Shown here in pieces: positions 1 through 64,000 of a stretch of 64,000 bases of DNA. How positions within the stretch are numbered: position 1 is the stretch's first letter; each line of letters opens with the position of its first letter. The stretch lies in contig NZ_CP045503.2 in assembly GCF_007004545.3 (NCBI RefSeq), forward strand, positions 900,501 through 964,500. The letters are read 5' to 3'. The notes beneath the pieces were generated by a model. That model was not told the origin of the DNA, ran no database searches, and saw only the letters and a list, made by a program, of their open reading frames with translations. Position numbers and translations under genes: made by a program. This DNA comes from Shewanella eurypsychrophilus. Its GTDB lineage: Bacteria; Pseudomonadota; Gammaproteobacteria; Enterobacterales; Shewanellaceae.

Positions 1-669
1 GGAGATATCGTTAAAGGCAGTGAGCTTAACGGCTTGTGGATGGCGGCGATTCCGATCGTGTTTACCTCATTTGGCTTCCATGTCTGTATCGCCACGATAG
101 TGCGCTACTTAGATGGTGATGCTGTTTCACTGCGTAAGATATTAATTATCGGCTCAACGATTCCTCTTATTTGCTACATCCTATGGTTGATGGTGACTTT
201 AGGGACATTGGGTGGCGCTGCGGTCCATGGTCTTGAAGGCTCATTGCCATTGTTGGTGACTGCTCTGCAAGGCTTAGCTCACTCGGAAATATTGAAGCAG
301 TGTATCGATCTGTTTGCTAACCTGGCATTAATCACCTCATTCCTTGGGGTGACCATGAGTTTGTTTGATTATGTCGCTGAATTGACGCGTGCTAAAGATG
401 ATGTTGCAGGTCGTGCTAAAACCTGGTTAATTACCTTTATACCGCCTCTTTTATGTGCACTATTCTACCCAGATGGTTTCTTCCAGGTACTTGGTTTTGC
501 CGCCATTCCTCTGGTTGTGATGATTATTTTCTTGCCGATTGCTATGGCACTTAAGCAACGCCCGCAAAATCTAGGAGGCTATCAGGTTTCTGGTGGTAAT
601 GCCGCTCTTGGTATTGCAGGTGTATTTGGCGCAGTGATTATTGCGGCCCAACTGTTTGTTGCGCTGTAA
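1..669 (+). CDS. aromatic amino acid permease (HAAAP family), 3' part
   Basis: The reading frame is open from base 1, so the gene begins before the window; about 222 C-terminal residues are present. The product is an inner-membrane proton-coupled importer of the TyrP/Mtr type. What is seen: five or six hydrophobic segments and the family stretch FTSFGFHVCIATIVRYL, which resembles the LFSFGF..VRYL region of E. coli TyrP and Mtr. Substrate choice (tyrosine, tryptophan or phenylalanine) cannot be read from this part. A long imperfect hairpin with a T-tract follows about 90 bases after the stop. An internal TTG at 34 is not the true start because homologous sequence continues upstream of it. Family assignment is good; the symbol is withheld because the substrate is unknown. 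Confidence 0.85.
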   Translation, partial: GDIVKGSELNGLWMAAIPIVFTSFGFHVCIATIVRYLDGDAVSLRKILIIGSTIPLICYILWLMVTLGTLGGAAVHGLEGSLPLLVTALQGLAHSEILKQCIDLFANLALITSFLGVTMSLFDYVAELTRAKDDVAGRAKTWLITFIPPLLCALFYPDGFFQVLGFAAIPLVVMIIFLPIAMALKQRPQNLGGYQVSGGNAALGIAGVFGAVIIAAQLFVAL

Positions 670-757
670 ACTGAAGCCGGTGAGAGGTTAAGGTTATCTT
701 CTTTAAATAGTAAGGGGATAAGTCAAAGCCTGTTTTAATTAGTTAGGCTTGTGATAA

Positions 758-811
758 AGTCGAGTCCGAATATTAATACCGATTGGTATATTATTTGGCT
801 CGGCTTTTTTA
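758..811 (+). terminator. rho-independent terminator after the permease
   Basis: Arms around CGAGTCCGAATATTAATACC and GGTATATTATTTGGCTCG form a long imperfect stem, followed by a run of six T (805-810). It lies between the permease stop and the peptidase start. Confidence 0.7.
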
Positions 812-915
812 TTGCCTGAGTTTTAGCAAATGGCTAAATGCTATTGCTGCATAAATCATTACAAGCAAAGCAGAATAATAATTACGCACTAATAATTAAA
901 AATGGATTTAACAAA

Positions 916-3072
916 ATGAAGAAATGGCTTCTCACTGTCGCTGTCGCTGCCTCTTTTGGCGCACACGCTGACGAAGGTATGTGGCAACCATACCAACTGC
1001 CCGCTATGGCCGATGAACTTAAGGCTAAAGGGTTGGAGATTGATGCAAAATCTATCTCTAAATTAACCGAATTTCCAATGAATGCCGTTATCAGCCTAGG
1101 TGGCTGTACTGCATCATTCGTCTCTCCTAAAGGCTTGGCCGTGACTAACCATCACTGTGCTTATGGCTCGATTCAATACAACTCAACACCAGAGAAAAAT
1201 CTGCTTAAAGATGGCTTTCTGGCTAAGAGTTATGGCGAAGAGCTACAGGCGACCCCAGGCTCACGCATCTATGTAACCGAAGCGGTGACCGATGTGACAG
1301 ACAAGGTCAAACAGGGCTTAGAGAGCAAGCTTGGTAACGCTTTTTACCAAGGCATAGAGCAGAGAGAGAAGTCATTAGTGGCTGAGTGTGAAGCCGAAGA
1401 TGGCTATCGCTGTCAGGTTTACAGCTTTCATGGCGGACTAGAATATTATCTGGTTAAGCAGCTAGAGATCCGCGATGTGCGTCTGGTGTATAACCCAGCG
1501 GCCAGTGTAGGCAAGTACGGCGGTGATATAGATAACTGGATGTGGCCACGTCACACCGGTGATTTCTCATTCTACCGTGGTTACGTCTCTAAAGACGGCA
1601 AGCCTGCAGACTTTAGCAAAGACAACGTACCTTACGAGCCAAAGAGCTTCCTGAAGGTTTCGGCAAAAGGCGTGAGTGACGGCGATTTTGTTATGGTGGC
1701 AGGCTATCCAGGCCGTACTAATCGTTACCGCACCGCTAACGAAGTAGAGAACCAGTTCGAGTGGGCTTATCCAGAAGGTAAGATGCTACGCGAACGCTTT
1801 ATTGAGATCATTAAAGAGACAGCTGCCGAAGGCAGTGATGAGCGCATCAAGTATGAAAGTTTGATCGCCGGGCTGGCAAACTATGCCAAGAACTTCACTT
1901 CTATGATCGAGTTTTATGGTAAGTCGACCATGCTTGATGACCGTCAAGGTCGTGAGTCTGAGCTGGCTAGCTGGATCAATAAAGATAGCAAGCGCAAAGC
2001 AAAATACGGTAAAACCTTAGCTGAGCTAGATAAGCTGATCGCTGAAGGTCAGGAGCATCAGGCTCGCGATATCATCTTAGGTTATATCCGTTATACCACT
2101 ATGCTGCCAACGGCACGTAAGTTGTATCGCTTAGCCAATGAGAAGCAGCTAGACGACATGGCGCGTGAGCCAGGTTATCAAGAGCGTGACATGATCCGTT
2201 TCAAATCAGGCATGGAGCGTATCGATCGCCGTTATGCGGCAAGTGTCGATAAGGCTATGCTGTTTGATATGCTTAAGCGCTACGCCGTGTTACCTGCCAG
2301 TGAGCGCATCGCTGCGTTGGACAAGGTATTCGGCATAGGTAAGAAGCTAGATGAGAAGAAGCTAAGCAAGACGCTTGATAAGATGTATGCCAAAACTAAA
2401 CTGGGTGATATGGATACTCGCCTAGCTTGGCTGGATAAGTCAGTGGGTGACTTTAAGTCGTCTAATGACCCTTTCATCAAGTTCGCTGTTGCCATGTATG
2501 ACACAGACATGAAAGCTGAGAAGAAAGACAAAGAGCTTGCTGGTAAGTTAATGAAGGTACGTCCTCAGTATATGGATGCCATCATTGCTTATAACACTGA
2601 AAAGGGTAACCCAGTCTACGCCGATGCAAACTCAAGCTTGCGTGTGACTGTTGGCCATGTGAAAGGCTACTCACCACAAGATGGATTAAAGGCTGTGCCT
2701 TTCACTCGTCTTGAAGGCATCTTAGCTAAAGACACGGGCGCCGATCCTTTCGATGCACCGTCTAAGCAGCTAGAGCTTATCAAAGCTAAGCAGTATGGTG
2801 ATTTCTACATGAAGTCTATCGATTCAGTACCGGTTAACTTCCTGTCGACACTCGATACCACTGGCGGTAACTCAGGTTCACCGACCTTAAACGGCCGCGC
2901 CGAGCTTGTAGGTCTACTGTTTGACGGTGTTTACGAGAGTATTATTGGTGATTGGGGTTACGATCCTGAGTCTAACCGTTCTATTCAGGTAGATAGCCGT
3001 TACATGCTTTGGGTAATGAAGTATCTGGATAATGCAGATAACTTGTTAGCCGAGATGGAAATTGTTCATTAG
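916..3072 (+). CDS. S46 family dipeptidyl-peptidase (DPP7/DPP11 type), periplasmic
   Basis: A 718-residue secreted serine peptidase, the usual length for S46, which removes dipeptides from oligopeptide N-termini in the periplasm. Start: the frame is open from 838, but the ATG at 916 begins a clear signal peptide (MKKWLLTVAVAASFGAHA, then DEG). Catalytic motifs: TNHHC (His near residue 80) and GGNSGSP (Ser near residue 653), with the helical cap region between them as in the family. DPP7 prefers hydrophobic P1 residues and DPP11 prefers Asp/Glu; I cannot tell which applies here. The gene stands alone with terminators on both sides. It fits peptide scavenging by a marine heterotroph. Confidence 0.93.
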   Translation: MKKWLLTVAVAASFGAHADEGMWQPYQLPAMADELKAKGLEIDAKSISKLTEFPMNAVISLGGCTASFVSPKGLAVTNHHCAYGSIQYNSTPEKNLLKDGFLAKSYGEELQATPGSRIYVTEAVTDVTDKVKQGLESKLGNAFYQGIEQREKSLVAECEAEDGYRCQVYSFHGGLEYYLVKQLEIRDVRLVYNPAASVGKYGGDIDNWMWPRHTGDFSFYRGYVSKDGKPADFSKDNVPYEPKSFLKVSAKGVSDGDFVMVAGYPGRTNRYRTANEVENQFEWAYPEGKMLRERFIEIIKETAAEGSDERIKYESLIAGLANYAKNFTSMIEFYGKSTMLDDRQGRESELASWINKDSKRKAKYGKTLAELDKLIAEGQEHQARDIILGYIRYTTMLPTARKLYRLANEKQLDDMAREPGYQERDMIRFKSGMERIDRRYAASVDKAMLFDMLKRYAVLPASERIAALDKVFGIGKKLDEKKLSKTLDKMYAKTKLGDMDTRLAWLDKSVGDFKSSNDPFIKFAVAMYDTDMKAEKKDKELAGKLMKVRPQYMDAIIAYNTEKGNPVYADANSSLRVTVGHVKGYSPQDGLKAVPFTRLEGILAKDTGADPFDAPSKQLELIKAKQYGDFYMKSIDSVPVNFLSTLDTTGGNSGSPTLNGRAELVGLLFDGVYESIIGDWGYDPESNRSIQVDSRYMLWVMKYLDNADNLLAEMEIVH

Positions 3073-3087
3073 GCTAATAAAGGTAAC

Positions 3088-3114
3088 GAGTTTCTAGATC
3101 CTAGGAACTCGTAT
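3088..3114. repeat. CTAG-containing near-palindrome
   Basis: ACGAGTTTCTAGATCCTAGG continues into AACTCGT, giving a near-perfect 27-bp inverted repeat with two CTAG cores. It is one of a family found at gene 3' ends through the window (see findings). Confidence 0.6.
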
Positions 3115-3136
3115 CTTCGAGTTAAAGTCGAATTTA

Positions 3137-3166
3137 AACGGGCACTTTTGTGCCCGTTTTTTTTAC
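3137..3166 (+). terminator. terminator of the S46 peptidase gene
   Basis: The stem AAACGGGCAC / GTGCCCGTTT is followed by a run of T (3157-3164). It is a classical intrinsic terminator about 65 bases past the stop. Confidence 0.9.
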
Positions 3167-3420
3167 TTGTCAGATAACAAACTTCTGAAATATCTATTGT
3201 GGGTTCATTGGGCTTAGCTGGTGTTTGGTTAGTTTTAGGTAAGCCTAACTTCGTTGATATCTATCACCTGCCGTGGGCTTAAGTGCGAACACTTCTGTGA
3301 CTCGCCGCAAGCACTGTCCCTGTGGGCTCTACGACATCATCCCTGATGCCGAAGGTCACAGCCGCGTTCACACCTGCTATGGTTTCGAGAAAGTTATCTC
3401 TGATTTGAATATTACGAGCA
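3167..3420 (+). repeat. dispersed structured intergenic repeat, copy 1
   Basis: First of five copies of an element of about 200-390 bp. It begins near TTGTCAGATAACAA (shared with copy 3) and contains CACCTGCCGTGGG and the core 3283-3376. The core carries CACTTCTGTGAC, CCTGTGGGCTCT and GGTCACAGCCGCGTTCACAC. An inner hairpin, CGACATCA-TCCC-TGATGCCG, pairs at 7 of 8 positions. No convincing ORF is present. It fills most of the gap between the peptidase and the EF-hand gene. Outer boundaries are approximate. Confidence 0.75.
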
Positions 3421-3601
3421 ATGCGCTGCAATGTTGAACAAGGGAAGTTGCTTCTAATCAGCGGGCCAATATTGGGGCGCTATACTTCACTTAGCTATAT
3501 TTCACTTGAAAAATTTACTTAACATTACTCAAGCTTGGCTCTCATTTACATGGAAACGGTTAATATTTCGTTACCTAAAATTATCAATAAAAATAGAAGC
3601 A

Positions 3602-3907
3602 ATGACACATCTCCATCAATTTACGGCGTTAACTTTCTGCGTGCTACTAGCCGGTGGCTGTGCTAATAGCAGTGCTAATAACGATAGTTCTAAAGGTGGA
3701 AGGTCACTGCATACATTTGATTTTGAAAAACTTGATATAGATGGTGATGGAAAAATATCTAAGCAAGAGTTTTTAGATTCGGTACCCTACTCAAGAGCTC
3801 CTGAACAACGATTTAGCCAACTCGATAGCGACTCTGACGGCTACTTAACCAAGAATGAGCTCAACTCAATAAGTCTGCGACGGCGACATGCGATACTTGC
3901 CAGCTAG
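3602..3907 (+). CDS. EF-hand lipoprotein
   Basis: A 101-residue predicted lipoprotein. The frame is open from a TTG at 3506, but the ATG at 3602 begins a lipoprotein signal (ALTFCVLLAGGC, with Cys near residue 19). After a Ser/Asn-rich linker come two EF-hand loops, DIDGDGKISKQEF and DSDSDGYLTKNEL, both with acidic residues at the Ca2+ ligand positions. It probably sits in the outer membrane facing the periplasm and binds calcium; the partner is unknown. The ribosome site is weak (AGAAG). The gene lies isolated between repeat copies 1 and 2, so its neighbours give no functional hint. Confidence 0.75.
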   Translation: MTHLHQFTALTFCVLLAGGCANSSANNDSSKGGRSLHTFDFEKLDIDGDGKISKQEFLDSVPYSRAPEQRFSQLDSDSDGYLTKNELNSISLRRRHAILAS

Positions 3908-4145
3908 CAAGTTTCAAATAGCTCTTTTGGGGGTCATTGGGCAGGATTGGCATTTGGAAGTATTCTGTTAACCAATATTTCATTGTAACTTACCGCCTGT
4001 CCGGCGAGGAATGTGTAAACACTTCTGTGACGCGCCGCAGGCACGGTCCCTGTGGGCTCTGCCGTGACATCCATGTCACGGAAGGTCACAGCCGCGTTCA
4101 CACCTGATTATCTATCTCTTCGTTGGAATTTTATTGGTAGGTAAG
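3903..4145 (+). repeat. dispersed structured intergenic repeat, copy 2
   Basis: Same element as copy 1 in the same orientation, beginning close to the stop of the EF-hand gene. Core 4011-4106 is nearly identical to copy 1 in its conserved blocks (ACACTTCTGTGAC, GTCCCTGTGGGCTCT, GAAGGTCACAGCCGCGTTCA). The inner hairpin arm differs completely (CCGTGACAT / ATGTCACGG) but still pairs perfectly. Confidence 0.8.
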
Positions 4146-4215
4146 TCGTTTGTGGACATAAACATGATTGAGATAAGCTCTCTACTTAGTCAGCTCAGGC
4201 AATATCATTAGACTT

Positions 4216-4316
4216 ACCACGAAGCGCTACACGAAGTACTCGAAGGTAAAGCAAAAAATAGAAGCTTTAATCTGTTATTGCACTTCTTCGTGTGTTTCGT
4301 GACCTTCGTGGTGAGA
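4216..4316. repeat. CACGAAG-rich imperfect inverted repeat
   Basis: TTACCACGAAGCGCTACACG with GAAGTACTCGAAGG on the left faces CTTCTTCGTGTGTTTCGTG with ACCTTCGTGGTGAG on the right. The halves are imperfectly complementary around an AT-rich middle. Similar CTTCGTGG motifs occur at 50010-50052. No gene is visible. Confidence 0.5.
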
Positions 4317-4365
4317 TTTTGTTCTAAGTCACTTTGGGGCATAAACGTGTACCAATTAAAGCTTA

Positions 4366-4592
4366 GGCTTACTAACAAAACTTCAATCGAAGAGGTAGAT
4401 AAACGGGTGTAAGTGAGCTCGAGGACTTCGATTTCAGGGATGAAATCGCAGAGCGCCCAAGGACGGGTTTACAGCGTACCGAGAGATTACTTACACATGC
4501 GCCCACAGCAGGTGATAGATAGCAGTGAAAGTACGACTTTCAAATACACCACTCAATAGCTACTCAGCCAGAAGCTAAAACAAAAAATGTAA
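4366..4592 (-). repeat. dispersed structured intergenic repeat, copy 4 (reverse)
   Basis: Reverse-orientation copy that abuts the 3' end of the pseudouridine synthase gene. On the minus strand it has TATCACCTGCTGTGGG and a core at 4405-4499 whose inner hairpin CGATTTCA-TCCC-TGAAATCG is a perfect 8-bp stem with a different arm sequence from copies 1 and 2. It ends in CTTCGATTGAAGTTTTGTTAG, which resembles the end of copy 2. Confidence 0.7.
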
Positions 4593-5345
4593 TTAACCTT
4601 CATTCGAAGGTCGGCAACTATCTATGAGAAGAGATAGCTCTGAACCAGAGAGTTGCCTCATCTCACCTTCACTAAGCTCACCAAGCGCCAAGGTTTGAAT
4701 ACTCACTCGTTTAAGGTCGACAACCTTATAGCCTAAAGTTTGGCTCATACGGCGGATCTGTCGGTTCAGCCCTTGGGTGAGTACGATCTCAAACTTGTCG
4801 CTAGCAAGTCGTGTCATCTTGCAGGGCAGGGTGGTGACATCTCGGTAGCTAACCCCTTGGGCCATTTTGATTAAGAAAGTGTCATCGAAGTCGCGATCAA
4901 CTTGTACATAGTAGGTCTTGCTATGGCCAAAATCTGGGTGCATGAGTTTCTGAGTCAACTCACCATCGTTAGTGAGTATCAACTGTCCACGGGAGTCTTT
5001 ATCTAAACGGCCCACAGGATAGAGTCTGGGGCTAGCTGGCAGGAGATGTAGTAAAGAGCTGGGGTCATCGGTTAATAGCCGGCAGTCTGTACCGACAGAC
5101 TTGTTGAGCATCCAGTACTGCTTAGACTCGACTCCCTGAATAAGTACACCATCGAATTTGAGTGTTTCTTGGCTACTAATGCCCATTTCACACTCGACGA
5201 GTGTAACTGTATCGATATGGTTGGCGAGGCGGCCATCTATGGTGATATGACCGTCTCGAATATAGCGAGTCACGGCCCGACGGGAACAGAGTCCAGTCAT
5301 GGCGAGATATTTGGCCAAACGAATGGGAGTGGTGTTTTGTGTCAT
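4593..5345 (-). CDS. 23S rRNA pseudouridine synthase, RluF/RluE-like
   Basis: A 250-residue RsuA/RluB/RluF-family enzyme that isomerises a specific uridine in rRNA (RluF acts on 23S U2604). Seen: an N-terminal S4 RNA-binding domain (about residues 8-60, with GLCSRRAVTRYIRDGHI), the catalytic motif GRLDKDSRGQLILTNDG with the essential Asp, and the C-terminal GLNRQIRRMSQTLGYKV block typical of RluF. It is shorter than E. coli RluF (about 290 aa) because the basic tail is missing. The S4 domain argues against RluE. The exact target base cannot be assigned from sequence alone. The gene is monocistronic. Confidence 0.88.
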   Translation of the reverse strand: MTQNTTPIRLAKYLAMTGLCSRRAVTRYIRDGHITIDGRLANHIDTVTLVECEMGISSQETLKFDGVLIQGVESKQYWMLNKSVGTDCRLLTDDPSSLLHLLPASPRLYPVGRLDKDSRGQLILTNDGELTQKLMHPDFGHSKTYYVQVDRDFDDTFLIKMAQGVSYRDVTTLPCKMTRLASDKFEIVLTQGLNRQIRRMSQTLGYKVVDLKRVSIQTLALGELSEGEMRQLSGSELSLLIDSCRPSNEG

Positions 5346-5419
5346 AGGAAACTTGGGAGATCATGCCGAATAGTCAAAGTTTACCGTTTGTACTGCTTTA
5401 TGACCACAATCGATGGATC

Positions 5420-6127
5420 TTACCAGTTAGATGGCTGGCTTTCTGAGCCATGGTCAAATTGTTGTTTGGCAATTTTTCTAATATTCAAGGCTAACATGAC
5501 ACACCAGAGCATAGTGATATTGGTCTGCAACCACATATTGATTGCAACCCAGCACACTTCACCATTTTGATGTAAACAAGGAGTGAAGTCTAAGGTGCTC
5601 CAGTCGAGCTGATAGATAAGCCCAGTGGCACTGATAAAACCAAAGATGGCTAAGATAAACAGCGGCTTTGAACAGATCTCTTTATGAGTAAAACGAGTGG
5701 AGATTGTAAATAGGTGTAAGACGAAGGTCGCCAATAAGAAGCTGGTAGAAACAAGTCTATGTTCGTCTAAAAAATTAATCGGAAACACGCCGATTAAGAT
5801 GATGGATAGCCCGACCCAAGATCCGGTAATTGACAGGAAGTGGCTAAAATCACCTAACTTAAGCAGGTACAGGCCATACATGGCGAGCAAAATACAGGAC
5901 CCTGCGATAATCAAAGACATATTAAACACATAGGCGAGAGGGGAGTGAATGTAATCGCCAAGAAAGTCAGAGCGTCTAAAGAACACCTGAAAGCCAATAT
6001 TTTGATATTCGGCCCAGACAGAGATAGATATGCCGATAGACGTCACAGAGGCCCCGACTAAGATCATCAATATCACTAACCTATGCAGGTCATATTGAGT
6101 CGAATGGGTATTGAGTTCAGTTCGCAT
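5420..6127 (-). CDS. DUF998 family membrane protein
   Basis: A 235-residue integral membrane protein with six to seven predicted helices. The frame can be extended to 6187, but the ATG at 6127 (MRTELNTHS) is preceded by a GAGAATAGAG purine stretch and avoids a Cys-rich extension. The pattern of a first helix, a loop reading GDYIHSPLAYVFNMSLIIAG, and later FPINFLDEHRLVST resembles DUF998, whose molecular role is unknown. It is transcribed toward the pseudouridine synthase gene with a gap of about 75 bases and could be upstream of it in one transcript. No catalytic residues are evident. Confidence 0.65.
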   Translation of the reverse strand: MRTELNTHSTQYDLHRLVILMILVGASVTSIGISISVWAEYQNIGFQVFFRRSDFLGDYIHSPLAYVFNMSLIIAGSCILLAMYGLYLLKLGDFSHFLSITGSWVGLSIILIGVFPINFLDEHRLVSTSFLLATFVLHLFTISTRFTHKEICSKPLFILAIFGFISATGLIYQLDWSTLDFTPCLHQNGEVCWVAINMWLQTNITMLWCVMLALNIRKIAKQQFDHGSESQPSNW

Positions 6128-6381
6128 CACAGTCTCTATTCTCTTTATTCGGCTAAAACATAGGGCAAATAAAAAGGAGCACAGCAAGCTGCACTCCTCT
6201 TATAGTAACAACTAGCCTTGGCTCCGTTGCTACTCAATATCCCTATCAATTCAGCTAAAGCGCCTCTAATGTTTAGAAGTCGCCATTTAAAGTGTAGCTG
6301 AAGTCGATATTAATTTGCCCTATTTAAGCTACATTCGCAATACCACAATAGTTGTAGCCGTTGTTAACAAACCTATCTTGA

Positions 6382-7737
6382 TTAGCTGGCTCGCTTACGG
6401 AATACCACGATAGTGACAGCAACGACAGCCAAGATCATACAGTACCAGGCATGTGTAACAGCCTCTAATGGCGAGATGCTAAAGGTTGATGCAACAAGTA
6501 AGGCTTGAGCACCATAAGGGATAAGTCCCTGAATGATACAGGAGAAGATATCCATGATACTGGCAGCACGCTTTGGGGTTACGTCATGCTTTTGTGCTAG
6601 CTCTTTAGCAATCTCACCAGTAACAACAATCGATACTGTGTTGTTTGCCACACAGGTATTAGTTGCAGCCACAATACCTGCCATGCCTAACTCAGATGCA
6701 CGCGTCGATGCGCCGCCTTTAGCCTTTGAAAATTTAGCGATTAACTTTTCAATCTGCTTGCTCACGAAGGCTAAGCCACCTTGCTGTTGCATCAGTGCAG
6801 CTAAGCCACCCACTAACATAGAAAGAATGAAAATTTCCTGCATGTTGCCGAAACCGGTATAGATATCCTGACCGAACTGGATAACGCCATAATCCATAGT
6901 CAGAATGCCTGTGATACCGGCGAGTAGGATACCGATAGTGAGTACCACAAAAACGTTAAGGCCCGATACGGCTAGGACTAAAATGGTTAGGTAAGGAATG
7001 ACTTTAACAAAGTCTATCTCCTGCGCGGCAACATCGGCCTGACCTTGACCCGCAAAGGTGAAGGCAATCAGGGTAATGATTGACGCTGGGATAGCGAAGA
7101 TAAGGTTCTCTTTGAACTTATCTTTCATCTCACAGCCTTGGGTACGTGTCGCGGCTATGGTGGTGTCAGAGATGATGGAGAGGTTATCACCAAAAAGTGC
7201 ACCTGAGATCACGGCGCCTGCCATTAGGGCTAGTTCGATTTGCGCTTCGTTAGCCACGCCTAGTGCGATAGGGGCTACGGCAGCAATTGTGCCCATCGAG
7301 GTACCCATAGCCGTCGCGATAAAGGCTGCAATGACAAAGAAACCAGGTAAAAGTAGGTTTGATGGTACAAGTGATAAACCAAGAGCGACAGTGGCATCCA
7401 CACCACCGGTGGCTTTAGCCACGGCTGCAAATGCTCCCGCTAATAGATAGATAAGGCACATGGCGATAATATTGGCATGACCAATACCTGCGATAAATGT
7501 CTCTATGCTTTGGTTGAGCCTTTGCTTAGAGATGATTAAGGCAAAGATAATCGCTGGCAGAATAGCGACAACACTTGGTAATTGATAGAACGCAAAGTCT
7601 ACGCCTTGGCTCTGAAAGTACACTCCGGCACCGATAAATAATGCGAGGAATAAAAATAGTGGCAATAGCGCTATAAATGAGGCTATAGGTACGCCATTGG
7701 TTTGCGTGCTTTTAGGAGCATCAGTCGAAGTTGTCAA
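6382..7737 (-). CDS. metT: NhaC-superfamily transporter, probable methionine transporter MetT
   Basis: A 451-residue, 10-12 helix inner-membrane protein of the Na+/H+ antiporter NhaC superfamily (SGALFGDNLSIISDTTIAAT is diagnostic of the family; GTSMGTIAAVAPIA and ATNTCVANNTVSIVV are also seen). NhaC-type proteins under methionine control have been named MetT and predicted to import methionine in comparative-genomic work. Here the promoter is overlapped by four consecutive 8-bp MetJ boxes (7938-7969), so a methionine role is more likely than sodium export. The specificity is inferred from regulation, not from the protein. The gene is monocistronic with a leader of about 180 bases. Confidence 0.75.
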   Translation of the reverse strand: MTTSTDAPKSTQTNGVPIASFIALLPLFLFLALFIGAGVYFQSQGVDFAFYQLPSVVAILPAIIFALIISKQRLNQSIETFIAGIGHANIIAMCLIYLLAGAFAAVAKATGGVDATVALGLSLVPSNLLLPGFFVIAAFIATAMGTSMGTIAAVAPIALGVANEAQIELALMAGAVISGALFGDNLSIISDTTIAATRTQGCEMKDKFKENLIFAIPASIITLIAFTFAGQGQADVAAQEIDFVKVIPYLTILVLAVSGLNVFVVLTIGILLAGITGILTMDYGVIQFGQDIYTGFGNMQEIFILSMLVGGLAALMQQQGGLAFVSKQIEKLIAKFSKAKGGASTRASELGMAGIVAATNTCVANNTVSIVVTGEIAKELAQKHDVTPKRAASIMDIFSCIIQGLIPYGAQALLVASTFSISPLEAVTHAWYCMILAVVAVTIVVFRKRAS

Positions 7738-7921
7738 AATGTTCTCTCTTGTCTTGTTGAGCTAAGTGTAAAAACTCTGTCTTGTAACGTAAAAAACCAT
7801 AGGTTCCCATGCCTCCTAGCTGGAACACGCCTTCTATTTCAGCTCATCTCTTGAGCATATGATGAACTCTTATCTTTAAGAGGTACTGAAATAGTCAGAA
7901 TGGTAGATCTCAATAGTTGGC

Positions 7922-7950
7922 AGGATATGAGATTAATAGACGCCTGTCAA
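7922..7950 (-). promoter_or_regulatory. sigma70-type promoter of metT
   Basis: On the minus strand TTGACA (7950-7945) is separated by 17 bases from TATCCT (7927-7922). This is a near-consensus promoter about 185 bases before the metT start, overlapped by the MetJ boxes. Confidence 0.65.
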
Positions 7951-7969
7951 TTTAGACGTCTAGATGTTT
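7938..7969. promoter_or_regulatory. MetJ operator, four tandem met boxes
   Basis: Read on the plus strand, four contiguous 8-mers AGACGCCT, GTCAATTT, AGACGTCT and AGATGTTT match the MetJ box AGACGTCT at 7, about 3-4, 8 and 5-6 positions. MetJ binds arrays of such boxes with SAM as corepressor. The array covers the -35 hexamer of the metT promoter, so repression by methionine/SAM is expected. Confidence 0.75.
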
Positions 7970-8248
7970 TTACTTCCATTTGTGTTTTTCTATGCCGTTC
8001 ATGGCAAAATTTCTTATCTCACTGTTTGCTAATGACTTTACTGAGTGGTCGGCATTAGTGTGAGTTGTCGCCTTCTCGTTGTCTTCTTGCTGTCTTCTTG
8101 TTGCACTCTTGTTGGTTTGCTATTGCCTAGGTTTGTTTTTTGTGGTCAGAGCCAATTAGAAAAATTTTAGTCGAAAATAAGCTGCTTAAGCTATACAAGT
8201 CACGACAGGAAAATTAAAATGCTAGCCCTGAATATAAAGGGTCAATCC

Positions 8249-8773
8249 ATGAAAATAAAAGAGATAGATAAAGTCGTATATCGTAAGCACCTCAATCTTG
8301 TCACTGTTGCTTTAGTGGCGAGCCTAATCGTAATGTCATTGGCCTTTGGCACTGGGCTTATTGCACTTTTTGGTGAGCCAAATGGTGTGAGCGCCGAGTC
8401 AACAGGCAATTTTCAATGGAATTTACTCGGTGTGATACTGGCTGCCATTATCTCAGTGGCCACCTTAATTAAATTTAAACATCATCCTTATCTGGTCGAG
8501 GTCTACTATGTGTGGCAGTTAAAGGCCTTACATAATCGAATCTATCGTCGGCTTAAGAAGATAAAAGCTGCTGCATCTAATCATGATATCGATGCCTTAA
8601 TGATACTGAGTTTTTACTATCGGAGTCAGAAGCAGGTCTACCAGCTAGATAACAACACACTGACTTTGAGTAAGCTGCAAAATGACATTGATGAACTCAA
8701 CTCAACTATTAGCCAGCTCAACCTTTCAATTTCCATTGAGGAGTTTAGCGCCGAGTTGTTGAACAAATTCTAG
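8249..8773 (+). CDS. DUF3087 family membrane protein
   Basis: A 174-residue protein with two N-terminal transmembrane helices (about residues 13-38 and 52-70) and a cytoplasmic helical tail with coiled-coil character (LSKLQNDIDELNSTISQLN). It resembles DUF3087, a family of unknown function found mostly in marine gammaproteobacteria. Start: the ATG at 8249 has AAAGGG six bases upstream and begins MKIKEIDKVVYRKHLN as in relatives; an in-frame ATG at 8219 would add ten residues and has its own CAGGA, so the choice is not certain. It stands alone; the region before it (7970-8218) shows nothing else. Confidence 0.7.
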   Translation: MKIKEIDKVVYRKHLNLVTVALVASLIVMSLAFGTGLIALFGEPNGVSAESTGNFQWNLLGVILAAIISVATLIKFKHHPYLVEVYYVWQLKALHNRIYRRLKKIKAAASNHDIDALMILSFYYRSQKQVYQLDNNTLTLSKLQNDIDELNSTISQLNLSISIEEFSAELLNKF

Positions 8774-8910
8774 TAAATAAGCTTGAAGGGGGATCTTTGT
8801 CTGAGTTTCCTCTAAGCGGCATATGATGGTAACTGAAGGTTTTGGTCTAGACTTGTAGTTACTATTATAAATCTAACTGATATCCAGTTTGCCGCTGATT
8901 AAGGTGGATC

Positions 8911-9726
8911 ATGAAGAAAACCATCATGGGCATCATCATGGTAACCATACTGCTTTTGGGCAACCTCTTTGCCCTAAAAGTGGGAGCCAATCATGCTCTC
9001 AAAATTGCCATTGTCGAATACCCTCCATATGAATTCACCCGCCACGATGGGCAAGGTGGTGTCCAGTTCGATGGCATTTCGGTGAAATTGGTTGAGGAGG
9101 TGTTTAGACGCATCGAGCAGCCAATAGTCTTTCAGGTTCTCCCCTGGTCCAGAGCACTTAAATTGTTAAAAGAGGGCAAGATCGACGGTTTATTTGAGGT
9201 ACTGAATAGGCCTGAACGACAAGTCTATGCTGATTATAGCCAGCAAGTATTGATGCAAGAGGTAGTGATGCTCTTCGTCACTGAAGACTCTGGTATCGAA
9301 TTTGATGGCGATCTGGAGCAACTTGGGGATTACCATTTTGGTATGAGGAAGGATTTCAGTTACGGGACTATTTACGATAATGCTATTGAGACCAAGATGA
9401 TTAAACAGGTGAGTGTCGATGTTAAGTCTTCAACATTATTGCTCAAGTTATGTACCGGAGACATAGACATTCTTATCGCCGAGAAAGACACTATCTACTA
9501 TGTCGATAAAGAGATAAAGGCACTGCAAAGTAACTCGTTAAAACGCTGTAAAAACATAAAGCGATTGGCTACAGCTGTGCAATCGACACCGACCTACATG
9601 ACTTTTTCAAAGCAAAGTCATTTGAGTCATGTCAGAGATAAGTTTGATCAAGCATTACTACAGATGAAACAAGATGGCAGCTATCAACAGATTATCGATA
9701 CATGGAAGCAGGCTAATATAGAGTGA
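8911..9726 (+). CDS. orphan periplasmic solute-binding protein, family 3
   Basis: A 271-residue secreted protein: signal peptide up to about residue 25 (IIMVTILLLGNLFALKVGAN), then a family 3 solute-binding fold. Seen: LKIAIVEYPPYEF at the start of the mature domain, GISVKLVEEVFRR, LPWSRALKLLKEGKIDGLFEV and a C-terminal DKFDQALLQMKQDGSYQQIIDTW. Such proteins bind amino acids or related small molecules. No permease or ATPase gene is adjacent, which is common in Shewanella and suggests either a remote ABC partner or a sensory or scavenging role. The start ATG has GGTGG just upstream. The ligand cannot be predicted. Confidence 0.8.
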   Translation: MKKTIMGIIMVTILLLGNLFALKVGANHALKIAIVEYPPYEFTRHDGQGGVQFDGISVKLVEEVFRRIEQPIVFQVLPWSRALKLLKEGKIDGLFEVLNRPERQVYADYSQQVLMQEVVMLFVTEDSGIEFDGDLEQLGDYHFGMRKDFSYGTIYDNAIETKMIKQVSVDVKSSTLLLKLCTGDIDILIAEKDTIYYVDKEIKALQSNSLKRCKNIKRLATAVQSTPTYMTFSKQSHLSHVRDKFDQALLQMKQDGSYQQIIDTWKQANIE

Positions 9727-9821
9727 GTATTGTTCAAAAATGAGAAGTGTCAGTGCAAGGTGTTGTAGATATTAATGATTATTATTAACTCGTCTAAGTC
9801 TGTAAGCTAACTTGCAGGTCG

Positions 9822-10091
9822 TTAAACATTCTCCCTAGACAAGATATGTTGTACACAGGCCGATCTAAGCAGTGAGGTGAAATTTTTCACATCACCGTGA
9901 TGATTCAGCGCTTCTATGTATAGACTGGCGATAAATTGGTTTCTTTTCACACCTTGGCTCTCTGCAATCTGATCGAGTAGATCCCAAAACAGCTTTTCCA
10001 ATGAGATGCTGGTCACGTGCCCCTGGATTCGAATAGATTTCTGAATAGGTAAGTAATGGCTAGTAGGGTTATCGAAAAACAGATTATCCAT
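9822..10091 (-). CDS. ribbon-helix-helix domain protein
   Basis: An 89-residue protein carrying an RHH_4-like fold: SIRIQGHVTSISLEKLFWDL followed by a helix LDQIAESQGVKRNQFIASLY. The RIxGHxTSxxLExxFW pattern is characteristic of this DNA-binding-like family, members of which are short and often stand alone. It may be a transcriptional regulator; a toxin partner is not visible, so I do not call it an antitoxin. The ATG at 10091 is chosen over an upstream in-frame GTG at 10106; neither has a strong ribosome site. It is transcribed in the same direction as the monooxygenase gene upstream, with a gap of about 130 bases. Confidence 0.7.
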   Translation of the reverse strand: MDNLFFDNPTSHYLPIQKSIRIQGHVTSISLEKLFWDLLDQIAESQGVKRNQFIASLYIEALNHHGDVKNFTSLLRSACVQHILSRENV

Positions 10092-10224
10092 AACTTTGAA
10101 TCGCACACTTAAATTTATTTAATTTCTTTAGTTTCAAAGGATTATACATATTCATTGTCTTTATTACCATTCGAGGGTGACTTATCTAACTTACTTAAGG
10201 AGTACAACTTATAATTTTTATCGG

Positions 10225-10512
10225 TTAAGCGTGTTGAGATAAGATGATAATTTCTGGTTTTTGGGCGATGAGCTCAGGCATCTCTTTTTTTAGACGTTTG
10301 AAGTGACCGGTATTTTGATGCTTTTCGAATGCAGCATGATCGACAAAAGCCTTGATGAAGATGAAATGTCCTAGTTGCTCATTTTCTTGGTGCAGTTCAT
10401 ATTTGACACACCCCAGTTCATTTCTAGTCGGTTGAACTAGGCTCTTGAGGAGTTCAAGTAGTGCCTGTTCTTTGCCATTTTGTGCCTTAAAGCGTGTCAA
10501 TACATTGATCAT
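10225..10512 (-). CDS. antibiotic biosynthesis monooxygenase (ABM) domain protein, YgiN-like
   Basis: A 95-residue single-domain ABM protein, a dimeric ferredoxin-like fold. Family members include the quinol monooxygenase YgiN and autoinducer-2 isomerase LsrG, so the chemistry is uncertain. Seen: MINVLTRFKAQNGKEQALLE, GCVKYELHQ and the terminal FKRLKKEMPELI. Start: the ATG at 10512 gives the usual short first strand; an in-frame ATG at 10524 and TTG at 10530 are alternatives with no better ribosome site. It is a cytoplasmic protein. The neighbours (an RHH protein and a LysE exporter) give no pathway. Confidence 0.78.
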   Translation of the reverse strand: MINVLTRFKAQNGKEQALLELLKSLVQPTRNELGCVKYELHQENEQLGHFIFIKAFVDHAAFEKHQNTGHFKRLKKEMPELIAQKPEIIILSQHA

Positions 10513-10777
10513 GTTTGTGCCCATAGTCAAAAATTACGACTGATAATGAAAGGGGGGGCTAATGTAAGTGACTTGACTGATAAAAGGGTAGCAAAGGGGT
10601 ACTACATTTAAGTTATTTAGAACTAGTAACTTCTATCTTTACAGTTCTTTGACTCATCTATTTTTAGTAAGTTGTTGCTTTGATTGAAATCAGAATCGAT
10701 GGAAAACCTGTTACTGATAGCTGCCATAAATTGAGTTAGACTGTGGCTTGTTTCGGGGGAATAAAAACGGAGATGTA

Positions 10778-11413
10778 GTGGAATTAGGTATTAACGAACT
10801 TTGGCTATTTGTCATTTCAGGCATTATGTTAAACATCATTCCAGGACCTGACTCCCTGTACATAATAGGCCGTAGTGCTTCCCAAGGCTTTAGATCTGGT
10901 TCAACCGCGGCATGTGGAATAGCCAGTGGAACCTTAGTACATATCTTCGCGGCAGCCTTTGGTTTATCTGCAATTTTGGCTACATCTGCCATGGCTTTTA
11001 CTATCATCAAGATCCTCGGCTGTGTATACCTTATCTATATGGGGATCTCAATGCTGCTCAGTAAAGCTGGTTTAGCAGTTAAAAGTAGTGAGCTAAATCA
11101 GGCTCCGCTGAAGAAGGTCTTCTATCAGGGGTTTATCACCAATGTGCTTAACCCTAAGGTGGCGCTGTTTTTCTTAGCTTTTGTGCCACAGTTTATCGCC
11201 CATGATGCACCCAATAAGGCGCTTTCTTTCATTGTCTTAGGTCTTATTTTCAATATCAATGGCATGCTTTGGTGTCACTTTTTAGCCTGGTCTTCATCGT
11301 CATTGAGTCGTAAAGTAAAGCAAAGTACCAAAGTCTCCAACGCACTCAATAGGCTGGCTGGTGGGCTGTTTATCTGTTTTGGTATCAAGTTAGCGTTTAG
11401 CGAGCAGGTTTAG
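10778..11413 (+). CDS. LysE/RhtB family amino acid exporter
   Basis: A 211-residue inner-membrane exporter with six predicted helices. The family motif ISGIMLNIIPGPDSLYIIGR near the N-terminus and FITNVLNPKVALFFLAFVPQF in the middle are typical of RhtB-type translocators, which export homoserine, threonine or other neutral amino acids. Start: GTG at 10778 (VELGINELW) is preceded by CGGAG five bases away and matches the normal N-terminus; the open frame upstream to 10748 is not needed. The gene is monocistronic, convergent with the LysR gene. The substrate is unknown. Confidence 0.87.
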   Translation: MELGINELWLFVISGIMLNIIPGPDSLYIIGRSASQGFRSGSTAACGIASGTLVHIFAAAFGLSAILATSAMAFTIIKILGCVYLIYMGISMLLSKAGLAVKSSELNQAPLKKVFYQGFITNVLNPKVALFFLAFVPQFIAHDAPNKALSFIVLGLIFNINGMLWCHFLAWSSSSLSRKVKQSTKVSNALNRLAGGLFICFGIKLAFSEQV

Positions 11414-11468
11414 CTTTTCTCTCGCCACTATTCTCATAGCAATTGTGAAAGATTACTCTAGCTACTCG

Positions 11469-12416
11469 CTATTGATTAAAAACCTCATCGAATATTGTTT
11501 TCAGCAATTCAATTTTACTGGTCTCACGAGGGTTATGTTTAGACACTAAGGAGAGGTTAAATTGATAGCTGGCACTACCACTGTGAATAATCTTCAGCTG
11601 TTTAGATTCTAGCTCCAGTTGAATGTAGCTCAGTGGCAGGTAACCTATGTAGCAGCCAGAGAGAATCAAGGTTTTACGGGTGTCAAACTGATAGGCTTTA
11701 GCCGATAAATTTAGTCTTTTTAATTGCTCTCTTCCATCTGTATCTATATCGATTCCCGGGTGAACTGCAGGTGCCTGCGCTAACATCTCAGTGCTAATTT
11801 CATCATCTGCGAGTGGAAAAAACGGGTGAGAATGACTGCAGCATAGGTAGATAGGTTCGTTATAAATCGTTTGATAGTCTAGCCCTTCAACTTGCTGGTA
11901 GCTAGGCAGTAATCCTATATGGGCCTTCTCTTTAAGTAGACATTTTTCGATGTGTTTAAGCGCTTCATTGTCGAGCACAAGGTGTAATTGTGGCTGAGTG
12001 GTATGTATCTTTTTCACGACTTCAGCCAGCTTCAGCTGCATACGTGTATCTAGCTGGTCGGCACACAGTATGATGAGCTCGCCACTCAACTCTTCACCTA
12101 AGTTATTAATCATTCTTGAGAAATCATTAAGTGAATCGAACAGCTCTATACAGGCATGGTAGACAGTCTGGCCATCTTCTGTCAGCGCAAAGCCACCTCG
12201 TCCTCGACTGCATAGCTTGAGCTTCATTCGGCTCTCTAAATTAGACATATGCACGCTGATGGTTGAGCGGGTCACGCCAAGTTCAGCCTCCGAGGCCGAG
12301 AAACCGCCATTTTCGACCACAGTGCGAAAAATTCGCAGTAAACGTAAATCATATTCGGTGACGGCTTTTGGGATGATAGAGCTCTTATTACTCATTTTAT
12401 TGCTAATGTTTTTCAA
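11469..12416 (-). CDS. LysR family regulator divergent from gabDT
   Basis: A 315-residue LysR-type activator. The N-terminal winged helix-turn-helix spans about residues 22-80 (LRLLRIFRTVVENGGFSASE, then VTRSTISVHMSNLESRM); the rest is the periplasmic-binding-like effector domain. It is transcribed divergently from gabD with a shared 175-base region, the usual arrangement for a LysR protein controlling the adjacent operon, so regulation of GABA or putrescine catabolism is inferred. Start: TTG at 12416 has a good AGGTGG four bases upstream, whereas the internal ATG at 12395 has none, so the unusual start codon is favoured. The effector is unknown. Confidence 0.85.
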   Translation of the reverse strand: MKNISNKMSNKSSIIPKAVTEYDLRLLRIFRTVVENGGFSASEAELGVTRSTISVHMSNLESRMKLKLCSRGRGGFALTEDGQTVYHACIELFDSLNDFSRMINNLGEELSGELIILCADQLDTRMQLKLAEVVKKIHTTQPQLHLVLDNEALKHIEKCLLKEKAHIGLLPSYQQVEGLDYQTIYNEPIYLCCSHSHPFFPLADDEISTEMLAQAPAVHPGIDIDTDGREQLKRLNLSAKAYQFDTRKTLILSGCYIGYLPLSYIQLELESKQLKIIHSGSASYQFNLSLVSKHNPRETSKIELLKTIFDEVFNQ

Positions 12417-12591
12417 ATTGCCACCTACTTATCACGCATATAGTTTTACGTGTGTAAAACATAAGGTTTATTGTTTTGTATTTAACCCGAGTTGATTTTG
12501 CTATTCAATAGCTATATGAATTTTTAGTGCCTGTTTCATCTTTAGAGAAGAAATTGGCGCCATTGTCAGATGAAAGCACACTGGAGTGATT

Positions 12592-14049
12592 ATGCAACAA
12601 GTTAACGATTCAGGATTAGTGAAGCTCAGCTCTTACATTGATGGTCAGTGGACTGATGGGAGCGAGCGATTTGATGTCATCAACCCAGCGAATGACCAAG
12701 TCGTGGCTCAAGTATGCAACGCCGGAATAGCTGAGACTGAAGCGGCTGTTGTCGCTGCTAAAAAGGCCTTGCCTGCCTGGTCTAAAAAATCGGCTAATGA
12801 GCGCGCCGCTATTTTGCGTAACTGGTTTAACTTGATGATGCAGAGCCAGGATGACTTGGGTCGTATCTTAACCTTAGAGCAAGGCAAACCCTTAGCCGAA
12901 GCCAAAGGTGAAATTGCCTATGGTGCCGCTTTTATCGATTGGTTTGCCGAAGAGGGCAAGCGAGTCTATGGCGATACCATTCCGGCACCTGCAGGTGACA
13001 AACGTATCATAGTTATCAAGCAACCTGTGGGCGTCGTCGCCTCTATTACGCCGTGGAACTTCCCTAATGCCATGATAGCCCGAAAAGCGGCAGCCGCTCT
13101 GGCGGCGGGTTGTACTTTTGTGGTTCGTCCTTCACCTTCAACACCGCTATCTGCTTTGGCCATGGCGGAGCTTGCAGAGCGGGCCGGCGTGCCAGCCGGT
13201 GTATTCAACGTGGTTGTGGGCTTGGATTCATCGGGTATGGGCAAGGTACTGACTCAGCACCCGGATGTATCTAAGTTTACCTTCACTGGCTCGACTGCAG
13301 TGGGCAAGATATTGATGACTCAAACGGCCACTACGGTTAAGAAGGTCTCGATGGAGCTCGGCGGTAACGCGCCATTTATCGTATTTGACGATGCCGATAT
13401 CGATGCCGCTGTCCAAGGCGCACTCGTGTCTAAATATCGTAATGCCGGCCAGACCTGTGTCTGTACCAACCGTATTTTTGTTCAGCAGGGCATAGTGCAA
13501 GAGTTCACCGATAAGTTTGCCTCTGCTGTGGCCGGATTGAAAATAGGTGATGGCTTAGCCGATGGCGTCAACTTAGGCCCGATGATCACATCACAAGCAG
13601 TCGATGGTGTGCATAAGCTCGTGGAAGATACTGTGGCTGCAGGGGCAAAGGTCATTGCTGGTGGCAAACGTAGCACAGCAGGTAAAAATTTCTATGAGCC
13701 GACCATTTTAACAGGGGTGACCAATGATATGCCCTTGGCAGCTAATGAAATATTTGGGCCTGTGACGCCAATTATCAGTTTCGATACCGAAGAGGATGTT
13801 ATCGCTTTGGCTAATGATACCGAGTATGGCTTAGCGGCTTACTTCTATTCTCGTGATATTGGTCGGGTATGGCGTGTAGGCGAAGGGCTTGAATACGGCA
13901 TGATCGGCATCAATGAAGGTATTATTTCTAACGCAGCGGCGCCATTTGGTGGGGTTAAGCAATCGGGCAACGGCCGAGAAGGCTCTAAGTATGGTCTAGA
14001 TGACTATATGGAGATCAAGTATCTGTGTATGGGTGGGATAGATCGTTAG
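12592..14049 (+). CDS. gabD: succinate-semialdehyde dehydrogenase
   Basis: A 485-residue aldehyde dehydrogenase that oxidises succinic semialdehyde to succinate with NAD(P)+, the second step of GABA breakdown. Motifs: the nucleotide-binding TPWNFPNAMIARKAAAALAA, FTGSTAVGKIL, the catalytic Glu in MELGGNAPFIVFDDADID and the catalytic Cys in NAGQTCVCTNR. The CVC context is that of GabD, where a second Cys can form a redox-sensitive disulfide. The ATG at 12592 has GGAG five to six bases upstream; the GTG at 12586 is less likely. gabT follows 51 bases downstream. The stop codon lies inside a CTAG palindrome. Confidence 0.93.
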   Translation: MQQVNDSGLVKLSSYIDGQWTDGSERFDVINPANDQVVAQVCNAGIAETEAAVVAAKKALPAWSKKSANERAAILRNWFNLMMQSQDDLGRILTLEQGKPLAEAKGEIAYGAAFIDWFAEEGKRVYGDTIPAPAGDKRIIVIKQPVGVVASITPWNFPNAMIARKAAAALAAGCTFVVRPSPSTPLSALAMAELAERAGVPAGVFNVVVGLDSSGMGKVLTQHPDVSKFTFTGSTAVGKILMTQTATTVKKVSMELGGNAPFIVFDDADIDAAVQGALVSKYRNAGQTCVCTNRIFVQQGIVQEFTDKFASAVAGLKIGDGLADGVNLGPMITSQAVDGVHKLVEDTVAAGAKVIAGGKRSTAGKNFYEPTILTGVTNDMPLAANEIFGPVTPIISFDTEEDVIALANDTEYGLAAYFYSRDIGRVWRVGEGLEYGMIGINEGIISNAAAPFGGVKQSGNGREGSKYGLDDYMEIKYLCMGGIDR

Positions 14050-14072
14050 GTTCTAGAACCTAGAACCTAGGA
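14047..14072. repeat. CTAG heptamer repeat and palindrome at the gabD stop
   Basis: TAGGTTCTAGAACCTA (14047-14062) is a perfect 16-bp palindrome that contains the TAG stop of gabD. It continues as tandem CTAGAAC units ending in CCTAGG. It lies between gabD and gabT. Confidence 0.7.
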
Positions 14073-14100
14073 ATCGCCGTTTAGAAATAGGACAATAATA

Positions 14101-15381
14101 ATGACAAACAGTAGCTTACAAGAGAGAAAGGTTAAAGTTATCGCCCGTGGTCAAGGCAATGTCTATCCTGTGTATGTCGATAGAGCGGATAATGCCGAGA
14201 TTTGGGATGTGGACGGCAATCGTTATATCGACTTTGGTACTGGTATTGCCGTGTGTAATACCGGTCATAGCCATCCGAAAGTGGTCGCAGCAGTCAAGGC
14301 GCAGCTGGATAAGTTTAGCCATACCTGTGTGATGATCAATCCCTATGAATCAGCGGTGGAGTTAGCGGAAAAGCTGACCGAGATTGCACCTGGATCGAGT
14401 GAGAAGAAGGCCATATTTGTTACTACTGGCGCAGAGGCGGTAGAGAATTGCGTCAAGATAGCCAGAGCACATACTGGTCGCCGCGGCATTATCGCCTTTA
14501 ACGGTGGCTTCCATGGTCGTACTAATTTGACCATGGCGATGACGGGTAAAATAAGTCCTTATAAGCATCTTTTCGGACCGTTTCCTGGTGATATCTTTCA
14601 TGCACCGTTTCCGATGGCATTTCATGATGTAGCGATAAAAGATTCACTCAAGGCAATTGAAAATCTGTTTAAAGTGGATATCGCTCCAAGCGATGTGGCG
14701 GCAATTATAGTAGAGCCAGTTCAGGGCGAAGGTGGGTTTTATGCCGCACCTGCCGAGTTTTTGCAGGTGTTACGTGCTTTATGCGATCAACATGGGATCG
14801 TCTTGATCGCCGATGAGATCCAGACGGGCTTTGGCCGCACTGGTAAGATGTTCAGTTTCGAGCATGCGGATGTAGAGCCTGACTTGATCACTATGGCCAA
14901 GGGGATTGCCGGAGGTTTTCCTATCGCTGCGGTTGTTGGCAAGAGTGAGATCATGGATGCGCCCCTACCTGGTGGTCTTGGCGGTACCTATGGCGGTTCT
15001 CCCGTTGGCTGTGTCGCTGCACTCGCGGTGCTTGAGGTGATCGAAGAGGAAAACCTGGTTCAGCGTGCAGATCAAATAGGCCAAATTTTCAATGAGCAGC
15101 TGACTGCTTTGCAAGCCAGCTATCCAAACTTGATCGGTGAAGTGCGAAATCAAGGTGCCATGATCGCCATCGAGTTAGTCATAGACGGGGATAGCGAGCA
15201 GGCAAATACCGACTTGACCCAAGCGATCATAAGTAAAGCGGCCGAGCACGGTCTCATTCTGCTTGCCTGCGGTTTCTACGGTAACGTCATTCGTTTTCTG
15301 CCAGCCTTGACCATATCTGATGAATTAATCTACGAAGGTTTAGAAAAGTTTAATCAGCTATTTAGTGTCCTTGCTCGCTAA
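14101..15381 (+). CDS. gabT: 4-aminobutyrate aminotransferase
   Basis: A 426-residue class III PLP aminotransferase, the usual size for GabT. It converts GABA and 2-oxoglutarate to succinic semialdehyde and glutamate, feeding GabD encoded upstream. Seen: VTTGAEAVENCVKIAR, the FNGGFHGRT loop, the PLP-contacting ADEIQTGFGRTGKMF and the Schiff-base lysine in ITMAKGIAGGFP. The start ATG follows AAATAGGACAATAATA, with AGGA as a plausible ribosome site. The gabD-gabT order plus the divergent LysR gene makes a self-contained GABA catabolic unit. Activity on 5-aminovalerate, also seen in this family, cannot be excluded. Confidence 0.93.
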   Translation: MTNSSLQERKVKVIARGQGNVYPVYVDRADNAEIWDVDGNRYIDFGTGIAVCNTGHSHPKVVAAVKAQLDKFSHTCVMINPYESAVELAEKLTEIAPGSSEKKAIFVTTGAEAVENCVKIARAHTGRRGIIAFNGGFHGRTNLTMAMTGKISPYKHLFGPFPGDIFHAPFPMAFHDVAIKDSLKAIENLFKVDIAPSDVAAIIVEPVQGEGGFYAAPAEFLQVLRALCDQHGIVLIADEIQTGFGRTGKMFSFEHADVEPDLITMAKGIAGGFPIAAVVGKSEIMDAPLPGGLGGTYGGSPVGCVAALAVLEVIEEENLVQRADQIGQIFNEQLTALQASYPNLIGEVRNQGAMIAIELVIDGDSEQANTDLTQAIISKAAEHGLILLACGFYGNVIRFLPALTISDELIYEGLEKFNQLFSVLAR

Positions 15382-15403
15382 ATGGATATCATTTTGAAAA
15401 TAT

Positions 15404-15430
15404 GGTGAGCCGAATTACGTTTGGCTCACC
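15404..15430 (+). terminator. hairpin after gabT
   Basis: GGTGAGCC and GGCTCACC form an 8-bp stem with an 11-base loop just after the gabT stop. No T-run follows, so termination may be weak or factor-dependent. Confidence 0.55.
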
Positions 15431-15643
15431 TAGATCCACTAACCCTAGTTGAAGCCGCTGTCCCCTGACTCGAATTTGCTCTCATTACATCTCCCCCTTC
15501 CTGTATTTTCTTATCGATGAATATAGGTATTAGCATTCTCAAAAAATAGATTCTGCGCTCACTTATTTTCTGATGTTGGTATTAGTTGGCTTACCTCTTG
15601 CTGAACAAGTATCGAGGTAGGGTTATTAACTAGGGTATATTGA

Positions 15644-16216
15644 GTGATTGAAGCGTGCAGTGGTCGTCAGAGTATTGAAATTATAGATATTACTCTAGGT
15701 GTGAGTAATGGAATCATCCCAAATGGGCTAGTGAGCCTACTGTGTGATTGTGTCGATAGCGGTGCATCAGTGGGCTTTGTTGGCCCATTTTCTCAACGAG
15801 AGTCACAAGAATATTGGTATGGAGTGCAAGCTGATATCACTAAGGGCACCCGTTATCTACTGGTTGCGAACTTGAGTGGTAAGCTGGTTGGCTCGGTGCA
15901 GCTTTCTGTATCAGATAAGGCGAATGGCTTGCATAGGGCAGAGATAGAGAAGCTGATGGTACACACTCAAGCTAGAGGTCAGGGAGTCGCTAGAATTTTG
16001 ATGCAAAGAGTCGAGGCTTTGGCTTTCTCCTTATCTCGCAGTCTATTAGTGCTCGATACCAAGAAAGGGGACATAGCCGAAGGCATGTACTCGAAGTTGG
16101 GTTACGTGAAAGTCGGTGAGATTCCTGACTTTGCACTTAGCTCTTCCGGCGAGTTAGATGCCACTGTGCTCTTTTATAAAGAGCTCAGTTTAATGCCGGT
16201 CAGAAGGAAGCGCTAG
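15644..16216 (+). CDS. GNAT family N-acetyltransferase
   Basis: A 190-residue acetyl-CoA-dependent acetyltransferase. The core GNAT signature is visible: GKLVGSVQLSV for beta-4, then AEIEKLMVHTQARGQGVARILMQ with the pyrophosphate-binding RGQGVA loop, and LVLDTKKGDIAEGMYSKLGY for the last strands. The substrate is unknown. The start is a GTG at 15644 with GAG just upstream; no ATG gives a better N-terminus. The stop is followed three bases later by the start of a second GNAT gene, so the two are probably co-translated. Confidence 0.82.
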   Translation: MIEACSGRQSIEIIDITLGVSNGIIPNGLVSLLCDCVDSGASVGFVGPFSQRESQEYWYGVQADITKGTRYLLVANLSGKLVGSVQLSVSDKANGLHRAEIEKLMVHTQARGQGVARILMQRVEALAFSLSRSLLVLDTKKGDIAEGMYSKLGYVKVGEIPDFALSSSGELDATVLFYKELSLMPVRRKR

Positions 16217-16219
16217 ATA

Positions 16220-16717
16220 ATGGCTCAGATTAGAGAGTTTGTTGAAGATGATTTTGAACAAGTGCAGAGTATTTATCTTCAAGGGATCAAAACCGGAAAC
16301 GCAACGTTTGAGAAAAATGTTAAAAGTTGGCCTGAGTGGAATGAGGCTATGCTCAAGGAGTGTAGAATCGTCGCCGAGCGAGGTGGTAAGCTCGTCGGCT
16401 GGGCTGCAATGTCTAGTGTCTCAAACCGTGCAGTGTATGCCGGGGTGGCGGAGGTGAGCATCTATATCAGTAGTTCGGCTAAAGGTATGGGAGTGGGAAC
16501 TAGCCTGCTACTTAAGCTGATTGAACAGTCTGAAATCGCAGGATTTTGGTCTCTTCAGGCTGGCATTTTTCCAGAAAACAAAGCGAGCCTGCATATACAC
16601 AAGAAGTGTGGCTTTACTGTCTTAGGCACCAAAGACAGACTAGGCAAGATGGATGGAGTTTGGAGAGATGTGACGCTCTTGGAGCGCCGAAGCCAAGTAG
16701 AAGGTATCGAAGTTTAG
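16220..16717 (+). CDS. GNAT acetyltransferase, phosphinothricin/methionine-sulfoximine type
   Basis: A 165-residue GNAT enzyme. The layout IREFVEDDFEQVQSIYLQGI, then NATFE, SVSNRAVYAGVAEVSIYI, GVGTSLLLKLIE, and a terminal FPENKASLHIHKKCGF with a WRDVTLLERR end matches the PAT/MddA (YncA) group, which N-acetylates amino acid analogues such as methionine sulfoximine. The ATG at 16220 lies three bases past the previous stop, with GAAGGAAG inside the upstream gene as ribosome site. It probably protects against or recycles an amino acid derivative; the real substrate is unknown. Confidence 0.83.
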   Translation: MAQIREFVEDDFEQVQSIYLQGIKTGNATFEKNVKSWPEWNEAMLKECRIVAERGGKLVGWAAMSSVSNRAVYAGVAEVSIYISSSAKGMGVGTSLLLKLIEQSEIAGFWSLQAGIFPENKASLHIHKKCGFTVLGTKDRLGKMDGVWRDVTLLERRSQVEGIEV

Positions 16718-16851
16718 CGATAGATTCTAATCTTATATCAAATAGCTGTAGGGATATCCTAAGAAAACTTGCCAAGTCACTAAGTTCAGCGTAAAACAGC
16801 CTCAAAGAACCTAAATATTTTTACTTTTATAAAGAAACTGGAAGGCTGAAT

Positions 16852-17640
16852 TTGGATCATTTTGTTTGGAACATTGACCCCGTGTTGATCTCCTTTATGG
16901 GGCTTAAAGTGCATTGGTATGGTGCCCTATTCGCGACAGCTATCGCCTGTGGTTTTCAGGTGATGAAGCGCATCTATATTAAGGAAAAGCTGCCTGTCGA
17001 GTCATTAGATAATCTGCTGATGTATTGTGTTATTGGCATTATCGTCGGTGCTCGCCTGGCTCACTGTATTTTCTATGACCCGGCCTATTATTTCAGTAAT
17101 CCACTGAAGATATTCGCTATTTGGGAAGGTGGTCTCGCCAGTCATGGTGGGGGTTTAGGCGCTATTCTGGCGCTCTATTATTACCGTCGTAAGATGGATA
17201 TGCCTTTCCTGTTTTTGCTGGATAGATTGGCTATAGCAACAGCCATCTTTGGTTTCTTCGTACGTATGGCCAATTTCATGAACTCAGAGATATTAGGCCT
17301 ACCTAGCAGTGTACCTTGGGCTATCGTCTTCGAGCGTATCGATATGTTACCTCGTCATCCGGCTCAGCTATATGAAGCCATCGCCTATCTACTGATCTTT
17401 ATCGGCTTATGGGCGATTTACAAATACACCGAGATGAAGCAGAAAGAGGGCGCGATATTTGGCCTGTTCCTGGTACTGGTATTTAGCTCACGCTTTGCTA
17501 TCGAATTCGTCAAGGTTAAGCAGGCAGCTTACGCTGAAGGAATGACCTTGAGTGCGGGCCAATGGTTGAGTGTGCCATTTCTCATCGTTGGTGTAGTGCT
17601 GCTGGTGATGCCTTATTTGAATAAGAGAGCTAAGGTGTAA
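16852..17640 (+). CDS. lgt: prolipoprotein diacylglyceryl transferase, Bacteroidetes-like
   Basis: A 262-residue inner-membrane enzyme that transfers diacylglycerol from phosphatidylglycerol to the lipobox Cys of prolipoproteins. Seen: about seven helices, GLKVHWYGALFA near the N-terminus, GARLAHCIFYDPAYY, GGLASHGGGLG, the signature-like FVRMANFMNSEILGLPS and RHPAQLYEAIAYL. The start is TTG at 16852 after GGAAGG. The wording of these motifs (LGARLGHC-type loop, GGLASHG, NSEIxGxP) recalls Bacteroidetes Lgt more than the usual gammaproteobacterial protein. The gene is also away from thyA and ptsP, its expected neighbours in Shewanella. It may therefore be an acquired or second lgt. A terminator follows. 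Confidence 0.85.
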   Translation: MDHFVWNIDPVLISFMGLKVHWYGALFATAIACGFQVMKRIYIKEKLPVESLDNLLMYCVIGIIVGARLAHCIFYDPAYYFSNPLKIFAIWEGGLASHGGGLGAILALYYYRRKMDMPFLFLLDRLAIATAIFGFFVRMANFMNSEILGLPSSVPWAIVFERIDMLPRHPAQLYEAIAYLLIFIGLWAIYKYTEMKQKEGAIFGLFLVLVFSSRFAIEFVKVKQAAYAEGMTLSAGQWLSVPFLIVGVVLLVMPYLNKRAKV

Positions 17641-17660
17641 CCTTGCTAGACAGAAAATAT

Positions 17661-17697
17661 AAGGCGTTAGAGGCATCTGCTTCTAACGCCTTTTTTG
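17661..17697. terminator. terminator between lgt and the WD40 gene
   Basis: AAGGCGTTAGA and TCTAACGCCTT form an 11-bp stem with a T-run (17690-17696). It lies between convergent genes. The plus-strand T-run serves lgt. Confidence 0.88.
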
Positions 17698-17723
17698 TTC
17701 ATTTAGTTAGCGTTAAAAGAGAG

Positions 17724-18713
17724 TTAATACTCCGCTGATTTTAATCGCCAAGTCTCCAATGCCCCATCGGAGCTTAAGGTTATGAGCTGGCCGCTGGGAC
17801 TGACGACCATATCCAGCACTGTGGTCCCGGCGGTAAATGCGGAGATGTTCCAATGCTTCTTTTCCTTGCCTGAACTTATATCCCAGACCATTATCTTCTG
17901 TTTTGAACTGGCTGTTATCAATGTCTTGCCTCGATCGGTAAATAACGCTTGTCTAAAATAGCGATAGCGTTCCAGGAAAGCTAATTGGCCGACACTCTCA
18001 GCAGAATGAGAGTCGGCGATAAGGTGATTATCTATGGCATCGGCGATAAATAGTCTACGATCCGCTTCATCGAAACTTATGCTGCTGATCCGTTGCGGCA
18101 AGCTGAAGTCCCCGATAACTTGTCCATTGCTACTGGCCCAAATGAGTGCGTGTCCATCATGGGCTGCAGACAATATTCGTTCGTCGTAGGAGATAAATTC
18201 CACATGACTGACGGGCCCGTCATGGAGTTGAAACATAGACAATTGGTTGCTTTCGAGATCTATGGTGATCACCGAACCTTCGCTCATGCCGAGTAAGATG
18301 CGCTTTCCGCTCTGATTCAGATACAGACTGGAGATACTGGCATCGGTATCGAAACCTTGTGCAAGCCAGGAGAGCTCGAGTCGGCCGCTGTTAAGATCGA
18401 ATATTGATACTTGATGTTTTCCCGTTACAGCCAGGTACTTATTATTTGCTGAAAGTGACACCTGATAAATAGGCTTATCGAAGTCCTCTGCCTGCCACTG
18501 ATGTAATAGAGCTTTTGAAGTATTATCCCACACGGATAATTCGCGGGTGCGGCTCAAGGTGACTGCAAGCTTGGCATTCCTCGACAGCTCAGCATCGATC
18601 AAGTTGTCATCAACATATCTATGAATTGAATCTGGCACCTGTTCGGCTATGGGTTTATTACAGCCCAGACTAGCCAGGCAAAGGCTTAGTGATATTGCTA
18701 ATACTCGTTTCAC
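17724..18713 (-). CDS. WD40 repeat lipoprotein
   Basis: A 329-residue predicted lipoprotein with a beta-propeller. The signal KRVLAISLSLCLASLGC ends in a lipobox Cys. The rest contains repeated WD-type blades: LSVWDNTSKALLHQW, VSIFDLNSGRLELSW, ALIWASSNGQVIGDF, IMVWDISSGKEKKHW and LETWRLKS. Start: GTG at 18713 has an excellent GGGAGGT four bases upstream; the in-frame ATG at 18728 lies inside that ribosome-site region and is less likely. It is probably anchored in the outer membrane, acting as a binding scaffold; the partner is unknown. It is convergent with lgt and divergent from the DUF5993/DsbB-like pair. Confidence 0.8.
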   Translation of the reverse strand: MKRVLAISLSLCLASLGCNKPIAEQVPDSIHRYVDDNLIDAELSRNAKLAVTLSRTRELSVWDNTSKALLHQWQAEDFDKPIYQVSLSANNKYLAVTGKHQVSIFDLNSGRLELSWLAQGFDTDASISSLYLNQSGKRILLGMSEGSVITIDLESNQLSMFQLHDGPVSHVEFISYDERILSAAHDGHALIWASSNGQVIGDFSLPQRISSISFDEADRRLFIADAIDNHLIADSHSAESVGQLAFLERYRYFRQALFTDRGKTLITASSKQKIMVWDISSGKEKKHWNISAFTAGTTVLDMVVSPSGQLITLSSDGALETWRLKSAEY

Positions 18714-19049
18714 ATTGACCTCCCACATATGCTTATCTCTCGTTTTTATTCGCCTTAATAGTTTGTCACATATGTATAGTCATTGTTAGCTTAGATTTAA
18801 TTAAGTAAATAGCTGATAGCATTCAAATTTACATCACGTTCACTCATGTTGCTATTGATGATAGTGTCACGAATTTCTGACTAATTTAATATCCCTCTCA
18901 AGTTTTAAAAGTCCATTGATTTTGCAGTGTATTTGTATGGGCAACGTCTCATTTCTGCCTTGGATGAATTGTTACCTTAGCTTCAAAATACAGTGTCGAC
19001 AGCTTAGGCTGCTCGGCTCAATAATCCTGAAACTAAAGTGGACACATTT
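18714..19049. other. divergent intergenic region
   Basis: 336 bases between the WD40 gene and the DUF5993 gene. It should hold both promoters, but I see no clear -35/-10 pair, operator or hairpin. ORFs here are short and lack coding character. Confidence 0.4.
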
Positions 19050-19217
19050 ATGGAATTTCTACTCTTCTGTCTCATTTTCTTTACCGCCTTTCTGGTGGCG
19101 TTCAAACCCCATAAACAGGGGATGGCTAATATCTGCTTATTTTCCTGTATTGCGATGAGTGTACTGATCTGGTTACTCGGAACCTGGGATATGTTAGTAC
19201 CGGCTGGGAACTTATAA
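19050..19217 (+). CDS. DUF5993-like small membrane protein
   Basis: A 55-residue protein encoded just before the DsbB-like gene, with its stop one base before the next start, so the two are probably translationally coupled. Two hydrophobic segments are seen: FLLFCLIFFTAFLVAF and a second around ICLFSCIAMSVLIWLLG, separated by a short KPHKQ turn. Length, topology and position next to a dsbB-type gene match DUF5993, a family of small proteins that accompany DsbB relatives. The role is unknown; by context it may stabilise or modulate the disulfide enzyme. There are two cysteines, both within the membrane segments. Confidence 0.7.
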   Translation: MEFLLFCLIFFTAFLVAFKPHKQGMANICLFSCIAMSVLIWLLGTWDMLVPAGNL

Positions 19218-19218
19218 G

Positions 19219-20670
19219 ATGATGAAAATGAAAGAAACAACAGTGAATCAGATTGTGTCACTGGCGGCGCTGGCTCTGATCGCACTACCTGTAGGTATCG
19301 CTTGTATTGTGCTGGGTTACGGCCTCGGGGATAATCCATGTATCTTATGTTGGCAAGAGCGTACCGCCATGGTGTTAGTATCCTTAATTGCGATATTTAT
19401 CATGCGCTATGGTCTTAAACCTAAGTATTTAGGTGCACTAGTTTTTGCATCCGTTTATGGTCTGTGGGCAGGTTACCGCCACAGTTCAAATCATATACTT
19501 AGGGATATTGGTCAGGGGTTTGGTCCGGCAATTTTGGGTGTGCATACCTATGTCTGGGTGATGGTTGTATTTATCGTTGTCCTATTATTTGCTTCTCTAC
19601 TGTTGGTGCTGCAAGGAGATCGACTCAGTGAAAAAGAGGATAAACACCGCTGGACTGGTCTTAATAAGACGACTGTCATGGTATTTTTGGTGGTGATTGG
19701 CTTCAATATTGTGCAGGCCTTTACTCAAACTGGACCGTTTCCCTTCATAGGACAAGGCGATCCATACAGGATGTCTTTCGACAAAGATAAGATTGTCTGG
19801 TCAATGGATCATTGGCCCAAGCTTTCATCACTCTCCGCTCGTGGTAGTTACGCGATTGAGCGTCCTGATTTTGCCGATATGCCCTCTAGCAACACGCCAG
19901 CATTGGTTAATAAGGCGAGTCTAACAGCCCTCAATTCTGTGAGCTTACCGAGTGAAATAAAGGGACTTGCAACAGGAGTCAGTTACAGTCCAAATCGTGA
20001 TATGTACGCGGTTGTGACTAGCAACAATTGGGTCTACTTCTTAAGTGGCGATCTAAAGAGCGTACTCGCATCAGTATTGATCGATGGCGCCTTCTCGGTA
20101 GAAATTTCAAACCTTACCGGTGTGGTGTTCGATGGTGATTCAAGTGTACTTATTACTACAGATCATAAGAGCTTTGTTCGTCTCGCCTATGATGAAACAG
20201 CTAAATTTGAAGATAGCTATTGGTTATTTATGGATGGTACTGATGGCGTAAAAGAGCTTAAGCGTAGCCGATTTTCAACGGTTAGAGCTAAGTATAACTA
20301 CATTGCTAGTCTGGGGTGGGATGTACAAAGGCAAGAGTACCTAACTATCACCTTGCCAGCTAAGGTACGTAATAACTTTATTGTTTCACGATTAAGTGGT
20401 GAAGACTTTCAACTCAATAGCGAAGCGAAAATAGGCAATACTTCTGGTGAGTATCCTATGATCACAGGCTTAGTCATCGCTGAGGATAAGGCGTATCTGC
20501 TTAACCATAGTGGCCAGCAGATTTTGGTTATGGATATGGAAAATAATAACCTGGAAACTGCAATAAGTTTCTCTGAGATTGAAAACCCTCAGGGATTAAC
20601 CTTAGTTAATGGGCAATATGTGGTTCTCAGTGGTGTTGAGGGTAATAACAAGCTGACTTTTTTTAAATAA
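19219..20670 (+). CDS. DsbB-like disulfide/quinone protein fused to a periplasmic beta-propeller
   Basis: A 483-residue fusion. Residues 1-131 form a four-helix DsbB-type domain with the redox pair CILC at positions 41-44, the same numbering as E. coli DsbB, and the quinone-site Arg in WQER. The second periplasmic loop (87-110) has no cysteine, so the C104/C130 pair that E. coli DsbB uses to oxidise DsbA is absent. A fifth helix (152-168) returns the chain to the periplasm, where residues 170-483 have repeated beta-blade-like segments (GLATGVSYSPNRDMYAVVT, ITGLVIAEDKAYLLNH, PQGLTLVNGQYVVLSG) resembling SMP-30/SdiA-regulated propellers. The role is unknown: perhaps a dedicated oxidoreductase or redox sensor whose propeller binds the substrate. 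Confidence 0.8.
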   Translation: MMKMKETTVNQIVSLAALALIALPVGIACIVLGYGLGDNPCILCWQERTAMVLVSLIAIFIMRYGLKPKYLGALVFASVYGLWAGYRHSSNHILRDIGQGFGPAILGVHTYVWVMVVFIVVLLFASLLLVLQGDRLSEKEDKHRWTGLNKTTVMVFLVVIGFNIVQAFTQTGPFPFIGQGDPYRMSFDKDKIVWSMDHWPKLSSLSARGSYAIERPDFADMPSSNTPALVNKASLTALNSVSLPSEIKGLATGVSYSPNRDMYAVVTSNNWVYFLSGDLKSVLASVLIDGAFSVEISNLTGVVFDGDSSVLITTDHKSFVRLAYDETAKFEDSYWLFMDGTDGVKELKRSRFSTVRAKYNYIASLGWDVQRQEYLTITLPAKVRNNFIVSRLSGEDFQLNSEAKIGNTSGEYPMITGLVIAEDKAYLLNHSGQQILVMDMENNNLETAISFSEIENPQGLTLVNGQYVVLSGVEGNNKLTFFK

Positions 20671-20695
20671 CCTAGCAATCTAGCAAGCTAATGAT

Positions 20696-20729
20696 AATGA
20701 GCCTATGAAAACCGATTCATTGGCTCATT
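20696..20729. terminator. hairpin between convergent genes
   Basis: AATGAGCC and GGCTCATT form an 8-bp stem, with further TGAA/TTCA pairing inside. It is AT-rich on both sides. Placed between the DsbB-like and SIMPL genes, it may serve both strands. Confidence 0.55.
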
Positions 20730-20779
20730 ATTAACGTAATCTTTATCAGTAGGAGAGCATTCGTTTTTTACCTTATTAT

Positions 20780-21481
20780 TTATTTTAGCTTATAAACCAC
20801 TTCCACTCTGTCACGAATAGTGACTTGTCCTTGCTGGTAGCTCTCGGCAACATCATGGCTGGCGCCTGAATTCATACGAAGCATCGTAGGTTGAATTGGG
20901 CGCTGCTCGAAATAACGGATCTCCCATACACCATCGAGTTCTCCATCGAAGCCTTCGGCGAGAAACTGTGCTTTTTGTTTGGCATCCTTAATGGCTGCCA
21001 TTCTAGCCTTATTCATGTATTCGGTTTCTTTACTGGTTTTGAGTGCAATATTGTTAACACGGTTAATCCCCTCTTCAAGCGCAGAGTCGAGGATATCATT
21101 GAGATTTGCTAGCTCGTCTAGGGTCACTATGACTCGGCGACTAGCGGTGTAGCCAATAAGTTCGGCAGGTTTGTTTTTCTCATATTTATACTGAGGTTGC
21201 AGATTTAGATTCGCGCTCTGAATTTTATCTCTGGTGATCCCCGCCTTCTTTAAGCGAGCAATGAACTTAGCAACCGCTTGATCTGAGCTGGTTTTAGCCG
21301 CTTTTGCCGTTGGTGCCTTGACTGAGACTTCTACGTTAATCTCAGCCATATCGGCTGCAACAGCAAGCTCACTGACTCCAACGGTTTCCACATGGGCAAA
21401 GCTAAGTTCCTTGGCCTGAACAAATGGCGTGCTCAACATAAGACCTGTTGATATGAGCGCTGCAATGATTGATTTTTTCAT
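20780..21481 (-). CDS. SIMPL (DUF541) periplasmic protein, YggE-like
   Basis: A 233-residue secreted protein. The signal peptide runs to about residue 24 (IAALISTGLMLSTPFVQAKE). The mature part is a SIMPL domain: HVETVGVSELAVAADMAEIN, VKAPTAKAAKTSSDQAVAKF, LNLQPQYKYEKN and IGYTASRRVIVTLDELANLN. E. coli YggE lowers oxidative stress by an unknown mechanism and forms oligomers. The ATG at 21481 has GGAG nine bases upstream; the longer frame from TTG 21496 overlaps this ribosome site. It is monocistronic. Confidence 0.85.
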   Translation of the reverse strand: MKKSIIAALISTGLMLSTPFVQAKELSFAHVETVGVSELAVAADMAEINVEVSVKAPTAKAAKTSSDQAVAKFIARLKKAGITRDKIQSANLNLQPQYKYEKNKPAELIGYTASRRVIVTLDELANLNDILDSALEEGINRVNNIALKTSKETEYMNKARMAAIKDAKQKAQFLAEGFDGELDGVWEIRYFEQRPIQPTMLRMNSGASHDVAESYQQGQVTIRDRVEVVYKLK

Positions 21482-21593
21482 TAATAAATACTCCAAAACG
21501 GAAAGGCTGAATGTGCTTCTGAAGCTATAAACGATAGAAAAATGAGAAAGGGTTTAATTTTTATATTATTTTATAAAAGTCATCATGTGGCAG

Positions 21594-22832
21594 TTAAGGT
21601 TGTTTCTGTTCTATCTCAGATTTTAATTTGTCCTGTAAATGTGGATCGAGTTGTGACTTTAGATCTGAGTGTAGCGGAGGTGTGAGTTGTGAGTTTAACT
21701 GTGTGTGAGCATTGAATTGATACTCTTTATCGATCCCTGTGAAGCATTTACTGATATCGCGAAAATTAACACCTGATAACTGACTCTTGTCTAAAAGGTG
21801 AGAATTGTCAGCAGTGATAGCTTTCATTTTACTAAGGATAACTCCACCTAATTCGTTAAGGTAATCTTGTTGGTTGTAGTGATCAAAGATGAGTGGAATA
21901 ACCCAGCCAGCTTCAAACACATGGCCGCCATAAGTGACCGCAACATCATGCCTTTCAAGATAGGGTTTTACTTCATGGGTCCAGTCTATACTCCCAATCG
22001 TGACTGTGTTTATTATCTGTGGTTTAGATGCCTGGATCTCATCAACAACTGCCATTGAGATTAGATCACTAGCAGCCCAAATTATATCAATTTTTTCATG
22101 ACGCTGAAGTAATTTTCTCATCATGAATCTTGTTTTTTCATAGGACCAGTCAGCATTGACTAATTGCAGAAGAAGCGCGTTTTCATCTTGATCGAGTCGC
22201 TTTATTAGACCTTGTTCACGCATCTGGCCAACACTGCTAGATAGCCCCCCGCTGATAGCAATAATGTTGGCTTTATCTTGATTGCTCTCTCTTTTTTGTT
22301 TGTTGACCCTAATTAAGTGATCGGCAAGGTCGTAACCTGCACTGATTTCATCAGGAGAGATATGTCCAATCCAGTAAGGGAAACGATCACGAGGGACGCC
22401 GATACGTTGGATCATTGAGGCTGTGAGAGGAGCATTAAAAGAGAATAAGAAGATTTTATCTTGAGTTATTCGCTCGATGATTTCTAACTCTAAACCTTGA
22501 GTCAGAAAGGTGATCAGATAATCAGGCTTTGGACTAGAGGTCAGAATCTGATTAATGCTCTTAGCATGGTTAAAGCGGTTTCGATGATCTTGTTTTAGAT
22601 AATGGATATCTAAAGTTATCTTTAACTGCTCACTGGCAAGCTTGGTATAGCTGACGACATCTTGCCAGAAAACGTTCTCCTTATCGGCTGGCACAATAAA
22701 CATGACCCTAGGGGAAGATAACGCGTCCCGACATTGTAAAAAGCTATCTTGCTGAGCGTATGACTTCAGTGAAAGTCCGAGAGTGATAATAAAAACTAAC
22801 AGGGCAATTGGCCAATTCACTATTGAATACAT
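21594..22832 (-). CDS. orphan periplasmic sugar-type binding protein (Peripla_BP_4-like)
   Basis: A 412-residue secreted protein: signal peptide (ALLVFIITLGLSLKSYAQ), then a two-lobe type I periplasmic binding fold. Seen: RVMFIVPADKENVFWQDVVS at the first strand, LITFLTQGLELEIIERI, NIIAISGGLSSSVGQMREQG and IIWAASDLISMAVVDEI, all at positions used by ribose/AI-2-type binders. The last 45 residues are a low-complexity Gln/Leu/Ser-rich tail (LNSQLTPPLHSDLKSQ) not typical of the family. No ABC permease or kinase gene is adjacent, so the protein may feed a distant transporter or a sensor. The ligand is unknown. Confidence 0.75.
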   Translation of the reverse strand: MYSIVNWPIALLVFIITLGLSLKSYAQQDSFLQCRDALSSPRVMFIVPADKENVFWQDVVSYTKLASEQLKITLDIHYLKQDHRNRFNHAKSINQILTSSPKPDYLITFLTQGLELEIIERITQDKIFLFSFNAPLTASMIQRIGVPRDRFPYWIGHISPDEISAGYDLADHLIRVNKQKRESNQDKANIIAISGGLSSSVGQMREQGLIKRLDQDENALLLQLVNADWSYEKTRFMMRKLLQRHEKIDIIWAASDLISMAVVDEIQASKPQIINTVTIGSIDWTHEVKPYLERHDVAVTYGGHVFEAGWVIPLIFDHYNQQDYLNELGGVILSKMKAITADNSHLLDKSQLSGVNFRDISKCFTGIDKEYQFNAHTQLNSQLTPPLHSDLKSQLDPHLQDKLKSEIEQKQP

Positions 22833-23165
22833 CCATTAATAATTTTATTTGGTTCAGATAAAAATCCGAATTGATAGAAAGGTTCAATCTGTTTATCTGT
22901 AATAGTATAGAAGTGGCTGAGGATTTCGTTGTGCACCAACTGTAAGTTGGAGTGATTTTGCGTGATAGCAACCTTAAATTGTCAGTGCATCAAATTGTAA
23001 CTAAGCACTCAAATAGATTGCCTTTCGAATGGTGAGATATCAACATGTTGTTAGTTGGTTGCTCATTTGTTTTACTCTTGTGTTTTGGGACTATACTAAT
23101 GCTATCGGTCATCTCAAGTGGTTGGATTTTTGCTTGAAGAAACGAGTAAGCGCTAAGGAGTGAGC
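22833..23165. other. intergenic region upstream of a divergent pair
   Basis: 333 bases. Only a 6-bp hairpin (CCAACTGTAAGTTGG, near 22937) and the ribosome site AAGGAG of the next gene are visible. No operator or repeat was recognised. Confidence 0.4.
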
Positions 23166-23813
23166 ATGTATTCTATAAAAAGAAATCTACTGTTAGGCAT
23201 TACGATAGTGATCTGTTATTTGCTAGTTAGCATATACAGTACCAAGCTCGCCACAATATCTGACTCTGAGCAAGCACATCTGTATGGCACAGAACACGCT
23301 TATGGTAGGCACTCAGAGGTCAGTACCAGAATTTCTTTATCTGAACTAACAAAGCATGGCAAGGTAAGCGAGGAGCAGAGAGCTAAGGCAAATACGCTTA
23401 GTGACTCTGTAGCTTCAGGATTTCGTCATACTAGCGAGTTTTCTAGTGTGAGTGGGGTGGCACAGTATGCGGGGACGGATCCCATGGCATACAGAACCAT
23501 GCCTAAGAGCACTTATAAAGTCGACGAATTAGGAGGAAAAGAGAGCCGAAGCGTAAGAGTTGAGAAGCTTAGGGTATCGAGTGTACTTAACACATTCACT
23601 TTTCTGCTGGGTATAAGCATTATCTCCCTTGTACTCGTTGGTGATAATCATAAATCTGAGTTTGATGAAAAGATGCTGTTTTTGTCAGCACTGATCTTAA
23701 TCGATTTTGTGTTTATTGGCGGACAATTCACTATGTTACTGCCGTTAATTGGCTTAGCACTCTTGCATGGACGACGCTATTTAGGCACTCATTTCACTCC
23801 GCATCAGGAGTGA
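23166..23813 (+). CDS. uncharacterised membrane protein
   Basis: A 215-residue protein that I do not recognise. It has an N-terminal membrane anchor (LLLGITIVICYLLVSIYS), a hydrophilic Ser/Thr-rich extracytoplasmic stretch of about 110 residues, and two or three C-terminal helices (TFLLGISIISLVLVG, FLSALILIDFVFIGG, FTMLLPLIGLALLHG). The ATG at 23166 has AAGGAG six bases upstream and is preferred to the GTG at 23160. No cysteine or metal motif is present in the loop. The next gene, mpl, begins 128 bases later, after a small hairpin. Confidence 0.6.
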   Translation: MYSIKRNLLLGITIVICYLLVSIYSTKLATISDSEQAHLYGTEHAYGRHSEVSTRISLSELTKHGKVSEEQRAKANTLSDSVASGFRHTSEFSSVSGVAQYAGTDPMAYRTMPKSTYKVDELGGKESRSVRVEKLRVSSVLNTFTFLLGISIISLVLVGDNHKSEFDEKMLFLSALILIDFVFIGGQFTMLLPLIGLALLHGRRYLGTHFTPHQE

Positions 23814-23817
23814 GCTA

Positions 23818-23835
23818 TGGGCGTGAAAACGCCCA
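23818..23835 (+). terminator. short GC hairpin with GAAA loop
   Basis: TGGGCGT-GAAA-ACGCCCA forms a 7-bp stem directly after the preceding stop. There is no T-run, so it may stabilise the 3' end rather than terminate. Confidence 0.5.
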
Positions 23836-23941
23836 AATAGCCAACATTTACAACAGAAGTTATTTAAACCATTGTTAACTGACAATAGACTCACACCCAG
23901 TTAGAATACTTCTCAGATTATTCCTCATCAGAGCCAACGTC

Positions 23942-25390
23942 ATGCATGTACACATTTTAGGGATCTGCGGCACCTTTATGGGTGGTTTAGCTCTGCTTGC
24001 CAGAGCCGAAGGTCACAGGGTTACTGGTAGCGACGCTAACGTTTATCCGCCCATGAGTACTCAGCTTGAAGAGCAAGGTATCGAGCTCATTCAAGGTTTT
24101 GACCCTAGCCAGCTTGGCCAAAATGAAGATGATGCGCCGGATATCGTGGTGATTGGCAATGCGATGAGCCGAGGGAATACCTGTGTTGAGGCTGTACTTA
24201 ACCGTGGTATTGCTTATACTTCAGGTCCACAATTTCTTGCTGAACATATTCTGAAAAAGCGTTGGGTATTGGCCATCTCTGGTACTCATGGCAAGACATC
24301 AACTTCCAGTATGTTGGCGTGGATCTTAGAAGATTGTGGTTACGAGCCTGGTTTTTTGATTGGTGGCGTACCGCAAAACTTTGGTGTGTCAGCCCGTATA
24401 GGTGGTTCACCATTTTTCGTCGTAGAGGCTGATGAGTATGACAGTGCCTTCTTCGATAAACGTTCTAAATTCGTTCATTACCAGCCACGTACTTTAGTGA
24501 TCAATAATCTCGAATTTGATCACGCCGATATTTTTGATGATCTGAAAGCGATTCAACGTCAGTTTAATCACGTGATCCGTACAGTACCCGGTGAAGGAAA
24601 GATCATCTGGCCGAAAGACAGTGAGGCGGTGCAGCAAGTGATCGAGATGGGCTGTTGGAGCGAGCAAGAAGTTTATACAAAGCGCTATGCTCAAAACAGC
24701 GAAAATTCCATAGTGAATGGCAACGTTTCGTCAGCTGAAAGCGAGCAAGGGACTTGGTCTAGCAAACTGATCGCTGAAGATGGACACAAGTTTGAAGTGT
24801 TTCTCAGAGGTGAATCTCAAGGGATTTTAGATTGGCAGTTAATCGGTCAACACAATGTTGAAAATGCCACCATGGCAATAGCGGCTGCTCGCCATGTAGG
24901 AGTTAAGCCTGAATCTGCTATTGAAGCATTGACAAAGTTTTCCCCACCTAAGCGTCGTATGGAGCTTATTGGCGAGGTGAATGGCATTGAGGTTTATGAT
25001 GATTTTGCTCACCACCCTACAGCCATAGCGACTACGTTACAGGGCTGTCGTGCCAAAGTGGGCGATGCCAAGATAACCATTATTTTGGAACCACGCTCTA
25101 ATACAATGAAAAGCGGTGTTCACAAGGATACCTTGGCTGGCTCCATGTCCCTTGCCGATCAGGCTTATCTCTATCAGGCGGACAGTATCGATTGGGATGT
25201 AAAGGCGGCGATGGAAAAATCCGAACTACCAGTATCTGTGCTATATGACATAGATGAGATTGTGAATACTGTGGCCAGAGAGGCGAAACGCGGTGACACG
25301 ATTATTGTTATGAGTAATGGCGGCTTCGGTGGATTACATAATAAGCTGCTAGCGAAGCTAAAAAGTGATTGTGAAGTTACTAGAACCTAG
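23942..25390 (+). CDS. mpl: UDP-N-acetylmuramate:L-Ala-gamma-D-Glu-meso-DAP ligase
   Basis: A 482-residue Mur-ligase-family enzyme of peptidoglycan recycling. It attaches the recovered tripeptide to UDP-MurNAc in the cytoplasm with ATP. Seen: the N-terminal Rossmann motif HILGICGTFMGGLALLAR, which distinguishes Mpl from MurC; the ATP loop SGTHGKTSTSSMLAW; EADEYDSAFFDKRSKF; and the central Mur motif NVENATMAIAAARH with FSPPKRRMELIG and DDFAHHPTAI. The stop codon lies in a CTAG palindrome, making the last residues VTRT. ubiX and hpt follow at short distances, so one transcript is likely. Confidence 0.95.
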   Translation: MHVHILGICGTFMGGLALLARAEGHRVTGSDANVYPPMSTQLEEQGIELIQGFDPSQLGQNEDDAPDIVVIGNAMSRGNTCVEAVLNRGIAYTSGPQFLAEHILKKRWVLAISGTHGKTSTSSMLAWILEDCGYEPGFLIGGVPQNFGVSARIGGSPFFVVEADEYDSAFFDKRSKFVHYQPRTLVINNLEFDHADIFDDLKAIQRQFNHVIRTVPGEGKIIWPKDSEAVQQVIEMGCWSEQEVYTKRYAQNSENSIVNGNVSSAESEQGTWSSKLIAEDGHKFEVFLRGESQGILDWQLIGQHNVENATMAIAAARHVGVKPESAIEALTKFSPPKRRMELIGEVNGIEVYDDFAHHPTAIATTLQGCRAKVGDAKITIILEPRSNTMKSGVHKDTLAGSMSLADQAYLYQADSIDWDVKAAMEKSELPVSVLYDIDEIVNTVAREAKRGDTIIVMSNGGFGGLHNKLLAKLKSDCEVTRT

Positions 25391-25404
25391 GTTCTAGTTT
25401 CTAG
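25380..25404. repeat. CTAG palindrome at the mpl stop
   Basis: CTAGAACCTAGGTTCTAG (25380-25397) is a perfect 18-bp palindrome. It encodes the last codons and TAG stop of mpl and is followed by another CTAG. Confidence 0.75.
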
Positions 25405-25422
25405 GATGTATAAGAGATAAAT

Positions 25423-26085
25423 ATGAGTTACCCCAAAAAACAAAAATCGATCAGCTTAGCCTGGACAGGCGCTTCGGGAGCGCCTTATGGCCTTAAGCTA
25501 CTTGAGTGCTTATTGATTGCCGATTATCAGGTGTTTTTGATGATCTCCAGTGCTGCTCGCGTGGTACTTGCTACTGAGGAAGGTGTAAAACTCAGCAGCA
25601 ATGGCGTTAAAGCTGAGTCTCAGCTGCTTGAGCTGTTTTCCCAAAGAGCTGAGTTGCCACTGAAAGGCTCGCTGCATGTGCTAGGTAAAGATGAATGGTT
25701 CTCGCCGCCAGCCTCAGGCTCGGCAGCGCCTAAGCAGATGGTGATCTGTCCTTGCAGTACTGGCACCTTAGCAGCAGTAGCAACTGGAATGAGTAATAGC
25801 CTGTTAGAGCGTGCTGCTGATGTCATCATTAAAGAGCGTGGTCAACTTATCTTAGTTCCGAGAGAAACCCCCTTTAGTAGCATACATTTAGAGCATATGT
25901 TGTCACTCTCTAAGCTTGGCACCACGATTATGCCAGCGGCTCCAGGATTTTATCATGATCCCAAATCGGTTCAAGATCTGGTAAACTTCATGGTCGCCCG
26001 AATTCTTGACCATTTGGGTATAGAGCATGATTTAACAAATCGTTGGGGCTATGATAAACACAGCTCCGAGGATTGCGATACATAA
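25423..26085 (+). CDS. ubiX: flavin prenyltransferase
   Basis: A 220-residue UbiX enzyme that makes prenylated FMN, the cofactor of the UbiD decarboxylase in ubiquinone synthesis. Seen: the N-terminal flavin motif [45 protein letters not shown] with the phosphate-contacting Ser, and [20 protein letters not shown]. Length is in the normal range. It begins 32 bases after mpl and ends 41 bases before hpt. Confidence 0.93.
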
Positions 26086-26126
26086 GGCTCTTTATTTGAG
26101 TCAGTTGAAAGCAAAGTTGAGAATTT

Positions 26127-26657
26127 ATGAAACACACGATTGAAGAGATGATCTCTACGGCAGAGATAGATCGAACACTAGATCAGTTAGCCGAGAAGAT
26201 TAATGCTCATTATGCTAACAGTGAGCGTCTGTTAATGGTTGGCCTGCTGAAAGGTTCTGTGGTTTTTATGGCGGATCTATGTCGCCGTATCAAGGGCCAC
26301 GTTGAGATCGATTTCATGTCGGTATCTAGCTATGGCAATGCCATGAGCAGTACACGTGAAGTGAAAATTCTCAAGGATGTGCAGTCCGATATTAAGGGAC
26401 GCGATGTACTCATAGTCGAAGACCTTATCGACTCGGGTAACACCTTGAATAAGATCCGTGAGATGTTGTTACTGCGCGAGCCAAAGAGTTTAGCCCTTTG
26501 TACACTTCTCGATAAACCTGAACGTCGTGAGATTGACGTGCCTGTCGACTTTATTGGTATGACCATTCCTGATGAGTTCATCGTCGGGTATGGTATTGAC
26601 TATGCTGAGCAATATCGTAACTTGCCGTATATTGCTAAAGTGATCCCTGCGGAATAA
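26127..26657 (+). CDS. hpt: hypoxanthine phosphoribosyltransferase
   Basis: A 176-residue purine salvage enzyme that joins hypoxanthine (and guanine) to PRPP. The PRPP-binding motif [14 protein letters not shown] is clear, as are the N-terminal [20 protein letters not shown] and the base-contact region [18 protein letters not shown]. In E. coli hpt is followed by can and then yadGH; here can is absent and yadGH follows directly. A strong terminator ends the transcript. Confidence 0.95.
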
Positions 26658-26705
26658 GTGGTTCTAATCGACATTAGCGCTTAGCGAAGAGATATTTATT
26701 TTAAA

Positions 26706-26734
26706 AATCCCGCCCATGGCGGGTTTTTTTTTAA
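26706..26734 (+). terminator. terminator of mpl-ubiX-hpt
   Basis: CCCGCC-AT-GGCGGG, preceded by A and followed by nine T (26724-26732), forms a textbook intrinsic terminator. Confidence 0.92.
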
Positions 26735-26853
26735 GCATATGTCCCAATATCAATACTCAGTTAAAAAATATTCAGTTTAAAAATACTCAGTCTGTGCACT
26801 GTGATTCAATGCGATATATTTTCTTCCAGTGACTTACTGGAATTAGGACTTAC

Positions 26854-27837
26854 ATGGAAAACAAACAAACACCCCCGGTTTATGCACTCGAAATCAAAGA
26901 TCTAAAGAAAACGTATAAAGGTGGTGTCGAGGCGGTAAAGGGAATAAGTTTAGCAGTTGAGAAAGGTGACTTCTTCGCACTATTAGGCCCCAATGGTGCG
27001 GGTAAATCGACGACTATTGGCGTGATCAGCTCTTTAGTACAGAAGACTTCAGGTAGCGTGTCTGTCTTCGAGCATGATATCGATAAGCAGCTCGAACTGG
27101 CGAAGCTATCTATTGGACTGGTGCCGCAAGAATTTAACTTTAATCAGTTTGAGAAAGTGCTACAGATAGTCGTTAATCAGGCGGGCTATTATGGTGTTTC
27201 TCGAGCCGATGCCTTAGAGCGTGCCGAGAAATACTTGACTCAGCTGGATCTGTGGGAGAAGCGAGATAGCCCCGCACGTACGCTTTCTGGTGGTATGAAG
27301 CGTCGCTTGATGATCGCCCGCGCCTTGATGCATGAACCTCAATTACTCATCTTAGATGAGCCCACCGCTGGCGTTGATATAGAACTGCGTCGCTCAATGT
27401 GGTCCTTCCTTACAGAGCTCAATGAGCAAGGGGTAACCATCATCTTGACCACTCATTATCTGGAAGAGGCTGAGATGCTTTGTCGTAATATCGGCATCAT
27501 AGATAAGGGGATTTTAGTCGAGTGTACCAGCATGAAATCGTTACTGAGTCGCTTAAACCTAGAGACGTTTATTTTAGATTTAGGAAGCGATTTAAGTGAT
27601 GCTCCGGTATTAGATGGAATGGAGTGTCGATTGACCGATGCTCACACATTAGAGATCGATGTTGCTAAAGCGCAGAGTATTAATAGCGTTTTCGCGCAAC
27701 TAACCGAGAAGGGAATCGAAGTATTATCGATGCGAAATAAGGCGAATCGTTTGGAAGAGTTGTTTGTCGAGCTCGTTGAGAAAGGCTCAATTGAAGCAAG
27801 TAAAGGTGTTTCAATGAATAAGGAGGCATCAGAATGA
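26854..27837 (+). CDS. yadG: ABC-2 transporter ATPase, YadG-like
   Basis: A 327-residue ABC ATPase. Seen: Walker A GPNGAGKST near residue 47, the ABC signature LSGGMKRR, Walker B LLILDEPTAGVD, and the H-loop TTHYLEEAEML. The C-terminal 90 residues form the extension common to ABC-2 exporters. Its stop overlaps the start of the permease gene by four bases (ATGA), so the two are translated together. The order hpt-yadG-yadH matches E. coli. The substrate is unknown; relatives export drugs or polysaccharide-like compounds. Confidence 0.9.
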   Translation: MENKQTPPVYALEIKDLKKTYKGGVEAVKGISLAVEKGDFFALLGPNGAGKSTTIGVISSLVQKTSGSVSVFEHDIDKQLELAKLSIGLVPQEFNFNQFEKVLQIVVNQAGYYGVSRADALERAEKYLTQLDLWEKRDSPARTLSGGMKRRLMIARALMHEPQLLILDEPTAGVDIELRRSMWSFLTELNEQGVTIILTTHYLEEAEMLCRNIGIIDKGILVECTSMKSLLSRLNLETFILDLGSDLSDAPVLDGMECRLTDAHTLEIDVAKAQSINSVFAQLTEKGIEVLSMRNKANRLEELFVELVEKGSIEASKGVSMNKEASE

Positions 27838-28610
27838 ACATGAGAGCCCTGTATGCCACTGCATTCAAGAGTATTCTGACTAAAGAGATAAACCGGTTTA
27901 CACGCATCTGGGTACAAACTCTCGTGCCTCCTGCGATCAGCATGACCTTATACTTTCTTATTTTTGGCAATTTAGTGGGTAAGCGAATTGGTGAGATGGG
28001 TGGCGTCAGCTATATGGAATTTATTGCCCCTGGCCTTATCATGATGTCGGTGATCACGGCATCATATTCAAACGTTGCCTCGTCATTCTTTAGCGCTAAG
28101 TTCCAGCGGAACCTCGAAGAGCTGATCGTCGCCCCAGTGCCTCATTATGTGATGATTGCCGGTTATGTCGGTGGTGGTGTGGCTCGTGGTTTGTGTGTGG
28201 GCACCATTGTGACTTTAGTCGCCATGTTCTTTGTCGATATCAGCTTACATCATGTGGGTTTAGTGGCTATTACTGTGCTGCTAACATCGATTTTGTTTGC
28301 CTTAGGCGGGCTGATTAACGCAATTTTTGCAAAGAGCTATGATGACATCAGCATTGTGCCTACGTTCGTCCTGACGCCTTTGACTTATCTTGGAGGGGTG
28401 TTCTATTCGCTATCTCTGCTTCCTGATTTTTGGCAAGGTGTGTCTCAGCTTAACCCTGTGGTGTACATGATTAATGTATTTCGCTACGGTTTCTTAGGTT
28501 ATGCGGATATAAGCGTGCCGTTTTCTATTGCTGTGATGGTGGGGTTCTGTGTCGCATTATGGACTCTGGCGTATTACCTCATTAGCCGAGGAATAGGCTT
28601 ACGCAGTTAA
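27834..28610 (+). CDS. yadH: ABC-2 type permease, YadH-like
   Basis: A 258-residue inner-membrane permease with six helices, partner of the overlapping ATPase gene. ABC-2 features seen: SYMEFIAPGLIMMSVITASY, SFFSAKFQRNLEELIVAPVP and TFVLTPLTYLGGVFYSLSLLP near the C-terminal third. The length equals E. coli YadH (about 256 aa). The substrate is unknown. A perfect 15-bp terminator follows. Confidence 0.9.
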   Translation: MNMRALYATAFKSILTKEINRFTRIWVQTLVPPAISMTLYFLIFGNLVGKRIGEMGGVSYMEFIAPGLIMMSVITASYSNVASSFFSAKFQRNLEELIVAPVPHYVMIAGYVGGGVARGLCVGTIVTLVAMFFVDISLHHVGLVAITVLLTSILFALGGLINAIFAKSYDDISIVPTFVLTPLTYLGGVFYSLSLLPDFWQGVSQLNPVVYMINVFRYGFLGYADISVPFSIAVMVGFCVALWTLAYYLISRGIGLRS

Positions 28611-28621
28611 ATTAAGGCTTT

Positions 28622-28662
28622 AGTTACTAGGCCCTAAAATCTAGGGCCTAGTAACTTCTTTT
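28622..28662 (+). terminator. terminator of yadGH with CTAG arms
   Basis: AGTTACTAGGCCCTA (28622-28636) pairs perfectly with TAGGGCCTAGTAACT (28642-28656) across a 5-base loop, followed by TCTTTT. The arms carry the CTAG motif of the gene-end palindrome family. Confidence 0.85.
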
Positions 28663-28679
28663 AGTCACAAGGATGTTTG

Positions 28680-29060
28680 ATGAAACAACAATTGATTGTA
28701 TTTGGACTGCTCGCTATTAGTGTGCTGTTTTCTCAAGTTAGTCACGCCAAAGTTTATCAGTGTGAAGTGGATGGAAAAATGGTGTTCCAAGATCACCTCT
28801 GCGAAGCTGTCGAAAGTCAGACTGAGATAGCCATTATTGAAAATATTAAAAGTGACTTCAACGATGAAGAGCGCAAGCTTATCAATAGCAATGATGTGGC
28901 AATCGGAATGAGTGAGAAGGCCCTAGTTAAAAGCCGTGGTGAGCCTGATGCTGTTCATCGCTCAGGCAGAGGTGGTGAGCAGTGGCTTTATCAAGGTGAA
29001 GAAGGCCGTATGCTGCAAGTTATCATGAAAGATGGCAAGGTGTACGACTGGAGAGACTGA
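28680..29060 (+). CDS. DUF4124 domain periplasmic protein
   Basis: A 126-residue secreted protein: signal peptide to about residue 23 (VFGLLAISVLFSQVSHA), then the DUF4124 motif KVYQCEVDGKMVFQDHLC with its paired cysteines. The C-terminal half (GMSEKALVKSRGEPDAVHRS, then EQWLYQ and GKVYDW) looks like the SmpA/BamE-type small fold. The ATG at 28680 follows AAGGA; the TTG at 28677 is part of the same region. The function of DUF4124 is unknown. The stop is followed within five bases by an octamer tandem array. A second DUF4124 protein is encoded nearby on the other strand. Confidence 0.75.
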   Translation: MKQQLIVFGLLAISVLFSQVSHAKVYQCEVDGKMVFQDHLCEAVESQTEIAIIENIKSDFNDEERKLINSNDVAIGMSEKALVKSRGEPDAVHRSGRGGEQWLYQGEEGRMLQVIMKDGKVYDWRD

Positions 29061-29064
29061 TCAT

Positions 29065-29232
29065 TAGGCTAATAGGAAAATAGGAAAATAGGAAAATAGG
29101 AAAATAGGAAAATAGGCTAATAGGAAAATAGGAAAATAGGAAAATAGGAAAATAGGAAAATAGGAAAATAGGAAAATAGGAAAATAGGAAAATAGGAAAA
29201 TAGGAAAATAGGAAAATAGGATTTAGGGACCA
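29065..29232. repeat. tandem array of the octamer TAGGAAAA
   Basis: Nineteen full 8-bp units: TAGGCTAA, then five TAGGAAAA, one TAGGCTAA, and twelve TAGGAAAA, then two degenerate units (TAGGATTT, TAGGGACC). The period is exactly eight throughout. It fills the gap between two convergent genes. Apparent ORFs on the minus strand (repeats of FSYFPIFL) are an artefact of the array. Confidence 0.97.
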
Positions 29233-29259
29233 GCTTAGATCCACAATCGCTTATATTTC

Positions 29260-29592
29260 TTAGCTTTCTTCCAAATGCTTCATGATATTGAATACTTGCT
29301 CGAGTGTGTCGGCCCCCATTTTTGCTGTGCAGCAATGTCCAAGTGTACTCGCATGCAGCCTGACAAGTTCAATTAACTCTGTCATTGAGATGTTCAGAGT
29401 CGATAGTCCCCAGTTTTGTTGGTTAAGCAGATAGGTACTACCGCACGAATCTAACAAGCGACAACTCGCGTCAATATGTCCCTGAGCTTGCTCTAGCCAG
29501 TCGTTACTAGACTCAAGGTAAAGCAATTCTGTTTGCCCTTCCTGAATCAATATCGCAGGCCAGATGATTTGGCTGTTAGCTTCACTCGTCAT
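29260..29592 (-). CDS. DUF4144 domain protein
   Basis: A 110-residue protein whose start (IIWPAILIQEGQTELLYLES) matches DUF4144, a small family of unknown function in Shewanella and relatives. There is no signal peptide; it is probably cytoplasmic. Two adjacent cysteines (HCCTAK) occur near residue 87. The ATG follows the TAA of the upstream DUF4124 gene with no gap, so the two are translationally coupled. Confidence 0.65.
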   Translation of the reverse strand: MTSEANSQIIWPAILIQEGQTELLYLESSNDWLEQAQGHIDASCRLLDSCGSTYLLNQQNWGLSTLNISMTELIELVRLHASTLGHCCTAKMGADTLEQVFNIMKHLEES

Positions 29593-30171
29593 TTATTGGT
29601 TAGCGGGCTTATCTTCAGGCGCTACTTTAGTTTCTACGCGGGATAGATGACTCTGCAGCAGATCTATAGCCTGTTGGTTGTTCCTGATCAGATCATCAAA
29701 GTATTTATTCATCTCTTCGACTTCAGTTAGATATTCTGGATCATCTTTCTGTTTTTTTTCCCAGTATCGTTTACGTTCTATTTTTTGGAATTCACTGGCC
29801 TTGAGAATATCGAAATAGCTTTTTTCTTGGTTAAGGCGATAAATTTCGCTGTTAACCAGTAGCTGTAACTTCTCTTTGGAGATAGTTTTTTTACTGAGTA
29901 GAACTTGTAAAGGGTCAAGCTTCTTCGCTGGTTTGTCTGAGTCTGTTTCAGTGGTAATGCCGAGTTCGTACTCTATCTTGTGTTGGCTAAACTCTTTCGG
30001 GCAAATAGTCTGACTAAAAACGATCTTATCACCTTTAACACAGCGATAAATGCTGTTTGCATGAGCTGAATTAAGCATAAGAGTGGAGAGCAGGCACACT
30101 ATAGTTAGCATGCTGAGCAGAGCTCGTCTAAGGAGGGGCTGGACTTTGAATATGTGTATCACTCTTGCCAT
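29593..30171 (-). CDS. DUF4124 domain protein with helical tail
   Basis: A 192-residue secreted protein. A hydrophobic signal region (ALLSMLTIVCLLSTLMLNSA) leads to the DUF4124 motif SIYRCVKGDKIVFSQTIC. The remaining 120 residues are charged and helical, with coiled-coil-like stretches (MNKYFDDLIRNNQQAIDLLQ). It may bind a partner at the envelope. It is in an operon with the DUF4144 gene. The start could instead be an internal ATG at residue 21, which would shorten the signal; the longer form is kept because it gives a positively charged N-region. Confidence 0.65.
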   Translation of the reverse strand: MARVIHIFKVQPLLRRALLSMLTIVCLLSTLMLNSAHANSIYRCVKGDKIVFSQTICPKEFSQHKIEYELGITTETDSDKPAKKLDPLQVLLSKKTISKEKLQLLVNSEIYRLNQEKSYFDILKASEFQKIERKRYWEKKQKDDPEYLTEVEEMNKYFDDLIRNNQQAIDLLQSHLSRVETKVAPEDKPANQ

Positions 30172-30514
30172 TTGGCTGTACTTCCTTTGTTGTGCCTACA
30201 GTCATATATTTTCAGCGTCTTGCTGAGAGACTGTTCTTAATCGACCGAGTATTGGGACTTGCCCAAACATCCTTTCAGTCGAGGTTTACTTCATTGGCTA
30301 TTGTAACAGTTTTGCTTATATTTATAAGCCTGATATAGGTTATCTAATGTCTATTGATATAATGCAAAACAGTAAATCTCATGCAACTAATACTATGGCG
30401 TACCTTGGTTAAGAAAACCAGTTTTGGTTCTTTCGGCTTGCATCAAGATAAAAGGGTACTTAGAGATACCCTTTATCGTTTAAATGAAAGTTTGTTAGGC
30501 GATAATCAGCATAC
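30172..30514. other. intergenic region, 343 bases
   Basis: It holds the promoter side of the DUF4124/DUF4144 pair and, near 30450, the panC terminator. No further gene or repeat is visible. Confidence 0.5.
30449..30476 (-). terminator. terminator of panB-panC
   Basis: On the minus strand ATAAAGGGTA and TACCCTTTTAT form the stem and T-tract, about 40 bases past the panC stop. Confidence 0.8.
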
Positions 30515-31360
30515 TTAACGTTCAAAGCTGAGATTATCGATAAGGCGAGTCGTTCCCATATAAGCTGCTGCCAGTATCACTAATTTATCATGACCAGCTG
30601 TCACCTTGGATAAATCCCTCGCGCTTCGTACTTCGAGGTAATCGGGACTAAAGCCTGCTTGAACCAATTCTGCAGTGGCGGCTTCGATAGTCTCTTCAAT
30701 CTTAGCGCCTTGCTTTATGGATGCTGACATGGCATCGATAACTTGTTTTAGTCTGGCAGCCTGATCTTTCTGTGATTGGCTTAGATAACCATTACGTGAG
30801 CTCATGGCAAGGCCAGAGTCTTCTCGTATTGTCTCAACACCAATAATATCAATTGGCATAGAGAGATCTTCTACCATAGTCTTGATGACTAATAGTTGCT
30901 GGTAGTCTTTGCGACCAAATAGTGCGACATCAGGCTGGACGATGTTAAACAGCTTGCAGACGATCGTGGCCACACCGCGAAAATGACCGGGTCGACTCGC
31001 ACCGCACAGCTGATTACTGATCTCTGGTACTTCAATAAAGGTCTGTTGGTCCATACCTTTTGGATAGATGATCTCTGGAGTCGGCGTAAAGAGTAAATCG
31101 GCTCCAGCTTCTGCTAGCGCCTGTTGATCGGCGGCTAAAGTACGAGGGTAAGCATCGAGATCTTCGTTTTGGCCAAACTGCATTGGGTTAACGAAAATAG
31201 AGGCGACGACATGATCGGCGCGCTTTACCGCTTCTTTGATTAAGGTGATATGACCTAAGTGCAAATTCCCCATAGTCGGTACAAATGCAACGGTTTCGCC
31301 TTTAGTATGCCATGTACGAACTTGCTCACGTATCTGTGTTATTTCTTGTGTAGTGATCAT
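30515..31360 (-). CDS. panC: pantothenate synthetase
   Basis: A 281-residue ligase joining pantoate and beta-alanine with ATP, the last step of vitamin B5 synthesis. Seen: [18 protein letters not shown] with the HIGH-like nucleotide site, [49 protein letters not shown] and SSRNGYLSQ. It lies 123 bases downstream of panB in the same direction. panD, which makes beta-alanine and joins panBC in E. coli, is not in this window. Confidence 0.96.
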
Positions 31361-31483
31361 TGACTGCTAGCCTGTACTATCGTTGAAACCAGAGATATCG
31401 ATAAATGACAGCTCGATCGCAACGATATTTATCTTCTCAAAAAATTGTATAGCCTGATTGCTACCGACTGATGGTTTTAGTCA

Positions 31484-32278
31484 TTAACTAAATGTGTGAT
31501 CGATACCGGGGAAGACACCTTTCTTCACTTCATCGATATAGGCTCGTATGGCTTCACGGATATCACCAGTCTGCTTAAGAAAATTCTTTGAAAAGCGAGG
31601 GATATAGCCGCTCGAGATCCCGAGAACATCATGCATCACTAGAATTTGACCATCGGTGTCTGCACCAGCGCCAATCCCGATAACAGGAATGGTTAATGAC
31701 TCGCTGATCGCTTTTGCTAGTGGGGCAGGAATACACTCCACCACTAATAACTGAGCTCCAGCAGCTTCTAGTGCTTTTGCTTCATCGAGAATTCGCTGGG
31801 CGTTCTCCGCATCACGACCCTGGATCTTGAAACCACCAAAAACATGCACCGACTGAGGTGTGAGACCTAAGTGGGCACAGACAGGAATACCTCTCTCTGT
31901 TAGCTTAGTCACGGTTTCTAGCAACCAATGGCCACCTTCTACTTTAACCATGTTGGCGCCAGCCTGCATCAAGGTAGCGGCGTTTATCATCGCTTGCTCT
32001 GGCGTGGCGTAGCTCATGAAAGGCATGTCAGAAATTAGCAGAGCACGCTGAACACCACGGCGTACACAACGGGTGTGGTAGGCGATATCTTCGACTGAAA
32101 CAGGCAAAGTATCATCATGTCCTTGAAGTACCATTCCCATAGAGTCACCGACGAGCAGAACATCAACCCCTTCGGTGTCAAAGGCGCTGGCAAAACTTGC
32201 ATCATAGGCTGTGAGTGATGTGAATTTTTTACCTTCCTGCTTAAATTTGAGCAGGGTAGAGCTAGTTATTTTAGACAT
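31484..32278 (-). CDS. panB: 3-methyl-2-oxobutanoate hydroxymethyltransferase
   Basis: A 264-residue TIM-barrel enzyme that adds a one-carbon unit from methylene-tetrahydrofolate to ketoisovalerate, giving ketopantoate. Seen: [40 protein letters not shown], the metal-site Asp residues in [18 protein letters not shown] and [20 protein letters not shown]. It lies downstream of folK (gap 85 bases), linking folate and pantothenate genes as in E. coli. Confidence 0.96.
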
Positions 32279-32363
32279 AATATTGGTCTTAAATCTGCTA
32301 AAAAAATGGTTGTGAAGCTGAGATAGAGTGCTGTTATAAGCTAACTCTAGTCAGAGTTCAATA

Positions 32364-32858
32364 TTATCTGACTATTTGTTCTAATTCTGCTGCTAACTCT
32401 GTATTAATTAGCGTTTGTAATGCTGTGCCACAGGGGAGCTGTATATCGGGTGCTATTTCAGCTAGGGGAATAAGCACAAAGCTGCGAGTCTTCATACCAT
32501 AATGAGGCACGGTCAATCTGGGAGTGTCTATGATTTGATTATCATAAAGTAAAAGGTCTAGATCTAAGGTTCTTGGTCCCCAGCGTTCTAGTCTGACTCG
32601 GCCCTGTTCATTTTCAATTTTTTGTAAGGCATCTAAAAGTGCAATAGGCTCTAATTGAGTGTTGAAGCTGACAACTGCGTTGAAGTAATCGGGTTGTATC
32701 ACATCCCCCATAGGGGCCGAACGATAATAGCTGGAAACGGTTAGCGGCTTTTCTGATTGAATTGGATCAGCGAGTTCGAGCAGCGCCTTACAGGCGCTGT
32801 CGAGCTGAGAACCCGGATTAGTCAGGTTTGCCCCAAGAGCAACAAAAGCCTTGGCCAT
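32364..32858 (-). CDS. folK: 6-hydroxymethyl-7,8-dihydropterin pyrophosphokinase
   Basis: A 164-residue HPPK, which transfers pyrophosphate from ATP to the pterin in folate synthesis. Seen: FVALGANLTNPGSQLDSACK, SSYYRSAPMG, FNAVVSFNTQLEPIALLDAL, and the signature GRVRLERWGPRTLDLDLLLY followed by LTVPHYGMKTRSFVLIPL. The start ATG shares its A with the pcnB stop (TAATG), so translation is coupled to pcnB. Confidence 0.96.
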   Translation of the reverse strand: MAKAFVALGANLTNPGSQLDSACKALLELADPIQSEKPLTVSSYYRSAPMGDVIQPDYFNAVVSFNTQLEPIALLDALQKIENEQGRVRLERWGPRTLDLDLLLYDNQIIDTPRLTVPHYGMKTRSFVLIPLAEIAPDIQLPCGTALQTLINTELAAELEQIVR

Positions 32859-34279
32859 TACTCTGTTGAGCTATCCGTTGCAGGACTCATGGGCTTGGTA
32901 TTCTTCTTCGCTGAAGGTTTACGGCGCTTGCGCTGGGTTGAATTACGATTGCGGCTACCTTTACTGGTCGAACGAGCAATGACACTGCGCTGCTCTTCAC
33001 CGCCTTCGACGAAGCTTTTCCACCAAGCAGCAGATTTAGCCACTGCGCCACCCTCTGCACTGGCTCTGAGTAAGAGTAGGTCGTAAGCCGCACGGAACTT
33101 AGGGTGTTCGATAAATTTAAAGGCACGGGTGCCCTGATTACGATCGAACCTTAACTGTAGCTGCCAGATATCTTTAGCCGGTGTACTGAAGCGGCGTGGG
33201 ATGCTGATGGTTCGGCATTGCTGCTCCATCACGTCACCCATGGCTGCATTGTAGGCATCATAAATCGTTAAGCCACTTTCAACGGCGATATCATCGGCAC
33301 GCTGACTGAGCGGATACCATAAAATCGCAGCGTAAAAGAAAGCTGGTGTTATGGTTTTTTCGGCGTTAACACGGGCATCAGTATTTTCCATGATGGTTTG
33401 CATCATCTTAACCGCTGGGCCTTCAGGCTCGTCGATAAGTTGTTCGCTTACCAAAGGGAACAAGGGAGCAAATAAGCCAAAATCCTGCATCATGTTGAAG
33501 TTATTCTGCGCTTGCCCGTTAAAGAAAAGCTTAAGGATCTCTTCATACATACGAGCGGCTGGAATATCTTTTAACAAGCTAGCCAGTTCATAGATTGGTT
33601 TTGCCGTGTCAGTATCTATGGTCATGCTAAGTTTAGTGGCAAAACGCACGGCTCTTAACATGCGAACAGGATCTTCACGGTAGCGAGTATTAGGATCGCC
33701 AATCATTTTGATTGTGCGTGACTTTAGATCTTCCAAACCACCGCCGTAGCTGTGTATTGAAAAATCACTAATATCGTAATAAAGCGCATTGACAGTAAAG
33801 TCACGACGTTCGGCATCTTCATCTATGGTGCCATAGACGTTATCACGAAGCAGTCGGCCTTCAGCATTGGTCTTAGAGGTCTTGTCGCCTGGATCTACGT
33901 GGTGACCACGCAATGTCGCGACTTCGATAACATCTCTGCCAAAAACGATATGAGCAAGGCGAAATCTACGGCCAACTAGCCGACAGTTACGAAATAGCTT
34001 TTTGATCTCTTCTGGGGTGGCATTTGTCACAACGTCGAAATCTTTAGGCTGGAACCCTAGTAGAATATCGCGCACGCCGCCGCCAACCAGATAAGCCTTG
34101 AAACCAGACTTATGAAGGCGATAGAGGACCTTTAAGGCGTTTTCGCTCATCTGACTTCGAGATATATCGTGATCTTGTCTCGGGACTACCGCTAGGCTTA
34201 GGCCTGCTTCGGTGGCTTCTTCAGTTGTTTGTTTGTCATCAAATAACTGTTTACAGAATTTGCTAATACGGCGAAAAAT
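32858..34279 (-). CDS. pcnB: poly(A) polymerase I, probable ATT start
   Basis: A 473-residue nucleotidyltransferase that adds poly(A) to RNA 3' ends and promotes decay. Seen: VGGGVRDILLGFQPKDFDVV with the catalytic Asp pair, the tRNA-nucleotidyltransferase fold, GDPNTRYREDPVRMLRAVRF, and a basic C-terminus. The conserved N-terminus in E. coli is MFTRVANFCRKVL; here the matching FRRISKFCKQLF is preceded by ATT at 34279, with GAGGTG six bases upstream. E. coli pcnB is known to initiate at AUU. The longer ATG/TTG frame to 34420 overlaps gluQ and adds unrelated residues. Thus ATT is chosen; protein evidence is absent. Confidence 0.9.
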   Translation of the reverse strand: MFRRISKFCKQLFDDKQTTEEATEAGLSLAVVPRQDHDISRSQMSENALKVLYRLHKSGFKAYLVGGGVRDILLGFQPKDFDVVTNATPEEIKKLFRNCRLVGRRFRLAHIVFGRDVIEVATLRGHHVDPGDKTSKTNAEGRLLRDNVYGTIDEDAERRDFTVNALYYDISDFSIHSYGGGLEDLKSRTIKMIGDPNTRYREDPVRMLRAVRFATKLSMTIDTDTAKPIYELASLLKDIPAARMYEEILKLFFNGQAQNNFNMMQDFGLFAPLFPLVSEQLIDEPEGPAVKMMQTIMENTDARVNAEKTITPAFFYAAILWYPLSQRADDIAVESGLTIYDAYNAAMGDVMEQQCRTISIPRRFSTPAKDIWQLQLRFDRNQGTRAFKFIEHPKFRAAYDLLLLRASAEGGAVAKSAAWWKSFVEGGEEQRSVIARSTSKGSRNRNSTQRKRRKPSAKKNTKPMSPATDSSTE

Positions 34280-34373
34280 GGGACACCTCGGAATTGTATC
34301 TGCTTTGCGCAAAAAACTATGGGTTACAACAAGGCGGCTATGATACCCCAAATAAAACTTAATGAGTACATTC

Positions 34374-35252
34374 TTAAGACAGGATGATTTCTGTTTGTTT
34401 AGGCACCAATGAAAGATCAAATTGACTAACGGCTTGCGCGACCATCTTGCTCATTTGAACTTCAGGGGTAACACTTGCTTGACCTAAAAATGACAAAGCT
34501 GCATTAAAGCTATGTTGTGGCTGAGATTTATCTATGGCTGCAGCATGGTTTTGCTTGGATAGTTTCATGCCTGGAGTGGTACAAACCAGAGGTAAATGTA
34601 GCCAAGTTGGCGCTGTCTGATTGAATATTTTAAACAGACCAATTTGTCTGCAAGTCGGGACCAGAAGGTCACTGCCACGAACCACTTCAGTGATCCCTTG
34701 ATAAGCATCGTCCATTACTACAGCTAATTGATAGGCATATAAGCCATCACTGCGTTTGATGATGAAGTCTTCAGCCGCAAAGCCTGCGTCGACACTGACT
34801 TGACCCATTTGCAGATCGTCGAATTGCTCTATCGCTACATGATTGCGTATACGTATGGCACCTTGTGTTAAAGGGGATACTAAACGTCCACAGCGACCAT
34901 CATAAGTGCCGCCCATGGTTTTTATCTGCTTACGGCTACACTGACAATAATACGCTTTATCTTGTGCGATAAGAGCGTCGATTTTAGCTTGGTATCGCCC
35001 TAGGCGACTGCTTTGATAGAGGATTTCGTTATCCCAATTCAAACCATAAGCTGCTAAGGTTTTTAAAATATCATCACTGCTACCGGGCACTTCACGCGGT
35101 GGATCGATATCTTCGATTCTTACTAGCCATTGTCCACCTTGTTTTCGGGCACGAAGGTAGCTTCCCAGTGCCGCGACGAGGGAGCCAAAGTGCAGTGGAC
35201 CAGAAGGAGAGGGGGCGAATCGGCCTATATATGTTTGATTAGTCAAAGTCAT
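34374..35252 (-). CDS. gluQ: glutamyl-Q tRNA(Asp) synthetase
   Basis: A 292-residue truncated GluRS paralogue that attaches glutamate to queuosine in tRNA(Asp). Seen: GRFAPSPSGPLHFGSLVAAL with the HIGH-equivalent HFGS, VRIEDIDPPREVPGSSDDIL, a Cys-type zinc site (YYCQCSRKQI, then GRCGRLV), RGSDLL and the KMSKS-equivalent MKLSKQNHAA. No anticodon-binding domain is present, as expected. The ATG at 35252 is used; the GTG at 35255 is adjacent. It lies between dksA and pcnB as in E. coli. Confidence 0.94.
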   Translation of the reverse strand: MTLTNQTYIGRFAPSPSGPLHFGSLVAALGSYLRARKQGGQWLVRIEDIDPPREVPGSSDDILKTLAAYGLNWDNEILYQSSRLGRYQAKIDALIAQDKAYYCQCSRKQIKTMGGTYDGRCGRLVSPLTQGAIRIRNHVAIEQFDDLQMGQVSVDAGFAAEDFIIKRSDGLYAYQLAVVMDDAYQGITEVVRGSDLLVPTCRQIGLFKIFNQTAPTWLHLPLVCTTPGMKLSKQNHAAAIDKSQPQHSFNAALSFLGQASVTPEVQMSKMVAQAVSQFDLSLVPKQTEIILS

Positions 35253-35335
35253 CACACCTGAAACTATAGCTATAATAAGCAGTGACGTTTAAACGAGTAG
35301 TTTGTTGAAACTGAGAAGTGAAAGTCATAGTGGAA

Positions 35336-35366
35336 TATTAAAGCGGGGTGGGACCCCGCTTTCACA
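35336..35366 (-). terminator. terminator of dksA
   Basis: On the minus strand AAAGCGGGG and CCCCGCTTT form a 9-bp stem followed by an AT-rich tract. It lies between dksA and gluQ, so dksA can be transcribed alone. Confidence 0.8.
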
Positions 35367-35403
35367 TGTCTTTGCTTTGACTGCCAAAGCAAGACTCGTC
35401 AGA

Positions 35404-35847
35404 TTAGCCAGCCATCTGCTTTTCTTTAATCTCGGCAAGTGTTTTACAGTCGATACATTGATCGGCTGTAGGACGTGCTTCAAGACGACGAATACCGATT
35501 TCGATACCGCAAGAATCACAAAAACCGAAATCATCTTCTTCAATTTTCTGAAGTGTCTTTTCGATCTTTTTGATCAACTTACGTTCTCTGTCACGAGCTC
35601 GAAGCTCAAGACTAAACTCTTCTTCCTGTGCTGCACGATCTACCGGATCTGGGAAGTTAGCTGCTTCGTCTTGCATATGGTTAAGCGTACGGTCAACTTC
35701 TTCACGCAATTGATTACGCCAAGCATCCAGAATCGTTCTGAAATGGCTCGACTGATCTGCGTTCATATACTCCTCACCAGGTTTTTCCTGATAAGGTTCT
35801 ACACCTGCGATAGCGAGCACGCCGAGTCTTTTAGTGCCTTGTGGCAT
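35404..35847 (-). CDS. dksA: RNA polymerase-binding transcription factor DksA
   Basis: A 147-residue factor that enters the RNA polymerase secondary channel and, with ppGpp, mediates the stringent response. Seen: the coiled coil with the tip ([20 protein letters not shown] containing the DxxDxA aspartates), and the zinc finger [20 protein letters not shown] with a second CIDC pair, all four Cys present. The ATG at 35847 has AGGAG eight bases upstream; the frame open to 35868 is not needed. Flanked by sfsA upstream and gluQ downstream as in other gammaproteobacteria. Confidence 0.97.
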
Positions 35848-36006
35848 AACGCATCTCCTGTTAATCATTTGCGTTGTAGGGCGCTTGTATTTTAAGGCCG
35901 ATATCTATACCAGAAACTGATAGAGCAAGCAAACTTTTTGTGTTGCGATAATGATATTCCTTGACTATGTTCCCTATTTTTAATTAATTCAACTTTTACT
36001 GTCTAT

Positions 36007-36720
36007 TTATAGTTTGACAGGACAGGAATTAATCAAGGAAGAACAATTAGGCGACATTTCTGCACAATATGCCAATACTTCAACACCAGCTTGATGTGCT
36101 TGGCTGAGGAGCAAAGCATAGTCAGGATCTATGTGATCTGCAGCCTGAACTGAGTGGATCCCTGTATGTTGAACCACAAATAACAGTACCGCCCTATGAC
36201 CTAAGGCGACCATTTCCATCAGTTCTCTTAAGTGTTTTTGACCTCGGGTCGTGACGGCATCGGGAAAATAACCTTGTCCCTCTTCGAGTAAGGTGCAGCT
36301 TTTGACTTCGACATAACACTTAGGCTGATTACTGTCAGAGTCGTCCCACAGCAAAATATCGATACGACTGTTCTCGCTGCCATACTTTACTTCGCGCTTT
36401 AGATTGGCATAGCCCTGAAGCTCAGTGATCACTCCATCTTTAATGGCATCTTCTGCCAGCTGATTTGCTCGACCGGTATTAATACCGATTAAATGACCTG
36501 CATCTGACTGGGCTAATTCCCAAGTACGTGAGTATTTACGTTTTGGGTTATCTGAAGTGGAAAACCACACTTTCTCGCCTTCAAATAAGCAGTTTCTCAT
36601 CGATCCAGTATTAGGGCAGTGGATAGTGACTTGCTGACCATCTTCGAGCTCAATATCTGTCAGGAAGCGTTTATAGCGTTTTATTAGTTTGCCTTGTTCG
36701 AAGGCGGCAGAGAACTGCAT
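36007..36720 (-). CDS. sfsA: SfsA family protein
   Basis: A 237-residue protein, the same size as E. coli SfsA, which was named for stimulating maltose fermentation and binds DNA nonspecifically. The fold is nuclease-like: NSRIDILLW and [20 protein letters not shown] give a PD-(D/E)XK-type Asp/Glu-x-Lys core, followed by [16 protein letters not shown]. The N-terminal OB-like part holds [20 protein letters not shown]. It is adjacent to dksA on the same strand. The true biochemical role is unsettled. Confidence 0.92.
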
Positions 36721-36907
36721 GGTTTCTGTTCCAAGTGTTTTTGAGTCTTAAGGCAAGATTATCAGCTTTACAGTTAATCCATTTAAATATCTGTAACTTC
36801 AGGTAGATGTAATACCAGTCGTATAACGGTGAATAACTGTCGATATGGGGTTCTATGCAGTACACTGCGTGGCAAACGATATAATAAAAAATTGAGAAGG
36901 AATAAGC

Positions 36908-38185
36908 ATGTCAGAATTAATGAAAGTTAGTCTAACTAAAGATGCACCTGCTGCCCATTGGGGGAATGCCGATGTGACCTTTAATAATGAGCAAGCGATT
37001 ATTCATCTTCAAGGTGGTGATGAATTACGTCAAATTCAACAGGCTGCTCGTAAGCTGCGTAGCCAAGGTATATCTCGTATCGCGCTTGAAGGTGAATTAT
37101 GGAATGTCGATAGTCAATGGGCTTTCTCACAAGGATTTGCGACGGCTAAATCGACGCCCGATATTCGTTGGGCGGGTGCAGAGTCAACTCAAACCGAATT
37201 GACCCATCGTTTAGAGAGCGCAAACTTTGCGCGTCACCTGATCAACGAAACACCTGAAAATCTCGCTCCGGTTAAGCTGGCAATATTAGCGGCTCATTGG
37301 CTGTCTGAAATCGGTGGTGAGAAAGTCACTTATCGAGTTATCGAAGGGCAAGAGCTTTTAGAGCAAAAATGGGTGGGTATACATGCAGTAGGTCGTGGTA
37401 GTGAACGTCCGCCTGCAATGCTGGAACTGGATTTCAATCCACTTGGAGAAGACGCACCTGTATCTGTTGCCCTCGTTGGGAAAGGGATCACTTTTGATTC
37501 TGGCGGTTATAGCATTAAGGCTTCCGAAGGCATGTTAGGCATGAAGTGTGACATGGGCGGAGCATCGACAGTCACAGGAGCGCTCGGTCTTGCGATGAAG
37601 CAAGGTCTTAATAAACGAGTGAAACTATACCTTTGCTGTGCAGAGAACCTCATCAGTGGACATGCTTATAAGCTTGGTGACATTTTAACCTATAAAAATG
37701 GCGTAACAGTGGAAGTGGTCAACACAGATGCTGAAGGCCGTTTAGTGTTGGCCGATGGTCTTCAGGCTGCATCTGAAAGTGGTGCAGGCTTGATTATCGA
37801 TGCTGCAACACTGACTGGCGCAGCAGTGATGGCTGTTGGTACTAACTATAATGCTATCTTCTCACCATCTAGCGAAGTGTTGGCTATGACACAAGCCAAA
37901 GCGGCCGAAGTGGCTGAGCGAGTGTGGCCATTACCCCTTGATCCTTGGCACAGTGAGATGTGTCCATCAGCCTATGCAGATACCGCCAACAGTCGTCCTA
38001 TGAAGGGTGGTGGAGCGGGTGGAGCGTCTAATGCCGCAGGCTTCCTTGCACACTTTGTATCGCCTAACATTAACTGGTTACATATGGATCTAGCCTCTGC
38101 CTTTGCAGACTCTCCCAATGCCCTTTGGGCAGCGGGTGGTACAACTCATGGTATGTTGACCATAGCTGCTTTGCTGCATGATTAA
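36908..38185 (+). CDS. pepB: aminopeptidase B (M17)
   Basis: A 425-residue cytoplasmic leucine-aminopeptidase-family enzyme that trims N-terminal residues from peptides using two metal ions. Signatures: VGKGITFDSGGYSIKASEGM (metal Lys and Asp), MKCDMGG and the M17 motif NTDAEGRLVLADGLQ. Length and the short N-terminal domain fit PepB better than PepA. The ATG follows GAGAAGGAAT. In E. coli pepB is elsewhere; here it interrupts the sfsA-thpR neighbourhood. A terminator follows. Confidence 0.93.
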   Translation: MSELMKVSLTKDAPAAHWGNADVTFNNEQAIIHLQGGDELRQIQQAARKLRSQGISRIALEGELWNVDSQWAFSQGFATAKSTPDIRWAGAESTQTELTHRLESANFARHLINETPENLAPVKLAILAAHWLSEIGGEKVTYRVIEGQELLEQKWVGIHAVGRGSERPPAMLELDFNPLGEDAPVSVALVGKGITFDSGGYSIKASEGMLGMKCDMGGASTVTGALGLAMKQGLNKRVKLYLCCAENLISGHAYKLGDILTYKNGVTVEVVNTDAEGRLVLADGLQAASESGAGLIIDAATLTGAAVMAVGTNYNAIFSPSSEVLAMTQAKAAEVAERVWPLPLDPWHSEMCPSAYADTANSRPMKGGGAGGASNAAGFLAHFVSPNINWLHMDLASAFADSPNALWAAGGTTHGMLTIAALLHD

Positions 38186-38255
38186 TTATCCAGCTAAGCA
38201 AAAGGCCTGATAAAGCGGTGTTAGTTTAGCTTACTAAAAATGCTTAGCTAGGTAG

Positions 38256-38294
38256 TCAAAAAAAGCCAACTCCTTAATGGTGTTGGCTTTTTAT
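38256..38294 (+). terminator. terminator of pepB
   Basis: AAAAAGCCAAC and GTTGGCTTTTT form an 11-bp stem and T-run (38288-38292) downstream of pepB. Confidence 0.9.
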
Positions 38295-38478
38295 TTGCCT
38301 ATTTGTACTGGTTTTGCGTTTTTATGCTTTCAATATAATCGAAAGCGAAATTATAACCTGTTGCGTTTTTGTTGCCTAAAGCGGTATCTTAGATGTGTTT
38401 TTTCGGAGGAATTGAATCTACTTCGATATTTACAAGGATATTTTGATCGCTTATAGAGCTCCAGGGAATGGCACTTTT

Positions 38479-39504
38479 ATGTATATTCGTTTCGATGAGT
38501 TTAGTATTGATACCTTACAATTAGAGTTTATTATTAAGGGACATCCGGTTCCGGTCGATGAAAGGGTCTGTTTACTTTTTAGTTTACTCATCGAAAATTA
38601 CCCAAGTCATTGTAATAAGCAAATCTGCCTCGATCATATTTGGCCTGATACGATTGTGTCAGATATGTCTTTATCTAAATTAGTTTCCGATGCCAGAAAA
38701 GTATTCAAACAAGCGGGTTGTAGTGTGGCGATTATTCAAACCGTTCATGGCCGTGGATATCGACTCTCTCAAGAACTTGGTAAGCAGCTCGCTAATAATT
38801 TTGTTCCACAAGATAAAAGTATTATTCAGCCTATATCAGTCAATGAACTTTCATTGGAGCAAGGTTCAGATACCAAACAGCCCAAATATGACAATGGTGC
38901 TAAGGTTAATAGGCAAGTTTCAACACTCGATAACGACAGCCGTTATTTCAGTATTAAGCTGACAGTTTTTCGCAATAAACTTGATGCTCTTGTTCGTGAA
39001 TGGCCTAGAGTGAGCAGTATATTTTGTTCCATTATTGTCAGTGTCGTTGTGCTATATGCCTTAGCTTCTACTCATGTTTTTGATCACTTCCTCATATCTG
39101 GTCACAGTGAGATCAGTGAAAAAGAGATAGTGTACAGCGAGCCTGTTGATGCTATTGGTAGAGTACTCTGGGTGGATGATTATCCTGAAAACAACTCGGT
39201 TGAACGTGAGTTTCTTAGAAGTCAGCACCTTGGGGTTTACAGCACGACCTCTTCGAAGGAGGCGCTGCTACTGCTCTCCTTGTACCAATATGATGTGATC
39301 ATCTCTGACATGGGGCGCGAGGAAGATGCCATTGCCGGTTTGAAGCTTCTAGAAAAAATGCGTGCAGATGGCAATAAAATACCCTTCTATATATACACAC
39401 TGAATGCTACTGAAGAGTTGATTGAGCAGGTCAGGCTTAGTGACGGCCAGGGTGTTGCTGTTGATTCGACTGCGCTTTTTAAGCAAGTGATGCAACACTT
39501 TTGA
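38479..39504 (+). CDS. membrane-anchored winged-helix regulator with C-terminal receiver domain
   Basis: A 341-residue protein. Residues 1-97 are an OmpR/ToxR-type winged helix (LDHIWPDTIVSDMSLSKLVS, wing VHGRGYRL). Residues 98-178 are a polar linker. One transmembrane segment lies at 179-197 (SSIFCSIIVSVVVLYALAS). Residues 227-341 look like a response-regulator receiver: RVLWVDDYPENN with D233/D234, the phospho-acceptor D277 in VIISDMG, T307 in YIYTLNA, but the conserved Lys is replaced (GVAVDS). With one helix the receiver would be periplasmic, which is odd. Start: ATG 38479 with AGGGA upstream; a TTG at 38443 would add 12 residues. Targets are unknown. Confidence 0.75.
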   Translation: MYIRFDEFSIDTLQLEFIIKGHPVPVDERVCLLFSLLIENYPSHCNKQICLDHIWPDTIVSDMSLSKLVSDARKVFKQAGCSVAIIQTVHGRGYRLSQELGKQLANNFVPQDKSIIQPISVNELSLEQGSDTKQPKYDNGAKVNRQVSTLDNDSRYFSIKLTVFRNKLDALVREWPRVSSIFCSIIVSVVVLYALASTHVFDHFLISGHSEISEKEIVYSEPVDAIGRVLWVDDYPENNSVEREFLRSQHLGVYSTTSSKEALLLLSLYQYDVIISDMGREEDAIAGLKLLEKMRADGNKIPFYIYTLNATEELIEQVRLSDGQGVAVDSTALFKQVMQHF

Positions 39505-39907
39505 GCTAGTTTAAAACCCTTCAGTATAAAGTTAAATATGGCATCGTGATGTGTTACTCATGCTTTGGAATGACAAGAGTATCTATTTATTATCTTTTTT
39601 AGCGCTGTTTTTATCTTCTATATCTCGATATTAGCCTATTCAACTTTTTTCACATCGTTTCAAAGTATATGGCTCAGATTTTACCTCTGTCTGTGTTTTA
39701 ATTTATTCATCAGCTATCGACTGGTGCAGAATTCTTCACTTGCTTCCTTGAAAAAGGAAGCATTTTTTTTGTCTACTCGAGGTATTACCTGTTCGTTAAA
39801 TTGATTTGTTATTAAAAAAATCTTCTTATGCTTTCCAGTTCAACATCCATTCAGCCGCGCTCACATAGACTGCTTGTTACTTAAAATGCAACGCCTTGCG
39901 AGAGTCG
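39505..39907. other. 403-base region with possible decayed small gene
   Basis: A possible short frame starts at ATG 39560 (MLWNDKSIYLLSFLALFLSS, 24 codons) and meets a stop. Across a run of T near 39595 another frame stays open for about 85 codons of hydrophobic residues. This could be a frameshifted small membrane protein or chance in AT-rich DNA. It ends in a strong terminator at 39741. Confidence 0.35.
39741..39770 (+). terminator. intrinsic terminator
   Basis: TGCTTCCTT-GAAA-AAGGAAGCA followed by eight T (39763-39770). It sits about 240 bases past the regulator gene with no confirmed gene between, suggesting a transcript across the gap. Confidence 0.92.
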
Positions 39908-40219
39908 ATGAAAATACACGATACCAGCTTAACCTTTGATGATATGCCCAGCTTGATGGTGCTGCTCGATTCCGTTGCCTTTATGTGGTTTATTGCATTA
40001 GTGACGGTTTCGATTTTCTCTTGGGTGGCTATCAAGCTTTGGCATCTACACTCGTTACCTAAGTACATGGCGAAAGAGAAAGGCATGCATCAGGCGAAAC
40101 TGATCTTCTGGCTATGTATGTTAGGCCTGATTTGGAAGCCGTTATGGGTCATTGCTGTGATTGCGATAGTGACAGATTGGGACAAGGCACAACTTTGGTT
40201 TAAGGGGACACGCTCATGA
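39908..40219 (+). CDS. DUF3302-like membrane protein, YiaW-type
   Basis: A 103-residue inner-membrane protein with two helices (MWFIALVTVSIFSWVAIKLW, and LIFWLCMLGLIWKPLWVIAV) linked by a polar loop. It resembles the DUF3302 protein YiaW, which in E. coli is encoded next to the HlyD-like yiaV. The same pairing is seen here: its stop overlaps the start of the HlyD-type gene by four bases. The ATG at 39908 has GAGAG upstream. It probably forms part of an envelope transport or stress complex with its neighbour; the role is unknown. Confidence 0.75.
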   Translation: MKIHDTSLTFDDMPSLMVLLDSVAFMWFIALVTVSIFSWVAIKLWHLHSLPKYMAKEKGMHQAKLIFWLCMLGLIWKPLWVIAVIAIVTDWDKAQLWFKGTRS

Positions 40220-41247
40220 AAGAGATAATGTTGCCCTATATCTTTATTGTCTGGTTACTGTTCAAATTTAAAGTGATTAAACCCAGACCGAGAAATTACT
40301 TTATCAGTGTGTTTATTGGCTGCTTGATTGCGATAACCTTATTTATTGCTCATCGATTTTATTCGCCGGCCGATCTCACCAACTCAACGATAGTAAGAGC
40401 GCCACACTCTGTGCTTTCACCTGCACTAGGTCAACAGATCGATAAGATCTATGTCGATCATAATCAATATGTAAATGAAGGTGAGCTACTTTATACCTTG
40501 CGAGACGATTCAGTGATCAGTGCAATCGATGAAGTGCTGGCGAAGAAGCAAGAGATCCAGCGTACTGTGGAAGCCAAGCAGGTCGAATTTGGCCAAGCAA
40601 ATCGTGATTATATCCGTAATCAGAGAATTCAAGACCATGTTAGCGAACGAGACTTGGAAAACTCAGGCGATAGAGTTGAGATAATTCAAGCTGAGCTCAG
40701 GGTACTGGAAGCGCAATTGGATGTGCAGAAAGCTAAATTGCGCAATCAGCAATATGAGCTGAGTCGCCTCAATGTCACTGCCCCTTTCGATGGTATGGTG
40801 ACCCATGTTTATATTGCCGGTGGTTCCCGCGTAGGTGCGATGCACTTTTGGCAAACTAATAATAAATTTGTCGAGATGCGTATCCCGGATCAATCCTTTG
40901 CCTATATCAAAAAAGGGCAGTTTGCCGAGTTTTATATCGATGCGTATCCAGGGCAGATATTCAGGGCAAGAGTTCACAGTAAGGTTGAAGCAACCGGTGA
41001 GGCACAGGGAGATATTTTACCCAGAGAGCAGTCTGTCGGCAGGCATATCTCCCTTGGCGCAATGCCCATTGGCCGCACCGTTATCCTAGAGGTCGATGAA
41101 GATACTATGGCCATGCTGCCGATTGGCGCGACCGGCTCTGCCTGGATAAGTGCCGATAAGCCTCACAGTATACTGGGCTTCTTGGACATTATTGGCGCAG
41201 CAACGGTTCGTTTAGTCGCGACAAAGTCGTACCTAAAGGCGATTTAA
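40216..41247 (+). CDS. HlyD/YiaV-like membrane fusion protein
   Basis: A 343-residue periplasmic adaptor. Two N-terminal hydrophobic segments are present (LPYIFIVWLLFKFKVI and FISVFIGCLIAITLFIAH). Then comes the split lipoyl-like domain (SPALGQQIDKIYVDHNQYVN on one side, LNVTAPFDGMVTHVYIAGGS on the other) around a coiled coil (about residues 105-180), and a beta-barrel domain (FVEMRIPDQSFAYIKKGQFA). No inner-membrane pump or outer-membrane channel is adjacent, so the export partner, if any, is elsewhere. It is coupled to the DUF3302-like gene. Confidence 0.85.
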   Translation: MKEIMLPYIFIVWLLFKFKVIKPRPRNYFISVFIGCLIAITLFIAHRFYSPADLTNSTIVRAPHSVLSPALGQQIDKIYVDHNQYVNEGELLYTLRDDSVISAIDEVLAKKQEIQRTVEAKQVEFGQANRDYIRNQRIQDHVSERDLENSGDRVEIIQAELRVLEAQLDVQKAKLRNQQYELSRLNVTAPFDGMVTHVYIAGGSRVGAMHFWQTNNKFVEMRIPDQSFAYIKKGQFAEFYIDAYPGQIFRARVHSKVEATGEAQGDILPREQSVGRHISLGAMPIGRTVILEVDEDTMAMLPIGATGSAWISADKPHSILGFLDIIGAATVRLVATKSYLKAI

Positions 41248-41260
41248 CCTATAGTCAGTT

Positions 41261-41287
41261 CCTAGGATCTAAAGTTTAGATCTTAGG
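41261..41287. repeat. CTAG-type near-palindrome
   Basis: CCTAGGATCTAAA and TTTAGATCTTAGG pair at 12 of 13 positions around a single G. It lies 14 bases after the HlyD-type gene. Same family as the other gene-end palindromes. Confidence 0.65.
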
Positions 41288-41342
41288 ATTTAGTCCGCTC
41301 AATGTAGATTTACAGATTTCTCTCATTGGGGTACTCGATTTT

Positions 41343-41948
41343 TTATTGCATTGGCCATGAGCGCAAAATATGATACTCGACGCCATCAACACCATTGATT
41401 GACTGATAAAGGTGTAGTTGATCTGGTCGCAGAAAAATTGATGGGCTTTCTATTTTTTGAAAGGCTTGTTGTGGATCTTTCTTTGCTTTTCTGAATAAGG
41501 TGATGTGCGGGGTAAAGTCCGGTTTGGTTACTGCTCTTTTCCCGGGAAAAGAAAGTGAAGCCAGTGAGTAAGATATCTGCTGGCAATGTTCAACAGTAAG
41601 CAGTAACTGAGGATCGCACTTCATTTCAGCTGAAGCTGCCAGACACAATACTTGTGGTTTACGCCACAGGATTAAGCTATTTAATTTGACCTGAAACTTA
41701 GGCCAGCCGCTGGTGTTATGAATATTGTCTAATGCATTGATAAGAAATGTAAATGACTCCTCATTAACTTGGCCTAAAAAAGCCAGCGTCATATGGAAAT
41801 TGCTAGATTTAACTGGCTTACCAACGCCTATGGGCTCGACTCTCTTTAGCTTGTTTTGTATAAAAACAAGCTGTTTGCTCTGCTCTTGATGGGTACTGAT
41901 ACCTAAAAATAATCGTTGCAAGCTGCTTATACCAATTCCATTGAACAT
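41343..41948 (-). CDS. thpR: RNA 2',3'-cyclic phosphodiesterase
   Basis: A 201-residue 2H phosphoesterase (formerly LigT) that opens 2',3'-cyclic phosphates on RNA. Both catalytic HxTx motifs are present: FHMTLAFLGQVNEES and FTPHITLFRKAK. Compared with E. coli (N-terminus QRLFFAIDLP) the equivalent QRLFLGIS starts at residue 11. The preceding ten residues, MFNGIGISSL, come largely from the terminal inverted repeat of an adjacent MITE-like element. The ATG at 41948 lacks a good ribosome site; a TTG at residue 10 is possible. The gene is otherwise intact and holds its conserved place before hrpB. Confidence 0.88.
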   Translation of the reverse strand: MFNGIGISSLQRLFLGISTHQEQSKQLVFIQNKLKRVEPIGVGKPVKSSNFHMTLAFLGQVNEESFTFLINALDNIHNTSGWPKFQVKLNSLILWRKPQVLCLAASAEMKCDPQLLLTVEHCQQISYSLASLSFPGKRAVTKPDFTPHITLFRKAKKDPQQAFQKIESPSIFLRPDQLHLYQSINGVDGVEYHILRSWPMQ

Positions 41949-42196
41949 ATGATTAATTCAGAGCTTTCTCAGGGCTTTAAATTCAAGGCGCATTGTTGAC
42001 GAAATGGTTATTCCCTTTCGAGGCAATGCAACGCAGAAGTAGAAGCCCTGAGAAGCTCACGAAGTGCGGGTTAAAAAACACTTTAAGCTGCGAAAGTGGC
42101 TTTCGATATAGAATAACTATTAGCTTCAATCCCCTTATCTTGCCTACAGCGTTTTTAACTCCCGCTGAATGGTCACTTGTTTAATGGAAATGGTAT
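41929..42196. mobile_element. MITE-like element with terminal inverted repeats
   Basis: About 268 bp bounded by ATACCAATTCCATTGAAC and, inverted, ATACCATTTCCATTAAAC; 16 of 18 positions agree. The inside has no ORF of coding character and contains partly self-complementary stretches (CAGGGCTTTAAATTC near the left, AGAAGCCCTGAGAAG in the middle). The left end overlaps the first codons of thpR. No transposase is present, so it would be non-autonomous. A duplicated target site was not clear. Confidence 0.65.
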
Positions 42197-42372
42197 TACA
42201 CCTTATATTTCCGACGACTCTTTTTACATTATGGCTTTTAAAATCCTATATTGGTTAAGATTCTCATTATTCATGTGATTTTTCGGCAAGCTTACATTTG
42301 CAGCTGTGACATGCCAACATGACAGCAATCATGTAAACTAGCTCGCTATCTGCCATCTAGACCTCACTTTCC

Positions 42373-44946
42373 TTGAATCAATTACCGATACACAAACTTC
42401 TACAGCCTTTAAGAGAGGCTTTTGACCTCAATAACCAAGTTATTTTAGAGGCGCCTACAGGCGCGGGTAAGTCGACGGCTCTGCCGCTGGCTATGCTAGA
42501 TTGGCCTGAACTGAAAGGTAAAATACTGATGCTCGAGCCAAGACGAGTCGCAGCGAGAAGCGTGGCTCATTATATTGCCAGTCAACGAGGTGAGCAGATC
42601 GGCGCTGAGGTAGGTTATCGGGTCAGAGGTGAGTCAAGATCTAGCGATGCGACGCGATTAGAGATAGTGACTGAGGGAATACTGACCCGTATGATCCAGC
42701 AAGATCCCGAGTTAACGGGGATCGACCTGATCATCTTTGATGAGATCCATGAACGCCATCTCACCACAGATCTCGGTTTAGCACTGGCTTTGGAGATCCA
42801 AGGATCGTTTAGAGAAGATCTCAAAATTCTGGCGATGTCGGCGACGCTTTCCGGCTTGCCATTATCTCAATTAATGCCTGATGCCTGCTCACTTACCAGT
42901 GAAGGACGAAGTTTCCCCGTTACGCTAGCGTATCAGAGTTTAGCTGAGTCAAAGGGGCGAACTCAGGCTTCAAACCCCTATCAAAACCGCACTCAGGTAT
43001 GGCTAGAGTATATGGGTAGATGTATTGTCGAACTGCTTAATGGTGACGACAAGCACCTTGCTAATAGTGACGCCAGTATAGATACCGCAGGTTCTTTGCT
43101 TGCTTTCCTTCCCGGACAAGGGGAGATCATACGTTTACATGACTATTTAGCCAGTCGACTGGATTTAAAGCAATTTTCACTCTGTCCCCTGTATGGCAGT
43201 CTGCCTGCTAAAGCGCAAGATAAAGCCATAGCGCCAGCCAACGACGGCAAGCGCAAGGTGGTGCTGGCTACCAACGTTGCCGAGTCGAGTTTGACGATTG
43301 ATGGTATCACTATGGTGGTCGATTCTGGTTATAAACGCCATGCGAGTTTTAATCCCAGAACGGGTGTGACTCGACTGACACTCAAGCGGATCAGTCAGGC
43401 CTCTGCGGCGCAGCGAGCAGGGCGTGCGGGTCGATTATCACCTGGTTATTGTTTGCGACTATGGAGCCAAGAAGAGCAGGGAAGGCTATTAAAGGCGGAT
43501 GAGCCGGAAATACTTCATAGTGATCTTGTTCCAATGGCACTGGATGCTGCTTGTTGGGGGGTAAAGTCAATTAACGAGTTACCCATGTTGACCCAGCCTT
43601 CAACGGCTAATGAGGCTGTGGCTTGGCAGTTACTGACTTTGTTAGACATTATCGATGCACAGAGAAAAATCACCCCCCATGGTAGCCAAGCTTATCAGTT
43701 AGGTTGTCATCCAAGATTAGCCCATATGTTATTGAAGGCGAAGTATCTTTCCCTGACTCAGGCGGACAAATATCTCGTTGGTTTAGCCTGCCTACTTGCT
43801 GGTATCTTGGAGTCGCGCACGCTGGGGCGACATGGCGTCGATGTGAGTCACTATCTCAGAGAAGCCACTCAGGGAGAAACTGGCAAGCAAGTACGTGGCT
43901 GGATGAAAAAGTTAAAGGTTAACCTAGATTTATCTCAGGTTATCTCATCTGTCACCAGTAACGATATTGCTTTCTTGTTAGCGCTGGCCTATCCGGACAG
44001 AATCGCCAAGAGCCGAGGTGTCTCGGGTTATCAGCTGGCAAACGGTACCGGTGTGGCTCTCAGCGAAGATGATCCCTTAGCGAGAGCCGATTGGCTGGTG
44101 GTGGCAGATTTTCAGGAAAGTGAAGGACGAACTAGCGGACGTGTCTATCTCGCTGCCCAACTAGATGAAGCTTTGTTTAAGGATCGGTTATCTTTCCTGG
44201 TTACTGGTTTAGATTATTGTGGCTGGGATGAGTCGAAGGGGCGTTTCTTTGCTGAAACAAGACAAAGGATCGGTCAGATAATATTGAGTAAAAAGACAGC
44301 CCAAAAGCCAGCCCCAGAACAGATTAAACGGGCTATTTTTGAACAGATCCGTAATAAAGGCCTAGATTTACTCAGTTTTAGCCCTAAGGTGACACAACTG
44401 CAACTGAGAGCGAAGCTAGCTAGAGAGCTCGATGCTGGTACATCTTGGCCAGATATCAGTGAGCAACAGCTATTAACCGACTTAGATGAATGGCTAGGCC
44501 CTTACATTAATGATGTAAGAAGCCTGTCACAATTGCAGTCACTTGACTGTTATACTCTGCTGCTTAATTTATTTGAGTGGGACAAGCAGCAGCGACTCGA
44601 CAAGTTGTTTCCCTGTCATTGGCCGATGGCAACAGGTACCAGTGCCGCAATTACTTATGATGAGTCGGGTATTGCACGACTCAGTGTCAGACTGCAAGAG
44701 GCATTAGGTATGGCTCAAAGCCCTATCCTGGCTAATGGAAAGCTTACCGTGTCTATGGAGCTGCTTTCTCCTGCACGTCGACCTTTAGCATTAACCGCCG
44801 ATCTAGCCAGTTTCTGGCAGGGGCCTTATGTTGAAGTGAAAAAAGAGATGAAAGGCCGCTATCCGAAGCATCTATGGCCCGATGATCCGGCTAATACGTT
44901 GCCAACAAAATTTACCAAGAAAAAGACACTAAACCGCAAAACCTAG
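42373..44946 (+). CDS. hrpB: ATP-dependent helicase HrpB
   Basis: An 857-residue DExH-box helicase close to the E. coli HrpB length (about 809). Seen: motif I LEAPTGAGKSTALPL, motif Ia LEPRRVAARSVA, TEGILTRMIQ, motif II FDEIHERHLTTD, motif III MSATLSG, motif V ATNVAESSLTIDGITMVVDS and motif VI QRAGRAGRLSPGYCLRLW. The C-terminal HrpB-specific region is present. The RNA substrate and role are unknown. The start is TTG at 42373, placing MNQLPIHKLL in register with relatives; no ATG fits. mrcB follows after 54 bases. Confidence 0.93.
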   Translation: MNQLPIHKLLQPLREAFDLNNQVILEAPTGAGKSTALPLAMLDWPELKGKILMLEPRRVAARSVAHYIASQRGEQIGAEVGYRVRGESRSSDATRLEIVTEGILTRMIQQDPELTGIDLIIFDEIHERHLTTDLGLALALEIQGSFREDLKILAMSATLSGLPLSQLMPDACSLTSEGRSFPVTLAYQSLAESKGRTQASNPYQNRTQVWLEYMGRCIVELLNGDDKHLANSDASIDTAGSLLAFLPGQGEIIRLHDYLASRLDLKQFSLCPLYGSLPAKAQDKAIAPANDGKRKVVLATNVAESSLTIDGITMVVDSGYKRHASFNPRTGVTRLTLKRISQASAAQRAGRAGRLSPGYCLRLWSQEEQGRLLKADEPEILHSDLVPMALDAACWGVKSINELPMLTQPSTANEAVAWQLLTLLDIIDAQRKITPHGSQAYQLGCHPRLAHMLLKAKYLSLTQADKYLVGLACLLAGILESRTLGRHGVDVSHYLREATQGETGKQVRGWMKKLKVNLDLSQVISSVTSNDIAFLLALAYPDRIAKSRGVSGYQLANGTGVALSEDDPLARADWLVVADFQESEGRTSGRVYLAAQLDEALFKDRLSFLVTGLDYCGWDESKGRFFAETRQRIGQIILSKKTAQKPAPEQIKRAIFEQIRNKGLDLLSFSPKVTQLQLRAKLARELDAGTSWPDISEQQLLTDLDEWLGPYINDVRSLSQLQSLDCYTLLLNLFEWDKQQRLDKLFPCHWPMATGTSAAITYDESGIARLSVRLQEALGMAQSPILANGKLTVSMELLSPARRPLALTADLASFWQGPYVEVKKEMKGRYPKHLWPDDPANTLPTKFTKKKTLNRKT

Positions 44947-45000
44947 CGTAGAGACGCAGGGCCAAGACATTGCCGTAATAATCGATTTATCGGAATAAAG

Positions 45001-47394
45001 ATGACCAAGAAAGAGACCACCAAGAAAACCGTGTCCAAAGCGGGTGCCAACAAAGGCGCGGCTAAAGCTGATTCAAAATCTAAAGCAAAAGCAAAACCTA
45101 AGGCTAAGCCAGGTAAGAAACCCTCATCTCGGAAGGCTTCAATTGGCTGGGGTCGCAGAATTTGGTCTATTGGCTGGAAGCTTGGGTTAATCGTGTTTGC
45201 TGCAGTCACCATTTACAGCATTTATCTGGATCAGATTATAGCGCGTAAATTCGAGGGCCAAAAATGGCATCTGCCGGCGCAAGTCTTCAGTCGTTCGATG
45301 GCGTTATATCCTGGTGCCGCTGTGAGTCATGGACAGATGATTTCTGAGCTTAAGTTACTGGGTTATCGTAAGGTCGCGAACCCAAGACAAGTTGGTGAGT
45401 TTTCTGCTTCCAGAACTAAAGTCGATCTCTGGCGTCGGCCTTTTTTGCATCCTCAAGGCGATCAAGCCGAGCAGAGAGTGATGATTGCTTTCGATTCTCA
45501 AGGGGTAAGCTCGGTGACACGATCTCTAGATCGTCGTCAGCTGGCGGTGTTTCATCTCGAACCAGTATTACTCGATCGCATCATCACAGGCGATGCCGAA
45601 GACAGGGTGTTTGTGAATGCCGATAAGATGCCGACTTCGATTATCGAAGCACTTATTCTCGTCGAAGATAGAAGTTTCTACGAGCATCATGGTATCAACC
45701 CATTCGCAATCGTACGCGCATTGATGGTGAATATCAGCGCTGGTCGCACGGTACAGGGTGGCTCGACACTGACTCAGCAATTGGCTAAAAACTTCTTCCT
45801 GTCGAGCGAGCGTTCATTGGTGCGTAAGGCTCGTGAAGCGTTAATGGCAATGATCATCGATTTTCGTTATGAGAAAGATGAAATTTTAGAAGCTTATCTT
45901 AACGAAGTGTATATGGGGCAAGATAAAGCTCGGGGTGTACATGGAATGGGGCTCGCTGCTCAGTTCTATTTTGGTCGCCCAATTGCGGAGCTGACCTTAT
46001 CGCAACAGGCCTTCTTAGTCGCAGTGATTAAAGGACCTTCCTACTATAATCCATGGCGTTATCCTGAGCGTGCTCAAGAGCGACGAGATCTGGTGCTAAG
46101 ACTCTTGATGGAAGGCGAAAAAATCTCAGTGGCTCAGTACCAAGCTGCGGCTGAATCACCTCTGGGACTGAGAAAGTCAGACAAACCGGTACATCAAAAG
46201 CTGCCGGCTTTTTTTGCTGTGGTAAAGCACGAACTCGCGAGACGCTTTGGTGACTCACTACTCACTCAGTCGGGAATTAAGATTTACACCACTCTCGATC
46301 CTATGGCACAAGATGCGGCTGAAAAAGCAGTAAAGAAAGTGATGCCGCACTTAGCTAAAAACGATAAATCACTTCAGGTCGGCATGGTATTGACGGATAA
46401 AGTGAGTGCGGGCATAGCTGCCATGGTTGGCGATAAAGTCCCAAGTTATAGAGGCTTTAACCGCGCGGTGGAAATTCGACGTCCAATAGGTTCACTGATC
46501 AAACCTTTTGTCTACGCCACAGCGCTTGGGCAAGCTGATAAGTACAACCTGGCTACCCCACTCAAAGATAAACCCATAACGTTGAAAAATGGTCAGGGGA
46601 AAACTTGGTCACCACAAAATGTCACCAGGAAGTTTAGCGGCGAAGTGCCCCTGCTAACTGGTTTCAAGAAGTCGATGAATGTGCCAACGGTTAATTTAGG
46701 CATGGAAATAGGCGTGAGTAGTGTTGCAACCACCTTAGATAAGGCTGGCTGGCGAGACAAAATTTCTGAATACCCATCTATGTTATTGGGAGCGGTTAAT
46801 GGCTCGCCTCTGATGGTGGCTCAGGTGTATCAAACGATCGCGGACAATGGTCGTTATCGTCAGTTATCTTCGATAACCGCTGTGCTAGATAAAGACAATA
46901 ACCCGCTACCTGTAGCTAAAATCCCCCAGAGTCAGGGGATCGATATAGCGACTAACTTCTTAGTGCAATACGCCATGACTCAAGTGGTTCAATCGGGTAC
47001 GGCAGCACGTTTAGGCAAGGTATTTCCAAGAACAACTCTTGCGGGTAAGACGGGCACCAGTAATGACACGCGAGACTCCTGGTTCGCAGGCTTCGATGAA
47101 CGTAATGTCGCCGCCGTTTGGGTGGGGCGCGATGATAACGGCAAGACAGGCCTTTATGGCAGTAACGGCGCCATGGCGGTTTACCAAGATTTCCTTCAAA
47201 ATCGACCGCCCATTAGTTTGCGACGGACACCCGTTAATGGCGTGGTAAATGGTCATTTCGACCGTGCTACTGGTAAAGCGATGGAAGCGGGCTGTGCTAA
47301 CACGATTGCGTTACCCGCGTTAAGTGGCAGCTATCATCCAGCGAAAAACTGCGGCGAACCACTATCGTGGTGGCAGAAGATTACTGGTGGCTAA
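45001..47394 (+). CDS. mrcB: penicillin-binding protein 1B
   Basis: A 797-residue bifunctional peptidoglycan synthase. It has a Lys/Ala-rich cytoplasmic tail (residues 1-50), one membrane anchor (LGLIVFAAVTIYSIYL), the UB2H-type region (WHLPAQVFSRSMALYPGAAV), a glycosyltransferase domain with the catalytic Glu in VEDRSFYEHHGINPFAIVRA and QGGSTLTQQLAKNFFLS, and a transpeptidase with the active Ser in RPIGSLIKPFVYATA, SMN (SxN motif) and KTGTSND. Activation by an LpoB-like lipoprotein is expected from UB2H. Gene order hrpB-mrcB is conserved. Confidence 0.96.
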   Translation: MTKKETTKKTVSKAGANKGAAKADSKSKAKAKPKAKPGKKPSSRKASIGWGRRIWSIGWKLGLIVFAAVTIYSIYLDQIIARKFEGQKWHLPAQVFSRSMALYPGAAVSHGQMISELKLLGYRKVANPRQVGEFSASRTKVDLWRRPFLHPQGDQAEQRVMIAFDSQGVSSVTRSLDRRQLAVFHLEPVLLDRIITGDAEDRVFVNADKMPTSIIEALILVEDRSFYEHHGINPFAIVRALMVNISAGRTVQGGSTLTQQLAKNFFLSSERSLVRKAREALMAMIIDFRYEKDEILEAYLNEVYMGQDKARGVHGMGLAAQFYFGRPIAELTLSQQAFLVAVIKGPSYYNPWRYPERAQERRDLVLRLLMEGEKISVAQYQAAAESPLGLRKSDKPVHQKLPAFFAVVKHELARRFGDSLLTQSGIKIYTTLDPMAQDAAEKAVKKVMPHLAKNDKSLQVGMVLTDKVSAGIAAMVGDKVPSYRGFNRAVEIRRPIGSLIKPFVYATALGQADKYNLATPLKDKPITLKNGQGKTWSPQNVTRKFSGEVPLLTGFKKSMNVPTVNLGMEIGVSSVATTLDKAGWRDKISEYPSMLLGAVNGSPLMVAQVYQTIADNGRYRQLSSITAVLDKDNNPLPVAKIPQSQGIDIATNFLVQYAMTQVVQSGTAARLGKVFPRTTLAGKTGTSNDTRDSWFAGFDERNVAAVWVGRDDNGKTGLYGSNGAMAVYQDFLQNRPPISLRRTPVNGVVNGHFDRATGKAMEAGCANTIALPALSGSYHPAKNCGEPLSWWQKITGG

Positions 47395-47406
47395 TAGGGA
47401 GAGGGG

Positions 47407-47795
47407 GTTGTCAGATAACAATCCCCTTAAATATCTTTTTTGCTTCGGTTCATGAGGCTGAATTAGTATTTGGTTTTATGTCGAATACCAAAACCTTATA
47501 GTTATTTATCACCTGCCGTGGGTGCTGTATAAGGATATACGAATGTCGTGAAGGTATGGATGCCTAAGAGCGACCTTAAGTGTAAGCACTTCTGTGACAC
47601 GCTGGCTCTTGATTTCATAAGAAGTGTCTCTATACGCTCTGCGGTTTCAAACTACCTCCATGTTTAAAGGCCAGTTCGACATCCTGTCTCTCGTTCGAAG
47701 AGTATCACTTCGCGATACCTCACCCTGAAACCGAAGCCCACAGCCGCATCTACATCAGGTTATTCATTTCTTCGATTGGAGTTTACGGCTCGTAA
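47407..47795 (+). repeat. dispersed structured intergenic repeat, copy 3 (expanded)
   Basis: It begins with TTGTCAGATAACAA as copy 1 does, then TATTTATCACCTGCCGTGGG. Core 47578-47760 keeps GCACTTCTGTGAC, GCTCTGCGGTTTCA and TGAAACCGAAGCCCACAGCC, but has extra sequence inside the loop. The arms CGGTTTCA/TGAAACCG pair perfectly. It ends with TTCTTCGATTGGAGTTTACG next to the group II intron. Confidence 0.75.
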
Positions 47796-47845
47796 CTAAC
47801 TTCTGTCGGATAGGCGGCACTTGTTGCCAAGTGCCGCCCTCCTAA

Positions 47846-47879
47846 GAACCCAGCGTGCAACTTTCACTGCACTGGGCTC
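47846..47879 (-). ncRNA. group II intron domain V
   Basis: A 34-nt hairpin, GAGCCCAGTGCAG with GTGAAAGT turn and TGCACGCTGGGTTC, with the AGC triad and GNRA-type GAAA loop expected of the catalytic domain V. Confidence 0.88.
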
Positions 47880-47920
47880 AAGCCTCCACTAAGGCGTGTT
47901 ACGTTACCCAGCTACCTACA

Positions 47921-49393
47921 TTACATTGCAGCCAGAGCAGGTTCGAACCAAGAATTACGACTTTGCTTTTTCGGTTTCCTCTTAACCAAATAGGCTAGAT
48001 ATTGAGGATCGAATGGCGTGGCAGCACTCCTGATTTTCACATGTCTCTTTATCGGCGTTTGAGCTATCTGAACCAGATTAAAATGGCAGTCCATGTTGGC
48101 GATTTTCTGCCAGCCGTGGAATTGCCACCCACCTATGCGATTCATGTAGTATTTTCGACGTACCCAGTCTTTGCTTTTCGTTAGGTGACGCCTTACCGCC
48201 CATCGCCATAACAACCAGAAAAGTTGATGGCCTACATAATCGAAAGTTCGCTTTGCCACACAATGACGATAATAATTCGCCCATCCTCTCAGCTTCGGAT
48301 TCAAAATCTTAATGAGATCGTTTACTGGAATAGTTGCGTGCTTTTTGACGAGTTCGCGTAAGTTACTCAAAAATGATAATACATTGCTCTTACTTGGTTT
48401 AATAAGCAGTTTGCCTTTGTACTTCCTAAGATTGAATCCCAGAAAGTCAAAACCATCATCAATATGAGTGACATGCGTTTTCTCTTCAGAAAGTGTTAAG
48501 CCTCTTTCTTGTAGAAAACCAATTAGCTGCGGTTTGATTTCGTTAAGTAGGAACTGTTGTGAAGTCCCCGTTATTACAAAATCATCTGCGTATCCGATGA
48601 AGTTGACCCTATCACCTGTTTTACGAGCAATAGACTTAACCAATTGTTCTAACCCAGCAAGCGTGAGCAGCATCAGAGTAGGAGATATTATCCCACCTTG
48701 TGGTGTCCCTTCTGCCGTTTTATAGAACAATCCTTTGTCAACAAAACCACAACCAAGCCATTGTTTCAGCATTCGTTTATCTAATTGAATGTTATCGATA
48801 AGCCATTGATGACCAATCTTATCGAAACAGGCTTTGATGTCTCCCTCAAGAACCCATTGGCTAGAGTTTTTCTGACACAAGCATTTGAAGCATTGCGCGA
48901 TGGCATCGGCAGTACTTCGGTTAGGTCGAAAACCATAACTGTTTGGGTCGACAATGGTCTCAGAGATAGGCTCTAATGCAAGAAGGTGGAGGGCTTGTTG
49001 CGCCCTATCTATCATGCAAGGAATGCCTAGGGGTCTGAGTTTGCCGTTTTTCTTGGGGATATAGATACGCCTGAGCGGTTTGGCTTGATAGCCTTTTCTG
49101 CTCAGTTGATTGACCGCCGCCATACAACGGACATCGGTGTTCCAGATGATGCCGTCTATTCCTGGCGTTTTACTGCCTTTGTTTTGAGATACTCGTTTAA
49201 CAGCAAGAATCTTTGCTGCTCTTGAGTGAGTTAGTATCCACTGCAATGCTTTCGCCTTGCCGTGTTTACCTTCTCGGATTGCTTTTGCAATGCGCATTTG
49301 AAGCCTTAATACATGTTGCTTAACCGCCTTCCAGTTAATGGATTGCCATTGAGCATTGTCAGGAGATGCACTAACTTCGTTTGAAGCCATCAT
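47921..49393 (-). CDS. ltrA: group II intron reverse transcriptase/maturase
   Basis: A 490-residue intron-encoded protein that splices its intron and supports retrohoming. Seen: the N-terminal RVT-N region (NWKAVKQHVLRLQMRIAKAI), VSQNKGSKTPGIDG, RPLGIPCMIDRAQQALHLLA, SYGFRPNRSTADAI, the PQGGIISPTLMLL block and the catalytic FIGYADDFVITG. The maturase (X) domain is at about 365-430 (LNPKLRGWANYYRHCVAKRT). The C-terminus stops at RKPKKQSRNSWFEPALAAM, where HNH-bearing relatives continue, so the endonuclease domain is missing. The ATG at 49393 has AAGGAG eight bases upstream. Confidence 0.93.
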   Translation of the reverse strand: MMASNEVSASPDNAQWQSINWKAVKQHVLRLQMRIAKAIREGKHGKAKALQWILTHSRAAKILAVKRVSQNKGSKTPGIDGIIWNTDVRCMAAVNQLSRKGYQAKPLRRIYIPKKNGKLRPLGIPCMIDRAQQALHLLALEPISETIVDPNSYGFRPNRSTADAIAQCFKCLCQKNSSQWVLEGDIKACFDKIGHQWLIDNIQLDKRMLKQWLGCGFVDKGLFYKTAEGTPQGGIISPTLMLLTLAGLEQLVKSIARKTGDRVNFIGYADDFVITGTSQQFLLNEIKPQLIGFLQERGLTLSEEKTHVTHIDDGFDFLGFNLRKYKGKLLIKPSKSNVLSFLSNLRELVKKHATIPVNDLIKILNPKLRGWANYYRHCVAKRTFDYVGHQLFWLLWRWAVRRHLTKSKDWVRRKYYMNRIGGWQFHGWQKIANMDCHFNLVQIAQTPIKRHVKIRSAATPFDPQYLAYLVKRKPKKQSRNSWFEPALAAM

Positions 49394-49962
49394 TTGCGTT
49401 TCTCCTTAAATAAAGTTCTTCAAATCATCTTGCAACGGGAGACCAGCTAGAAGTCAGCTCGCTTTCGCGCCAGATAAAATCAGTATCCGCATCATTACAA
49501 TGCGGCATTCGCTTTTTCTAGCCTCCTTTACCTGCATGACTATCGGCAGCCTTCGCAGGCCACTTTCCCCAAAGGGAGCAATACAGGCTTACCCTGTTCC
49601 GTATGTCGCGCAACGTCAGGTTAGATGCCCACTATAGTGCGGAGAGTTATTTGATCACGAAAGAGCACTGTCCAATCTCTTTCCAACTCTCGTGCCTTTT
49701 GGCCACAGCGTATTAACCACTTCCGCTGTTTCTCATATAACGCACCTTAAATGGATTCACTTACGTTCATCATACTGACACCCTAGCACTTACCCGATTG
49801 TGGTTATCAGGAGGAACATCCTCTCACGATTCTGTTCCCGTCCAATGGACTTCGTTACATTGTCAGACTCGCTGCTTTATTCAGAGTCTTAGGGTCATCT
49901 GGTGATACAGATGGTTCACTCTTATCGCGGTGAACAGCGCTTCATACGACTTCAGGTCGCAC

Positions 49963-50430
49963 GGACATAAATAAGCTAGCTCTAAGGCTTTCTGGTGTAG
50001 GTTTTAGCTTTACCTCCGTGTTCTTCGTGGAAGCGAAGCGCTCCGTGGTGATATTACGCTCGAGTTGGAGATGCCCCTTCTGTAGAACACCCAGTGTGGA
50101 TGTGGCTGCGAGCTTCGGCAGCATGGACGTTGCCGCAGAGCCCACACGGATGTGCTTGCGGCGTTTCGCAGAAGCATCTGCATAGCCCCCGCTGGGAAGC
50201 GTTAGGTTGCAATGAAAGGGTCGACCTTCAAACACACTCGCAAATATCAACTCAGCCGGAAGCTAAACAATAAATGTAATCAGTCTTCATTCTAAGATGA
50301 TTCAGCCTGAGTGGAATAGAGAACTATTTCAATAATGTACATTAAGTCGTCGATCATCTTTGAGGGATTGCAGATCCTTTGCTAATCTTTTGTAAAGGTA
50401 GAGGGATCAACCACTGAGGTTAGGCATCAT
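49963..50430. other. intergenic region before the porin
   Basis: 468 bases. It holds a CTTCGTGG-type repeat at 50010-50052 and repeat copy 5 at 50080-50270. The last 150 bases should hold the porin promoter. No gene was found; a reverse ORF through the repeat is not coding. Confidence 0.5.
50080..50270 (-). repeat. dispersed structured intergenic repeat, copy 5 (reverse)
   Basis: On the minus strand it opens with TTAGCTTCCGGCTGAGTT (as in copy 4) and has core 50091-50182 with CTTCTGCGA, CGCCGCAAGCAC, GTGTGGGCTCTGC and TCGCAGCCACATCC. The inner arm CGGCAAC/GCTGCCG pairs at 6 of 7. The outer TTCTGCGA/TCGCAG pair differs from TTCTGTGA/TCACAG in copies 1 and 2 in a compensatory way. Confidence 0.75.
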
Positions 50431-51639
50431 ATGGAAAAGTGTTTACTCGTATCAGCATTATCAGCCGTTATCTTTGTTCCATCAGCTGCGGCAATTGAAA
50501 TTTACAAAGATGATAGAAATGCCGTAGAAATAGGTGGGTTTATTGATGCGCGTGTCATCAATACTCAAGGCGCGACTGAAGTCGTGAATGGAGCATCGCG
50601 GATTAACTTTGGTTTCACCCGTGAAATGAGTGATGGTTGGAAGGCGTTTACTAAGTTGGAGTGGGGTGTTAATCCATTCGGTAATAGTGAAATCGTTTAT
50701 AGCAGTGAAAGTAACTTCGAGTCTAAAAGTGGTGATTTCTTAAATAACCGCCTTGGTTATGTAGGCCTTGGACATGATACATACGGTACGCTCAGTATCG
50801 GCAAGCAGTGGGGAGCCTGGTATGACGTGGTTTATAACACTAACTATGGTTTTGTATGGGACGGTAATGCTGCGGGTGTATATACCTATAATAAGGCCGA
50901 TGGTGCGATAAATGGTACCGGCCGTGGTGATAAAGTTATTCAATACCGTAATGGTTTTGGTGATGTGAGTTTCGCACTGCAAGCTCAACTGAAACACGAT
51001 ACCTTCTTTACTTGTGAGCCAATAGATGGGCTAAGCACAGATTGTGAAGAGCGTTGGTTGGCTAATGAAGAGTCTCAAGAAGTTCATTATGATTATACCT
51101 ATGGTGGCTCGATCACATATCTGGCGATGGATAAACTGGTGTTAACTGCAGGTGTTAATCGTGGTGAATTTGATGTTTCCTTTCATACGGGTGAGCGGAT
51201 CACTGCCACCGATATTATCTATGGTGTCGGCGCGACCTGGGGTAACTTCGATGATGATGGCTTCTATGCAGCGGCTAACGTTAATAAGAATGAAAACCAC
51301 GACACCGATAATATAGGTCGGCTGATTAAAGACTCTTACGGTATCGAATCTCTGTTTTCATACAAGCTTGATAATGGCTTACGTCCATTTATCTCTTACA
51401 ATATTTTAGATGCTGGTGATAATTACGTTCTTCAACCGAATAGTGCCGACCCTAAGGATGTATTTAAACGTCAGTTCATCGTTGCAGGCCTGCATTATGT
51501 TTGGGACACAAACACTGCCCTATATATAGAAGCACGTAAAGATTTCAGTGATTTTACCAGTGCCGATAAAGCGCAAGAGGCCAGAATGGCTATCTCTGAA
51601 GATGACGGTGTAGCCATAGGTATTAGATATACCTTGTAA
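50431..51639 (+). CDS. Gram-negative general porin
   Basis: A 402-residue outer-membrane beta-barrel. Signal peptide LLVSALSAVIFVPSAAA, then the porin start IEIYKDDRNAVEIGGFIDAR, repeated amphipathic strands (INFGFTREMSDGWKAFTKLE, LGYVGLGHDTYGTLSIGKQW), an L3-like loop region, and a C-terminal GVAIGIRYTL ending in Leu rather than Phe. It likely forms trimers for diffusion of small solutes. GGTTAGG precedes the ATG. Transcribed away from the group II intron region. Two cysteines (FFTCEPIDGLSTDCEE) probably form a loop disulfide. Confidence 0.88.
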   Translation: MEKCLLVSALSAVIFVPSAAAIEIYKDDRNAVEIGGFIDARVINTQGATEVVNGASRINFGFTREMSDGWKAFTKLEWGVNPFGNSEIVYSSESNFESKSGDFLNNRLGYVGLGHDTYGTLSIGKQWGAWYDVVYNTNYGFVWDGNAAGVYTYNKADGAINGTGRGDKVIQYRNGFGDVSFALQAQLKHDTFFTCEPIDGLSTDCEERWLANEESQEVHYDYTYGGSITYLAMDKLVLTAGVNRGEFDVSFHTGERITATDIIYGVGATWGNFDDDGFYAAANVNKNENHDTDNIGRLIKDSYGIESLFSYKLDNGLRPFISYNILDAGDNYVLQPNSADPKDVFKRQFIVAGLHYVWDTNTALYIEARKDFSDFTSADKAQEARMAISEDDGVAIGIRYTL

Positions 51640-51674
51640 AAAGTCGGCCGAAAATCATCTCTGAATTTTCGGCC
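51640..51674. terminator. hairpin between convergent porin and PepSY genes
   Basis: GGCCGAAAAT (51646-51655) pairs perfectly with ATTTTCGGCC (51665-51674). On the minus strand it is followed by GACTTTTTAC, so it fits termination of the PepSY gene as well as the porin. Confidence 0.75.
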
Positions 51675-51699
51675 ATCGACTCTCAAAAAATACCTGATT

Positions 51700-51721
51700 A
51701 GGTTCTAGGTTTTGCTCCTAG
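51700..51721. repeat. CTAG repeat at the PepSY-gene stop
   Basis: AGGTTCTAGG and CTCCTAG; the TAG stop of the minus-strand gene lies in the first CTAG, making the encoded end SKT as at mpl (TRT). Confidence 0.5.
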
Positions 51722-52550
51722 CGCCTCGAGCCTTCTTTTTTGGCTTACCCTGTTGCCACAAATATATTCCCGATATCGCCATGATGATCAGTGACAGCGC
51801 CACCAAATCCATAAACCAAGGGCCAAGAGAGCCGAAGAATCGGCCGCTATGAATATCTAAAATCACCCTTTCCCAGGTGAGATGGCTTGAGCGGGCTAAC
51901 AATGAAATTCTGCCAGATTCTGATTGAGCTGCTGGTGTACTTAATGCCTGTGACCAAGGGATTATTGCCAAAGGTTCAGCCTGAGTCCACTCGATAAGTT
52001 CATCATCTGCCATAAAGTAACCATCTTGAGTCTTGAGCCAAACTTGGCCATCGAACCCTATGGCTTCTATGCCTCTGGGTAAGCCCATGGAGGCATCTTG
52101 TTTCTCCATAAGCTCGCCATCTTTGGAAAGCATATACAGATGGTTATTGTCGATGGCGAGTAAAATATTACCTAGAGTGAGCATGCCTTTAATGGGGGAG
52201 TCGGCTTCAACGGCTAGCTGGTGCTGCACCCAGGCTAAGTTATCTGTGCTGGCTAGGCTGAGTGGCTCGGTTTGATAGATTGCAATATTATTTGGTGGGG
52301 TGATGCCATAATAGTCTAGCATCCACTTTTGTTGAACTTGAGCGGTATCGATAGATAGATGATTACTGTGGTTGATCACAACACCAGAACTCGCCATTAG
52401 CATGATGAATAGGGCGCAGAAAATACCTAAACGCCTATGCCAGGGTCGCAGCTGTTTAGCTAACTTTTTGGCTAGTTTTTGGGCGTGGCTTTTCTGTTTT
52501 TGACTATTGTTTCGATGATCGTTTCGATTGTTGTGATGCTTCTGAGTCAT
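51705..52550 (-). CDS. PepSY-associated membrane protein
   Basis: A 281-residue protein with an N-terminal helix (LGIFCALFIMLMASSGVVIN), a periplasmic middle domain, and a C-terminal helix (FMDLVALSLIIMAISGIYLW) ending in a basic tail. RPWHRRLGIF and VILDIHSGRFFGSLGPW are typical of the PepSY-TM group, members of which work as flavin- or heme-linked electron transfer partners in siderophore reduction. It follows the FMN-binding gene on the same strand (gap 60 bases), so a two-component periplasmic reductase is inferred. Confidence 0.8.
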   Translation of the reverse strand: MTQKHHNNRNDHRNNSQKQKSHAQKLAKKLAKQLRPWHRRLGIFCALFIMLMASSGVVINHSNHLSIDTAQVQQKWMLDYYGITPPNNIAIYQTEPLSLASTDNLAWVQHQLAVEADSPIKGMLTLGNILLAIDNNHLYMLSKDGELMEKQDASMGLPRGIEAIGFDGQVWLKTQDGYFMADDELIEWTQAEPLAIIPWSQALSTPAAQSESGRISLLARSSHLTWERVILDIHSGRFFGSLGPWFMDLVALSLIIMAISGIYLWQQGKPKKKARGARSKT

Positions 52551-52610
52551 TCTTCTAGTCTTAATCGTTTGTCGTTGGCTTAGCCTCCTGCATCACAGCC
52601 AAAGCTAAGT

Positions 52611-53141
52611 TTAACTTTTAGTGACGTGGGCATCTAACCATAATGCGATGCGAGATAATTTTGTCAGTGCTCTGACTGACAGTGTTGCACCTGTGATGCC
52701 ATCTATGTGCTGATCTAACTTTAGATCGTCCTTTAGTTTGGCCGATTTAAATTGATCAGTAAAGAAATCATGCCTGACTTCATCGCCGCGGCTTTCTCTG
52801 TAAACCAGCACCTTAGTTTGTGCAATGGCCTGATCTTTAATGTGTATAGCAACAGTAATGGGAGATTCTTTGCCTATTTCTTCTAAAATCCATACAGTTT
52901 CAGATTCTTGTTGCCAGTATCTCAAACGCATTTTCTTAAATCGATGAGCTAAGATCTCTTCGATAACGTCTTGGGCCTCGTCATCGAGCCAGAATACCTT
53001 TGCCTTAGGGGTTGGGGCATTAAACGCTTGGCTAATAAAGTCATCAGGTTCTTGGAATACGCTTTTAGCGGCAAGGTTAAAGCTCAGAAAAGAGCAAAAA
53101 ACGAGTGTGAAGATTGTAATGAGAAAAGAGAAAAACTTCAT
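52611..53141 (-). CDS. FMN-binding domain periplasmic protein
   Basis: A 176-residue secreted protein: signal sequence FSFLITIFTLVFCSFLSFNL, then an FMN-binding domain with the flavinylation motif DGITGATLSVRAL (the second T of TGAT would carry the flavin if an ApbE enzyme acts). It probably carries electrons in the periplasm to the PepSY membrane partner or to iron chelates. The neighbours (porin, TonB receptor) support an iron role. apbE is not in the window. Confidence 0.85.
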   Translation of the reverse strand: MKFFSFLITIFTLVFCSFLSFNLAAKSVFQEPDDFISQAFNAPTPKAKVFWLDDEAQDVIEEILAHRFKKMRLRYWQQESETVWILEEIGKESPITVAIHIKDQAIAQTKVLVYRESRGDEVRHDFFTDQFKSAKLKDDLKLDQHIDGITGATLSVRALTKLSRIALWLDAHVTKS

Positions 53142-53190
53142 AAACTGCTCGATGCTAATGAAAGTGTTGGGGACGAGGATTAAATATAGA

Positions 53191-53214
53191 TGAGTGCCCT
53201 TTAAAGGGCACTCA
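53191..53214. terminator. perfect 24-bp palindrome between porin and FMN-binding gene
   Basis: TGAGTGCCCTTT/AAAGGGCACTCA is a perfect 12-bp inverted repeat. On the minus strand little T follows, so it may attenuate or stabilise rather than fully stop transcription between the two genes. Confidence 0.7.
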
Positions 53215-53244
53215 TTACTGGCAAAATGCCTGGATGAGTTCTAA

Positions 53245-54432
53245 TTAGAACTGGTAACCTACACCTAGGTTAAATCCATCAGCATCTTTAGCGCCGCCAA
53301 TTTTTTCATAATCAGCTTTAAAAACAACGTTTTCATGTAACCAGTAGTTCACACCAACATTAGTTTGAGTGATCTTAGTATCGTCGCTGTTGCCTGCTTC
53401 GTTATCATACTCGTTGTAACGAGCGAATAGACCAAAGCTTTCATTGAAGCGGTAAGATGGCTCTATGTACCAACCATTTTGCTCATTACGACCTAAGTCT
53501 TCAGCTTCTTTGCCATCAATATCCCACTGGGCATAAAGGGCTTTAACGGTAAAGTTTTGGATGCTGTAGATAGCGTGAGCAGTCAAAAGCGTTGCAGAAG
53601 CAGTATCCACATCGCCAGCGCCTTGAGTTACGTCAGACTGGTACTGAGCAGTAGCAGCTAGCTCAAGACCTACAACGCCTGTGTATTTAACACGTGCTGT
53701 GTAGGCGAGTTCAGAAGCATCTGCTTTAGCCACTTTTTGACGACCGCTGCGGATGTTATATGCCTTGCTTCCGTCAGTATCGACTTTAAGACCTGATGTC
53801 ATAGCAGCGTCGAAAGCCAGACCTGGCGCTGCTTTAACATTAATGGCTGCACCGGCTTCCCACCATGTGGCTGGAAGAATGTTCTTCTCAACTGGGTTAC
53901 GCTCAACACCGTAGAATGCTGGTGGCTCATGAGTCTCGTTAATGATACCGACTGGCATCAGGAACAGACCCGCTTTACCAGTAAACATCTGGTTGAAATC
54001 ATGCTCTATATAAGCCTGCTCAAGCTCTACTTCACCTGGTTGACCATCGCCAGAAATTGAGTGCTCAACTTCAAGCTCAGAGAAGAAACGTGTACTTTCG
54101 CTGAACTCATGACCGACGAAAAGCACGAAGCGATGGAAATCGATCGACTTTTTATCATTACCTGACTTGTTATCGGTAATGTTGTTGTAGTGAAGCTCAC
54201 CATAACCACCAATAGTCGTTGCACTCTTTGACTCAGCCGTTGCTTCTACTACGTCGGCAGTTTTCTCGACGCGCTTCTCGGTTTCATCTAAGCGTCTTTC
54301 AAGATCTTTCAGCACTTTCTGTTGTTGCTCAATGACTTTACGTAGCTCTTGAGTCTCATCAGATGCGAATGCTGTCTGAGAGGCTAAAATACCAAACAAA
54401 GCACTAGCGATTAAGGTTTTCTTCATCATCAT
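53245..54432 (-). CDS. coiled-coil porin (OprO/OprP-like)
   Basis: A 395-residue outer-membrane barrel. After the signal peptide (TLIASALFGILASQTAFA) come a short coiled coil (about residues 28-62, LRKVIEQQQKVLKDLERRLD) and a barrel beginning TTIGGYGELHYNNI and ending GFNLGVGYQF with terminal Phe, the BAM recognition residue. The strand pattern resembles phosphate-selective and related porins. A Fur-box-like site lies about 70 bases upstream, suggesting the protein is iron-regulated. It is upstream of the FMN-binding and PepSY genes. Confidence 0.8.
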   Translation of the reverse strand: MMMKKTLIASALFGILASQTAFASDETQELRKVIEQQQKVLKDLERRLDETEKRVEKTADVVEATAESKSATTIGGYGELHYNNITDNKSGNDKKSIDFHRFVLFVGHEFSESTRFFSELEVEHSISGDGQPGEVELEQAYIEHDFNQMFTGKAGLFLMPVGIINETHEPPAFYGVERNPVEKNILPATWWEAGAAINVKAAPGLAFDAAMTSGLKVDTDGSKAYNIRSGRQKVAKADASELAYTARVKYTGVVGLELAATAQYQSDVTQGAGDVDTASATLLTAHAIYSIQNFTVKALYAQWDIDGKEAEDLGRNEQNGWYIEPSYRFNESFGLFARYNEYDNEAGNSDDTKITQTNVGVNYWLHENVVFKADYEKIGGAKDADGFNLGVGYQF

Positions 54433-54497
54433 TCTCTTCCCTGTTGTTATTAAAGGGTTATTAAATTTGATGCGATTCTATTTAACTGATTGCAATA

Positions 54498-54516
54498 ATG
54501 CAAACTATTATCATTT
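54498..54516 (-). promoter_or_regulatory. Fur-box-like site upstream of the coiled-coil porin
   Basis: On the minus strand AAATGATAATAGTTTGCATT resembles the Fur consensus GATAATGATAATCATTATC in its left half and partly in its right half. It is about 70 bases before the start codon. Confidence 0.6.
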
Positions 54517-54634
54517 GCTTTTTGATAGAGATCAACAAATGTAAATAATTCGTAAATATTATGGAGGAGGTATTGAAACATGCTAGTGACGGTATTTACT
54601 TTGTAAATTAGAGGGATAACCTTCACTGAGACAC

Positions 54635-54668
54635 AAAAAAGGTGAGCCAATGGCTCACCTTTTTTTTA
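54635..54668. terminator. bidirectional terminator after the TonB receptor
   Basis: AAAAAAGGTGAGCC and GGCTCACCTTTTTT form a 14-bp stem with a 3-base loop and T-runs on both strands. It separates the receptor gene from the porin promoter. Confidence 0.9.
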
Positions 54669-54787
54669 ATGTAAATTTTAGTCGTCTTTAGTGGTAAATC
54701 AGCTTATCTGACACGTTAAATTCGTATATAAAAATAGCGTCTAAGATATATCCTATAAATTAGCTGAATATAGGCATATTTTCATGG

Positions 54788-56977
54788 TTAAAACTTGTAC
54801 GAATAACCCACAGTGACGGTCATAGGCTTACCAGCAAAGTTAGAACCGTGGATCTTAGTGGTGACATATTCAGTATCCAATAGATTTTCTGCCGTCAGGT
54901 ATACCTCTTGTGCATCAGAGATAAAGTAACGCCCAGAAAGATCGACTATGGTTTTTGACTCGATAAGGTGTTCAGTTTCAATTTCATCTTGCCCTGCTAC
55001 GGTTCTGACTTCGTCTGTGTAACGAGCCGATAGTGTCAGAGCCCAGTTTTCACTTGTCACACCTGCCGATGCAAATAGGATATTTTCAGGTAGATATGGC
55101 AGTTTGTCACCTTCGACAACGTCACCCCAAGGGTCAAAATCTGACTCGAAGTTGTTGGCAAATTCGGCACTGGTATAGGTGTAGGCTAACTTCACTGGGA
55201 ACTTGATGTCGCCATCGTTATTGAAGTTATAAGCTAGGCTAAACTCGAGTCCTTTAACATCGACTTCACCACCATTGTACTGATCACCAATGTTGTCATC
55301 GTCACAGCCTTGTGCAGCAGTACAGTTACCATGCATATTGCTGTAATCACTGTAGAAAAATATAGCTTCAGAGGTTAACGCGCCAGCGTTGTAACGCGCA
55401 CCAGCTTCATAGTTCCAGCTTTCCTCCTCCTGGCGATCGGCATTACCCGGGGCTGCAGGTGAGAAGCCTTTTTGTACGCCAGCCAAAATTAACCACTCAC
55501 TGTCAATCTGGTAGCTAGCTGAAAGTGACGGCAACCAAGCCGAGAAGCTATTACTGATATCTTTCTTTGGCTCGCCATCACGGCCTGGGTTTTCTTTACC
55601 CCAGTCGATTCGATTGGTGGTGACATCTTCATAGCGAAGGCCGGCAGTGATGCTAAAGTCTCCAAGCTGGATCTTATCCTGCACATACAGGGCTATGGCT
55701 TCGGCGCTGTCGACACGGTTAGAGTCGGTGCCTGGAGTACCAGCTTCAGTCATTATCATGACCTGATCTGAGCTCATGGTATAGGTATCGACCCATTGGT
55801 ACCTGTCCATCTCATCTTCATGATAGCGAGCACCGAAAGCAATTTCGTGATTGTCGGTATACCAGTTAAGTTCAGTCTGTATGCCTTGAGAGATGTAGGC
55901 ACGATTGTTGGCTTTTACGTCGACTTCAAGATCGCCAGATGTTGGATCTTTATCGAAGTCTGCGGCAATTTGAGTGCCGTCACCACTGATACTTTGACCA
56001 TTTATCTTGCTAGTCTTGTACCAGTTACGTTTGAAGTCGTTATGGTAAACCGTAGTACCTAAAGTTAAATTGTCGCTAAAGTCTATTATATGGTTAAGCT
56101 GGATCTGGGTGTGTTCAGTGTCCATGACATCTTTTTGTGATGCCGAGTAACGAGTATAAGGATTTGCATCGAAATCTTCATTGGTTAAGCCCATGTAAGT
56201 TTCGTTTGAGGTCTCATCTGAATATTTGAGCTTCATCTCTAATACTTGATGATATTTTGCATCTTCAGCCGAACGTATGCTGATTTTTGCGAGTGCATCA
56301 TTTTTCTTAAAACCAGTATCGCCACCCACGCCGTTGATATCACGGAAGCCATCAGCCTGATAGTGATAAACGTCAAATACGCCACCGACTCGCTCACCCT
56401 GACCACCTGCATAAGCGTGTAGTTTGCCGAAGCCATCTTGGCCTGCTGCGACATCGATTTTGCCTGCTAAGTCTTCTTCTGGGATCTGGCGTGAAAGTAA
56501 GTTGATCACACCACCTGTGGTGCGCGGACCATATTTGACTGTCGAACTACCTTTGAGGACTTCGATAGATTGCATTCTTCCCGATGTCGGAAAGTAATAC
56601 GCTGCAGGGGATGCATATGGTGCTGGTGCCGCAAGCACACCATCTTCCATGATGGTAATTTTTTCAGTACGATTTTGGCCTGTACCGCGCATGCCTATAT
56701 TAGGTCTAAGCCCGTAACCATCTTCTTCTTGGATATAGACACCTGGAACACTGGAGAGTGTGCGCATGATATCTGAATACTTAAAGGTCTCTAATTCGGC
56801 TTCGCTAATCTGATGTGCACTACCTGGAACAGTGTTTAGTGGGTTGTTCTTGCCGAAGATGCTGATCTGTTCCATCGGCTCTGTTGAAGCGCTTTCTTGA
56901 GAAAATGCAGGCGTAGATAGGGCTGTTAGTAAAGCTGTCGAAAGTAAACTTAAAGATAAAGTTTTAAGCTGCGGCAT
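54788..56977 (-). CDS. TonB-dependent outer-membrane receptor (FecA-like)
   Basis: A 729-residue receptor. Signal peptide (LSLLSTALLTALSTPAFS), a TonB-box-like EQISIFG, then the plug domain (SSVPGVYIQEEDGYGLRPNI, RGTGQNRTEKITIMEDGVLA, STVKYGPRTTGGVINLLSRQ) and a 22-strand barrel ending VTVGYSYKF with terminal Phe. Family resemblance is to FecA-type ferric-citrate or siderophore receptors; the ligand is uncertain. Start: ATG 56977 with GGAG six bases upstream; a frame to 57034 is not needed. A Fur box is 60-80 bases upstream. No FecIR-type regulators adjoin. Confidence 0.88.
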   Translation of the reverse strand: MPQLKTLSLSLLSTALLTALSTPAFSQESASTEPMEQISIFGKNNPLNTVPGSAHQISEAELETFKYSDIMRTLSSVPGVYIQEEDGYGLRPNIGMRGTGQNRTEKITIMEDGVLAAPAPYASPAAYYFPTSGRMQSIEVLKGSSTVKYGPRTTGGVINLLSRQIPEEDLAGKIDVAAGQDGFGKLHAYAGGQGERVGGVFDVYHYQADGFRDINGVGGDTGFKKNDALAKISIRSAEDAKYHQVLEMKLKYSDETSNETYMGLTNEDFDANPYTRYSASQKDVMDTEHTQIQLNHIIDFSDNLTLGTTVYHNDFKRNWYKTSKINGQSISGDGTQIAADFDKDPTSGDLEVDVKANNRAYISQGIQTELNWYTDNHEIAFGARYHEDEMDRYQWVDTYTMSSDQVMIMTEAGTPGTDSNRVDSAEAIALYVQDKIQLGDFSITAGLRYEDVTTNRIDWGKENPGRDGEPKKDISNSFSAWLPSLSASYQIDSEWLILAGVQKGFSPAAPGNADRQEEESWNYEAGARYNAGALTSEAIFFYSDYSNMHGNCTAAQGCDDDNIGDQYNGGEVDVKGLEFSLAYNFNNDGDIKFPVKLAYTYTSAEFANNFESDFDPWGDVVEGDKLPYLPENILFASAGVTSENWALTLSARYTDEVRTVAGQDEIETEHLIESKTIVDLSGRYFISDAQEVYLTAENLLDTEYVTTKIHGSNFAGKPMTVTVGYSYKF

Positions 56978-57040
56978 AAGTACTCCATTGCGCAATACAC
57001 GAGAGAGAAACCACTGATTAACCATTTTTAGCAAATCTTT

Positions 57041-57059
57041 ATAAGAGTGATTCTCATTT
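57041..57059 (-). promoter_or_regulatory. Fur box upstream of the TonB receptor
   Basis: On the minus strand AAATGAGAATCACTCTTAT matches the Fur palindrome well (AATGAGAATCACTCTT is nearly self-complementary). It is 64-82 bases upstream of the start codon. Confidence 0.75.
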
Positions 57060-57237
57060 GCGTGTGCATCCTAATACTTAACGCTTAAAATTAACTTAAT
57101 TTGGTTTCTCTTTACATTTGTTAACATAGATTAAACCTGTGTGGGTATGGGTGATCTAAGTCATCGGGTGAGTGTTTTACGTTAAGTGATATAGAATGTG
57201 CTCAGATTTGAAATACCGATATAACATTAGAGTAAAT

Positions 57238-57948
57238 ATGTTCCTAACACCTTATTTTAAAAAAGAAAATCAGACTTTATCTGTCACGCAGATTCAGGCC
57301 AGCAATTTTGCTAAGGGGGTCGCTCAAGACTTTAACCCTATCCATAGTGTTGGTGCTAAGCGTTTTTGTGTGCCTGGCGACCTGCTTTTTTCATTGGTGT
57401 TAGGTCAGTATGGTTTAAGCCAGAAAATGGGGTTTAACTTTACTGGAATGGTCGGTGCAGGCGTTGAGTTGCAGTTTCCAGACTCTGTGGAGCAAAAGTT
57501 TGAGATTAGGGATGATAAAGATAAGCTCTACCTTAAAGTCAGTCGCCATGGTGATGTGAGCCGATGTGAAGCTCAACTTGAATCATTTATTCGTAGTTAC
57601 GTCGCTTTTTCGGGTCACAATTTTACTCATGTGCTAGTGCCTATGATGGAACAGCACCAAATGATGATCAACCCGACACGCCCTCTGGTTATCTATGAAA
57701 GTATGTCTTTTGATCTGACGAGTCTAGATTTTGAAGAGGTGAGTCTGTCATTGGTTGGACAGGAGCTTAAAATCGATGGTAAACGTGGCGATGTGACCCT
57801 GAAATTTGAGCTGCATAGCGGTAGCAGCTTAGTGGGAACCGGTATTAAAACATTGGTGATGAGTGGTCTACGTCCTTACGATGCAGAACAAGCCAAAACC
57901 ATGGTTGCCGATTATGAAAGCTACCGCTCTGACTTCGAAAAAGCTTAA
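57238..57948 (+). CDS. DUF3581 protein with hot-dog-like motif
   Basis: A 236-residue protein matching DUF3581, a family of unknown function in Shewanella, Vibrio and relatives. The N-terminal part contains SNFAKGVAQDFNPIHSVGAK followed by VPGDLLFSLVLG; the DxNPxH-then-PG pattern is that of MaoC-type hot-dog dehydratases, so an acyl-thioester ligand is possible. The ATG at 57238 is preferred to the GTG at 57196. It is monocistronic; a long hairpin follows. Confidence 0.75.
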   Translation: MFLTPYFKKENQTLSVTQIQASNFAKGVAQDFNPIHSVGAKRFCVPGDLLFSLVLGQYGLSQKMGFNFTGMVGAGVELQFPDSVEQKFEIRDDKDKLYLKVSRHGDVSRCEAQLESFIRSYVAFSGHNFTHVLVPMMEQHQMMINPTRPLVIYESMSFDLTSLDFEEVSLSLVGQELKIDGKRGDVTLKFELHSGSSLVGTGIKTLVMSGLRPYDAEQAKTMVADYESYRSDFEKA

Positions 57949-57962
57949 CGTTTAGTTATCGC

Positions 57963-57999
57963 TATTTAAGCACTCTATTTTCAATAGAGTGCTTAAATA
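57963..57999 (+). terminator. 17-bp hairpin after the DUF3581 gene
   Basis: TATTTAAGCACTCTATT and AATAGAGTGCTTAAATA pair perfectly around a 3-base loop 15 bases past the stop. The arms are AT-rich, and the T-run is short. Confidence 0.7.
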
Positions 58000-58227
58000 T
58001 AGTGTTCAATATTGTGCTCAATAAGAGTGTAGCTATCAAGTTTGTGCACTCTCGCCTGCTTAAAACCACGTTCATAATTAACTCTAGATGCAGAAAAAAA
58101 CCACACTCAAATAACAGATGATCAAAGTGTGATCTGACAGCTTGTCGGCTTTATCGCGATCATGCATGCTGTGTCTCCGCTAAAATAGCACCACTTGTTC
58201 TATTTTAGCAATCCGTTCGGATGAAGG

Positions 58228-58464
58228 TAGCAGGAGAGTGGGGAATCGCCCCCACACCGACGAGGCAAGTTTAGCTTATTGAAAAATGGCTAGACCACTC
58301 TTTCAGGTGCCAATTGTGATTGGCGTGGACTGCTACTGGACGAGCCTCTGGAGAGATCGTCGATAGCTTTTCTTGAAGCTAGTACACGGCGCCGAAGGCG
58401 AAAGTGTTTAAGTGATTAATTTACTTAGACGCGAAACGCTCAGGCAAAAGGACAGAGGAGAGGA
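58228..58464 (+). ncRNA. tandem glycine riboswitch
   Basis: Two glycine aptamers in series. Aptamer 1 (58228-58340) has GCAGGAGAGTGGGG, ACCGACGAGGCAA, CACTCTTTCAGGTGCC and TGGACTGCTAC, somewhat divergent. Aptamer 2 (58345-58464) has CCTCTGGAGAGATCGT, GGCGCCGAAGGCGAAAG, then GCTCAGGCAAAAGGACAGAG, close to consensus. It is followed by a hairpin with a T-tract and then a symporter gene. Glycine binding probably controls read-through; the direction (ON or OFF) is not evident. Confidence 0.92.
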
Positions 58465-58500
58465 TGACTGCATAGCTCTGTCGTTTGTCTCTATAATGTT

Positions 58501-58527
58501 TAATTAGCAGATGCTAATTAGCTTTTT
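58501..58527 (+). terminator. riboswitch expression-platform terminator
   Basis: TAATTAGCA-GA-TGCTAATTA followed by GCTTTTTAT, about 40 bases after aptamer 2 and about 85 bases before the symporter start. Confidence 0.7.
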
Positions 58528-58612
58528 ATATTGCGTCCGGCTGCGGCGCGTTACAGCCATTTCTTGTTCAATTCCGTTTATTAATTTAGTTGTTTAATAA
58601 TCGAGAACTGCA

Positions 58613-59962
58613 ATGAACTTTGAATCACTTCTAGTTGAAATTAATGCCCTGGTTTGGGGGCCTATTACTCTCTGTTTACTGGTCGGTACTGGTTTATACC
58701 TCACCATCAGACTGAAACTTATTCAGGTATTCTACCTGCCTTTTGCGTTGAAACTCTTGTTTAAACCCGCCACAGGTAAGGGAGACCTCTCCTCTTTCGC
58801 CGCGCTCTGCACCGCGCTATCAGCCACTATTGGTACGGGTAATATTGTCGGTGTCGCCACTGCGATTAAGATTGGCGGTCCCGGGGCGCTGTTTTGGATG
58901 TGGCTCGCGGCATTTTTCGGCATGGCCACCAAGTATGCCGAATGTATGTTAGCGGTGAAGTATCGCACTACAGATGCCAGAGGCCGGATTGCTGGCGGCC
59001 CTATGTACTATATCGAGCGAGGTTTAGGGCTGAGCTGGCTGGCAAAAATATTCGCCGTATTTGGCGTCGCAGTGGCCTTTTTCGGCATTGGCACATTCGC
59101 TCAAGTTAACGCCATCAGTGATGCGATGACCATAGCCTTCGATGTGCCAACTTGGGTGACCGCTGTGGTATTAACCCTGTTGGTGGCCGTGGTGACATTA
59201 GGGGGCGTGACCCGTATTGCCAGTGTGGCTAAAAGGTTGGTGCCTAGCATGGCACTGGCTTATATCACCGCCTGTCTAGGAATATTGTTTAGTTTCAGCG
59301 AGCAGATTTTACCGGCATTTGATCTGGTGATCACTTCAGCCTTTACCCCTATCTCTGCCGCAGGCGGCTTTCTTGGGGCCACCGTAGCGCAAGCACTGCA
59401 AATTGGTATTGCTAGAGGGGTATTCTCCAATGAAGCTGGGCTCGGTAGTGCCCCCATTGCCGCCGCTGCCGCGAAAACTGATGAGCCTGTAGAGCAGGGG
59501 CTGGTGAGCATGACCGGCACCTTCTTCGATACTATTATCATCTGTACCATGACAGGCTTGGTGTTAATTATCACCGGTGTGTGGAGTGGTGATGCCGCGG
59601 GAGCCGCGATGACCAGTGCCGCCTTTATGGCAGGAAGCTCTCCCATTGTTGGCCAATATGTGGTTACCATCGCCTTAGTGTGTTTCGCATTTACCACCAT
59701 CTTAGGTTGGCACTATTATGGTGAGCGTTGCTGGTATTATCTAGTGGGTGACAGAGGACTTAGGCTATATCAGGGGATGTTTTTATTTCTGATTGCCGTC
59801 GGTGCTTTTATCAAGCTCGATATGATCTGGCTGCTCGCTGATACCGTTAATGGCTTGATGGCGATCCCTAACCTGATCGCGCTATTAGGGCTCAGACATG
59901 TGATCTATGGCGAGACCATGAGCTATTTCTCTAGGCGAGAAACAAGGGCGGTAGTTGCATAA
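58613..59962 (+). CDS. alanine/glycine:cation symporter (AGCS family)
   Basis: A 449-residue sodium-coupled symporter of the inner membrane. Family signature SFAALCTALSATIGTGNIVG, then AFFGMATKYAECMLAVKYR and GPMYYIERGLGLSW; about ten helices. Presence of a glycine riboswitch in the leader indicates glycine transport. The ATG at 58613 is preceded by GAGAACTGCA. The next gene is 290 bases away, beyond a CTAG palindrome, and is probably unrelated. Confidence 0.93.
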   Translation: MNFESLLVEINALVWGPITLCLLVGTGLYLTIRLKLIQVFYLPFALKLLFKPATGKGDLSSFAALCTALSATIGTGNIVGVATAIKIGGPGALFWMWLAAFFGMATKYAECMLAVKYRTTDARGRIAGGPMYYIERGLGLSWLAKIFAVFGVAVAFFGIGTFAQVNAISDAMTIAFDVPTWVTAVVLTLLVAVVTLGGVTRIASVAKRLVPSMALAYITACLGILFSFSEQILPAFDLVITSAFTPISAAGGFLGATVAQALQIGIARGVFSNEAGLGSAPIAAAAAKTDEPVEQGLVSMTGTFFDTIIICTMTGLVLIITGVWSGDAAGAAMTSAAFMAGSSPIVGQYVVTIALVCFAFTTILGWHYYGERCWYYLVGDRGLRLYQGMFLFLIAVGAFIKLDMIWLLADTVNGLMAIPNLIALLGLRHVIYGETMSYFSRRETRAVVA

Positions 59963-59978
59963 TAAAATGATCACAATA

Positions 59979-60006
59979 CGTTCCTAGCACCTAGGTACTA
60001 GGAACG
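59979..60006. repeat. 28-bp near-perfect CTAG palindrome
   Basis: CGTTCCTAGCACCTAGGTAC followed by TAGGAACG reads the same on both strands except one pair (C10/A19 position). It lies 17 bases after the symporter stop. Confidence 0.75.
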
Positions 60007-60253
60007 CACTTTCGTGTCTTTAATCGCTCTTTACTTAAGCATTTTTTTGCCACAAATTAGCGTATGATCCCGCTTCTAAAAACTGCAGCTGATTACGGGT
60101 GACTCCCCGATTGCCAAGTATGGCGGTTTGCTTTATTTTAGACTCTCAAAACTGAAACTTAATAGATTAGATTAGCCAGTTTATATCCAGTATAAACCGG
60201 GTTTGTAGTGATCTGTTGCCGTGAGTATCGGCAATGTTTGGATAAGGAAAAAG

Positions 60254-63200
60254 ATGTCAAGCTTGAATCGAATTGTGCTGATAAATACGCACCTACCTGG
60301 CGTAGTTGAACTCGCCCTCGATGGTCACACCAATATTTGTGGTACGAACGCCTCTGGCAAGACCACATTACAGCGCTTAGTGCCCGTCTTTTATGGTGAG
60401 TATCCAAGTCGCGTCGTGCCGTCTACACGAGACAGTTTTGAGCGTTGGTATCTGCCCCATGACTCTAGCTTTATCATCTATGAATATAAGCGTGCCGACG
60501 GTCTGCTTAACCAAGCGGTATTGGCATCGGCTGGCGATGGTAAAGGGGTTAATTATCGCTTTATCGGTAAAGGTTTTGAGCTTGATGATTATATCAAGAC
60601 AAAGCATGGCGATAATATTCAGTGCTTTACCATGGCAGAGCTTGGCCGTGAGATGAAACGTGCTGGCGTCGCTGTGACCAACTTGCTTAACACGCGTGAG
60701 TTTAGGGCGATTATCCAAAACGATAGAGCCTTGTTGAGCACGGGGAGTAATCGCACTGAGTTACGTAATTATGCGCGTCAGTTCTCCTTGTGTGAGGCTG
60801 AGCATTCATTACGTCATATCGAGAAACTCGCCAAAGCAGTACATTCGAAAGAGGGCAAGATGGAGACGATCAAATCGATGATCGCCGCTATTTTGGAAGA
60901 AGATGGCGTTAATCCGCCCAGTTCACGTATTAATCCACAGCAAGTTGAATCTTGGATCAAAGAGAGCCAACTTATTCAGGGCTTTGAGCTGATCCGACCC
61001 GAATTTGAGAAATTAGAGCAAGAGTTCGACCAACTGCTCAGTACTGAGCAGCGGCTCGCCAGTTTACGTCGTGGTTACAGCAAAGATGAAACCGATGAAA
61101 TTGAAAGGCAAGAGCATCACCAAGACTTGTCTAAAGCGCTAAACGCCAAGTTAAGAGAGCTAGATGACCATTGGAAAGAGCAGCGTGATGAGCTCAACTT
61201 AGACTTGTCGGCTGCAAAGGGTGATGTTGCCAAGTGCGAATATGAACTGGACTCGATAGAAGATCAACATGCCTCTTTTCAAGATGCTGAAATCGAACGA
61301 GCTAAGTTGGATCTTGAGCAGCTGCCAAGCTGGCGTGGCACACTAGAAAACTTATCTGAACGACATAAATTACAAACCGAAAAGCACCAAGATATTGAGG
61401 CGGCTTATAATGCTCGCCGTAGCAAGATTGGTGAAGGGCTTAACCGAGAGCTGGAAAACTTGCATCAAGAGCAAGACAGTTTAAGAGAGTCTCGTGATAA
61501 ACAGCGTGAACAAGGCCGAGCGGAGTTAGCTTCGTTAGAGGGCCAATGGCGTGAGGCTACTGACAAAGGGCAGTCTACATTCAGTGAGCAAGGGTATCAG
61601 CTTAAGCTGTCAGCTGCTGAGCTAAAAGTGCGGGTGGATAGCGTCACTTACTCGGAAGAGGAAAAGCTGGCGCTAGCTATTTTCGATGAGCGAATTACCG
61701 GTGCAGATGAAGAACAAGAAGCGTGTAATGCCAGGGTAGATCGTTTTACTACTGAAGATCGCAAGCTTCGCGCCAAACGTGATCAAGCCAATGAAAGTCT
61801 TCGAGTAACGGGTATTCGTGTCACTGAACGTCAAAGTGAGCTCGAAGAGCTGCATCATATCCTGTTCCCTCAGTCACACACCTTGTTGGAGTTTTTACGC
61901 AAAGAAGCTAATGGTTGGGAAAATACCCTCGGCAAGGTGATCAATTCAGAATTGCTGCATCGAAGCGATCTGCACCCTGCTATTTCAGGGGAAAACCTCG
62001 AAGCACTTTACGGCATAGCGTTAGATCTCAAAGCAATCGATTCACCAGAGTATGCAGCGTCTGAGCAAGAGCTACGGATCAAGCACGCCAACGCCGAAGA
62101 GCTGCTAGTCAGTGCTAAAGAGCTACAAACGGAAGCCGAAGGGCACCTGGTTGCGGTCAATGCTGAACTCGATGTTATGGCGCGCGAGCTTACTTTTTCT
62201 CGTACAGCCTATAAAAATAGCCGCGATGATCTGCGCCGTTTGTTTGATGATAAACGTGCAGAGCAGGAGAAGATTCAGCTTGCCTTGAACGAGCGGAAGT
62301 CGGCTTCACAAAAGCAGTTAGCACGACTCGATAATGAGTTAAAACAGTTAAAGCAACAGCAGCAAGAGTGGCTGGAAGCACAAAAAGAGCAAGCGTTAGA
62401 AGCGCGCATGGAGAAAAATGCCTACTGGCAAGAGGTCGTTGGCGCGCTTGATAACCAATTAGGCCAGATTAAAGCCAATATTCAAAATCGGCGAGACCAT
62501 GCTAAGAGTGAACAAAAAGCGTGTGAGCTGTGGTATAAAAATGAGCTCAAATCTCGCGGGATTGATGAAGCTACAATCGTTGCACTTAAAGCCGAAATTC
62601 GCACACTTGAAGCAAATATCAGTAAAGCCGAGCAGCGTCGTAGCGAAGTGTTGCGCTATGATGATTGGTACCAACATACTTGGCTGAAGCGCAAGCCTAA
62701 ACTGCAAACAGAGCTGAGTACGGTTAAGCAAGCCACATTAGCATTAGAGCAGCAGCTTAAATCTAAATCAAATGAGGTTAAGGCGCAGCGGAATGAGCTA
62801 GATGCTAAGCGTAAATCCTCTGATGCGGTGCAAGTTGAAGCCTCTGAGAATTTAACTAAGCTGCGCAGTGTGATGCGCAAACTCACAGAGCTAAAGCTTC
62901 CTGCCAATAATGAAGATGCCCAAGGTGGATTGAGTGAGCGCTTACGTCAAGGTGAAGATCAGCTATTAAAGCGTGACTCATTACTAGGGTCTGTGAAGCA
63001 ATATGTGGAGCATTTTGACTCTGTTATTGCCAGCAAGTCTGGATCGAGTTTGTCAGAGTTCTGGGAGCGAGCGCGTGAAGAGTCTAGCTTCGTTAATGAC
63101 AAAGGCATTCGGATTATCGACTACCGCAAACTGGTCCCGCAACTGGAACAACTACTCAATGTTATGGTGCCGCAATCTATGATGGCACTGAGAGAGCAAG

Positions 63201-63928
63201 GCCGTATTTTCGGTGTTGATCTAACTGCTTACTATGATGTACTTGCCGATATCGATCGCCGTATTGCCACTCAAAGTGCGCGTATCACCCGAGAAGTCGG
63301 CGAAGAGTTGTTCCTCGATGGTGTTTCGGAGTCAGCGGTTAAGATCCGCTCGCGTATTAGTGAACTTGAATTTTGGCCTGAGCTCGAAGCATTTGTTAAA
63401 GCGTTCCGTCAATGGAAGGCTGATGGCTTTAATGAGCTTCCGGGTGAGGATTACACCAACAGTATGCGTCGTGCTATCGACATCATAGGTCGCGCCGCGT
63501 TATCTGGCGGCATATCAAAACTGCTTGAAATTGAACTGCGCTTAAAAGAGGGGAATAGCGACCTTATTATCCGCACCGATAGACAGTTAAATGAATCATC
63601 GAGTCACGGTATGGCTTACCTTATTTTATGTAAATTCTTGCTGGCGTTTACTCGTCTTTTACGTGGCCGAGCAGAGGTGACGATTCATTGGCCTATAGAT
63701 GAGCTGGGTACACTGCACCATGCGAATGTCAAAAAGATATTCGATGCCTGTGAAAACAATAATATTTCAGTATTGGGCGCATTCCCTAATCCAGAGTCTG
63801 AGGTACTGAGTTTGTTTGCTAATCGCTACATTATTAATAAGCAGACTAAAAAGCTGCAGGTTGTTAAACCACAAATCAATCCTATTGCCGAAAAACTTAG
63901 CAAGCGACGAACTCAGGAGGCGGTGTAA
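60254..63928 (+). CDS. SMC-like ATPase, DUF3584 family
   Basis: A 1224-residue protein, which matches the normal length of DUF3584. It has an SMC/MukB/RecN-type layout: Walker A GTNASGKTT at residues 30-38, a long coiled coil (roughly 250-960) with several heptad runs (LDNELKQLKQQQQEWLEAQK), and a C-terminal Walker B VTIHWPIDELG with D1149/E1150, preceded by SSSHGMAYLILCKFL as a degenerate ABC signature. Family function is unknown; chromosome or plasmid maintenance or defence is possible by analogy with MukB and the Wadjet SMC protein JetC. The ATG at 60254 has AAGGA; 60221 is longer but lacks support. The stop overlaps the next start (TAATG). Confidence 0.85.
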   Translation: MSSLNRIVLINTHLPGVVELALDGHTNICGTNASGKTTLQRLVPVFYGEYPSRVVPSTRDSFERWYLPHDSSFIIYEYKRADGLLNQAVLASAGDGKGVNYRFIGKGFELDDYIKTKHGDNIQCFTMAELGREMKRAGVAVTNLLNTREFRAIIQNDRALLSTGSNRTELRNYARQFSLCEAEHSLRHIEKLAKAVHSKEGKMETIKSMIAAILEEDGVNPPSSRINPQQVESWIKESQLIQGFELIRPEFEKLEQEFDQLLSTEQRLASLRRGYSKDETDEIERQEHHQDLSKALNAKLRELDDHWKEQRDELNLDLSAAKGDVAKCEYELDSIEDQHASFQDAEIERAKLDLEQLPSWRGTLENLSERHKLQTEKHQDIEAAYNARRSKIGEGLNRELENLHQEQDSLRESRDKQREQGRAELASLEGQWREATDKGQSTFSEQGYQLKLSAAELKVRVDSVTYSEEEKLALAIFDERITGADEEQEACNARVDRFTTEDRKLRAKRDQANESLRVTGIRVTERQSELEELHHILFPQSHTLLEFLRKEANGWENTLGKVINSELLHRSDLHPAISGENLEALYGIALDLKAIDSPEYAASEQELRIKHANAEELLVSAKELQTEAEGHLVAVNAELDVMARELTFSRTAYKNSRDDLRRLFDDKRAEQEKIQLALNERKSASQKQLARLDNELKQLKQQQQEWLEAQKEQALEARMEKNAYWQEVVGALDNQLGQIKANIQNRRDHAKSEQKACELWYKNELKSRGIDEATIVALKAEIRTLEANISKAEQRRSEVLRYDDWYQHTWLKRKPKLQTELSTVKQATLALEQQLKSKSNEVKAQRNELDAKRKSSDAVQVEASENLTKLRSVMRKLTELKLPANNEDAQGGLSERLRQGEDQLLKRDSLLGSVKQYVEHFDSVIASKSGSSLSEFWERAREESSFVNDKGIRIIDYRKLVPQLEQLLNVMVPQSMMALREQGRIFGVDLTAYYDVLADIDRRIATQSARITREVGEELFLDGVSESAVKIRSRISELEFWPELEAFVKAFRQWKADGFNELPGEDYTNSMRRAIDIIGRAALSGGISKLLEIELRLKEGNSDLIIRTDRQLNESSSHGMAYLILCKFLLAFTRLLRGRAEVTIHWPIDELGTLHHANVKKIFDACENNNISVLGAFPNPESEVLSLFANRYIINKQTKKLQVVKPQINPIAEKLSKRRTQEAV

Positions 63929-64000
63929 TGAGCCAAGATAGCGAAACGACCTTAGTGGGGACGAGTGCGCTTATTGAGCGTTTACTTAAAGGTCAGTTTA
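63928..64000 (+). CDS. partner of the SMC-like protein (truncated by window end)
   Basis: The ATG at 63928 shares its A with the stop of the SMC-like gene, and AGGAGG is eight bases upstream, so translation is coupled. Only the first 24 codons are seen (MSQDSETTLVG, TSALIERLLKGQF); no family can be assigned. By position it may be a kleisin or accessory subunit. Confidence 0.6.
   Translation, partial: MSQDSETTLVGTSALIERLLKGQF

Follow-up and report, generated by a model that had tools for sequence, protein, structure and literature searches.

A standing question about SMC motors is how a single type can both organise the cell's own chromosome and destroy foreign circular DNA. The question is raised by an operon that starts near the 3' end of the window analysed here, a stretch of 64,000 nucleotides from Shewanella eurypsychrophilus (bases 900501-964500 of a single complete 5.85-Mb contig). 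A first-pass annotation had seen there an SMC-like operon that could serve either chromosome organisation or defence. The locus is best read as a divergent SMC complex of the Mks/Wadjet family with an inverted gene order. We consider it probable that its MksB, MksE and MksF subunits (BEF) form a nuclease-independent motor, likely chromosomal, and that MksG (G) is an optional defence component that cuts circular DNA.

The SMC gene and its operon

The mksB gene (Table 1) is preceded by a purine-rich, ribosome-site-like stretch just 5' of its ATG (AAGGAAAA). Its product gives one full-length Pfam match, to DUF3584 (PF12128, 1606.7 bits, model positions 1-1191 of 1191), and consists of an N-terminal head with Walker A (GTNASGKTT), a long coiled coil and a C-terminal head with a signature-like motif (SSSHGMAYL) and Walker B (HWPIDELG). 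The open reading frame, the Pfam match and the motifs agree with the protein described in the first-pass annotation. Its view of the family as uncharacterised holds as far as the Pfam label goes, but the product can be recognised as an SMC of the MksB/JetC type. A PDB sequence search with MksB and MksF as queries matched nothing relevant.

Table 1. Features of the mks locus. Window-scale positions equal positions in the fetched locus L002 plus 57499.
Feature	Position	Strand	Position in L002	Length	Evidence or remark
DUF3581 protein	57196..57948	+			second upstream anchor
sodium:alanine symporter	58613..59962	+			PF01235; upstream anchor in this clade, outside the complex
mksB-like SMC ATPase	60254..63928	+		1224 aa	ORF (ATG at 60254, stop ending at 63928), Pfam DUF3584, motifs
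mksE-like	63928-64581	+	6429-7082	217 aa	PF21980 MksE; in the window only 63928..64000
mksF kleisin	64583-65803	+	7084-8304	406 aa	predicted fold; outside the window
mksG TOPRIM nuclease	65791-66645	+	8292-9146	284 aa	DUF7281 and predicted fold; outside the window

The proposed coupling to a second gene was borne out by a TAATG overlap, in which mksE starts on the last base of the mksB stop codon. The mksB/mksE junction is thus 1 bp, that between mksE and mksF is near zero, and mksG overlaps the 3' end of mksF by 13 bp. The operon does continue past the window, and reading the next kilobases, as had been suggested, revealed every hoped-for kind of partner 3' of mksB. As an MksE-like subunit, a MukF-like kleisin and a TOPRIM nuclease were identified behind the SMC gene, the operon is mksB-E-F-G, and the alternative of a core locus conserved without partners does not apply.

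The MksE-like subunit matches PF21980 (MksE) with 26.2 bits (E 1.2e-5), 0.8 bit short of the cut-off of 27, and the same family is above the cut-off in three relatives (L310, L312 and L328). The MksF sequence matched no Pfam or PADLOC family. Its AlphaFold model was predicted for the S. kaireitica protein, which is 94% identical, from an alignment with 46 further sequences. The model is of modest confidence (pLDDT 73, pTM 0.42); a globular part at the N-terminus is followed by a long bundle of helices, a disordered linker and, at the C-terminus, a domain of helices and strands. With this model, the first seven Foldseek ranks are all MukF chains, at an E of only ~2e-3, and JetA (8dk2) is at rank 11. 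VIA-align superposes it on MukF with a Z of 12.2, a range that unrelated long-helix bundles also reach (Z ~10-12). Given these bundles and the modest model, we assign MksF only with moderate confidence as a predicted kleisin of the MukF/MksF/JetA fold.

MksG carries DUF7281. Its model (pLDDT 87) fits best the MksG of Corynebacterium glutamicum (8b7f; Z 12.6 over 153 residues, 3.3 A), followed by Topo VI-A and by JetD (7til, Z 10.7). The acidic triad of the TOPRIM domain, E143/D195/D197, is invariant in 75 of 75 sequences, and no invariant tyrosine column was found in the N-terminal domain of the same alignment.

Likeness to known systems

MksBEFG of C. glutamicum and EptABCD of Mycobacterium smegmatis (Wadjet type I) likewise encode, in one operon, an SMC ATPase, a kleisin, a small MksE/KITE-like subunit and a TOPRIM nuclease, and it is the nuclease of the former that the MksG model resembles most. 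They differ from the Shewanella locus in their order, which is F-E-B-G, and in their nuclease, which carries DUF3322 and DUF2220, whereas the 284-residue protein found here carries DUF7281. The Shewanella locus is, moreover, core, with the nuclease optional. Published mks operons are ordered mksFEBG (PMC10123090), also in Pseudomonas species, whereas B-E-F-G is seen here and in relatives, in line with the early remark that the order is unlike MukFEB and JetABC. Gene order is not mechanistic, but it marks a separate lineage. In P. aeruginosa, MksBEF is a three-subunit complex without nuclease, like the Shewanella state that lacks mksG, and it helps to organise and segregate the chromosome (PMC10586767); in Shewanella, however, one orthologous locus carries BEF in some members of the genus and BEFG in others.

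Regarding enterobacterial MukBEF, the Shewanella kleisin finds its best fold match in MukF, but MukBEF has no nuclease, unlike Shewanella BEFG. Identity with MukBEF was rejected, as this genome gave no match to the MukB N-terminal family PF04310. A substantial MukB-family match was found in only 3 of the 129 genomes of the genus, each time inside a 1532-aa ORF, a finding unusual for the genus (G112:C1:2517131, G113:C1:2485556 and G039:C1:963175).

The four functional roles of Wadjet types I-III (JetABCD) are the same as those in BEFG, and both the PADLOC JetD1 model and the JetD structure match MksG. Full-length JetA, JetB, JetC and JetD, by which PADLOC defines Wadjet, were nevertheless not recovered: JetC1 matches just the first 42 residues of MksB (E 4.6e-5), the JetD match to MksG is partial, and JetA and JetB gave no match in the operon. 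What marks the locus as a member of the MksBEFG/Wadjet family is the set of SMC ATPase motifs with a long middle region, an MksE/JetB-type subunit, a kleisin and a TOPRIM nuclease; the family orders F-E-B-G and A-B-C-D are not matched by B-E-F-G.

A core locus with an optional nuclease

The mks locus was fetched and annotated for all 129 genomes of the genus. Both mksB (DUF3584) and mksF are present in every one of them, while a class-wide sample of 369 genomes had 10 with DUF3584 above the cut-off. Genomes of the sister family have BEF without G. In nearly all 129 genomes the locus occupies one chromosomal slot and is essentially single-copy, usually between DUF3581 and/or the sodium:alanine symporter on one side and a dicarboxylate symporter (SDF) on the other. 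The DUF3581 gene lies directly 5' of mksB in many species without the sodium:alanine symporter, and some clades have different slot neighbours (L105, L107 and L108, for example).

Three states of the locus were found: type A with G (52 genomes), type A without G (70) and a type-B BEFG (7), which is deeply divergent (~21-32% identical to type A). An additional divergent BEFG copy is located elsewhere in the genome in L099 and L100. A whole-genome search for G returned 61 positive genomes, including one whose sole G lies away from the locus (G109) and one with G in a second operon (G018). We also observed an orphan mksG-like gene with an intact TOPRIM triad (L326:9248-10153), away from a G-less mks locus.

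Whether the operon lies in a variable island or in the core had been left to check, and the answer is divided: BEF is core, mostly syntenic and essentially single-copy in 129 of 129 genomes, and the variable part is the nuclease gene only. A defence island was rejected for the copy in the window because the locus is core and is flanked by transporter and DUF3581 genes.

Turnover of mksG

In a phylogeny built from 124 concatenated BEF proteins, the presence of G changes state a minimum of 8 times, or 7 times when only well-supported branches are counted. In L119, BEF is nearly identical to that of G-containing relatives and G is reduced to a decayed remnant, an apparent case of recent loss. The G and BEF trees agree in broad outline, but in L118 the G sequence falls apart from those of its sisters in the BEF tree (AU p 0.005, descriptive like the value for L176, as both groups were picked after viewing the trees). 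In the pair L117/L118, dS is 0.70 for G, 0.28 for F and 0.18 for B, an excess expected if G alone was replaced. The tree position of G in L176 is suggestive of horizontal regain, but at 5% the AU test leaves the vertical placement standing (p 0.068). The best explanation is that G behaves as a module, open to gain, loss and exchange, on a BEF motor that was kept throughout.

Selection acts differently on the two parts. Median dN/dS (Nei-Gojobori; descriptive, as pairs were hand-chosen from the trees) in 21 close pairs with G was 0.025 for B, 0.014 for E, 0.023 for F and 0.154 for G, and in 16 pairs without G it was 0.021, 0.015 and 0.018 for B, E and F. The neighbouring transporter gave 0.026 and 0.019, respectively. 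Purifying selection on BEF is equally strong with or without G, whereas G evolves about six times faster, its TOPRIM triad nonetheless being invariant. GTNASGKTT, SSSHGMAYL and HWPIDELG are unchanged in all other type-A sequences that cover them, whether G is present or not. As dN/dS is equally low and the ATPase motifs are unchanged where G is missing, BEF appears to have a role independent of G.

Replacement of the whole operon

In L098, 81 residues from the C-terminus of a type-A MksF (90% identity to L177) persist as a scar behind the type-B operon, 942-1184 bases past the type-B mksF stop. A type-A operon was therefore directly replaced by type B in this genome; in the other type-B genomes, replacement is inferred from the shared slot. 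The SDF flanking genes of the seven type-B genomes are scattered among those of type A. Their labels change at least 4 times on starred branches, but do so about equally often (6.9) after shuffling, as no more than seven rows are of type B.

Other mksF fragments were observed in a few species without G only. Tandem duplications of the mksF 3' end with a 135-bp period lie behind the intact gene in L094 (L094:8431-8928), and tandem fragments also follow mksF in L095 and L096. Integration of a mobile element at the mksF 3' end is unsupported, the L094 fragments being a local tandem duplication.

Proposed function

JetABCD extrudes DNA loops in an ATP-driven manner, and its nuclease cuts when two motors meet on a small circle (reviewed in PMC10586767). 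By homology, we infer that BEF extrudes loops and that G cuts. MksB dimers, the MksF kleisin and MksE subunits would form an ATP-driven motor that entraps DNA or extrudes loops. Its nuclease-independent role would most likely be chromosome organisation or segregation alongside SMC-ScpAB, whose kleisin ScpA is present in 128 of 128 near-complete genomes. MksG would dock on this motor and cut DNA once extrusion completes on a small circle, which could confer plasmid immunity. From the genomics, BEF seems to serve a core function and G to be an addition for defence.

We extend this tentatively, at somewhat short of even confidence, to a core condensin that may serve as the chassis of an exchangeable nuclease. 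Gain, loss or swap of mksG would then switch the complex between housekeeping and immunity against circular DNA, and the whole operon could be replaced within a slot that is never empty.

Smc5/6 has been proposed to silence or compact viral circles. BEF alone might similarly restrict plasmids without cutting, by silencing or compacting small circles, with G as an upgrade to cleavage. This would explain strict BEF retention and the optional nuclease together, and retention of BEF does not by itself point to chromosomes. We nevertheless regard it as unlikely, since near-universal, slow-evolving retention is unusual for defence and the G-less precedent, MksBEF of P. aeruginosa, is chromosomal (PMC10586767).

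The defence side of the preferred reading, BEF as a probable chromosomal motor with an optional cutter, is illustrated by distant BEFG operons on large, mostly conjugative plasmids of Vibrio, Marinobacter, Azospira and Enterobacter, which the PADLOC models also recognise poorly. The Enterobacter copy, on an IncC plasmid (L327), adjoins WYL, CBASS-type and Tn7-like genes, and its SMC gene is interrupted by an insertion sequence (IS256 transposase). Such plasmid copies beside defence genes, the Wadjet/MksG-like nature of G and the swap of the whole operon, within its slot, for a divergent counterpart would also fit a plain Wadjet-type plasmid defence, whose G-less copies are inactivated remnants on their way out. 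This is, however, very improbable: none of the 129 genomes has lost BEF, the sister family has BEF alone, and in the G-less species examined BEF is always intact, with identical ATPase motifs and a dN/dS as low as in G-containing species and in the neighbouring transporter. Equally improbable is a chromosomal role for the entire BEFG complex, in which G would resolve topological links of chromosomal DNA instead of defending against plasmids; the Topo VI-A/Spo11-like fold of G and the core locus would suit this, but G is fast-evolving (dN/dS 0.15), is repeatedly lost or exchanged, unlike a housekeeping topoisomerase, and lacks an invariant tyrosine column in its N-terminal domain.

A census of the plasmid initiator Rep_3 counted 14 positives among the 61 genomes that have any G match and 6 among the 68 that have none. 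Draft contigs and relatedness confound this comparison, and Rep_3 is also seen on short contigs of G-containing draft genomes. Rep_3 is not rarer in genomes with G, and plasmid exclusion is unsupported at this resolution. Separately, DUF7281 nuclease genes were observed beside a shorter SMC gene (917-936 aa) and small partner genes in L320, L321 and L324, another putative DUF7281-associated SMC system in Gammaproteobacteria.

Significance

This work names an operon that Wadjet models largely miss and proposes what it probably does; its genes have so far carried labels such as DUF3584, 'ATP-binding protein' or 'hypothetical protein'. The origin of MksBEF from Wadjet via nuclease loss has been proposed (PMC10586767). 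Shewanella has both states, BEF and BEFG, at one orthologous locus, including an apparent recent loss, and comprises cultivable, engineerable species. Because BEF is present in every sampled genome of the genus and about half of the genomes add mksG, nature offers a comparison of one machine in two states, with the cutter and without it. Removing or adding mksG alone would show what the motor does on its own and what the nuclease contributes.
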